DNA of 37,090 bases from Chloroflexota bacterium. Its GTDB lineage: Bacteria > Chloroflexota > Anaerolineae > JAAEKA01. Of this stretch, positions 1 through 37,090 are shown piece after piece; within the stretch, counting starts at the first letter, position 1, and each line of letters begins with the position of its first letter. The notes beneath the pieces were generated by a model. It was given only the letters and a program-made list of their open reading frames with translations. It was not told the DNA's origin and made no database searches. A program made the translations under genes and the position numbers. The DNA lies in assembly GCA_029558955.1 (NCBI GenBank), contig JAKQCW010000044.1, positions 1 through 37,090 of the forward strand. Reading direction: 5' to 3'.

Positions 1-1
1 C

Positions 2-122
2 CAGCAATTCCAAATATGGGCGGAGTCGAGGCTTCAGCCGGGTCTGGACGATGCGAGTTGAGCGTGCAAACCCGGCTGAAGCCTCGACTCCAGTTTGGCA
101 ATCGCCATATTTGGAATTGCTG
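2..122. repeat. Long imperfect hairpin element, copy A
   Basis: The outer arms (2-17 and 107-122) are perfect 16-bp inverted repeats starting CAGCAATTCC. The inner arms (22-43 and 70-91) are perfect 22-bp inverted repeats built around GGAGTCGAGGCTTCAGCC. A second copy in the same orientation lies at 5041-5163, close to identical apart from scattered substitutions and a 1-nt indel. The element holds no ORF of its own and looks like a MITE or REP-type palindromic repeat. Confidence 0.8.
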
Positions 123-125
123 AAG

Positions 126-281
126 AGTAACCGGTAACCGGAGAGGGTGTGCGCTTGCTGATTCCGCCTTGCGCCGCCCAAAGCCGACTCCCATCCCCAC
201 ACACTCCGGGTTACGCATTACGCATTACGGGTTACGCAAAGACCTTCCCATCCCCACGCACTCCGGGTTACGCATTACGCC
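126..281. repeat. Heptamer repeat block with CCGGA/TCCGG caps
   Basis: A degenerate left arm (GTAACCGGTAACCGGAG, about 128-144) faces two right-arm blocks at about 203-236 and 262-279. Each right-arm block starts CTCCGGG and continues with TTACGCA-type 7-bp units. The stretch from about 189 to 236 is partly duplicated at 246-280, including a shared CCCATCCCCAC lead-in. The block lies directly upstream of the start codon at 299. It is open in one plus-strand frame, which gives a spurious 50-residue N-terminal extension. Confidence 0.75.
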
Positions 282-298
282 ACACAAGGAGCACACCC

Positions 299-1549
299 AT
301 GACCACATCCATCCGCATCGCCCACGTCCACATCAGCCTGGCGCTGGTCTATCTCATCGTCGCGCTGCTGAGCCTGGTGAACTTCATCCTGGCCCAATTT
401 GGTCTGGCGCCGGCGCTGGACAACCTCTACTGGTTCCGCCTGCACATGATCACCATCGGCGTGTTGGCGCAGGCCGTGCTGGGGGTGTTGCCGCTCCTGC
501 TGATGCGCCAACTGCACACCACGCCGCCCCGCGCGGCGGCTCAATGGGCGCTGCTGGCCCTGTTCAACCTGGGGCTGCTGCTGCTCAGCGTTGGTCAGGT
601 GCTCTGGAGCCAGCCTTTGCGCAGCAGCGGCGGCTGGGTCCTGCTGTTGGCAGTCGCCCTCTGGCTGGCATTGCTGGCGCAGATGTGGCGACGCGCGCCC
701 CGGCCGCGGCCGTTGGAGGCGGCTTTCTTCCTGGCAGGACCCACCTACCTGCTGCTGGGCGTGTCCATGGCGCTGAGCATGCTGGAAAGCTGGCCGGCGC
801 CGGTCAGCTACCAGGGAATCAAGGAGGCGCATGTTCACAACAACATCTTCGGCTTCACCGGCATCGTGCTGGCCGGAGTGGCGTTGAACGTGCTGCCAGC
901 CCTCTTCGGCCGCGGCCTGGCCCGCCCGGCCTGGGTGCGCCCCACCTTCTGGCTGATGACCGTGGGCGCTTTTCTGCTCTGGCTGGGGCCCTACAGCGGC
1001 ATGACGCCGGCGACGGGCGGCGGCCTGCTGGTCTACGTGGGCGGCGTCGGGTTGATGCTGGCCAACGTCTGGCAGACGATGCGCCGGCCCATCCCGATGC
1101 GGTCGGTGCATGGCGCGCACTGGCTGATCAGCTATGCCTGGATCGCTGCGCCAGCCCTCGCCGCCGTCGTCTACGCGTTGCTGGGGCCGGACAGGCTCAC
1201 GCCGGCGGAATTCGAGCTGGCCGTGATGCAGGGGCTGATCTACGGCTGGATCTTGCAGATCGTACTGGCCTTCCTGCCGGCCGTGGGCGGTCGCGTTCTG
1301 GCCGGCGCTGAGGGCTGGAGTCCACCCATCAACCCGGCTGAGGGGAGCCGCGGCAGCTTGGTTCTGCTCAATTTGTCGGTAGCCGCGATCTGGCTGGCCA
1401 GCATTGCGCTGCCCTGGGCCCAGGCTCGCCCCATGGTGGCCATGGCCTACGGGCTGCTGATCGTGGCCGCCCTGCCCTACGTCTGGCGGCTGGGGCGTGT
1501 GCTGCACAGTGCGCGCGCTCGGACGGCTCGCGCCGCGCACCAACCCTGA
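299..1549 (+). CDS. 12-TM heme-copper oxidase subunit I-like membrane protein
   Basis: This 416-residue protein has about 12 predicted membrane segments, spread evenly from residue 12 to residue 395. That matches the heme-copper oxidase subunit I / CcoN-like fold. Histidines lie at helix edges: H9 and H11 (AHVH), H49 (FRLHM), H178 and H180 (EAHVHNNIFG), H271 and H274. The pattern recalls CcoN/NnrS-like proteins, but the classical HPEVY and HH copper-site motifs are not visible, so oxidase activity is doubtful. ATG at 299 is preferred because AAGGA sits at 286-290. An upstream in-frame start would translate the heptamer repeat. Genes of this kind occur beside nos clusters, and a role in quinol or haem redox chemistry or NO/N2O metabolism is inference. 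It converges on the cytochrome c gene. Confidence 0.6.
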   Translation: MTTSIRIAHVHISLALVYLIVALLSLVNFILAQFGLAPALDNLYWFRLHMITIGVLAQAVLGVLPLLLMRQLHTTPPRAAAQWALLALFNLGLLLLSVGQVLWSQPLRSSGGWVLLLAVALWLALLAQMWRRAPRPRPLEAAFFLAGPTYLLLGVSMALSMLESWPAPVSYQGIKEAHVHNNIFGFTGIVLAGVALNVLPALFGRGLARPAWVRPTFWLMTVGAFLLWLGPYSGMTPATGGGLLVYVGGVGLMLANVWQTMRRPIPMRSVHGAHWLISYAWIAAPALAAVVYALLGPDRLTPAEFELAVMQGLIYGWILQIVLAFLPAVGGRVLAGAEGWSPPINPAEGSRGSLVLLNLSVAAIWLASIALPWAQARPMVAMAYGLLIVAALPYVWRLGRVLHSARARTARAAHQP

Positions 1550-1619
1550 CCCAGGACAGCAGCAGGCATCGGTGTCTCGAACCCCAGAGTCGAGGCTGCT
1601 GCCGCCGCCGCGCAACAAA

Positions 1620-1653
1620 AAAGTGCGGATCGGAGATTTCCGATCCGCACTTT
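1620..1653. terminator. Bidirectional intrinsic terminator
   Basis: A perfect 15-bp stem (1620-1634 with 1639-1653) encloses a GATT loop. An A-run precedes it and it ends in TTT, so it can act on both strands. It lies between the convergent genes ending at 1549 and 1669, where a shared terminator is expected. Confidence 0.9.
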
Positions 1654-1668
1654 CTATCATCGGCCGCT

Positions 1669-2094
1669 CTACTGCTGCAAGCTGCGCACGTAGGCGATGA
1701 CGTCCAGCAACTGCTGGTCGGTGAAAGCCGGGTTGCCGCCCTTGGGGGGCATGTCCACGCCGGTGGTGTTCGCCGGGTCGCTGGCCGGCCGGCCGACCTT
1801 GAGGAAGGCCAGGAGCTGCTCATCGGACTGGCCCTTGACGAACTCGCTGGTGGTGAAGTCCTTGCCCAGGCCCTGGATGCCCTTGCCGTCCATGCCATGG
1901 CAGCCGGCGCAAACGGTGAAGGATTCCTTGCCCTTGGCCGGGTCGCCCGCGGCAACAGGCTGGGCGGCCGGTTGCGCGACGGTGGCCTGAGCAGCGGGCT
2001 GCGCCGCCGGAGCCGGGGTGCTGCCGCCGCCGCCACAGGCGGCCAGGATGGACAACACGACCAGCAGACTGAGGATCAGAAGTGTCTTCTTCAC
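1669..2094 (-). CDS. Lipoprotein cytochrome c (class I, single haem)
   Basis: The product is 141 residues, read from GTG at 2094 with AAGGAG about 12 nt upstream. It has a lipoprotein signal peptide with lipobox LAAC (C20), then an Ala/Pro/Gln-rich tether (about 25-50). A mono-haem cytochrome c domain follows, with CAGCH at 62-66 and a likely axial Met at 115 (DMPPKGG). It is probably anchored outside the cytoplasmic membrane. Its position next to nosL suggests it passes electrons to NosZ, as cytochromes c in nos clusters do; the partner is inferred. It has its own strong promoter (2174-2202), so its expression can be separated from the main nos operon. Confidence 0.88.
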   Translation of the reverse strand: MKKTLLILSLLVVLSILAACGGGGSTPAPAAQPAAQATVAQPAAQPVAAGDPAKGKESFTVCAGCHGMDGKGIQGLGKDFTTSEFVKGQSDEQLLAFLKVGRPASDPANTTGVDMPPKGGNPAFTDQQLLDVIAYVRSLQQ

Positions 2095-2173
2095 GGGTGT
2101 CTCTACTCCTTGTAGTGAATTTACTTGACGCCGAAACAGCGACGCCACTGGTGCGTTGACAGAAGCGGGTGCG

Positions 2174-2202
2174 ATTATATCACTCTCGTGAATCGCGTGC
2201 AA
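2174..2202 (-). promoter_or_regulatory. Sigma-70-type promoter of the cytochrome c gene
   Basis: Read on the minus strand, TTGCAC (2202-2197), a 17-bp spacer and a perfect TATAAT (2179-2174) are present. The predicted start is near 2167, giving a leader of about 73 nt before the GTG at 2094. It lies between the nosL-like stop codon (2232) and the cytochrome gene. Confidence 0.75.
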
Positions 2203-2231
2203 AGGGCGTGATGCGTAAGACGCATCACGCC

Positions 2232-3491
2232 TCACGGAACCTGAAACTCAAACGCCACCTCGCCCAACACAGTCTCGCCATCCTTGGCGACGACAGTCAC
2301 GGTCCAGGGCCCGGCCATGCTGAAGTTGACGGCGCCCAGGTAGCGGCCATCGCCCTGAGCCACGGGGTTCTCGTTGCCGGGCGAGCCGTGGTCCATGGTC
2401 GGCATCCAGGGGGTGATCTCCAGCGTCAGGTCGTCCAGTGTGGGCCAGTCGAACATGCCGCGCTTCTGCATGGCGTAGATTTCGAAGGGCTGGCGGCCCA
2501 CCATCGGCTGGGTCGGCTGCACCACCGAGAGGAAGATCTTCATCTCATCTGGCCCCATGAAAGAGCCGTGCAGCTTGGATGGTCCCACCTCGACCGGCAC
2601 CAGCGCGGTGTTGCTCACGCTGTGCATGGTGTCGGTGAAGGCCACCGCCACCTCCCAACTGCCCAGGTCGGGCCCGCCGGGCATGGAGAAGATCAGGGCG
2701 CCCTCGAACATGCCGGGGCCGGCCTCTGTGGGCTGCACCACGCCAGAGCCGTGATGCCCGCCATCCATCATGTTCATGCGCGGGGCCATGGTCACCTGGG
2801 CCCCATCCACAGGCTGGCCGTCGGGGCCGGTCAGATGCACCCAGACCGGGTTGTAGCCGGCGTGCAGCGCATCGGCCTTGCTGATCACATGCACGTGGTA
2901 GCCATCAGCCTCGCCCTGGAACTCGCGGCCCTGCGGCGCGGCCTCAGTGCTCGATTGGGCCGCTTCCTCGGCAGCGTGGCCGTGGTCGCCCGAAGGCATC
3001 ATGGCCGCGCCGGCTTCGGTGATCAGCGCGCCGGCCTTGTGCCGTTCGACCAGGCCATTCCAGCCGAAGACCTCGCCGCTCAGCTCGGCAGCCAGTTGCT
3101 GGGCCGCGGCCTCGTCAGCAAAGGCCGCCGTGCCCTGGGCCATGGGGGTCTGCAGCATGTCGCTGAAGACATAGAAGGCCTTGCCGGCATCCAGCCACTC
3201 CTTGCTGTCGTAGTCATGCACCCACCAGGCGGCCACGGTCTGCTCTGGATGCTTGTCGGCGTGGATCAGCATGTCGCCGATGTCGTCGAACAGAACGCTC
3301 TCGTAGCGGCCGGGGCTCACCTCGTAGGTGTAGGCGGCGGCGAAGCGTGGGTCGCTGATGATCATCTTGCATTCAGCGCAGACATCCTCGCCGAAACGGA
3401 TTTCGGGCGGCGCGATGGTGGTCTGGCCTTGGGCGCAGCCGGCGGCCAGCAGCGCCAATGTCAGCAGCAGAAGAAGGAGACGCGTTTTCAT
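2232..3491 (-). CDS. nosL: NosL-like copper lipoprotein fused to two FixH/YtkA-like domains
   Basis: The product is 419 residues. The ATG at 3491 is preferred over the ATG at 3497, because the AAGGA at 3499-3503 lies only 1 nt from the latter but about 7 nt from the former. A lipoprotein signal has lipobox LAAGC (C19). Residues about 35-150 form a NosL domain with CAECKM (C38, C41, M43), the Cu(I)-binding motif of the NosL chaperone that supplies copper to NosZ. A His/Met-rich linker (about 165-215) leads to two beta-sandwich segments (about 195-300 and 310-419) resembling FixH/YtkA-like domains. The second and third parts contain clusters such as MDGGHHG and MPTMDHG that could bind copper. 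Standalone NosL proteins are about 150-200 residues, so the fusion is unusual. It is the last gene of the nos run. Confidence 0.8.
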   Translation of the reverse strand: MKTRLLLLLLTLALLAAGCAQGQTTIAPPEIRFGEDVCAECKMIISDPRFAAAYTYEVSPGRYESVLFDDIGDMLIHADKHPEQTVAAWWVHDYDSKEWLDAGKAFYVFSDMLQTPMAQGTAAFADEAAAQQLAAELSGEVFGWNGLVERHKAGALITEAGAAMMPSGDHGHAAEEAAQSSTEAAPQGREFQGEADGYHVHVISKADALHAGYNPVWVHLTGPDGQPVDGAQVTMAPRMNMMDGGHHGSGVVQPTEAGPGMFEGALIFSMPGGPDLGSWEVAVAFTDTMHSVSNTALVPVEVGPSKLHGSFMGPDEMKIFLSVVQPTQPMVGRQPFEIYAMQKRGMFDWPTLDDLTLEITPWMPTMDHGSPGNENPVAQGDGRYLGAVNFSMAGPWTVTVVAKDGETVLGEVAFEFQVP

Positions 3492-3574
3492 GAGCATGTC
3501 CTTTGCTAGTCAGGCTCGAGCGGGCGTGGTCGGACCCTACCGGGGTGCTACGCAAAGGCCGGCCCAAGCATGAG

Positions 3575-3937
3575 TTATTCCTCGCGGCCCAGCTCGCCGC
3601 CGGTCTTGCCCGGCCGCACCGTGGGTGCGCCGTGCAGGAAACCCACGAACACCAGGTCCTCGTCCAGCGCTCGGACTGAGTGCACCTCGTTGGGCCCGAA
3701 GATCAACAGCGCATCCGGGCCGAACTGATGTTCCTGCCCATCCTCGCCGGCGAAGGCGCCTGTGCCTTGCAGCACCAGCGCGTAGAAGGGGGAGTGGGGA
3801 GCGCTGTGCTCCCGGATGATCTGGCCCGGTCTGAGGGCGAACAGCAGGACCCGCCCGTGTTCATCCACGTACACCGGTTTGGCGTTGGGCCGCAGCTCGT
3901 CGAACTCAACCTCTTGCAGTATCTGTGTCGATCGCAT
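3575..3937 (-). CDS. Small cupin-domain protein
   Basis: The 120-residue single-domain protein has the cupin pattern. The first motif is around 37-57 (PGQIIREHSAPHSPFYALVL, with H44 and H48). The second is around 80-97 (GPNEVHSVRALDEDLVF). A good ribosome site, AAAGGAG, precedes the ATG at 3937. No signal peptide is seen, so it is probably cytoplasmic. It lies between nosY and nosL in the same direction, which points to co-transcription. Cupins with two or three His ligands usually bind a metal or act as sensors. A role in metal handling or regulation of the nos system is a guess, as this is not a canonical nos gene. Confidence 0.75.
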   Translation of the reverse strand: MRSTQILQEVEFDELRPNAKPVYVDEHGRVLLFALRPGQIIREHSAPHSPFYALVLQGTGAFAGEDGQEHQFGPDALLIFGPNEVHSVRALDEDLVFVGFLHGAPTVRPGKTGGELGREE

Positions 3938-3962
3938 TTCAGACTCCTTTGGATCAGAATTG

Positions 3963-3999
3963 GCCGGCGTCGTGGCTGGTCGCCAGCCGTGGCGCCGGC
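3963..3999. other. Intercistronic 17-bp hairpin between nosY and the cupin gene
   Basis: Arms 3963-3979 and 3983-3999 pair over 17 positions with a TCG loop. Three of the pairs are G-U on the plus-strand RNA (A-C mismatches on the minus-strand transcript). No T-run follows on the minus strand, so an mRNA-processing or stability structure is more likely than a terminator. Confidence 0.55.
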
Positions 4000-4009
4000 G
4001 AGAACCGGT

Positions 4010-4843
4010 TTACCAATCGCCGCGCGTTGCCAGCCGCAGATAGGCCAACAACGCCGGTATGACGATCCAGAGGGCCAACACGGCCAAGAAGATGCCCAGC
4101 AGCGCCGCGCCGTAGCGCTGCACGGCGTAGATGCCGGCCGGCCCCAGAATGTCCAACGTGGCGCGGATGTCCAGGATGGCGGCCATCTTGAACACCTGCA
4201 ATGGATTGGTCAGCGACATGATGAAGAGGTTGGCGATGGGCACACGCAAAGCCATGGAGGTGCCCATCATGCCCAGGTCGCCCAGGAAGACGAAGATCAG
4301 CCATAGAAAAAGGCCAATGCCCACGGCCACGCTGGCGCGCCGGGTGAGGGAAGAGACCAAAAAGCCCACGCTGAGCATGGCCAGGCTGAGCAAGAAGGCC
4401 AGCCAGGTCAACTGCAAGTACTGGCCAGGGTCGGTGGCGCCCGCGCCGCCGATGGCCATCACCAGCCCGGAGATGCCAAAGCCCAACGCCAGCGCGGCCA
4501 GCAGGCTAAGCGCCAGGCCGAGGTACTTGCCCAGGAAGATCTCGTAGCGATGCACGGGCTGGGCCAGCAGATAGGCCAGGGTGCCGCGTTCCCACTCGCC
4601 GGCCAGGCTCTGCGCGCCGACGGTCAACGCCATCAGCGGCACGATCAGCAGCACCAGGTTGATCAGGCTGGCGGCGGTGCGGCCAAAGCCGGCGAAGCCG
4701 ACCATGCCCGCGCCGGCCAGCGCCAGGTAGGAGAAGGCCAGCGCCAGCACGGCAAAGGCTGCGGCGTAGAGCAGGAACCAACGGTTGCGCAGCGCGTCGC
4801 GCAGCTCTTTTTGGGTGAGGATCCAGACGGTGGTTAGGCTCAT
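4010..4843 (-). CDS. nosY: NosY, ABC transporter permease of the nos maturation system
   Basis: The 277-residue protein starts MSLTTVWILTQKELRDALRNRW. This amphipathic start, followed by six membrane helices, is typical of NosY/ABC-2 permeases. The cytoplasmic loop carrying EWERGTLAYLLAQPVHR is the conserved ABC-2 coupling segment. NosY works with the ATPase NosF and the periplasmic protein NosD, probably exporting a sulfur species needed for the CuZ centre of NosZ. The ATG at 4843 has only a weak ribosome site, but upstream in-frame sequence is repeat DNA and not plausible coding. The gene is separated from nosF by 450 bp of repeats. Confidence 0.9.
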   Translation of the reverse strand: MSLTTVWILTQKELRDALRNRWFLLYAAAFAVLALAFSYLALAGAGMVGFAGFGRTAASLINLVLLIVPLMALTVGAQSLAGEWERGTLAYLLAQPVHRYEIFLGKYLGLALSLLAALALGFGISGLVMAIGGAGATDPGQYLQLTWLAFLLSLAMLSVGFLVSSLTRRASVAVGIGLFLWLIFVFLGDLGMMGTSMALRVPIANLFIMSLTNPLQVFKMAAILDIRATLDILGPAGIYAVQRYGAALLGIFLAVLALWIVIPALLAYLRLATRGDW

Positions 4844-4860
4844 GAGGGTTGCGTCTCTGA

Positions 4861-5009
4861 TTCGTAACTCGGAATGGCGGGCGGGTCTGGCAGGATGAGA
4901 TGGTTTGGCGTGACTCGTAATGCGTAACCCGGAATGGTGGGCGGGTCTGGCAGGATGAGATGGTCTGGCGTGACTCGTAATGCGTAATGCGTAATGCGTA
5001 ACCCGGAAT
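4861..5009. repeat. 60-bp direct duplication ending in a heptamer array (left arm)
   Basis: A unit starting GGAATGG at 4871 is repeated exactly 60 bp later at 4931 with very few changes (GGCGGGTCTGGCAGGATGAG core). Each copy ends in CGTAATG-type heptamers. The final block (about 4975-5003) has four such units and the cap CCCGGAATG. Its sequence is the reverse complement of the block at 5236-5270, so the two arms could pair across the intervening hairpin element. Confidence 0.85.
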
Positions 5010-5040
5010 GTGTTGGCGCGGGGCCTTTCTTGATGGCAGG

Positions 5041-5163
5041 CAACAATTCCAAATGTGGCGCGGAGTCGAGGCTTTAGCCGGGTCTGGACGATGTGAGTTG
5101 AGCGTGCCAACCCGCCTGAAGGCTCGACTCCGGTTTGGCAGCCTTCATGTTTAGAATCGCCGG
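5041..5163. repeat. Long imperfect hairpin element, copy B
   Basis: This is a direct-orientation copy of the element at 2-122, with the same order of outer arm, inner arm, spacer and arms. It has more mismatches between its arms than copy A, so it appears older or decayed. It lies in the loop between two inverted heptamer arrays in the nosY-nosF gap. Confidence 0.75.
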
Positions 5164-5235
5164 GTGGCAAGGTAGCGAGTTGACGCGAGTACAGTACGAA
5201 TGTCACGTGGCCAGGAAATGCCGCCCATACCGGCG

Positions 5236-5292
5236 CACTCCGGGTTACGCATTACGCATTACGCATTACGCATTACGCATTACGCATTACTC
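5236..5292. repeat. Heptamer array (right arm), seven units
   Basis: After CACTCCGGG, the 7-bp unit CATTACG follows in perfect phase from 5243 to 5290 (GGTTACG, five CATTACG, a partial unit). It runs to within a few bases of the nosF stop codon (5294-5296). It forms the inverted partner of the block ending at 5009. Confidence 0.9.
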
Positions 5293-5293
5293 G

Positions 5294-6148
5294 TCACTGC
5301 TGCATCTCAAAATCCATCACATCGATGGCCGCATCGCGCAGGACGTGGATGGGCGCGGCCTTTTGGCCGGGCAGGACATCCACAACGACGCCGTGGCCGT
5401 TGCGCGCGACGGTGAAACCGCCCTGCGTCAGGATGTTCACTGCCGGCGCGATGGCGTCTTCGGTCAGGTAGAGCCTGAGCTGGCTGCGCAGGCCCAGGCG
5501 CTGCGGCAGCTCGGCGGCCGGGCAGATGGACACCGCGCGGCCCTGCGCCATGACCAACACCTGGTCAGCCAGGGCGCTGATCTCCTCGATGCGGTGCGAG
5601 GTGAAGAGGATGGTCTTGCCGGCCGAACGCACGCCGGCCAGCAGCTCCAGGAACTGATCGCGGCCGGCCGCGTCCAGGTTGGAGGTGGGCTCGTCCAACA
5701 CCAGCACGGGGGGATCGGCCAACAGGGCCAGCCCCAGGGCCAGGCGCTGCTTCATGCCGCCGGAAAGCGCGCCCACCGGCTTGTGGCCATGGTCCTCCAG
5801 ACCTACCTGCGCCAGCACCTCGCGCGCGCGGCTGGCCGGCGCCCGCTTGAGACGGGCGTAGAACTGAGCCGTGTCCAGCGCGCTCATGTCGCTGTAGAAG
5901 GCCAGTTCCTGCGGCACGTAGCCCAGCCGCCGTCGCACGGCCTTGCCCTGCTTGTGCGCGTCCAGGCCTTCGACCTGGATGCTGCCTTGGTAGCGCAGCA
6001 GGCCAAGGAGACACTTGATGGCCGTGGTCTTGCCGGCGCCGTTGGGGCCCCAGAGGGCCAGCGCCCGCTGTGGCTCCACGGTGAAGCTCAGGTCGTCCAC
6101 CGCGGTGAACTTGCCGAAGCGTTTGGTGAGGTGGGAGAATTGGATCAT
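5294..6148 (-). CDS. nosF: NosF, ABC ATPase of the nos maturation system
   Basis: The 284-residue ATPase has Walker A GPNGAGKTT at 34-42, a Q-loop (VPQE), signature LSGGMKQRL, Walker B VLVLDEP with the D-loop SNLD, and the H-loop TSHR. It would energise NosY on the cytoplasmic side of the membrane for CuZ assembly in NosZ. It is about 20-25 residues shorter than many NosF proteins but complete in motifs. The start ATG at 6148 has no clear Shine-Dalgarno. It lies between nosD and nosY, the standard nosDFY order, but here each junction is expanded by repeats. Confidence 0.92.
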   Translation of the reverse strand: MIQFSHLTKRFGKFTAVDDLSFTVEPQRALALWGPNGAGKTTAIKCLLGLLRYQGSIQVEGLDAHKQGKAVRRRLGYVPQELAFYSDMSALDTAQFYARLKRAPASRAREVLAQVGLEDHGHKPVGALSGGMKQRLALGLALLADPPVLVLDEPTSNLDAAGRDQFLELLAGVRSAGKTILFTSHRIEEISALADQVLVMAQGRAVSICPAAELPQRLGLRSQLRLYLTEDAIAPAVNILTQGGFTVARNGHGVVVDVLPGQKAAPIHVLRDAAIDVMDFEMQQ

Positions 6149-6185
6149 GGAATTAGGCTGTGGGGATGGGGTTTGGGTTTCTTAC

Positions 6186-6392
6186 GATAATGCGTGATGC
6201 GTGATGCGTAACTCGTAACTCGTAACCCGGAGGTGTGTGTGGATGGGGGTTTGTGGCGTGATGCGTGATGCGTAATGCGTAATGCGTAACCCGGAGTGTG
6301 TGTGGATGGTGGATGGCGGTGCGTTGCGCACGGAGTGCAGGCTGCGCTTGGACGCCAATGCCGCCTGCGCACATTCCGGGTTACGGGTTACG
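6186..6392. repeat. Paired heptamer arrays in the nosD-nosF gap
   Basis: Two left-arm blocks contain CGTGATG/CGTAATG/CGTAACT units. They end CCCGGAGGTGTGTGTGGATGG (cap at 6226) and CCCGGAGTGTGTGTGGATGG (cap at 6290), giving a 64-bp direct repeat. The right arm at 6373-6392 is ATTCCGGGTTACGGGTTACG. The first TTA of the right arm, read on the minus strand, is the TAA stop codon of nosD (6381-6383). Confidence 0.8.
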
Positions 6393-7757
6393 TCGGCTTG
6401 CTCCCGGCCTCCTGATGCCGAGGAACAACACCACGCCGGCCAGCGCCAACATGCCCAGCGCCGCGGCCAGATTGATCAGCAACGGCGGCTCGGGCACGCC
6501 AGGCACCGCAGCCGGCTCGGGCGGCGTCATCAACGGGAACTCGTCGGCCATCTTGGCGCGCGGCTGGAAAAGGGGAAAGGCGCGCGCGGCCAGGTCCAGG
6601 GCATCGGTGGCCGGGCTGAGCTGGAAGAGCCGCAGATTTGGATATTTCTCCATCAGGTTCTCGTACAGGCTGGTGGAGCGATAGGGCAGGTCGCCTACCA
6701 GATCGCCGTCGGCGTCGAAGCCGGCGTAGTCGCTCCAGTAGTTGCCCCAGCCGGCGCGCGCCCAGTCGTTGCCGCGCAGCTCGCCGCCGCCGGCGATGGC
6801 CACCTGCTCACGGTTTTCCTGAAAGATGTTGTTGGTGTAGACGTTGCGGGACACCGAGGGCAGCATCTCGATGCCGATTTCGTTGTAGGCCGTTAGGTTG
6901 TCCTCGAAGATCACGAACGCATCGCCCTCGCGCGGCGAGTTGTCCACGTAAATGCCGACGCGATTGTTGACGATCCGGTTGCCCACGGCATGCACGTCGT
7001 CCACATCCTTGAGCGCCACGCCGTAGCCGCTGGGGCCGTAGTTGTCCAGCAGCAAGTTGTTGGTCATGGTCAGGCCGCGGCTGTACATCAGATAGGCGCC
7101 CACCGAATTGCTGCGCAGGATGTTCTCCTCCACAGTCTGGTTGTCGCTGAACATGAAGTGCAGACCGTAGCGCCCATTTTCGATCACATTGCCGCGCAGG
7201 ACTGCATCGCTGGCGAACCACATCACCACATCGCGCGTGTCGTAGACATAGTTGCCCTCGACCAGCGCGCCGGGGCTTTGCCAGATGCGGACGCCGTCGC
7301 CGCGCCGGCTGATGGGCAGATCCATGCCGGTGACCCGGTTGCTGCGAAGCACGCTGTCGGGGGCTTCTTTGAGGTAGATGCCGAAGAGCACGTCCTCCAG
7401 TTGGTTGTTCTCGATCAGCAGGCGCGGCGCCTTGCCGGTGATGCCGGCGTGTTCCTGGTCCAGCGACTTGCCGCTGTGGCGGATGGTCAGGCCGCGCAGG
7501 ATGACATCAGGCGCGGTGATGGTCACCACGTCGCCCAGGCCGCCGCCGTCGATCACCGCGCCCTCCTGGCCCTCCAGCGTCAGGCCGGGAACATCGACCA
7601 CCACCGGGCCGGCATAGACCCCTGGCGGGACGACGATGGTATCCCCCGGCTGAGCTGCAGCCAGCGCGGCTGCCAGGTCGAAGGGCGCGCTCTGCGCGGC
7701 CGTCACGCTGGCGAGCAGCGTCAGAAGCAAAATGGCGAGGAGGAGGGGACGGGGCAT
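6381..7757 (-). CDS. nosD: NosD, periplasmic right-handed beta-helix maturation protein
   Basis: The 458-residue protein has a Sec signal peptide (1-20, cleavage after VTAA). Successive parallel beta-helix turns follow (about 45-330), with many N-x-I and G-x-G-V repeats typical of NosD/CASH domains. The NosD-specific segment GNDWARAGWGNYWSDYAGFD is around 329-348, and a C-terminal membrane anchor lies at about 425-448 followed by RRPGASRR. NosD partners NosF and NosY in building the CuZ site. It lies directly after the nosB-like gene. The TAA stop falls inside a heptamer repeat unit, so the extreme C-terminus may have been reshaped by the repeat. Confidence 0.93.
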   Translation of the reverse strand: MPRPLLLAILLLTLLASVTAAQSAPFDLAAALAAAQPGDTIVVPPGVYAGPVVVDVPGLTLEGQEGAVIDGGGLGDVVTITAPDVILRGLTIRHSGKSLDQEHAGITGKAPRLLIENNQLEDVLFGIYLKEAPDSVLRSNRVTGMDLPISRRGDGVRIWQSPGALVEGNYVYDTRDVVMWFASDAVLRGNVIENGRYGLHFMFSDNQTVEENILRSNSVGAYLMYSRGLTMTNNLLLDNYGPSGYGVALKDVDDVHAVGNRIVNNRVGIYVDNSPREGDAFVIFEDNLTAYNEIGIEMLPSVSRNVYTNNIFQENREQVAIAGGGELRGNDWARAGWGNYWSDYAGFDADGDLVGDLPYRSTSLYENLMEKYPNLRLFQLSPATDALDLAARAFPLFQPRAKMADEFPLMTPPEPAAVPGVPEPPLLINLAAALGMLALAGVVLFLGIRRPGASRRNP

Positions 7758-7773
7758 GATGGTGGGCTAATGA

Positions 7774-7803
7774 TTAACCGGTAACGGGCAATTGGTGAAC
7801 GGC
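7774..7803. repeat. Degenerate heptamer remnants
   Basis: The short gap between the nosB-like gene and nosD contains TTAACCGGTAACGG and GGTGAACGG. These match both heptamer subfamilies but no ordered array remains. Confidence 0.4.
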
Positions 7804-7825
7804 GAGATGGACAAGCGGGGCTTGC

Positions 7826-8485
7826 TCAATCCTTTGCCTGCGCCGCATCTACCAACGGCTTGTAGGCGCGGCGGTGGAAGTAAAGGCCAATCAGGATCAG
7901 CAGACTGGCGAGCATGGCCAGCCAGAGGCCAACACCCGGCGTCGCCACGGTCTTGAACTGGGCAATCAGGCCCTCGCCCAACACCTTGGGCACGAAGGGC
8001 TTGACGCTGCTGCTCAGCGCGGCCGTGGGGTCCAGATTGGTGCCGAAATTGGCCAGCCAGAACTGCAAATCCAACAGGAAGATCACGGGGAAGAGCAGCG
8101 CCGGCAGGGCCAGCAGCGCCGCCCAGCGGTTATGCACGAAGACGGCGGCCAACACCAGCAGCACCAGCACCACCACGCCGATCACCGAGATCGACTTTTC
8201 GAAGGACGCTGCCTCAGCCAACGGCCGCATGCCGATGTAGTGGTTCAGCCCGTCCAGCTCGCTGACATCACCCTCCAGGTTGTTGAGGTACGCATGAACG
8301 GTCAGCCCCTTGGGGTACTGCGGCGCGAAGAGCGTCATGTGCCAGTAGGGTTGAAAGATCGACACCAGCAACAACAGGGCCGCCAACAGAAAGAGCGCGG
8401 TTGGCAAGAGATAGCGGCCTCGGTTGGCGCGCATCTCGTCGGCCGGCACGCGCGGCCCCAGAATCTTCTCAACGTTCTCAGTCAT
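7826..8485 (-). CDS. nosB: NosB-like polytopic membrane protein
   Basis: The 219-residue protein has four predicted membrane helices: about 26-46, 97-117, 120-140 and 183-203. An extracytoplasmic loop between the first two contains GLNHYIGMRPLAE. A NHYIGM-type loop and the position immediately downstream of nosZ are features I associate with NosB proteins of clade II nos clusters, whose function is not established. The symbol rests on topology and position and should be read as tentative. AAGGA lies about 10 nt before the ATG at 8485. A 410-bp repeat-filled gap separates it from nosZ. Confidence 0.6.
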   Translation of the reverse strand: MTENVEKILGPRVPADEMRANRGRYLLPTALFLLAALLLLVSIFQPYWHMTLFAPQYPKGLTVHAYLNNLEGDVSELDGLNHYIGMRPLAEAASFEKSISVIGVVVLVLLVLAAVFVHNRWAALLALPALLFPVIFLLDLQFWLANFGTNLDPTAALSSSVKPFVPKVLGEGLIAQFKTVATPGVGLWLAMLASLLILIGLYFHRRAYKPLVDAAQAKD

Positions 8486-8559
8486 GACAGATGATCCTTG
8501 CCTATTGTGTTCCTCGAAAACCGCCGGTTCATGCTTGAAGAAAGCCGGAGGAGCTTGGA

Positions 8560-8601
8560 GGTGAACGGTGAATGGTGAACGGTGAACGGTAAACGGTGAA
8601 T
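8560..8601. repeat. GGTGAAC heptamer array, six units in phase
   Basis: Six 7-bp units run without interruption: GGTGAAC, GGTGAAT, GGTGAAC, GGTGAAC, GGTAAAC, GGTGAAT. The array abuts the left end of the bipartite palindrome (8607). It represents the second heptamer subfamily of this window. Confidence 0.9.
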
Positions 8602-8606
8602 TGGTG

Positions 8607-8798
8607 GTGACTGTTCAGCCGGCGGGTGCGAACACGTTGATTGAGTAGGCCGCCGCATCGAAATCAACGTGTTCGCACCCGCCGGCGGGCCAAACGTTGG
8701 TTTCGACACTTGCGCCTGCGCTACGCTTCGGCGCAAGCGCAGGTGTACGCCTCAGAAGGCTACTCAACCAACGTTTGGCCCGCCGGCTGAGCAGTTAC
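8607..8798. repeat. Bipartite palindromic element, copy 1 (192 bp with insert)
   Basis: The ends are near-perfect terminal inverted repeats (GTGACTGTTCAGCCGGCGGG and its complement ending CAGTTAC). Inside are two hairpins side by side. One is built on GGTGCGAACACGTTGAT. The other is built on GGCCAAACGTTGGTT. The same element lies inverted at 36938-37090 (153 bp). Removing the 39 bp at 8707-8745 makes this copy exactly 153 bp. There is no ORF; it looks like a non-autonomous palindromic element. Confidence 0.88.
8707..8745. repeat. 39-bp hairpin nested in the loop of the palindromic element
   Basis: The insert starts CACTTGCGCCTGCG and ends CGCAAGCGCAGGTG, so it is itself an imperfect palindrome. 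It is absent from the second copy of the host element, where TTTCGA joins TACGCCTCAG directly. Confidence 0.8.
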
Positions 8799-8808
8799 AA
8801 TTGGCGAA

Positions 8809-8900
8809 TGGTAAGCGGTAATCTGTAACCCGGAGCAGGCACATACCCAGCGCCCACTCCGGGTTACGAGTTACGCATTACGCATTACGTGAAGATTACG
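8809..8900. repeat. Paired heptamer arrays at the 3' end of nosZ
   Basis: The left arm (about 8809-8835) has GGTAAGC/GGTAATC/TGTAACC units and the cap CCGGAG. The right arm (about 8857-8889) has CTCCGGGTTACGAG followed by CATTACG units. A further GATTACG unit at 8894-8900 contains the nosZ stop codon (8896-8898). The spacer is only about 20 bp, so this pair could fold into a compact hairpin. Confidence 0.8.
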
Positions 8901-10872
8901 GCGCCACCAGCATGTAGCCCATCATCTCCAGGTGCAGGGCCGAGCAGAACTCGGTGCAGTAGTAGGCATAGGTGCCGCTGTTGTTGGCGTCGAACTCGAA
9001 GCTGACCGTCGCGCTGGGCTCGATGCTCAGGCTGACGTTCTGGCCGCCCAGTTGGAAGCCATGCACCGCGTCGTGGGCGGTTTCGATGTTGGTGATGTGC
9101 CAGGTGACATGGTCGCCCTGCTTGAGCTCGATGCGGTCGGGCGTCAGGTGCGAACGGATCGAGGTGCTGTAGATGGTCACCTGATTGCCGTCGCGCTCGA
9201 TGCGCTCTTCGCCGGCCTTGGTGGCGAACTCAGACACCTTCCACTCGATGGGATCCCAGCCGATCTCAGGATAGACGTTGATGGGGTTGAGCTTGTCGGC
9301 CTTGACGATCTGAGCGTAGTGCGGTTCGCCGACGCCCATGGCCATGTCGTAGATCACCTGCGGGCTGCCGCTGATGTCCATCAGTTGCAGGTTTTGCGGC
9401 AGCAGCGGACCGACGGGTAGGAAGCGATCCAGCGCCCATTTGTTCAGCGCCACCAGGTACTTGCCGTCAGGGCTGACCGTGTCGCCCTCGGCTGCGGCGA
9501 TGTGGCCAACGTTGTACTGCACCGGCGTCTTCTCCAGCAGGGTATAGGCAGCAGGATCATCGCCGCCCAGCTTCCACTTGGCCAGCGCGCTGTCCAGGAA
9601 GAGGCTGGTGTAAGCATTGCCCTGGCCATCGAACTGGGTGTGGAGCGGTCCCAGGCCCAACTCTACCTGCGCCAGCATCACCGAGTCGAAGTCCAGCACC
9701 GGAACGCCGAAGTCGTCGGTGGACCACTTCTTGTCGGCGATGGCCTGCTCGATCTTGTTCATGGCGTAGACCGTGACGTGCGGGTCCAGCTTGCCGGCCA
9801 CCACGATGTACTTGCCGTCCGGGGTGACGTCGACGCCGTGGGGGCTCTTCGGCTCCGGCGCCAGGTAGAGGATCCCTTCCTCCACAGCCGTGGGGATGCG
9901 GATCACGCGCATGCCGTTGTGCTCCTCGTACTTGCCGGCCTCGATCACCTCAGCAGCCTTCTTCCAGTTGAAGATGTGCAGGTAGTCCATGTCGCGCTGG
10001 CTGACGCCCGACTCGAACTGGGGATTGCCCTGCATGTTGCCGCCGGTGAAAAGCTCGGTGTTGAAGGAGTTGCAGAAGCCCCAGCCCTCGCTGACCAGCT
10101 TGCCTGCATCGCACAGGTCCTGCCAGTAGGGGGGCACTTCGATGCTGAAGGACTCCTCAGGAATGATGCGTCCCTTCTCGCGGTCGAATTTCCACAGGGT
10201 GATGACCGCGCGGTACTCTTCCTTGTAATTCTCGATGGGCGCATATTCCCAGCCCAAGGGCACGGCGTACTGGGTGCCCTGGATGACGTACTCGGTGTTG
10301 GGGGTGACAAAGGTCGAGCCGTGGTTGCTGATGATGTTGGGGTCTTTGACGATCTGCTTGGTGCGGAAGTCGCGCAGATCGATCACCGCCACGCGGGCGC
10401 TGGCTTTGTCGTTGATGAAGACCCACTGGCCGTCATAGTCGCCAGCGGTCTCGCTCAACGCCGGGTGGTGCGAATCGCCCATGCGGATCTTGACGTCATC
10501 GACGTTGCCGCCATCCAGCACTGCCTCTGAACCCAGGTCGCCGATGCCGTAGCCCTGCCAGGCTTCCGGCGTGAAGACGGCGATGTTCTTCAGAATGCGC
10601 ATGGAGGGGATGCCGATCACGATCAGGTTGCCGCTGTGGCCGCCTGAGGTGAACATGTAGTAGTCGTCCCACTTGCCGCTGGGCACGTAGGTCTTCAGCG
10701 CGGCGTTGATGTCAGCCGGCGACAGACCACGCTCCTGGGCAATGGTCATGGCGTCAGCCGGCAGGCCGCCTTCGGCGACCACCGGCGTGGGTGTCTCCTT
10801 GCTCTTGCTGCAGCCGGCCAACGCCGATACGAGCAGGAGCAGGATCATGGTCAAGAGGATCAGTCGTTTCAT
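8896..10872 (-). CDS. nosZ: NosZ, nitrous oxide reductase (clade II type)
   Basis: This 658-residue enzyme reduces N2O to N2 outside the cytoplasmic membrane. It has a Sec-type lipoprotein signal with lipobox ALAGC (C21) and no twin-arginine motif. Sec export marks clade II; the lipobox is a further feature. The N-terminal seven-bladed propeller includes histidine segments such as GDSHHP (132-137), expected for the CuZ site. The C-terminal cupredoxin holds the CuA site, CTEFCSALHLEM (C639, C643, H647, M650), with an upstream His in HDAVHGF. AGGAG precedes the ATG at 10872. The gene follows a small ferredoxin gene and probably shares its promoter at 11283-11345. The length and motifs are complete. 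Confidence 0.97.
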   Translation of the reverse strand: MKRLILLTMILLLLVSALAGCSKSKETPTPVVAEGGLPADAMTIAQERGLSPADINAALKTYVPSGKWDDYYMFTSGGHSGNLIVIGIPSMRILKNIAVFTPEAWQGYGIGDLGSEAVLDGGNVDDVKIRMGDSHHPALSETAGDYDGQWVFINDKASARVAVIDLRDFRTKQIVKDPNIISNHGSTFVTPNTEYVIQGTQYAVPLGWEYAPIENYKEEYRAVITLWKFDREKGRIIPEESFSIEVPPYWQDLCDAGKLVSEGWGFCNSFNTELFTGGNMQGNPQFESGVSQRDMDYLHIFNWKKAAEVIEAGKYEEHNGMRVIRIPTAVEEGILYLAPEPKSPHGVDVTPDGKYIVVAGKLDPHVTVYAMNKIEQAIADKKWSTDDFGVPVLDFDSVMLAQVELGLGPLHTQFDGQGNAYTSLFLDSALAKWKLGGDDPAAYTLLEKTPVQYNVGHIAAAEGDTVSPDGKYLVALNKWALDRFLPVGPLLPQNLQLMDISGSPQVIYDMAMGVGEPHYAQIVKADKLNPINVYPEIGWDPIEWKVSEFATKAGEERIERDGNQVTIYSTSIRSHLTPDRIELKQGDHVTWHITNIETAHDAVHGFQLGGQNVSLSIEPSATVSFEFDANNSGTYAYYCTEFCSALHLEMMGYMLVAP

Positions 10873-11001
10873 TGTGAGTCTCCTTCTGGGGTGGGTGTGA
10901 TTGGGTGACTTGACTGACTGACAAAGTGAGCAGACGGCGGCGTGGCAGGCGCTGCCATCGGCGTCGGGCTTACGGATGACAAGGCAAGTTCCAGATCGAT
11001 C

Positions 11002-11217
11002 TCAGGTTGTCGCCGGCGGCGCCAACACGATCAGAAAGGGCAATGAGATGGCATCCTCCGGGCAGACATCTTCGCAGGCTGTGCAGTAGGTGCAGCGTTC
11101 GGGAAATGCCAAGTAAGCTTTGCCGGCCACCTGGACCAAGACCTGCGTCGGACAGACGTCGACGCAGCGATGGCAGCCTGTGCAAAGCTTCTGGTCGATG
11201 ACTGGGAGAGGTTCCAT
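11002..11217 (-). CDS. 2[4Fe-4S] ferredoxin of the nos operon
   Basis: The 71-residue protein carries two classical clusters: CTGCHRCVDVCP (C12, C15, C18, C22) and CTYCTACEDVCP (C42, C45, C48, C52). The ATG at 11217 matches the normal ferredoxin N-terminus. A GTG at 11268 would add 17 non-homologous residues and lie only 8 nt from the predicted transcription start. Small ferredoxins occur in nos clusters (NosG/NosH-like or C-terminal NosR-like modules) and may move electrons on the cytoplasmic side toward NosZ or its maturation. That link is inference. It is the first gene after the regulated promoter and lies 129 bp before nosZ. Confidence 0.85.
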   Translation of the reverse strand: MEPLPVIDQKLCTGCHRCVDVCPTQVLVQVAGKAYLAFPERCTYCTACEDVCPEDAISLPFLIVLAPPATT

Positions 11218-11282
11218 GGGGTGTCTCGAAATCTGCCGCTGACAGATCCTGACCGATCGAAGAAGCACGTCTAAACCGCCTA

Positions 11283-11345
11283 ATCATAGCCGACTTCCCC
11301 ATGACACGCTGCGACAAAAGTCACAATCTTGCGACTGTTGACACA
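11283..11345 (-). promoter_or_regulatory. nos operon promoter with two CRP/FNR-type sites
   Basis: On the minus strand a TATGAT -10 box lies at 11288-11283, predicting a start near 11276. No good -35 box is present. TGTGACTTTTGTCGCA (11325-11310) matches TGTGA-N6-TCACA at 9 of 10 positions and is centred at -41.5. A second copy, TGTGTCAACAGTCGCA (11345-11330), matches 8 of 10 and is centred at -61.5, exactly 20 bp further upstream. These are the classic class II and class I activator positions. Control by a Crp/Fnr-family regulator, possibly an NO- or oxygen-responsive one, is inferred. Confidence 0.6.
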
Positions 11346-11393
11346 AGGATGCCACCCTTGCACATGGACGGCGGCCGGCCCCATGCGGCCAGT

Positions 11394-11422
11394 TTGCCCA
11401 TCGCCCCTCCCTGTGGCATCAT
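11394..11422 (+). promoter_or_regulatory. Possible weak promoter for the secreted protein
   Basis: TTGCCC (11394-11399) and CATCAT (11417-11422) are 17 bp apart. They lie 33 bp upstream of the ATG at 11455. The -10 box is a weak match, so this is only a candidate. Confidence 0.3.
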
Positions 11423-11454
11423 GACGCCATCGCGTGTCACGGAGATCAAGCCCG

Positions 11455-12558
11455 ATGAAGAGATGGACGCTCCCCCTCTGCCTGGCGCTGCTCAGCGCCA
11501 TTTGGTTCACCGCCCTGCCGGCGCGGACGCTGGCAAGTGATCACCCACGCCCAGCCAGCGACACCCAGTCGCCGCCGCTCACCAACCCCGGCTTCGAGTG
11601 CGCCCAGGGCTTTCATGCGCAGCCCGGCATTCGCGGCCTGGTGCCCGACGGCTGGACAGCCCTGCTGCTGGATGGGCGGCCAGAGCTGAACAGCACCCGC
11701 ACCTACTTCGCCGGCAACTGCGGCGGCTCCGGCTTCATCGAACGCATCGAAGGGGAGGACAGCCTGGTGATGCTGGCCGAGGACATTGAGACGCCGCCCC
11801 TGCCCGGCAAGCCCTTCGACGCGGCGGTCTACCAGCGGACATCCGTCACACCGGGCGTGGCCTACAGCCTCAGCGCGTGGATGGTCAGCCTGTGCGGCGG
11901 CAGCGCCATGCCCAACGACTGCCCAGCGGGCTACACCATCGCCAAGCTGCTGGGCATCGACCCCACCGGCGGCGCCAACCCGCTGGCTTCGGACGTGGTC
12001 TGGGTCGAGGATCGGCGCAACTTCACCGAGAGCGGCTGGGCCAACCTGCGCCTGGCCGCGACGGCTCAGAGCAGCACCCTGACCGTGCTGGCCCGCATCC
12101 GCAGCCCTTACCGCTGGCATGGCGCGCACGCCTTTCTGGACGCAGTCAGCCTGGTGCAGGCCCCCAGCGCGACCTTCGTCAACCTGCCGGGCAGCGTCCA
12201 GGGCACGCAGGTGCTGGTGCGCTGGCAGGGCAGCCTGGGGCCTGACATCCCGGCCATCCCCGGCGGCACGCACCGTCTGCTGTTCGACGTGCAGCAGCGG
12301 CCGGCCGGCCAGGCCGCGTGGCGAGACTGGCTGGTGGATCAACCGGCCGGCCAGGCCCCCTTCAGCATCGCCGGCTGCCAGGGCGGGCAGACCGTCGAGT
12401 TCCGCCTGCGGGCCCGCGCCGAACAGCCCGAAGGGAGCAACGGCGCCTGGCCCAACCACCGCTACCCCGGCGTCTGGAGCCAGCCCGCCAGCGTGACCTT
12501 CGTCAACCCAACCGTCTGCACCCCCAGCGCCTACCTGCCTCTGCTGTCGATCCGCTGA
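11455..12558 (+). CDS. Secreted protein of unknown function, carbohydrate-binding-like fold
   Basis: The 367-residue product starts at the ATG at 11455, with GGAG at 11441. A signal peptide (about 1-28, ending LPARTLAS) is present. Residues about 40-220 (starting LTNPGFECAQGF and ending FLDAVSLVQAP) have the NPGFE...DAVSL pattern of jelly-roll carbohydrate-binding-type domains. A second part (about 225-355) looks like a fibronectin type III-style sandwich ending in a WSQPASVTFV strand. The final residues, PSAYLPLLSIR, resemble the short C-terminal YLPLL-type tail seen on many Chloroflexota exported proteins; I see a similar LHFPLSLRR end on the CotH protein nearby. No catalytic motif is recognised. 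Confidence 0.75.
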   Translation: MKRWTLPLCLALLSAIWFTALPARTLASDHPRPASDTQSPPLTNPGFECAQGFHAQPGIRGLVPDGWTALLLDGRPELNSTRTYFAGNCGGSGFIERIEGEDSLVMLAEDIETPPLPGKPFDAAVYQRTSVTPGVAYSLSAWMVSLCGGSAMPNDCPAGYTIAKLLGIDPTGGANPLASDVVWVEDRRNFTESGWANLRLAATAQSSTLTVLARIRSPYRWHGAHAFLDAVSLVQAPSATFVNLPGSVQGTQVLVRWQGSLGPDIPAIPGGTHRLLFDVQQRPAGQAAWRDWLVDQPAGQAPFSIAGCQGGQTVEFRLRARAEQPEGSNGAWPNHRYPGVWSQPASVTFVNPTVCTPSAYLPLLSIR

Positions 12559-12602
12559 CGCGCCATCGTCGCCCGTCTGACCCCTCACCCAAGGAGTTTC
12601 CC

Positions 12603-13541
12603 ATGGAAATCGCCATCATGATCGAAGGCCAGGACGGCCTGACCTGGCCCCGCTGGCAACGCATCGCCCAGGCGGTGGAAGCGCTGGGCTTTGCCGGGCT
12701 CTACCGCTCCGATCACTTCACCAACGCCGGCCCGCCCGACAAGGACTCGCTGGAGCTCTGGCTGTCGCTGGCCTGGCTGGCCAGCCACACGACGCGCATC
12801 GAGTTTGGCCCGCTGGTGACGCCCGTCTCCTTCCGCCACCCCGTGTTCACCGCCCGCATCGGCGCCCAGCTCGACGATCTCTCCGGCGGCCGGCTCACCC
12901 TGGGCGTGGGCGCGGGCTGGCAGGAGCGCGAGCACACCGCCTTTGGCTTCGCGCTGCTGCCGCCCGCCGAGCGCATGGATCGCTTCCAGGAAGGGCTGGA
13001 GGTGATGACCCGCCTGCTGCGCAGCGACGGGCCGGTCAGCTTCGAGGGGCGCTATTACCACCTGCACGAGGCGCAGTTGCTGCCGCGCCCTCAGCGTCCG
13101 GCCGGGCCACCCCTGCTGATCGGCGGCAACGGCCAGCGGCGCACCCTGCCCCTGGTCGCGCGCTATGCGGACGAATGGAACGCGGTGCTGATCCCGGCCG
13201 CGCGCATCGCCGAGCTCAATGCCCACCTGGACCGCCTGCTGGCTGAGCAGGGACGTCCGGCCGGTGCGCTGCGCCGCTCGCTGATGACGGGCATCGTCTT
13301 GGGCCGCAGCGACGCCGAACTCAGCGCCAACCTGGCGGGCCGCGACCCGGCCGCGCTGCGCGAGCGCGGCCTCATCGTCGGCGTAGAGGCCCAGGTGCAG
13401 GAGCAACTGCACACTCTGGCCCAGGCCGGCGTGCAGCGGGTGATGCTGCAATGGCTGGCGCTGGACGACCTGGATGGATTGGAGGCGCTGGCCTCCTGCT
13501 GCCAGGCCGCTTCCCCCCAAGTCGGCGCGGCCTCGCCGTGA
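12603..13541 (+). CDS. LLM-class (luciferase-like) F420-type oxidoreductase
   Basis: The 312-residue protein reads from the ATG at 12603, preceded by AAGGAG at 12591-12596. It has the TIM-barrel features of bacterial-luciferase-like enzymes: an N-terminal MEIAIMIEGQDGLTW strand, GFAGLYRSDHF, the LDDLSGGRLTLGVGAGWQ segment after the cofactor-facing strand, and PLLIGGNGQRRTLPLVARYADEWN. These are close to the subfamily usually annotated as F420-dependent. The substrate is unknown, and FMN cannot be excluded as cofactor. It follows the secreted-protein gene by 44 bp and may be co-transcribed with it, though the functions look unrelated. Confidence 0.88.
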   Translation: MEIAIMIEGQDGLTWPRWQRIAQAVEALGFAGLYRSDHFTNAGPPDKDSLELWLSLAWLASHTTRIEFGPLVTPVSFRHPVFTARIGAQLDDLSGGRLTLGVGAGWQEREHTAFGFALLPPAERMDRFQEGLEVMTRLLRSDGPVSFEGRYYHLHEAQLLPRPQRPAGPPLLIGGNGQRRTLPLVARYADEWNAVLIPAARIAELNAHLDRLLAEQGRPAGALRRSLMTGIVLGRSDAELSANLAGRDPAALRERGLIVGVEAQVQEQLHTLAQAGVQRVMLQWLALDDLDGLEALASCCQAASPQVGAASP

Positions 13542-13548
13542 GCCGACC

Positions 13549-13576
13549 CGCCGGCCGCGGCAGGGCGCGGCCGGCG
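13549..13576. terminator. GC-rich hairpin between convergent genes
   Basis: An 11-bp perfect stem (13549-13559 with 13566-13576) has a 6-nt loop. A second imperfect hairpin follows around 13585-13612. There is no T-run, so if it terminates it is not a canonical intrinsic terminator. Its position, just after the stop codon at 13541 and before the convergent stop at 13611, supports the role. Confidence 0.5.
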
Positions 13577-13610
13577 ACCTTCTGGAGCCCGGCCCGCCAG
13601 GCGGCCGGGG

Positions 13611-16600
13611 CTATCGGCGCAGGCTCAGGGGGAAGTGCAGGAGCCAGGGCCGCTTCACCGCATCGACGGTGATGTTGTCGAAACGGTTGTTGCCCGAGCT
13701 GCCGCCGGAGTTGGCGCCGCCGAAGAGGATGCGCACGGCAAACTGCCCATTGTCATCGACGCCAGCCAGCCCGCTGAAGTCGTACTCGAACAGTTGATAG
13801 TCCTGCGTCACCGGGACCACGCCGCCGAAGGGGATCCATTCGCCGGCGTCCGCGGTGCGATAGTAGAGCCGTTGTTCCTGCGCGCCGTCGCCGGTGCGCA
13901 GGAAGGCGTAGCGCAGAACGACATTCTGGTAGCCGGTGGTGGGCAGGGTGAGAAGCAACTCACGCGTGTCGGAAGGATTCCCGGCCCGCAACGCATGGCC
14001 GGCCGGCTGCTCCTGGCGCGCGTTCAGCGGCGTCCCCTCGTCGCCGCCCCGATCCAGGTAGCCCGCGCCCGCGCCTGGGTAGGTGATCGTCGCATGGGAG
14101 AGGCCGGTGAAATCGGCTGGAACCTGGCTGAGCGCGCCGCTGGGCAGGTCGTTGAAGTGCCAGTAGTGCAACAGGACCGGCGCCATCGACATCAGCGGCT
14201 CGAACAAGGCCGTCACCGACGTGTTGGCGGTGAAGGTCTGGGATGTGTAGGCAGGCGTGCCGGCCGGCAGCCCCTGCCAGCCGACGAAGCGATAGCCGGG
14301 ACTGGCTACGGCCGTCAGCTCCACCGGCACCCCCTGGAAATAGATCCCCTGCCAGGGGTAGGGGGCGGCGGAGACGCCCGGCGTGCTGGGGAGCAAATTG
14401 ATGGTGTTGACCCGCACATAGCCGTGGGCGGGGTCGGAGACGTTCACCGCCAACGTGAACTCGCCGGGGATGCCGAACTTATCGCGGATCTGCAGGCGCT
14501 GGAAGCCAGGCCGTTGGTTGGCGAACTCCACCATCACCCCGACCTGCTGGCGCCAGTCGGTCATGTTGGCCGGGATGCGCCAGCGGGCGATATGCTCCGG
14601 CATGGAGGGCTCGATGGCCTGCTTCATGCCGGTGATGATCGATGTGGTGCGGCTGGGCAGAAAGGCGGTGTTCAGCAGGTCGGCGAAGCGGGAGATGAAG
14701 CTCTGCCGGAAGCTATCGTTGGTCAGCAAGGTGCGCAGCAGAAAGGTCGACCAGTCGGGGTTGGGCCAGTCTGTGCCGCCGGCTGCGGTGGCAAAGGCCA
14801 GGGTGTCGTGGGCGTAGGCGGTCGGCCCTCCCTCCAGCCCGAAACCAAAATCGGTGTCCCACATCAGCCAACGCCAGCGCCCATCGTGGCCCAAGGGTGC
14901 GCCTGGCTGGAAGGAGTCGGTTCGCAGCCGCCAGAAGGCGATGTTGTTGCCCGGCCAGTCGGTGTTGCGGGCGAAGATCTGGGCGATCTGATAGGTGATG
15001 TAGTTGTCCACATCCATCTGGGTCTTAACATACTCATACTGCGCCTGCCCGGTCACGCCGTAGGTGCGAATGGTGCGCAGCAACGCCTGGTAATGGAGCG
15101 CGTCCCCCTCCTCCACCGCGCCCCAGTCCTCCAGCAGGTCGATGTTGTCCGTGGCGACGCCATAGACCTGCTCCAGGTAGTATTTGTCAAAGCGCTCGCG
15201 GATGTTGTGAATGCCCCAGTATTCGCCGTTGATGAAGACCACCGCCGGCCGGTAGGCCTGGGTGTCGATGCCCAGCGGCGCCATGATGGCCTGGATGGCC
15301 GCGTCCCGGAACATGGTGGAGCCGAAGTCATTGCCGCCGTTGCGCAAAACCAGCCGCCGGTAGTTCTCATAGGGCTGGTCAGGAAAGATGGGGTAGGCAA
15401 AGGAGGAGGCGCCATAGTCGCTGCGGGCATAGAGGCGCAGCGACTTCATGCGGTAGATGCGGGTGGCGTTGCCGTGGATGCGGAAGCCGGCATCCTGGCG
15501 CAGCGCCACCGTCGGGCTGCCCGGCTCGATCAGCTCGAAGGAGAGCGGGAACTCATACGCGTCGCCGCGGCGATGCCAGTTGGCGGGCGTGGTCCCCAGC
15601 ACCGGTTCGTTGGGATTGCCGGCCCGCCAATCCTCGAAGTCGGCGCCGGCCGTGTAGACGCCGTTCTGGAAGTCGAACAGGATATCCTCGGGGATGGCCA
15701 GCGCGACCACCGGCAGGCTGTAGCGGGCGCGGCCGGCGGGGGTCACGAAGTAGGTCTGGGTTAGCACAGGGCTGGCCAGCGCGCCCGGCTTGATCACCTG
15801 GGCGCGCACCACCGTCCCTTTGAACACCGGCTGCTGCGGAAGATAGGCCGGCGCGAAGTCAAAGGTCGATGACTTCTGCGTCACCCGGTCAGGCGCGGTC
15901 GAACGGTCGACGATGGCCAGCGGCTGGGTGTAGCGCTGCGTGCGGTTGGTCTCGCTGAGAAATGCCCCCAGCGGATCGCCGGGATTCTGCGGCCATTGAT
16001 TCTTGTAGCGAAAGGTGCTTCCTTGCAGGTTGGCAGGGTCGGGCAGCGAGCCGTCCAGCGTGTAGATGATCTCCACGCCAGGGCTGGCGCTGGTCAGGCT
16101 GAGCTCGAAGGGATTGGTGTAGAAACCTGCCTGGTGCGAGAAGACCGGCGGCGTCAGAATCTCGTTGTAGCCCGGGCTGCTGTTGCTGCTCCCCGGCGTG
16201 GGCAGGTTGAAGAATAGCCATTCGCCCACGCCATCGGGCTGCCGACCATAGGAGATATCACGCATCAGGCTGCGAGGGCCCGCCTGATCGAGCAGGCCCA
16301 ACGTCGGGTGGCTCAGCAGCAGCGGCTCACCCCCGGCGCTGATGCTGAAGTTGGTGTGCAGGGGGCTGCCTGGGTTGGCGCGGTCTTTGCCCGAGGCCCA
16401 CACCAGCAGGTGGCCGCCCGGCGCCAGCTCGACATCAGGAAAAACCCAGCGGAAGGGGGCGTCGGGGCTGTCGGACAGACCATAGCCGGCCAGCGAGACC
16501 GGCTGAACGCCAACGTTGTAGAGCTCGATCCAATCGCTGAACTCCCCATCCTCGTCGGCGATGGTCTGGCCGTTGGAGGCCATGAACTCGTTGATGACGA

Positions 16601-16739
16601 CGGGAGCCGGCTGCTGGGCATGGGCGGGGGCGCCAACGGCTGACACCGCGACCACGGCCAGCGCCAGCGCCAGCAGCAAGAGCGGCAGAAACGGGGATAC
16701 CATGCGACGGGGGAAGACAAGCGGCGACTGACGGTGCAT
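13611..16739 (-). CDS. CotH-kinase family surface protein with lamin-tail domain
   Basis: The 1042-residue exported protein has a signal peptide to about residue 41 (AHAQQ). Domains in order: lamin-tail domain about 47-165 (VVINEFMASNG...DWIELYN); chitobiase-type C-terminal beta domain about 190-265 (IIYTLDGSLPDPAN); CotH domain about 335-700 with FRIHGNATRIYRMKSLRLYA, FINGEYWGIHNIRERFDKYY and RWLMWDTDFGFG; an InlB B-repeat-like region about 755-840 (FVGWQGLPAGT); and a C-terminal sandwich ending LLHFPLSLRR. CotH proteins are secreted atypical protein kinases, best known from spore coats; in this setting a cell-surface role is likely. A good promoter lies at 16826-16854. Confidence 0.88.
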   Translation of the reverse strand: MHRQSPLVFPRRMVSPFLPLLLLALALAVVAVSAVGAPAHAQQPAPVVINEFMASNGQTIADEDGEFSDWIELYNVGVQPVSLAGYGLSDSPDAPFRWVFPDVELAPGGHLLVWASGKDRANPGSPLHTNFSISAGGEPLLLSHPTLGLLDQAGPRSLMRDISYGRQPDGVGEWLFFNLPTPGSSNSSPGYNEILTPPVFSHQAGFYTNPFELSLTSASPGVEIIYTLDGSLPDPANLQGSTFRYKNQWPQNPGDPLGAFLSETNRTQRYTQPLAIVDRSTAPDRVTQKSSTFDFAPAYLPQQPVFKGTVVRAQVIKPGALASPVLTQTYFVTPAGRARYSLPVVALAIPEDILFDFQNGVYTAGADFEDWRAGNPNEPVLGTTPANWHRRGDAYEFPLSFELIEPGSPTVALRQDAGFRIHGNATRIYRMKSLRLYARSDYGASSFAYPIFPDQPYENYRRLVLRNGGNDFGSTMFRDAAIQAIMAPLGIDTQAYRPAVVFINGEYWGIHNIRERFDKYYLEQVYGVATDNIDLLEDWGAVEEGDALHYQALLRTIRTYGVTGQAQYEYVKTQMDVDNYITYQIAQIFARNTDWPGNNIAFWRLRTDSFQPGAPLGHDGRWRWLMWDTDFGFGLEGGPTAYAHDTLAFATAAGGTDWPNPDWSTFLLRTLLTNDSFRQSFISRFADLLNTAFLPSRTTSIITGMKQAIEPSMPEHIARWRIPANMTDWRQQVGVMVEFANQRPGFQRLQIRDKFGIPGEFTLAVNVSDPAHGYVRVNTINLLPSTPGVSAAPYPWQGIYFQGVPVELTAVASPGYRFVGWQGLPAGTPAYTSQTFTANTSVTALFEPLMSMAPVLLHYWHFNDLPSGALSQVPADFTGLSHATITYPGAGAGYLDRGGDEGTPLNARQEQPAGHALRAGNPSDTRELLLTLPTTGYQNVVLRYAFLRTGDGAQEQRLYYRTADAGEWIPFGGVVPVTQDYQLFEYDFSGLAGVDDNGQFAVRILFGGANSGGSSGNNRFDNITVDAVKRPWLLHFPLSLRR

Positions 16740-16825
16740 GAGGCTCTTTCACTCCAGGGCTTAGGTTGATGCGACTCAAGACTTCGGGTGCGCCAGGCAG
16801 CGGCGACCGAGGTCTTGGCGAGTTG

Positions 16826-16854
16826 AGTATACCCCATCGCACCGGGCGCGGCAA
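16826..16854 (-). promoter_or_regulatory. Sigma-70-type promoter of the CotH gene
   Basis: On the minus strand, TTGCCG (16854-16849), a 17-bp spacer and TATACT (16831-16826) are present. The predicted start near 16819 gives an 80-nt leader before the ATG at 16739. Confidence 0.65.
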
Positions 16855-16902
16855 GATCATGCGTCCGATGGCCGCACGTCGAGCCATGCCGGCTGCCTAC
16901 CT

Positions 16903-17312
16903 GGAGTCGGGCCTTCAGGCGGCGCGGCGCGCTTCGCCCTGGCCAGAACCGGCTAAAGCCTCGACTCCGCGCTGCCGGCTAAAGCCTCGACTCCGTGCTG
17001 CCGGCTGAAGCCTCGACTCCGCGCTGCCGGCTGAAGCCTCGACTCCGTGCTGCCGGCTAAAGCCTCGACTCCGCGCTGCCGGCTGAAGCCTCGACTCCGT
17101 GCTGCCGGCTAAAGCCTCGACTCCGCGCTGCCGGCTAAAGCCTCGACTCCGCGCTGCCGGCTAAAGCCTCGACTCCGCGCTGCCGGCTAAAGCCTCGACT
17201 CCGTGCTGCCGGCTGAAGCCTCGACTCCGCGCTGCCGGCTAAAGCCTCGACTCCGCGCTGCCGGCTGAAGCCTCGACTCCGTGCTGCCGGCTGAAGCCTC
17301 GACTCCGTGCTG
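16903..17312. repeat. 14-copy 26-bp tandem array derived from the hairpin element arm
   Basis: The unit CCGGCTRAAGCCTCGACTCC followed by GYGCTG starts at 16949 and recurs every 26 bp to 17287, giving 14 copies with no indels. Variation is confined mainly to two positions (A/G in CTRAAG, C/T in GYG). Each unit contains the right inner arm of the hairpin element at 70-91. A diverged left arm, GGAGTCGGGCCTTCAGGC, lies at 16903-16920 in inverse orientation, so the array looks like one element whose right arm was amplified. It sits between the divergent CotH and helicase promoters. Confidence 0.92.
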
Positions 17313-17337
17313 GATTGGGAATTGCCGGCTGCGACTT

Positions 17338-17366
17338 TTGCACCTTTGCCGGTCTCATGCTACACT
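17338..17366 (+). promoter_or_regulatory. Sigma-70-type promoter of the DEAD-box helicase
   Basis: TTGCAC (17338-17343), a 17-bp spacer and TACACT (17361-17366) are present. The predicted start is near 17373, immediately before a hairpin (17375-17394), and leaves a leader of about 229 nt. Confidence 0.65.
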
Positions 17367-17372
17367 AACGCC

Positions 17373-17601
17373 TGCGATCCCCAGTCGGGGATCGTTTTGC
17401 GACCCAAAACCATGTTTGGTGATGCCAATGATGCGCCCGGCCGCTGCTGGTCGGGCCTTTTGTTGCAACAGGAGACTCCTGCTGAGGGATGAGTCGGCTG
17501 TTGCATGGCAACAGGACCGCCGCCCGCAAGGGCGGCGCTGCACAGTGGACTCATCACACCCATCGCAGGGGCGGGGTCTGCCCGCCCGCAAGGAGCTTTC
17601 C
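17373..17601 (+). promoter_or_regulatory. Structured 5' leader with two terminator-like hairpins
   Basis: Hairpin 1 (17375-17394, 8-bp stem CGATCCCC) is followed by TTTT. Hairpin 2 (about 17440-17462, GCCCGGCC with GGTCGGGC) is followed by CTTTTGTTG. A perfect stem CTGTTGC-ATG-GCAACAG follows, then a 7-bp stem with a GCAA tetraloop (about 17518-17536). The last stem, GGGCGGG with CCCGCCC, ends just before the AAGGAG at 17590. Such a leader could attenuate transcription or mask the ribosome site. Autoregulated or cold-responsive leaders are known for other DEAD-box helicase genes; here that is inference. Confidence 0.5.
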
Positions 17602-19251
17602 GTGACAACAGATTGGACATCGTTGGACCTGCGCCCTCAGTTGGTGCAGGCCGTGACCGAGCTCGGCTATGTCGAGCCAACAGCCATCCAAAGCGCAGTC
17701 ATCCCGCTGCTGCTGGCCGGGCAGGATGTGATCGCCCAGGCCCAGACTGGCACCGGCAAGACCGCCGCCTTCGCCCTGCCCATCATCCAGAGCCTTCAGG
17801 GGGGCCGCAAAGAGGTGCAGAGCCTGATTCTGGCGCCGACGCGCGAGCTGGCCATTCAAGTCGCCAGCGCGTTTCACAGCTACGGCCACCACAGCGCGGT
17901 CAGCGTGCTGGCTGTCTACGGCGGCCAGCCCTACGAACGGCAGATCCGTCGCCTGCAGCGCGGGGTCGATGTGGTGGTCGGCACCCCCGGCCGCCTGCTG
18001 GACCTCATGCGCCAAAACGCCCTGGACCTGAGCACGGTGCGCACGGTGGTGCTGGACGAGGCCGACGAGATGCTGAGCATGGGCTTCATCGAGGACATCG
18101 AGACGATCCTGGGCGAGACCCCGCAGGAGCGCCAGACCGCGCTCTTCTCCGCCACCCTGCCGGCTGAGATTCGCCGCCTGGCCGAGCGCTATCTGCGCGA
18201 TCCCCAGTCGGTGCGCATCGGCTCCAGCCACGTGACGGTGGATGCCCTGGCCCAGCGCTACTACCTGGTACACGAGGCGGACAAGCTGGCCGCGCTGAGC
18301 CGCCTGCTGGAGGTGGAGGAGATCCACAGCGCGCTGGTCTTTGCCCGCACCCGCGCGGCCACCGGCGAGCTGGCCAGCGATCTGACCGCGCGCGGCTATC
18401 CGGCCGAGGCGCTGAACGGCGACCTGAGCCAGGAGGCGCGCGAGCAGGTCTTGCAGCGTTTCCGCCGCGGCCAGAGCAGCGTGCTGGTGGCCACCGACGT
18501 GGCCGCGCGCGGGCTGGACATCGACGACCTGTCCCACGTGATCAACTACGACCTGCCCATGGACGCGGAGGTCTACGTGCATCGGGTGGGACGCACCGGC
18601 CGGGCCGGCAAGAGCGGCGTCGCGCTGTCGCTGGTGACGCCGCAGGAGCAGTGGCGCATTCGCCGCATCGAGACCTTCACCCGCCAGCCCATCGAGCGGG
18701 CCACCTTGCCCACCGTCGATGAGATCAAGCAGCGCCGCGAGGCGCGCCTGATGGCCCAACTGGAGGTCTGGCTGCGCCGCGGCCGCGGCCGCCGGGAGCG
18801 TGAGCTGGCCGCGGCGCTGGTGGAGGCGGGCCACGACCCGCTGGATGTGGCCGCGGCTGCGCTGAAGATCGCCCGCGCCGAGGAGAAGGAGCGTCCCATC
18901 GACCCCATCGCCGAGGTGGAGGAATACCGGCCGGCCGAGAACCGCCCCTGGGCGCGACGTGAGCTGGCCCGCCGGCCGGGGCCGCCCCGTCAGGGCCGCG
19001 GCAAGGAATCGCACGAGCCAGGCATGGTGCGCCTGACCATGAGCGCGGGCCGGGCGCACGGCATCCGTCCCAACGATGTGGTGGGCGCAATCGCCTTTCA
19101 CGCCAACATCCCCGGCCACACCATCGGCGCCATCCGCATCCAGGAGGAACACACCCTGGTGGACGTGCCGCAGCAGTACGTGGCCCAGGTGCTGGAAAAG
19201 CGCGATGGCTACCGCATCCGCAAGCATGTGGTGCGGGTGGAGCGGATGTAG
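17602..19251 (+). CDS. DEAD-box ATP-dependent RNA helicase (CsdA/DeaD-like)
   Basis: The 549-residue protein reads from GTG at 17602, with AAGGAG at 17590-17595. Upstream in-frame sequence runs into the leader and repeat array and is not coding. Helicase motifs are complete: Q-motif (EPTAIQ), AQTGTGKT at 47-54, PTRELA at 79-84, TPGR, DEAD at 152-155, SAT at 183-185, ATDVAARGLDI and HRVGRTGRAG. A basic linker (about 440-475) leads to a C-terminal DbpA/CsdA-type RNA-binding domain (about 474-549, starting MVRLTMSAGRAHGIRPNDVVG). It probably unwinds structured RNA in ribosome assembly or mRNA decay. It ends at a strong shared terminator. Confidence 0.93.
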   Translation: MTTDWTSLDLRPQLVQAVTELGYVEPTAIQSAVIPLLLAGQDVIAQAQTGTGKTAAFALPIIQSLQGGRKEVQSLILAPTRELAIQVASAFHSYGHHSAVSVLAVYGGQPYERQIRRLQRGVDVVVGTPGRLLDLMRQNALDLSTVRTVVLDEADEMLSMGFIEDIETILGETPQERQTALFSATLPAEIRRLAERYLRDPQSVRIGSSHVTVDALAQRYYLVHEADKLAALSRLLEVEEIHSALVFARTRAATGELASDLTARGYPAEALNGDLSQEAREQVLQRFRRGQSSVLVATDVAARGLDIDDLSHVINYDLPMDAEVYVHRVGRTGRAGKSGVALSLVTPQEQWRIRRIETFTRQPIERATLPTVDEIKQRREARLMAQLEVWLRRGRGRRERELAAALVEAGHDPLDVAAAALKIARAEEKERPIDPIAEVEEYRPAENRPWARRELARRPGPPRQGRGKESHEPGMVRLTMSAGRAHGIRPNDVVGAIAFHANIPGHTIGAIRIQEEHTLVDVPQQYVAQVLEKRDGYRIRKHVVRVERM

Positions 19252-19310
19252 GTCAACGCCGCCGCTGGATAAGGGCTGAGCGCCCGGTCAAGCGCCGATG
19301 ACGAGCAATA

Positions 19311-19345
19311 AAAACGCCTGCCAGGGCAAGCCTGGCAGGCGTTTT
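19311..19345. terminator. Bidirectional intrinsic terminator
   Basis: A perfect 15-bp stem (19311-19325 with 19331-19345) has a GCAAG loop and A- and T-runs at its base. It serves the helicase gene on the plus strand and nuoN, the last gene of the nuo operon, on the minus strand. Confidence 0.93.
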
Positions 19346-19364
19346 CGTTGTTCTTGGGAAAGTT

Positions 19365-20945
19365 CTAGCCCCCAAAGACCGCTGTCACCGCCTGGCTGAT
19401 CCACTGCGTCCAGGGCGCGGGCCAGAGGCCGACGGCCACGGTGCCCAGCGCGGCGATGAAGACGGCCACGGAGAGGGAGCGGGTGGAGAGGGCCAGGGCC
19501 GTCTCGGCCGGCTGGGCCGCGGCCGCAGGCGCGGCGGCGCCCTTCTTGCCCTTTCCTTCGGCCCGCCGCAGGCCAGGCTTGCTCTTGCCGGCGGCCTCAG
19601 CCACAGCCGGCGTCTCGTCAGCCTTGCGGAAGTACATCTGCACGGTGACGGAGAGGTAGTAGAAGGCGGACAACACGCTGTTCAGCACGCCGACCAGCAC
19701 CAGCCAGCCCCAACCCTCGGCCATGGCGGCGCTGAAGACGAAGAACTTGGCGAAGAAGCCGACGAAGGGGGGGATGCCGGCCAGGGAAAACATGAAGATG
19801 GCCATGGCGGCGGCCAGCGCCGGGCGGCGGTCGGCCAGGCCGGCGAAGTTGCCGTTGAGCACGTCGTTCTCCCCCAGCCGCTCCAGCGCGGTCACCACCG
19901 CGAACGCGCCCAGGTTCATGAAGACATAGCTGAACAGGTAGAAGAGCACGGCGCTGACCCCCTGGCTGGTGCCGGGCACCAGCCCGACCAGCGCATAGCC
20001 GGCATGGGCGATGCTGGAATAGGCCAACATGCGCTTGAGGCTGCTCTGGCGCAGCGCGGCCAGGTTGCCCAGGGTCATGGTCAGCGTGGCCAGAATGGCC
20101 AGGGCCCAGCTCCACTGCGGCTGAGCGGCGGGCAGGGCGATGACGAAGACGCGCATGAAGGCCCCAAAGGCCGCGGCCTTGGTGGCCACCGACATGAAGC
20201 CGGTCACCGGCGTGGGCGCGCCCTGATAGGCGTCGGGCGTCCACATGTGGAAGGGGGCCATGGCGATCTTGAAGCCGAAGCCGATCAGCAGCATGGCGAC
20301 GCCGGCGTAGAGGTAGAGCGACTGCGACGCCGACGCGCCCGTCCCCTGCGCCAACGCCGCGCCGATGGCCTCGAGGTTGGTGCTGGCCGTGGCGCCGTAG
20401 ACCAGGGCGATGCCGTAGAGGAAGAAGCCGGAGGAGAAGGCGCCCAGCAGAAAATACTTGAGGCTGGCCTCGGCGCTGCGCGCCTCGGCCCGGTTGAAAC
20501 CGACCAGGACGTAGAGCGCCAGCGAGAGGATCTCCAGCGCCAGGAAGACCACCAGGAGGTCCAACGCCGCGCCCATGAACATCATGCCGGCCGCGCTGAG
20601 CAGCAGCAAGCCGTAATACGCGCCCGCCTGGTGGCTGATGTGGGGAACCGTCGCCTGCGCCAGCAGCACGCCCAGCCCGGCCGTCAGCAAAATCACCAGC
20701 ATCACGGTGAGGGAGTAGCCGTCGGCCACGGCCATCTCCTGGAAATAGTGCGGCTGGCCGGAGAGGCTGAGCCAGACCGCGGCCGCGGCCGCGGCCGCCA
20801 GGCCCAGCAGGCTCAGCCAGGGCAGCACCTGGCGGTCGATGCGCGCCTGACCCGCGGCCGCATCGACCAGCAGCACCAGCAGCGCCGTGACGATCACGAT
20901 GGTTTGCGGCAGGATTGCCAGCATGTCGATTGCAGGTATGGTCAT
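19365..20945 (-). CDS. nuoN: NuoN, complex I antiporter-like subunit
   Basis: The 526-residue membrane protein has about 14 helices. It has the antiporter-family signatures: the conserved Glu in ALEILSLALYVLVGF and the Lys/Pro segment APFHMWTPDAYQGAPTPVTGF in the discontinuous helix region. NuoN sits in the membrane arm of NADH:quinone oxidoreductase and takes part in proton translocation. A Lys/Ala-rich stretch of about 45 residues (starting FRKADETPAVAEAAGKSK) is inserted before the last helix and is not seen in standard NuoN. AAGAG lies upstream of the ATG at 20945. It is the final gene of the operon. Confidence 0.95.
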   Translation of the reverse strand: MTIPAIDMLAILPQTIVIVTALLVLLVDAAAGQARIDRQVLPWLSLLGLAAAAAAAVWLSLSGQPHYFQEMAVADGYSLTVMLVILLTAGLGVLLAQATVPHISHQAGAYYGLLLLSAAGMMFMGAALDLLVVFLALEILSLALYVLVGFNRAEARSAEASLKYFLLGAFSSGFFLYGIALVYGATASTNLEAIGAALAQGTGASASQSLYLYAGVAMLLIGFGFKIAMAPFHMWTPDAYQGAPTPVTGFMSVATKAAAFGAFMRVFVIALPAAQPQWSWALAILATLTMTLGNLAALRQSSLKRMLAYSSIAHAGYALVGLVPGTSQGVSAVLFYLFSYVFMNLGAFAVVTALERLGENDVLNGNFAGLADRRPALAAAMAIFMFSLAGIPPFVGFFAKFFVFSAAMAEGWGWLVLVGVLNSVLSAFYYLSVTVQMYFRKADETPAVAEAAGKSKPGLRRAEGKGKKGAAAPAAAAQPAETALALSTRSLSVAVFIAALGTVAVGLWPAPWTQWISQAVTAVFGG

Positions 20946-21008
20946 ATCGAAACTCTTGCGAAAAGACGTTGAGAAGAACCCAAACGTTGGCCTGTCAGGT
21001 GCTGCGCC

Positions 21009-22559
<1,551 letters not shown>

Positions 22560-22642
22560 AGTGAATCGCGTCTAGAAAACCTGAGACCGCACCAAGAGTC
22601 AGCGAAGCATCTCCGGTTATGGGCCGTGTTGAGCCAGTGCCT

Positions 22643-24613
22643 TTAGTTGAGCACGCTTGACACCAGGAAGTACGCCAAAAGAATGACCAGGCCGACAAAC
22701 ATGGTCAGCGCATAGGAGCCCACCAGGCCGGTCTGCACGCGGCGGGTGCGTTCACCCAGCCAGCCCGCGCCGCGCGCCACGCCGTTGACGGCCGCGTCGA
22801 TGCCGCCCTGATCGACGACGTCGGCGAAAAAGCGGGCGGTGGCCCACAGGCCGCGGCGGATGGCGTCATAGGTCGCGTCGAAGTAGTAGCCGTTGGCGGC
22901 CACCCGGTGCAGCAGGGCCATCCGCTCCCGCAGACGGTCGGTGACGCCGGGGTTCTTGACGTAGAAGTAGTAGGCCAGGTAGATGCCGACCAGCGCCGTC
23001 AGCGCCGACAGGGTCAACAGGATGATCTCCAGCGCGACGGAGGGGTGCGGGGCCGCGCCCACAGGCCCCATGTGGTAGATCGGCTCGATCCAGTGCTCCA
23101 GCGACGAGACGAAGGGCAGGTTGAGCAGGCCGCCGAAGATGGCGAGGAAGGCCAGGATCCACAGCGGCCAGGTCATCAGCCGCGGCTGCTCATGGGCGTG
23201 CTCGAAGAGCTTGCGGTCGCGCGGCTGGCCCCAGAAGACCACGAAGACCATCTTGAAGGCGTAGATCGCCGTCAGCAGGGCGGTGAAGAGCCCGACGGCG
23301 TAGAGCAGGTATTGCCCGGCCTCGAAGTCGGCCACCAGCACCGCGTCCTTGCTGAAAAAGCCGGCCGTCAACGGGAAGCCGGCCAGCGCGGCCGCGGCGA
23401 TCAGAAAGGTCCAATAGGTGCTGCGCATCTTCTCCTTCAGGCCGCCCATTTTGTTGATGTCCAGCTCGCCGTGCAGGGCATGCATCACCGCGCCGGCGCC
23501 CAGGAAGAGGCAGGCCTTGAAGAAGGCATGGGTGGTCAGGTGGAACATGCCTGCCACGTAGCTGCCCACGCCCACGGCCAGGAACATGAAGCCCAACTGT
23601 GAGACGGTGGAATAGGCCAGGATGCGCTTCAGATCGGTCTTGGTCAGGGCAATGGTGGCGCCCATCAGCGCGGTCAGGCCGCCGACCCAGGCAACCACCA
23701 GCATGACGTTGGAGCCGGCCACGGTGGCCAGCTCGAACAGGGGGCTCATGCGCACCACCATGTAGACGCCGGCCGTGACCATGGTGGCCGCGTGGATCAG
23801 GGCGCTGACCGGGGTGGGGCCTTCCATGGCGTCGGGCAGCCAGACCCAGAGGGGGATCTGGGCGGATTTGCCGGTGGCGGCCAGCAACAGCAGCAACGAG
23901 GCGGCCACGGCAATGCCCATCAAGGCGGCCGGGTTGCTCTCGATCACGTCGAAGATGGCGTAGAAGGCCAGGCTGCCCGCCTGCTCGCCAGCGCCGGCCA
24001 GCATCAACTGGCGGAAGATCAGCATGATGGCCAGCGCCAGGCCGAAGTCGCCGATGCGGTTGACGATGAAGGCCTTGTTGCCGGCATCGCGCGCCGCGGG
24101 CCGGTGGAACCAGAAGCCGATCAGCAGATAGCTGGCCAGACCGACCCCCTCCCAGCCCACGTAGAGCATGACCAGGTTGTTGCCCAGCACCAGGATCAGC
24201 ATGGCGATGATGAAGAAGTTGACGTAGACGAAGAAGCGCACGTAGCGCCGCACGTCCAGAGCATGGTGCTCGTCGTCCTGCTTCATGTACTCCACTGCGT
24301 AGACGTGGATCAGGAAGCCGACGCCGGTCACCACCAGCGCCATCAACACCGAGAGTGGGTCGATCAAGAGGGCGAAGTCAGGCCGGAACTGGCCGATGTG
24401 GATCCAGTCCCAGAGCAGGACTTCCACGCTGCGTTCTTCCATGGGCAGGGCGCGCAGGCCAAAGAAGATGGCCACAGCCACCAGAAAGGAGAGCCCAACG
24501 GCCGCCGCGCCCAGAAAACTGGCCACACGCGGGCCATAGCGACGCCCAAAGAAGAGATTGAGCAACAGCGCCGCCAGCGGTGGGATGAAGATGAGCCATG
24601 AATAGTTCAGCAT
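22643..24613 (-). CDS. nuoL: NuoL, complex I antiporter-like subunit with lateral helix
   Basis: The 656-residue membrane protein has the antiporter core with the catalytic Glu in LYVGWEGVGLASYLLIGFW. The second signature is IPLWVWLPDAMEGPTPVSALIHAATMV. The C-terminus (about 530-656) contains the amphipathic lateral helix segment and a final membrane anchor. GGAG lies five bases before the ATG at 24613. The gap upstream to nuoK (543 bp) is filled with heptamer-based repeats, which is unusual inside a nuo operon. Confidence 0.96.
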   Translation of the reverse strand: MLNYSWLIFIPPLAALLLNLFFGRRYGPRVASFLGAAAVGLSFLVAVAIFFGLRALPMEERSVEVLLWDWIHIGQFRPDFALLIDPLSVLMALVVTGVGFLIHVYAVEYMKQDDEHHALDVRRYVRFFVYVNFFIIAMLILVLGNNLVMLYVGWEGVGLASYLLIGFWFHRPAARDAGNKAFIVNRIGDFGLALAIMLIFRQLMLAGAGEQAGSLAFYAIFDVIESNPAALMGIAVAASLLLLLAATGKSAQIPLWVWLPDAMEGPTPVSALIHAATMVTAGVYMVVRMSPLFELATVAGSNVMLVVAWVGGLTALMGATIALTKTDLKRILAYSTVSQLGFMFLAVGVGSYVAGMFHLTTHAFFKACLFLGAGAVMHALHGELDINKMGGLKEKMRSTYWTFLIAAAALAGFPLTAGFFSKDAVLVADFEAGQYLLYAVGLFTALLTAIYAFKMVFVVFWGQPRDRKLFEHAHEQPRLMTWPLWILAFLAIFGGLLNLPFVSSLEHWIEPIYHMGPVGAAPHPSVALEIILLTLSALTALVGIYLAYYFYVKNPGVTDRLRERMALLHRVAANGYYFDATYDAIRRGLWATARFFADVVDQGGIDAAVNGVARGAGWLGERTRRVQTGLVGSYALTMFVGLVILLAYFLVSSVLN

Positions 24614-24630
24614 GGGAGCTCCGGGAGGAA

Positions 24631-24924
24631 TGCGTAACTCGTAACTCGTAACTCGTAACTCGTAACCGGAATGGCGGGAGGTGGCTTTGAGTTACGGGAG
24701 GTGGTTGTGTAATGCGTAATGCGTAATGCGTAACTCGTAACCGGAATGGCGGGAGGTGGCTTTGAGTTACGGAAGGTGGTTGTGTAATGCGTAACTCGTA
24801 ACCGGAATGGCGGGAGGTGGCTTTGAGTTACGGGAGGTGGTTGTGTAATGCGTAATGCGTAATGCGTAACTCGTAACCGGAATGGCGGGAGGTGGCTTTG
24901 AGTTACTGTTACGGTTTACGGAAT
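24631..24924. repeat. Higher-order heptamer minisatellite in the nuoK-nuoL gap
   Basis: A compound unit of CCGGAATGGCGGGAGGTGG plus CTTTGAGTTACGG and TGTGTAATG-type heptamers occurs four times, with CCGGAATGG at 24666, 24741, 24802 and 24877. Spacings are 75, 61 and 75 bp. The 14-bp difference equals exactly two heptamers (three CGTAATG-type units versus one). This is the left arm of the pair whose right arm is at 25045-25159. Confidence 0.92.
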
Positions 24925-24932
24925 ACGGGTGC

Positions 24933-25016
24933 GTTCACCATTCACCGTTCACCGCTCACCGTTCACCGCTCACCGTTTACCGTTTACCGTTCACCGTTCA
25001 CCGTTCACGGGTTACG
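24933..25016. repeat. GTTCACC heptamer array, twelve units, merging into GGTTACG
   Basis: Twelve 7-bp units run in perfect phase: GTTCACC, ATTCACC, GCTCACC, GTTTACC and others. The last two are GTTCACG (25003) and GGTTACG (25010). This shows the TTCACC and TTACG subfamilies are linked by single substitutions. Confidence 0.92.
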
Positions 25017-25044
25017 GAATACGAAAAACGAATGCAATCACAGA

Positions 25045-25159
25045 CTCCGGGTTACGTGTTACGAGTTACGAGTTACGGATTACGGGCACAGATCACACAC
25101 TCACACATTACGCATCACGCATTACGCATTACGCATTACGCATCACGCATCACGCATCA
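25045..25159. repeat. Right-arm heptamer arrays overlapping the nuoK stop codon
   Basis: After ACTCCGG come five units (GGTTACG, TGTTACG, AGTTACG, AGTTACG, GATTACG; 25050-25084). A 21-bp gap follows, then seven units of CATTACG/CATCACG (25106-25154) and a partial CATCA. The partial unit contains the nuoK stop codon (TGA on the minus strand, 25157-25159). Confidence 0.9.
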
Positions 25160-25465
25160 TCCTCGCAACAGGTTGATCTCGTCAATGTCGATGGTGTCGC
25201 GGTGGCGCACGTAGGCGATGAGGATGGCCAGGCCGACGGCGACTTCGGCCGCGGCTACGGCCATGACGAAGAAGACCACGATCTGGCCGGTGAGCTGGCC
25301 AAACTCCCTGGCCAAGGCAATCAGCGACAGGTTGACCGCGTTGAGCATCATCTCCACGCACATGAAGATGATCAGCGCGTTGCGCCGCATCAGCACCCCC
25401 AGCGCGCCGATGACGAAGATGATGGCTGACAGGATCAGGTAGTATTCGGTGGGTACTTGTGACAT
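25157..25465 (-). CDS. nuoK: NuoK, complex I membrane subunit
   Basis: The 102-residue protein has three membrane helices. The two conserved membrane glutamates, E38 (CVEMMLNAVNLSL) and E74 (AAAEVAVGLAILI), correspond to E36 and E72 of the E. coli protein. The start MSQVPTEYYLILSAIIF at 25465 matches the family N-terminus. Upstream in-frame sequence is repeat. No Shine-Dalgarno is seen, so expression may depend on coupling. The C-terminus DTIDIDEINLLRG ends in a heptamer repeat. Confidence 0.95.
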   Translation of the reverse strand: MSQVPTEYYLILSAIIFVIGALGVLMRRNALIIFMCVEMMLNAVNLSLIALAREFGQLTGQIVVFFVMAVAAAEVAVGLAILIAYVRHRDTIDIDEINLLRG

Positions 25466-25474
25466 GGGACGGAT

Positions 25475-25655
25475 GGGTGGGAGTTGTCTCTGAGTTGCTT
25501 GGAGTTGGGACTGACTCGTAATGCGTAACTCGGAGTGTGGCGGTGGGAGTTGTCTCTGAGTTGCTTGGAATTGGACTGAACTCGCAACCACAGCCACCTC
25601 TGCCCGGGAGACTCTTCTCCGGTTACGCATTACGCATCACGCATCACGCATTACG
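25475..25655. repeat. Duplicated segment and paired heptamers in the nuoJ-nuoK gap
   Basis: GGTGGGAGTTGTCTCTGAG with the following GTTGCTTGGA occurs at about 25475 and again at about 25541. Between them is a left arm (CGTAATG, CGTAACT, cap CGGAGTG, about 25517-25536). The right arm (25618-25655) has TCCGGTTACG, CATTACG, two CATCACG and CATTACG. Its last unit holds the nuoJ stop codon (25651-25653). Confidence 0.85.
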
Positions 25656-26154
25656 TGCTATCCTTGCGCGCCAGCGCCACCGCGCCGATCATGGCGACCA
25701 ACAGCAGCACCGACGCCAGCTCGAAGGGCAAGAGATAGGTGGTGAAAAGCGCCTCGCCGATGGCCTGCACGCTGCCGTTGCCCGGCACAGCGCCGCTCGT
25801 CGCTGCCGGGCTGCCGGCCACCAGGGCATAGCCCAGGCCGGCCAGCGCCAGCACGCCGGCCACCAGGGCCGCCACGGCTGCCACAGCCCGGGCGCGCGGC
25901 CGCACCGCCACGCCGGGCAGGTCGCCGCCGATCAGCATGATCACGAACAGGAAAAGCACCACGATCGCGCCGGCGTAGACGATGATCTGCACCACAGCCA
26001 CGAACTGAGCTTGCAGGGTGATGAAGAGCACCGCGGCCACCGCGAAGTTGACCAGCAACGACAGCGCGCTGTAGACCGGCTTCTTGCTCACGACGACGCC
26101 CAGAGCGCCGGCGATGGCGGCCGCGGCCAGGATCAGAAAGAAAAGTAGTTGCAT
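25651..26154 (-). CDS. nuoJ: NuoJ, complex I membrane subunit
   Basis: The 167-residue protein has five membrane helices. The most conserved NuoJ helix is present as VQIIVYAGAIVVLFLFVIML (about 56-75), the segment around the pi-bulge helix TM3 at the quinone/membrane arm junction. It forms part of the membrane arm of complex I. The final residues LARKDST lead into a TAA stop that lies within a heptamer unit. It lies 69 bp after nuoI. Confidence 0.94.
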   Translation of the reverse strand: MQLLFFLILAAAAIAGALGVVVSKKPVYSALSLLVNFAVAAVLFITLQAQFVAVVQIIVYAGAIVVLFLFVIMLIGGDLPGVAVRPRARAVAAVAALVAGVLALAGLGYALVAGSPAATSGAVPGNGSVQAIGEALFTTYLLPFELASVLLLVAMIGAVALARKDST

Positions 26155-26223
26155 AGGTTTGCTCTTGCCGGTCTATCCACTGCGACGGCAGGCTGGCCGC
26201 CGCAGCGCGCCAGGGTCAGCGTC

Positions 26224-26700
26224 CTAATGGGCGGGGCGGATCGCGATGTTCGCGTCGGGCGGCTCCAACAACTGCTCTTTGACGAAGATCATGCTGCGGC
26301 GTTCCTGCTCAGGCAGCGGAAAGGCCTGGGTCAGAACGACCGCCTCCACGGGGCAGGCCTCTTCGCAGTCGCCGCAGAAGACGCAGCGCATAAAATTAAC
26401 CTCGTAGGTCTTGGCGTAGCGTTCGCCGGGCGAAACAGGGTTCTCCGGGTCGTTCTCGGCCGCGTCCACGTAGATCGCGCCGGTGGGACAGGCCGCCTCG
26501 CACAGGGCACAGCCGATGCAGCGCTCCAGGCCGTTATCGTACCGGCGCAGCATGTGGCGTCCGCGATAGCGCGGAAAGACCGCGATCGGTTCGTCGGGAT
26601 ACTCAACCGTCACCGGCTTGGTCGCCAGGGCCTTGAGCGTCACGCCCATGGCCTCGGCAATCTGCACCGTTCCTCTTACAACATCGCCTAGTCCAGCCAT
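26224..26700 (-). CDS. nuoI: NuoI, complex I 2[4Fe-4S] subunit
   Basis: The 158-residue protein starts at the ATG at 26700 (MAGLGDVVRGTVQIAEAMGV), with GGAG upstream. Upstream in-frame residues come from repeat DNA. Two [4Fe-4S] motifs are present: CIGCALCEAACP (C61, C64, C67, C71) and CVFCGDCEEACP (C106, C109, C112, C116). These hold clusters N6a and N6b, which pass electrons toward N2 in NuoB. The segment YPDEPIAVFPRYRGRHML before the first cluster is typical of NuoI. Confidence 0.96.
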   Translation of the reverse strand: MAGLGDVVRGTVQIAEAMGVTLKALATKPVTVEYPDEPIAVFPRYRGRHMLRRYDNGLERCIGCALCEAACPTGAIYVDAAENDPENPVSPGERYAKTYEVNFMRCVFCGDCEEACPVEAVVLTQAFPLPEQERRSMIFVKEQLLEPPDANIAIRPAH

Positions 26701-26715
26701 TATTGCTCCGTGAAA

Positions 26716-26790
26716 CGTGATGCGCAACCCGTCATGCGTAATCCGGAAGCATCCATGCACATCCGGTTACGAGCTACGAGTTACGGTTAC
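26716..26790. repeat. Short paired heptamer arrays in the nuoH-nuoI gap
   Basis: The left arm has CGTGATG, CGCAACC, CGTCATG, CGTAATC and the cap CGGA (26716-26747). The right arm has TCCGGTTACGAG, CTACGAG and TTACGGTTAC (26762-26789). The spacer is about 14 bp. This is the smallest complete example of the paired design. Confidence 0.75.
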
Positions 26791-26819
26791 ACACAAGTTC
26801 CTCTGAGTTCCTCTCCGCC

Positions 26820-27839
26820 TCACACCAACGCCACGGCCACCGCGGTGATGGCCAGATAGAGCAGCGACGTGGGCAGGAGGAACTTCCAGTTGAAGGCCAT
26901 CAACTGATCATAGCGCACGCGTGGCACGCTGGCGCGCACCCAGAGGAAGAGGAAAAGCACCAAGATCACCTTCAGCACGAAGTAGAGCACACCCAGGATC
27001 GGGACCTGATCGACAAAAGGCCCGCGGTAGCCGCCGAAGAAGACGGTCACCATGATGCCGCTGGCCACGATCATGTTGATGTACTCGGCCATGAAGAAGA
27101 GCGCAAACTTGATGCCGCCATACTCCGTCTGGAAGCCGGCCACCAGCTCGTTCTCGGTTTCCGGCAGATCGAAGGGGCTGCGGTTGGTCTCGGCCAACAT
27201 GCAGATGAAGAAGATGGGGAAGCCGATCCAGAGCCAAAGCCACACCCACCAGGGGCGGGGCGACTGCACCAGCTCCACCAGGCTGAGCGATCCCGTGCCG
27301 GTGGCCAGGGTGGTAGTCAGCACGATGCTCACCAGCATGATGCCCAGCGGCAGCTCGTAGCTGACCATCTGGGCTGAGGTGCGCAGCGCGCCCAGCGTCG
27401 AATAGTTGTTGTTGCTGCTCCAGCCGGCCAGGATCACGCCATAGGCGCCCAGCCCTGCCACGGCCAGGATGTAGAGAAAGCCCACGTTGACGTCGGCTAT
27501 GTACAGGTTGACCTGCTGGCCGAAAAGGCTGATGGTGGGGCCGATGGGGATCACCGCATAGGCCACCAGGGCCGGGATCAGCGCCAACACCGGCGCCGCC
27601 AGGTAGATCAGCTTGTCGGCGCGCAGCGGGATGATCTCCTCCTTGAAAATCGCCTTGAACGCGTCGGCAATCGGCTGCAACAGCCCCAGCGGGCCGGCCC
27701 GGTTGGGGCCATAGCGCACATGGAAGCGCGCCAGCATCTTGCGCTCGTAGTAGGTCAGATAGGCAAAGGAGGTGAGCAAGACGATGATGAGCACCAGGCT
27801 CTTGATCGCCGGGACGACGATGAGCGATATCCAGTCCAT
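26820..27839 (-). CDS. nuoH: NuoH, complex I quinone-site membrane subunit
   Basis: The 339-residue protein has eight membrane helices. Signatures are YYERKMLARFHVRYGPNRAG near the N-terminus and the cytoplasmic loop AETNRSPFDLPETENELVAGF with YGGIKFALFFMAEYINM. These loops shape the quinone entry channel. It starts one base after the nuoG stop codon, so the two are translationally coupled. Confidence 0.97.
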   Translation of the reverse strand: MDWISLIVVPAIKSLVLIIVLLTSFAYLTYYERKMLARFHVRYGPNRAGPLGLLQPIADAFKAIFKEEIIPLRADKLIYLAAPVLALIPALVAYAVIPIGPTISLFGQQVNLYIADVNVGFLYILAVAGLGAYGVILAGWSSNNNYSTLGALRTSAQMVSYELPLGIMLVSIVLTTTLATGTGSLSLVELVQSPRPWWVWLWLWIGFPIFFICMLAETNRSPFDLPETENELVAGFQTEYGGIKFALFFMAEYINMIVASGIMVTVFFGGYRGPFVDQVPILGVLYFVLKVILVLFLFLWVRASVPRVRYDQLMAFNWKFLLPTSLLYLAITAVAVALV

Positions 27840-27840
27840 G

Positions 27841-30492
27841 TCAGCCGACCTTCTCGGAGGAACTCAGCGCGCCAGGCGCGATGCGCACGCGCGCGCCCGA
27901 CCCTGCGCTGACGCTGCCCAGCAGGGTTTCAGCCGGCGCACCCGGCAAGGAATAGGGGATCCACAGCGTGCCCGGCTGCACGGTTTCGTCCAGCCGAACG
28001 GGCAGCACGACCTGGCCCACGGCCGAGCTGATGCTGACCGGCTGGCCGGCGGCCAGCTTTTCGCGCGCCGCGTCGGCCGGGTTGATGCTCACGGCCACCG
28101 GTGCGGCCACCCGTTCGGTCACCTCGGTCTGGCGCATCAGCGTGCCGTAGTCGAACAGCACCTGGCCGGCCACCAGCGCGTAGGGATATTCATCGCGGCC
28201 AGGCGCGACGCTGCGGCGTTCGGGGGGCGTCAAGCGGCGCGAGGCCACGGCCGAGAGCGGGCTGCCAGCCGCGTCGGCTAGCGGCCACTGCGTGCCCTCG
28301 TCGCCCAGAGCGTCCCAGCTCAGCTTGTCGTACATGGGCGCGGCGCGGGTGATCTCGTCCAGCACCTCGGCGGCGCTGCCGTAGCCCCACTGGCGGGCCG
28401 CGCCGCTGCTCTTGCGCTTGCTCTTCTTGCCTTCGGCCTTGGCCTCGCCCGCCACGGCCGGCCACAGCTTGGCCATCTCGGTGAAGATCAGCCAGTCAGG
28501 CGCGGCCTGGCTGTGCGGGTTGGCGATGGCTTGGGCGGCGCGCTGCACCCGGCGCTCCAGGTTGGTGAAGGTGCCATCAGTCTCGGCCCAGCTCACGGCC
28601 GGCAGCACCACATCGGCCAGCTTGGCCGACTCGGTCAGGAACAGCTCCTGCACCACCAGGAAATCGACCTTCTGCAAGGCGGCCTGGCCGGCCGGGCCCT
28701 GCGAGGCCGGGTCGCTGCCCACCAGGTAGAGGGCGCGCAGCCGGCCGGCCGCAGCAGCTTCCAGCATCTCATCGTAGCCCAGGCCCGGCTGGGTCGGCAG
28801 CTTGACGCCCCAAAGTCGCTCCAGCCGCTCGCGGCCGGGTGCGTCGCCGATGGCTGCGTGACCGGGCAAGCTGGCCGGCAGCAGCCCCATGTCGCGCGCG
28901 CCGACGCTGTTGGCCTCCGGCGCCAGGTAGAAGGTGCGCTCGACGCAGCCGGCCAGCAGGGCAAAATTCATCAGGCTGGCCCGGTTGGCCGCGGCCGCCC
29001 GACCGCTGACCAGCGCCGGGCCGTAGAGGATCATGGGCCGCTGGGCGCTCAGCATCAGCCGCACCGCCTCGGCCCCCGCGGCGTCCACCGCGGCGTTGCC
29101 CAGCCCGTCGACCAGATCGGCGAAGCCGGCCAGCCGGGCCGCGCGCTCCTTGACCCGGGCCTCTTGCAGCAGGCCGCGGCTGAGCCCCTCGAAAAGCGCC
29201 GCCTCCTGGCCAGGCTTGTAGGGCAGATAGGCGCCGGGGTAGCGGGTGTCCTCGATCTGGCGCGGGTGCAGGATCAGCAGCTTTGCGCCGCGGCGGCGCA
29301 CCGCGCGGCGGATGAAGGTGGCCAGCACCGGCTGTTCCTCGGCCGGATCGACGCCGGCCAACACGATCAGATCGGCCTGCTCCACGTCGCGGATCGCGCT
29401 CAGGCCGCGGGGGTCGGCCAGCACGGCCGCGCCGCCGCGGTGATCGACGTTGTTGCTGCCCACCAGCCCGCGCATCAGCTTCTGCAACAGGTAGGCGGCC
29501 TCGTTGCTCAGCTTGGCCGAGCCCAGCGCGCCCACCGCGGCCGGCCCCTGCACATCGGCTGTGAAGGCCAGTCGCTGCGCCACCAGGGCCAGCGCCTCCT
29601 CCCAGCCGGCCTCGCGCAGCTCACCCCCCTTGTGATCGCGGATCAGCGGGGTGGTCAGGCGCTCCGGCGCATCGGCAAAGGCGTGGATGAAGCGGCCTTT
29701 GTCGCAGATCCACTCGTCGTTGACGGCCATGTTCTCGCGCGCCACGACCCGGCGCAACTGATGGATGCGGCCATCCAGGCGCACGTTGCAGCCCTGCGAG
29801 CAGTGGACGCAGATGGAATCGATGTTCTTGGTGTCCCAGGGGCGATAGCGGAAGCGGCTGACACGGTTGGTCAACGCGCCTACCGGGCAGAGTTCGATGA
29901 TGTTGCCGCTGGTCTTGGCGTCCACCGGCTGACCGGGGAAGAAATCGATCACCGACCTGTCGCCGCGGTGGAAAAGCCCCAACTGCGGCTTGTCTTCCCA
30001 TTCCTCCAGATAGCGAATGCAGCGCCAGCAGATGATGCAGCGTTCCTGATCCAGCATGATCAGATCGCTGATGGGGTAGCGCTTGGCCTTGTGGTTCTTG
30101 ATCTCCTGGAACTGGGAAACGCCAGGGCCATGTTTGAGCGTTTGGTCCTGCAAGGGACACTCGCCCCCTTTGTCGCAGATGGGGCAGTCCAGCGGATGGT
30201 TGATCAGCAGGAACTCCAGGGTGTCCTCGCGCGCCTGGGTCGCGGCCGGGCTGGCGTAGCGGAACTTCATCCCCTCGGCCACGCGGATGGTGCAGGCGGT
30301 GACGATCATCCAACGGCCGCGCACATCCTGCTCCACCAGGCACATACGACACGCGCCCAGCGGGTCCAGCTTGGGATGCGAGCAGAAGACGGGGATGTCG
30401 ATGTTGATCAGCTTGGCCGCATCGGTCAGGAGCATCCCGTTGGGAACTTTGTATTCGACATCGTCGATGGTGATGGTTATGAGATCAGGCAT
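27841..30492 (-). CDS. nuoG: NuoG, complex I iron-sulfur / molybdopterin-fold subunit
   Basis: The 883-residue protein is read from the ATG at 30492 (MPDLITITIDDVEYKVPNG). Cluster ligands are complete. N1b [2Fe-2S]: C37, C48, C51, C67. N5: H99, C103, C106, C112. N4: C152, C155, C158, C202. N7: C228, C231, C235, C263. The rest is a molybdopterin-oxidoreductase-like fold that holds no cofactor in complex I, with a formate-dehydrogenase-like C-terminal domain (about 780-883). A Lys/Ser-rich insert (AEGKKSKRKSSGAARQ, roughly 690-705) is similar in style to the NuoN insert. The start region abuts a decayed DUF2442 gene. Confidence 0.96.
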   Translation of the reverse strand: MPDLITITIDDVEYKVPNGMLLTDAAKLINIDIPVFCSHPKLDPLGACRMCLVEQDVRGRWMIVTACTIRVAEGMKFRYASPAATQAREDTLEFLLINHPLDCPICDKGGECPLQDQTLKHGPGVSQFQEIKNHKAKRYPISDLIMLDQERCIICWRCIRYLEEWEDKPQLGLFHRGDRSVIDFFPGQPVDAKTSGNIIELCPVGALTNRVSRFRYRPWDTKNIDSICVHCSQGCNVRLDGRIHQLRRVVARENMAVNDEWICDKGRFIHAFADAPERLTTPLIRDHKGGELREAGWEEALALVAQRLAFTADVQGPAAVGALGSAKLSNEAAYLLQKLMRGLVGSNNVDHRGGAAVLADPRGLSAIRDVEQADLIVLAGVDPAEEQPVLATFIRRAVRRRGAKLLILHPRQIEDTRYPGAYLPYKPGQEAALFEGLSRGLLQEARVKERAARLAGFADLVDGLGNAAVDAAGAEAVRLMLSAQRPMILYGPALVSGRAAAANRASLMNFALLAGCVERTFYLAPEANSVGARDMGLLPASLPGHAAIGDAPGRERLERLWGVKLPTQPGLGYDEMLEAAAAGRLRALYLVGSDPASQGPAGQAALQKVDFLVVQELFLTESAKLADVVLPAVSWAETDGTFTNLERRVQRAAQAIANPHSQAAPDWLIFTEMAKLWPAVAGEAKAEGKKSKRKSSGAARQWGYGSAAEVLDEITRAAPMYDKLSWDALGDEGTQWPLADAAGSPLSAVASRRLTPPERRSVAPGRDEYPYALVAGQVLFDYGTLMRQTEVTERVAAPVAVSINPADAAREKLAAGQPVSISSAVGQVVLPVRLDETVQPGTLWIPYSLPGAPAETLLGSVSAGSGARVRIAPGALSSSEKVG

Positions 30493-30497
30493 AATTT

Positions 30498-30632
30498 CCA
30501 ACGATCTTGTGGGGATTGGAAGATCGGTCCGCACAAATACTATTCGACATTCACCAGTTTTCGCTCGCCGGTGTTGAACGTCACCAGCAGATTGAAATGC
30601 GCTTTCGCCTCGACGTGAATAACCCGGACCAT
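30498..30632 (-). pseudogene. Decayed DUF2442-like gene with in-frame stop
   Basis: An ATG at 30632 opens MVRVIHVEAKAHFNLLVTFN, the typical DUF2442 N-terminus. The reading frame runs to VNVE and meets TAG at 30542-30540. Beyond the stop the same frame continues YLCGPIFQSPQDRW, which matches the usual DUF2442 continuation (a D/S-P-YL-x-GP-x-F motif). The remainder is cut off by nuoG. DUF2442 proteins are commonly encoded beside DUF4258-like proteins. Its start is 8 bp after the DUF2283 stop, so it once formed the third gene of a small operon. Confidence 0.7.
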
Positions 30633-30639
30633 CCGAGCC

Positions 30640-30873
30640 TCACGCCGGCGTCATTTCCAGGTGACGCAGCATTTGACTCTGAATCGAGTCCATGATCGAA
30701 TCGCGCAAGAATCTGCTGGCGTTCAGGATTTCAATACCAAGGATCTGCCCTTCTGCATCCATCTCGACAGTAACATCCGGACTCAACTCGACGCTTTGGA
30801 CTTCAGGACCAGGCGCCACCATCAAATGCAGGATGTCTTCCTTCTCAAAGTAGGCCATTCTCAGATCATTCAT
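30640..30873 (-). CDS. DUF2283 protein, putative antitoxin-like partner
   Basis: The 77-residue protein has the DUF2283 pattern: an N-terminal YFEKEDILHLMVAP strand pair, VELSPDVTVEMDAEGQILGIEILNAS, then a short C-terminal helix. DUF2283 proteins are often paired with DUF4258 proteins in toxin-antitoxin-like modules. The start overlaps the preceding gene by 8 bp (ATGAATGA), indicating translational coupling. The function here is unproven. It lies inside the nuo operon between nuoEF and nuoG. Confidence 0.8.
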   Translation of the reverse strand: MNDLRMAYFEKEDILHLMVAPGPEVQSVELSPDVTVEMDAEGQILGIEILNASRFLRDSIMDSIQSQMLRHLEMTPA

Positions 30874-31135
30874 TGATAAACCTGCCCGTTCTCACGCGGA
30901 AATTGACTTGCTGTCGCGTCGTCGCATGAACGGTCACCGGCGTCACCCGGTCCTCATCCTGCTCATACGGTATCATGACCAATTCATCACGGTAGCGACC
31001 GATAATCACATGACGCTGAGTAGCAGTATCGAAGTATCGCTCTGTCGAGTAGGTCAGAATATGCTCGATTCTGGCGAGATCATATCCTCTCGACCTCGCC
31101 CGGAACAGCATATAGTCTGTCCACTCGACGTTCAT
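30866..31135 (-). CDS. DUF4258 protein, putative toxin-like partner
   Basis: The 89-residue protein resembles DUF4258: an N-terminal helix with DYMLFRARSRGYDLARIEHIL, a central ERYFDTATQRHVIIGRYRDELVMIPYE beta region, and a final TPVTVHATTR strand. The fold is related to the BrnT/RelE-like superfamily used by many ribonuclease toxins, but the catalytic residues are not obvious here. It starts 4 bp after the nuoEF stop and is followed by DUF2283 with an overlap. The three small genes look like a cassette inserted in the nuo operon. Confidence 0.75.
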   Translation of the reverse strand: MNVEWTDYMLFRARSRGYDLARIEHILTYSTERYFDTATQRHVIIGRYRDELVMIPYEQDEDRVTPVTVHATTRQQVNFRVRTGRFINE

Positions 31136-31139
31136 GCGT

Positions 31140-33042
<1,903 letters not shown>

Positions 33043-33059
<17 letters not shown>

Positions 33060-33723
33060 AACGGTGAACGGTGAGCGGTGAACGGTGAGCGGTCTGTTGG
33101 GCGGTGGGACTTGTGAGATCCTGGCCCGTGCTCGTCTGGCTGCCTGTTGCTCTTTTCCACTCCTGGTAGGCCTCGATCACCTCGAAGATCACCGCTTCCC
33201 CTTCGCCGATGACCATGGCGTCGAAAAAGGCCGACATGGGCTCCGGGTTGTAGCAGCCGCTGCCGCCGGCGATCACCAGGGGGTGCTGCGCGCTGCGCTG
33301 TTCGGCGCGCAGGGGCAGGCCGGCCAGGTCCAGCATGTTGAGCACGTTGGTGTAGAGCTGTTCGTAGGGCAGGGAGAAGCCGAGCAGGTCGAAATCGGCC
33401 AGGGCGTGACGCGTCTCCAGGCTGAACAGCGGCGTCCCGGCCTGGCGCATCTCAGCCTCCATGTCCCGCCAGGGGGCGTAGACCCGCTCGGCCAGCATGG
33501 TTGGCCGTTGGTTGATCTGGTCGTAGAGGATGGCCAGCCCCAGGTTGCTCATCCCCAGGTCGTAGATGTCGGGGAAGGCCAGGGCGACGCGCACGGGGAT
33601 CGCGTCCCAGTCCTTGACCACCGAGTTCCACTCGCCGCCGGTGTAGCGCGCCGGCTTCTGCACGCGCAGCAATGTGCGCTCCAGAAACGCGCTGATCTCG
33701 GCCGAGGGCATATGTGGGTTCAT
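33043..33723 (-). pseudogene. Truncated B12-binding radical SAM protein (N-terminal domain only)
   Basis: The 226-residue frame reads from the ATG at 33723 with AGGAG upstream. Residues 10-190 match the N-terminal cobalamin-binding-like part of the TIGR03960-type radical SAM family: KPARYTGGEWNSVVKDWD, LAFPDIYDLGMSNLGLAILYD, ERVYAPWRDMEAEMR, NPEPMSAFFDAMVIGEGE. Family members are roughly 550-650 residues, so the radical SAM domain with its CxxxCxxC motif is absent. Homology ends near residue 190. The last residues (HRSPLTVHR) are translated heptamer repeat. The frame overlaps the nuoEF start by 17 bp. It could be a non-functional remnant that now serves as a leader ORF. Confidence 0.75.
33063..33093. 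repeat. GGTGAAC/GGTGAGC heptamer array, four units
   Basis: GGTGAAC, GGTGAGC, GGTGAAC, GGTGAGC run in phase from 33063 to 33090. The array lies within the 3' end of the truncated radical SAM reading frame and 4 bp upstream of the nuoEF start codon, where it could influence translation initiation. Confidence 0.88.
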
Positions 33724-33752
33724 GAGGGCTCCTGAAAGCTGGGTCTGGTTGA

Positions 33753-33860
33753 CGTAACGAGTGACGAGCAAGTGGCAACCCGCTACCCGGAAACGCGTGG
33801 ACCTGCAACGTGCGGCCAGCGCCGCGAATTTCCGGTTACCAGGTACGCATTGCGCATTAC
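33753..33860. repeat. Paired heptamer arrays upstream of the nuo operon
   Basis: The left arm (33753-33793) has CGTAACG, AGTGACG and degenerate units ending CTACCCGGAAAC. The right arm (33829-33860) has TTTCCGGTTACC, AGGTACG, CATTGCG and CATTAC. Spacer about 35 bp. The pair lies in the 5' leader region between the predicted nuo promoter and the first gene. Confidence 0.7.
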
Positions 33861-33873
33861 ACTCTGGTGACAA

Positions 33874-33932
33874 AGCCGCCCGGACGGGTTGCCGGGCGGC
33901 TGGTATTATACATGAAAGGAACGCTGGAGCAA
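33874..33932 (-). promoter_or_regulatory. Predicted nuo operon promoter and 5' hairpin
   Basis: On the minus strand, TTGCTC (33932-33927), a 16-bp spacer and a perfect TATAAT (33910-33905) are present; predicted start near 33898. A perfect 10-bp hairpin (33874-33883 with 33892-33901) lies at the very start of the transcript. The leader to the first ATG (33723) is about 175 nt and contains the paired heptamers. Confidence 0.6.
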
Positions 33933-33973
33933 CAAACGCGGGCGACTCCGCGTCCACGGCCTGTCGGCGCTTC

Positions 33974-34001
33974 TTGTGCCTGGCGCGTCCTGTGGTAAAA
34001 T
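33974..34001 (+). promoter_or_regulatory. Promoter of the GDPD-like/thyX genes
   Basis: TTGTGC (33974-33979), a 16-bp spacer and TAAAAT (33996-34001) predict a start near 34008, 33 nt before the GTG at 34041. It is divergent from the nuo promoter; the two -35 regions are about 42 bp apart. Confidence 0.6.
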
Positions 34002-34040
34002 GGCGACATTTCTTGATCCCGCTGGGAAGGATGGACCCCG

Positions 34041-34811
34041 GTGCGCCAGTTTCTGTTTCGTCTGATTCTCGTGCTCTTGGTCGTGCTGGTCATCTTCGGC
34101 ATCTACCGCCTGTTGACCATCCGGCCGCTGGACAATGTCGCCTTCTTCCGCGACCGGCCTGGCCTGGCCGCGGTGGACAGCGTCAGCCCGGCCGGCGCGC
34201 GTCCCTACACGCTGGCGGCCTTTCAGGCTGCCCGCCAGGCCGGCGTCAACGGCCTCTACCTCCCCGTGTACCTGACGCGCGATGGCGTGTTGGTGGTGGC
34301 CGACTCCGCCGTGAGCCAGCAGACCCTGGCGGAGCTGGAGGGCGGGGTTGCCTTGCAGGAGGTGTTGACCGCCTTCCCTGAGCTGCGGGCCATCGTGGCG
34401 CTGCGCCAGCCCACCCTGCAAGGGGTGGCCGCGCTCTTGCAGGCCATTGACGGGGCCGACGCCCGGACGCGGGTGCTGGCGGCGGTGGATCATCCTCTGC
34501 TGGCCAACACCCTGCGGGAACAGGCCCCCGACCTGGGCACGGCCGCCACCAGCGCCGAGGCCGCGGCTTTCCTGGCCATGGAGCGCTTCGGCCTGGCGCC
34601 CTTCTACCGGCCGGCCGCGCCGGCGCTGCTGCTGCCGGGCGACGAGATCGACAAGGCGCTGGTGGCCGCGGCCCGCGGCCGCGGCATGCATCTGGTGGCG
34701 CTGGCCGGCCAGCAGGGAAGCGCCGAGCTGCAGGCGTTGATCGATGCCGGCGTGGATGGCCTCGTGGCGACCGATGCGGCGCTGTTGGCTGGGCTGAGCT
34801 GGCCCCGGTAG
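34041..34811 (+). CDS. Membrane-anchored GDPD-fold protein lacking active-site residues
   Basis: The 256-residue protein reads from GTG at 34041, with AAGGA at 34027-34031. One N-terminal membrane helix (about 5-26) is followed by a glycerophosphodiester phosphodiesterase-like TIM barrel. The family skeleton is recognisable: TLAAFQAARQAGVNGLYLPVYLTRDGVLVV and a C-terminal IDAGVDGLVATD. The catalytic residues are replaced. HRG is V45-D46-S47, ENT is P55-Y56-T57, ELDV is YLPV (73-76), and HD is A87-D88. It is probably not an active diesterase and may bind a lipid or partner. It lies 18 bp upstream of thyX and is probably co-transcribed with it. Confidence 0.75.
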   Translation: MRQFLFRLILVLLVVLVIFGIYRLLTIRPLDNVAFFRDRPGLAAVDSVSPAGARPYTLAAFQAARQAGVNGLYLPVYLTRDGVLVVADSAVSQQTLAELEGGVALQEVLTAFPELRAIVALRQPTLQGVAALLQAIDGADARTRVLAAVDHPLLANTLREQAPDLGTAATSAEAAAFLAMERFGLAPFYRPAAPALLLPGDEIDKALVAAARGRGMHLVALAGQQGSAELQALIDAGVDGLVATDAALLAGLSWPR

Positions 34812-34829
34812 CAGGCCAGAGGTGATGCA

Positions 34830-35531
34830 ATGGCAGAGACTGATCTGATCGGCAAGCGCGTGCCCGTGCTGGACAAGGGCTGGATCGAGCTGCAAGATGT
34901 GATGGGCGACGACAACGCCATCGTGGCGGCCGCGCGCACCTCCTTTTTGGGCGAGAGCAAGGGCGCGGAGCGGGACAAGAAGCTGCTCTTCTACCTGCTG
35001 CGCCACCGCCACACCACCCCCTTCGAGATGGTGGAGTTCAAGTTCCGCGTGCGCGCGCCGGTGGTCACCTGGTGGCAATGGGCGCGGCACAGAACCTTCT
35101 CGTTCAACGCCCAGTCTGGCCGCTACACCCCCTTCGAGGAGAACGATTTCTACGTGGTCCAGCCGGACGCCTGGCGCCTCCAGTCCAGCGACAACAAGCA
35201 GGCCAGCGAGGGCCTGCTGGCCGATGGGCAGTGGCTGAGCGATGCCTTGCTGCGCCATTACGAGGAGGGCTTCCAGCTTTATCAGCAGGCCTTGGCGGCC
35301 GGCGTGGCGCGCGAACAGGCGCGGCTCTTCCTGGCCGGCTTCAGCGTCTACTACACCTGGGTGGTCAAGGCCGACGCCCACAACCTGATGCACTTCATGA
35401 AGCTGCGCATGGCGGCCGAGGCGCAGTATGAGGTGCGGGTCTACGCCCAGGCCATCTACGAACATTTCTTCAAGCCAGCGCTGCCCTGGACAGCCGAGGC
35501 CTTCGAGCTGTACCAGTTGAAGGGCGCCTAA
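34830..35531 (+). CDS. thyX: ThyX, flavin-dependent thymidylate synthase
   Basis: The 233-residue enzyme converts dUMP to dTMP with FAD, NADPH and methylene-tetrahydrofolate. The ThyX signature is present as RHRTFSFNAQSGR (86-98), matching RHRxxSxNxxSxR. Other conserved parts are HRHTTPFEMVEFKF (about 59-72), where the family has a conserved His, and a C-terminal LRMAAEAQYEVRVYA. GAGGTG precedes the ATG at 34830. It has no thyA-like neighbour and ends at a strong terminator. Confidence 0.96.
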   Translation: MAETDLIGKRVPVLDKGWIELQDVMGDDNAIVAAARTSFLGESKGAERDKKLLFYLLRHRHTTPFEMVEFKFRVRAPVVTWWQWARHRTFSFNAQSGRYTPFEENDFYVVQPDAWRLQSSDNKQASEGLLADGQWLSDALLRHYEEGFQLYQQALAAGVAREQARLFLAGFSVYYTWVVKADAHNLMHFMKLRMAAEAQYEVRVYAQAIYEHFFKPALPWTAEAFELYQLKGA

Positions 35532-35553
35532 GCTGCGGCGCCGGCTGGGGCTG

Positions 35554-35594
35554 AACAGGCTGGCCGGGCCTGGGCAAGGCCCGGCCAGCCTGTT
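35554..35594. terminator. Intrinsic terminator after thyX
   Basis: A perfect 17-bp stem (35554-35570 with 35578-35594) has a 7-nt loop and is followed by TTGTG. The stem is very GC-rich; the T-run is short. Confidence 0.85.
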
Positions 35595-35600
35595 TGTGCC

Positions 35601-35636
35601 CGCCGACGGGTGCGCACCCGCCGGCTGCGCAGTTAC
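35601..35636. repeat. Remnant of the bipartite palindromic element
   Basis: CGCCGACGGGTGCGCACCCG followed by CCGGCTGCGCAGTTAC preserves the right terminal repeat (CCGGCTGMRCAGTTAC) and a short GGTGCGCACC palindrome. This corresponds to an element with its interior deleted. It ends 9 bp before the ATG at 35646. Confidence 0.6.
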
Positions 35637-35645
35637 ACGTGACCT

Positions 35646-36887
35646 ATGACAATTCCCACCGATCAACCCTGTTCCAGGCTGCGGCTCATGGACGTTCAGC
35701 CCATCGTTCAGCGCGGCCAGCCCTCGCTGCTGCTGCGCGATCCGTTGCAGCTCAGCGGCAACTACCTGGTGTTGCCCGAGGAGCTGGGCCCGGCGCTGGC
35801 GCTGCTGGCGCGGTGCGACGGGCTGACGCTGAACGAACTCCGCATGCAGGCCATGGCGAGCTTCGGCCTGGTCTATCCCGACGAGCTGCTGCAACAGATG
35901 GTCGAGGTGCTGGACGACAACTTCATGCTGGACAACGCCCGCGCGGCCGAGGCCCATGATCGGGCATTGGCCGCCTACCGGGCCGCGCCCTTCCGGCCGC
36001 CCAGCTTGGCCGGCCAGTCCTATCCGGCCAAGCCGGCCGACCTGCGTCGCCTGTTCGACGGCTATCTGAGCCGGGTCAACGGCGCCTCCCGCGCCGCGCC
36101 GGCCGCCGGGCGGGGCCTGTTCAGCCCGCACATCGACTATCAGCGCGGCGGGTCGGTCTACGCCGCGGTCTGGCAGCAGGCCGCCAGCATGGCCCAGGCC
36201 GCCGATCTGGTGATTCTGCTGGGCACCGACCACCACAGCCAGGGCGACCGGCTGACCCTGACCCGCCAGAGCTACGCCACCCCCTACGGCGTGCTGCCCA
36301 CCGACAGGGCGCTGGTGGACGCGCTGGCCGAGGCCATCGGTCCGCAGGCGGCCTTTGCCGGCGAGCTGCGCCACCGCGCCGAGCATTCGCTGGAGCTGGT
36401 GGCCACCTGGCTGCACCACATGCGCGGCGGCCGGCCGGTGGCCATGGTTCCGATCCTCACCGGCTCCTTTGCCGATTTCATCGACGGCCAGGGCGACCCG
36501 GCCGACGACGCCGTGCTGGCCGCGTTTCTGGCCACGCTGCGGCAGCAGGCCTGGACCGCTGGCCGCCAGGTGCTGGTGGTGGCCTCCGGCGATCTGGCCC
36601 ATGTGGGGCCGGTTTTCGGCGGGGCGGAGGTGGACGCCGCGGGCCGCGCCGCCCTGGGCCAGGCCGATGAGGAGCTGATGCAGCAGTTGGCCGCGGGCAG
36701 CGCCGCGGGCTTCTTCGCCGCCATTCGCCGCGTCGAGGACCGCAACAACGTCTGCGGCGCCTCCCCCTTCTACCTGGCGCTGCGCCTGCTGGGCGAGGTG
36801 GAGGGCCAGGTCGTCGCCTATGACCAGTGCCCCGCGGACCAGCGCAACACCTCGTTGGTGTCGGTCTGCGGCATGGTCTTCGGGTAG
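35646..36887 (+). CDS. amrB: AmmeMemoRadiSam system protein B (MEMO1-like) with extra N-terminal domain
   Basis: The 413-residue protein has an N-terminal domain of about 110 residues. It reads like a small helical PqqD/winged-helix-type segment (VLPEELGPALALLARCDGLTLNEL) and is not part of MEMO1 itself. Residues about 118-413 are the MEMO1/AmrB domain: SPHIDYQRGGSVYA (H162), GTDHH (193-197), TPYGVLPTD, RAEHSLEL, VASGDLAHVGP and NNVCGASPF. These include the expected metal-binding His and the conserved Cys. AmrB usually occurs with AMMECR1 (A) and a radical SAM protein; neither is in the window. No Shine-Dalgarno is visible before the ATG at 35646; the ATG at 35688 (M15) is an alternative. Confidence 0.85.
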   Translation: MTIPTDQPCSRLRLMDVQPIVQRGQPSLLLRDPLQLSGNYLVLPEELGPALALLARCDGLTLNELRMQAMASFGLVYPDELLQQMVEVLDDNFMLDNARAAEAHDRALAAYRAAPFRPPSLAGQSYPAKPADLRRLFDGYLSRVNGASRAAPAAGRGLFSPHIDYQRGGSVYAAVWQQAASMAQAADLVILLGTDHHSQGDRLTLTRQSYATPYGVLPTDRALVDALAEAIGPQAAFAGELRHRAEHSLELVATWLHHMRGGRPVAMVPILTGSFADFIDGQGDPADDAVLAAFLATLRQQAWTAGRQVLVVASGDLAHVGPVFGGAEVDAAGRAALGQADEELMQQLAAGSAAGFFAAIRRVEDRNNVCGASPFYLALRLLGEVEGQVVAYDQCPADQRNTSLVSVCGMVFG

Positions 36888-36937
36888 TCTGAACTTCCCT
36901 CGCTTTTTCTACCGCTGCCGCGGGGCAGTGGATCACC

Positions 36938-37090
36938 GTAACTGCTCAGCCGGCGGGCCAAACGTTGGTTGAGTAGCCTTCTGAGGCGTATCGAAACCAA
37001 CGTTTGGCCCGCCGGCGGGTGCGAACACGTTGATTTCGATACGGCGGCCTACTCAATCAACGTGTTCGCACCCGCCGGCTGAACAGTTAC
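36938..37090. repeat. Bipartite palindromic element, copy 2 (153 bp)
   Basis: It starts GTAACTGCTCAGCCGGCGGG and ends CCGGCTGAACAGTTAC at the window edge. It is the reverse complement of the 8607-8798 element without the 39-bp insert. Two hairpins are present: GGCCAAACGTTGGTT (first) and GGTGCGAACACGTTGAT (second). The element lies 50 bp after the preceding stop codon. Confidence 0.88.

Follow-up and report, generated by a model that had tools for sequence, protein, structure and literature searches.

Gene content and promoter of the ferredoxin–nosZ locus

The window, i.e. the whole stretch of 37,090 bases analysed in this study, corresponds to an entire contig (C27) of the Chloroflexota genome G000, whose assembly comprises 4.59 Mb in 350 contigs and is 94% complete. 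A cluster of nos genes is encoded on the minus strand (Table 1), and the ferredoxin specified by its first gene appears FrdX-like by context. The 219-aa product of the gene that follows nosZ (P7826) had no match among the Pfam and NCBIfam profiles. Between these two genes, inverted repeats free of mismatches, 25 and 22 nt long, are located at 8618-8686 and 8681-8787; they may belong to a small mobile repeat or fold into an attenuating hairpin.

Table 1. Features of the nos locus and gene of the candidate regulator
Feature	Position	Strand	Remarks
Distal operator TTGTGTCAACAGTCGCAA	11329..11346	(-)	centre at -61.5 to predicted start
Proximal operator TTGTGACTTTTGTCGCAG	11309..11326	(-)	centre at -41.5 to predicted start
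-10 hexamer TATGAT	11283..11288	(-)	first base 30 nt after operator centre
Predicted transcription start	11276	(-)	inferred from -10 hexamer
2x[4Fe-4S] ferredoxin, 71 aa, first gene	ATG 11217 to stop 11002	(-)	Fer4 8.7e-16
nosZ, Sec-dependent (clade II) nitrous oxide reductase	8896..10872	(-)	TIGR04246 845.9 bits, above cut-off
219-aa gene (P7826) after nosZ	7826..8485	(-)	conserved after nosZ in sister loci
nosD	6381..7757	(-)	TIGR04247 425.5 bits
ABC transporter ATPase, NosF position	5294..6148	(-)	profile match
ABC permease, NosY position	4010..5206	(-)	weak subfamily matches
NosL domain fused to YtkA-like domain	2232..3497	(-)	domain matches
Crp/Fnr gene C202	G000:C202:3-638	(-)	incomplete at contig end

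A first-pass annotation of this DNA had described two CRP/FNR-type sites spaced by 20 bp ahead of the nos operon. Both sites are present, and the matches then given to TGTGA-N6-TCACA were reproduced. Specifically, as written in the window, the proximal site TGCGACAAAAGTCACA (11310-11325) agrees with this motif at 9/10 positions and the distal site TGCGACTGTTGACACA (11330-11345) at 8/10, with centres at 11317.5 and 11337.5; read on the minus strand, in the sense of nosZ, the two operators are TTGTGACTTTTGTCGCAG and TTGTGTCAACAGTCGCAA. Their placement before the nos operon also stands, but the first gene of the predicted transcript is the ferredoxin gene, with nosZ as the second.

The distances of -41.5 and -61.5 depend on the start being set at 11276, and relative to this predicted position they are borne out. 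In agreement with the reported absence of a -35 box, the hexamer located 17 bp upstream of TATGAT is CAGCGT, which shares only 1/6 positions with TTGACA. The class II position of the proximal site, combined with the missing -35 box, supports the activator geometry and the activator dependence proposed earlier. All together, the region 11283-11346 is well supported, on sequence grounds, as a predicted class II activator-dependent promoter of the ferredoxin–nosZ operon, including both operator and promoter.

The abundance of the motif in the window is by itself uninformative, since six matches to TGTGA-N6-TCACA at 8/10 or better were observed against 9.3 expected; a pair of sites 18-22 bp apart arose in 2/300 shuffles. 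As the count within the window is at the chance level, the case for real sites rests on phylogenetic comparison.

Conservation of the operator and of its spacing

We compared 63 nosZ upstream regions, mostly from Anaerolineae, and found an operator of the form TGTGAC-N4-GTC(A/G)CA (A-type) in 31 of them; this and the other comparative counts include related genomes and are inflated by shared ancestry. The closest named relatives are Caldilineales/Caldilineaceae MAGs; in one labelled Anaerolinea sp., NosZ is 98% identical. In G003, a genome of the same genus whose NosZ is 98% identical to that of G000, the proximal 18-mer is identical, and it is similar in Caldilineaceae. The corresponding region of G004, which belongs to another genus of the same family, shows GTGAGACTTTTGTCGCTG followed by TATGGT with the spacing unchanged.

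The -10 element lies at equal spacing from the operator in G003, G004, G143, G099, G118 and others. Among the 36 best sites, the -10 score was highest 30 nt away from the operator centre (z = 5.6 across positions), which corresponds to the class II position -41.5. In the light of this fixed spacing and of an operator conserved across genera and throughout the class, a chance similarity of the motif is hardly credible, even though the six matches against 9.3 expected in the window would suit it. A function of the sites mainly for the divergent plus-strand gene starting at 11434 or 11455, about 90-110 bp downstream of them, is extremely improbable as well. This reading was rejected because G003 and G004 share the site, the -10 and the ferredoxin but not the sequence on the divergent side, and the phased -10 across lineages falls on the nosZ side.

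The first-pass annotation had named a lack of conservation of both half-sites in close relatives as a refutation. Both halves of the proximal operator are identical in G003, which thus speaks for this site, while of the distal one G003 keeps the promoter-distal half alone. In addition, the distal site is absent from most sister Caldilineaceae, and the two-site arrangement thus appears lineage-specific. A second operator copy at -18 to -22 was nevertheless found in 7/31 A-type loci, belonging to at least three lineages, compared with 1/186 control windows, so that the tandem arrangement is recurrent but not general. Sequence comparison accordingly describes the second site as a lineage-specific yet recurrent add-on.

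A variant arrangement was observed in one family (G104, G141, G123, G015 and G050; loci L012-L015 and L017), where TTATGAC-N4-GTCACAT and TATGAC-N4-ATCATA precede nosZ; in most cases position 30 offers no good -10.

Candidate regulators and helix–operator correspondence

A search of the genome for Crp/Fnr regulators, suggested by the first-pass annotation, identified three such transcription factors in G000, namely C267, C49 and C202. The C202 gene lies away from the nos genes; G001 and G004 have complete orthologs of it. Its product carries the helix TVREMVGR, with R180, E181 and R185 in the alignment to E. coli CRP, a combination unique among the three G000 regulators. Rodionov et al. 2005 (PMC1274295) relate helix residues R180 and E181 to operator bases G3 and A6.

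In six loci of sister Caldilineaceae (L119-L123 and L132), a C202 ortholog with 54-63% identity is found directly upstream of ferredoxin-nosZ-P7826-nosD. The site lies between crp and the ferredoxin gene in most of these loci, while in L119 it maps just after the ferredoxin gene; in L120 it was located by inspection. The order crp-site-ferredoxin is also seen in G010, G012, G047, G007, G145 and others. Homologs of the ferredoxin precede nosZ in the sister loci and follow crp in G019, G054, G118 and G099. Based on the R180/E181/R185 helix and on the ortholog beside ferredoxin-nosZ in sister loci, we strongly infer that the C202-encoded protein is the best candidate regulator of ferredoxin-nosZ.

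The sites themselves would at first sight suit an ordinary global regulator, either cAMP-CRP or the O2-sensing FNR, as their consensus equals that of E. coli CRP, with the 9/10 and 8/10 agreement reported above. We consider this very unlikely. At the positions of the cAMP contacts G71/E72/R82/S83 of CRP, C202 has N/N/N/P, and cAMP-CRP was rejected. FNR was rejected on account of the single cysteine of C202, which thus lacks the FNR cysteine set for [4Fe-4S], and of the promoter, as no TTGAT-N4-ATCAA site with up to 2 mismatches occurs at the nosZ promoter; the latter result also spoke against DNR. Furthermore, what relatives encode downstream of the sites is related to nitrosative stress and N-oxides. 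The earlier preference for a CRP-like over an FNR-like specificity is hence supported, whereas the NnrR-like specificity proposed alongside it did not hold. Specifically, no TTGcg-N4-cgCAA occurs in the 800 bp that precede the nosZ of G000, so that NnrR was rejected, and the TTGCG-N4-CGCAA box is used by other Anaerolineae together with a different regulator.

In the window at large, TTGAT-N4-ATCAA sites with at most 2 mismatches number 15, compared with 4.2 in shuffles, i.e. more than a threefold excess; most of them apparently lie inside genes.

We then related operator type to the recognition helix of the Crp protein whose gene neighbours nosZ. Where A-operator loci have an R-E or L-Y Crp neighbour, this is of the R-E..R type in 21/21 cases. 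The L-Y..R neighbours (C49 type) occur at 10 loci, all devoid of the A operator, and 4/10 of these have TTGCG-N4-CGCAA. The association of helix and operator types gave a Fisher p of 7e-7, with loci counted without regard to relatedness, and operator type appears to predict the neighbouring helix as a readable code.

Outside the R-E/L-Y contrast, P-D..R neighbours accompany the A-type sites of L117 and G099. This lends some weight to a real operator bound by another Crp/Fnr protein, either of the P-D..R type (C467 in G003, or that of L117) or C267 or C49, beside which and C202 no full Crp/Fnr regulator was found in G000. In particular, the G003 assembly (92% complete) yielded no C202 ortholog, and C467 is found there instead. 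No P-D..R protein occurs among the G000 regulators, however, and C49-type proteins accompany non-A operators. Moreover, C267 has V180, with which the code of Rodionov et al. does not predict G3, and it is the C202 ortholog that is syntenic with ferredoxin-nosZ and the site in sister species. We therefore regard another binder as unlikely, and C202 is retained as the candidate in what follows.

Two tandem Crp/Fnr genes are present beside nosZ in several Anaerolineae (L080, L081, L092, L093, L134, L136-L141, L143 and L144), with GTVREVVTR-like and GTAREVVYR-like helices. As for C49 (L096), proteins resembling CBS-domain proteins and hemerythrins were recognised by eye in its vicinity, which suggests that G000 has a second regulator related to N-oxides.

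Regulon content, proposed mechanism and comparison with known systems

The composite pattern TGTGAC-N4-GTCRCA-N21-TANNNT, which joins operator and -10, was searched in 150 relatives and in G000, giving 113 occurrences among the matches listed against 29 in the reversed control. In G000 this composite is the only informative pattern, unlike the bare motif with 2 mismatches, whose 80 matches against 144 in the reversed control are mostly noise. By hand count, about two dozen composite matches fall within ~600 bp of a C202 homolog, typically just 3' of the regulator gene and ahead of a small ferredoxin gene.

The proteins encoded downstream of the composite in relatives, assigned by Pfam on their first 130 residues, include ferredoxin, Hcp (Prismane; in G093), flavodiiron-type protein, hemerythrin, NapC/NirT (NrfH-like) cytochrome, protoglobin and NosZ. 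The sole other composite match in G000, on C211, lies ahead of cupin and NnrS-like membrane genes, and homologs of the C211-type membrane genes are found in L121 between crp and the ferredoxin gene, after another copy of the motif. Behind a composite, locus L101 (242-2446, minus strand) carries a cupin gene and membrane genes with weak similarity to NnrS (E 0.005) and COX1, and is probably a second operon belonging to this regulon.

Within the 94% complete G000 assembly, we found no Prismane (hcp) match, no NirS, and no NirK above the cut-off; NO would therefore come largely from outside the cell. By analogy alone, NO would be the most likely signal, as the regulon content resembles that of HcpR and P. 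gingivalis HcpR senses NO via heme (PMC12750200).

In conclusion, we consider it likely that ferredoxin-nosZ is transcribed from an HcpR-like, NO-linked class II promoter, with C202 as the most likely activator. A Crp/Fnr dimer would bind TGTGAC-N4-GTC(A/G)CA centred at -41.5 and substitute for the missing -35 box, and a second dimer at -61.5 could reinforce activation. This dimer would most likely be the C202 protein, HcpR-like, with a CRP-type recognition helix and no cAMP pocket, which may respond to NO or nitrosative stress, as its regulon content suggests. According to this model, nosZ has been recruited into a nitrosative-stress regulon, and the nosZ of G000 is probably under HcpR-type, NO-linked activation.

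Chloroflexota constitute a large uncultured share of the clade II nosZ carriers devoid of denitrification genes, and the present data bear on how such carriers decide to make an N2O-consuming enzyme. The comparison yields a candidate regulator with its operator, the geometry of the promoter and a regulon of few genes, each directly testable in vitro. In the open-access literature searched, we found no description of this operator or this regulator for a Chloroflexota nosZ.

As regards known systems, E. coli class II CRP-dependent promoters share with this one the centre at -41.5, the lack of a -35 box and TGTGA-N6-TCACA, but the candidate regulator here has no cAMP pocket. DNR of Pseudomonas and beta-proteobacteria is, like the regulator proposed here, an NO-responsive Crp/Fnr activator of nos genes; its box TTGATnnnnATCAA is absent at the nosZ promoter of G000. 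For Nitrosophilus labii (PMC11539149), Nss-type control has been proposed for a clade II nosZ with Crp/Fnr-like sites, which differ from ours in sequence (TTGA-N6-TCAA) and in position, as they overlap the predicted start and are not centred at -41.5.

The alpha-proteobacterial NnrR regulon resembles the one proposed here in that a Crp/Fnr regulator controls nos and nnrS genes. Its box ctTTGcgnnnncgCAAag was not found here, but other Anaerolineae, with an L-Y..R Crp, have it before nosZ. Specifically, boxes of the TTGCGCTAGCGCAA type are located 150-245 bp before nosZ in G111, G095, G037, G132, G069, G061, G027, G096 and G135, at loci without the TGTGAC operator; the neighbours seen there are C49-family Crp proteins with the L-Y..R helix. 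Two pairs can thus be defined, the HcpR-type (TGTGAC-N4-GTCACA with an adjacent R-E..R regulator) and the NnrR-like (TTGCG-N4-CGCAA with an L-Y..R regulator). The odds seem about even that in Anaerolineae an HcpR-type nitrosative-stress regulon includes clade II nosZ, and that lineages have swapped the former pair as a whole for the NnrR-like one; in G000, where neither NirS nor NirK was detected, NO from other organisms would then turn on N2O reduction.

Finally, the Desulfovibrio HcpR regulon differs in its phylum and in that G000 combines ferredoxin and nosZ in one operon and has no hcp match; the HcpR targets named in the passages of PMC1274295 consulted do not include nosZ. That source describes the operator as wTGTGAnnnnnnTCACAw, with the regulator gene next to one for a ferredoxin, and lists hcp, the ferredoxin gene frdX, and hemerythrin- and cytochrome-like genes as targets, and D. 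desulfuricans HcpR1 binds TGTGA-N6-TCACA (PMC5701242). In our loci, the operator reads ATGTGACTTGGGTCACAT in relatives and, in the window, agrees with TTGTGA-N6-TCACAA at 10/12 positions; C202 carries R180, E181 and R185; and in relatives the regulator gene is linked to a FrdX-like ferredoxin gene behind the site. Operator, helix and gene context, together with the putative ferredoxin, hemerythrin and nrf-like targets of nitrosative stress in relatives, thus resemble the Desulfovibrio regulon, and point to C202 as an HcpR-like protein.
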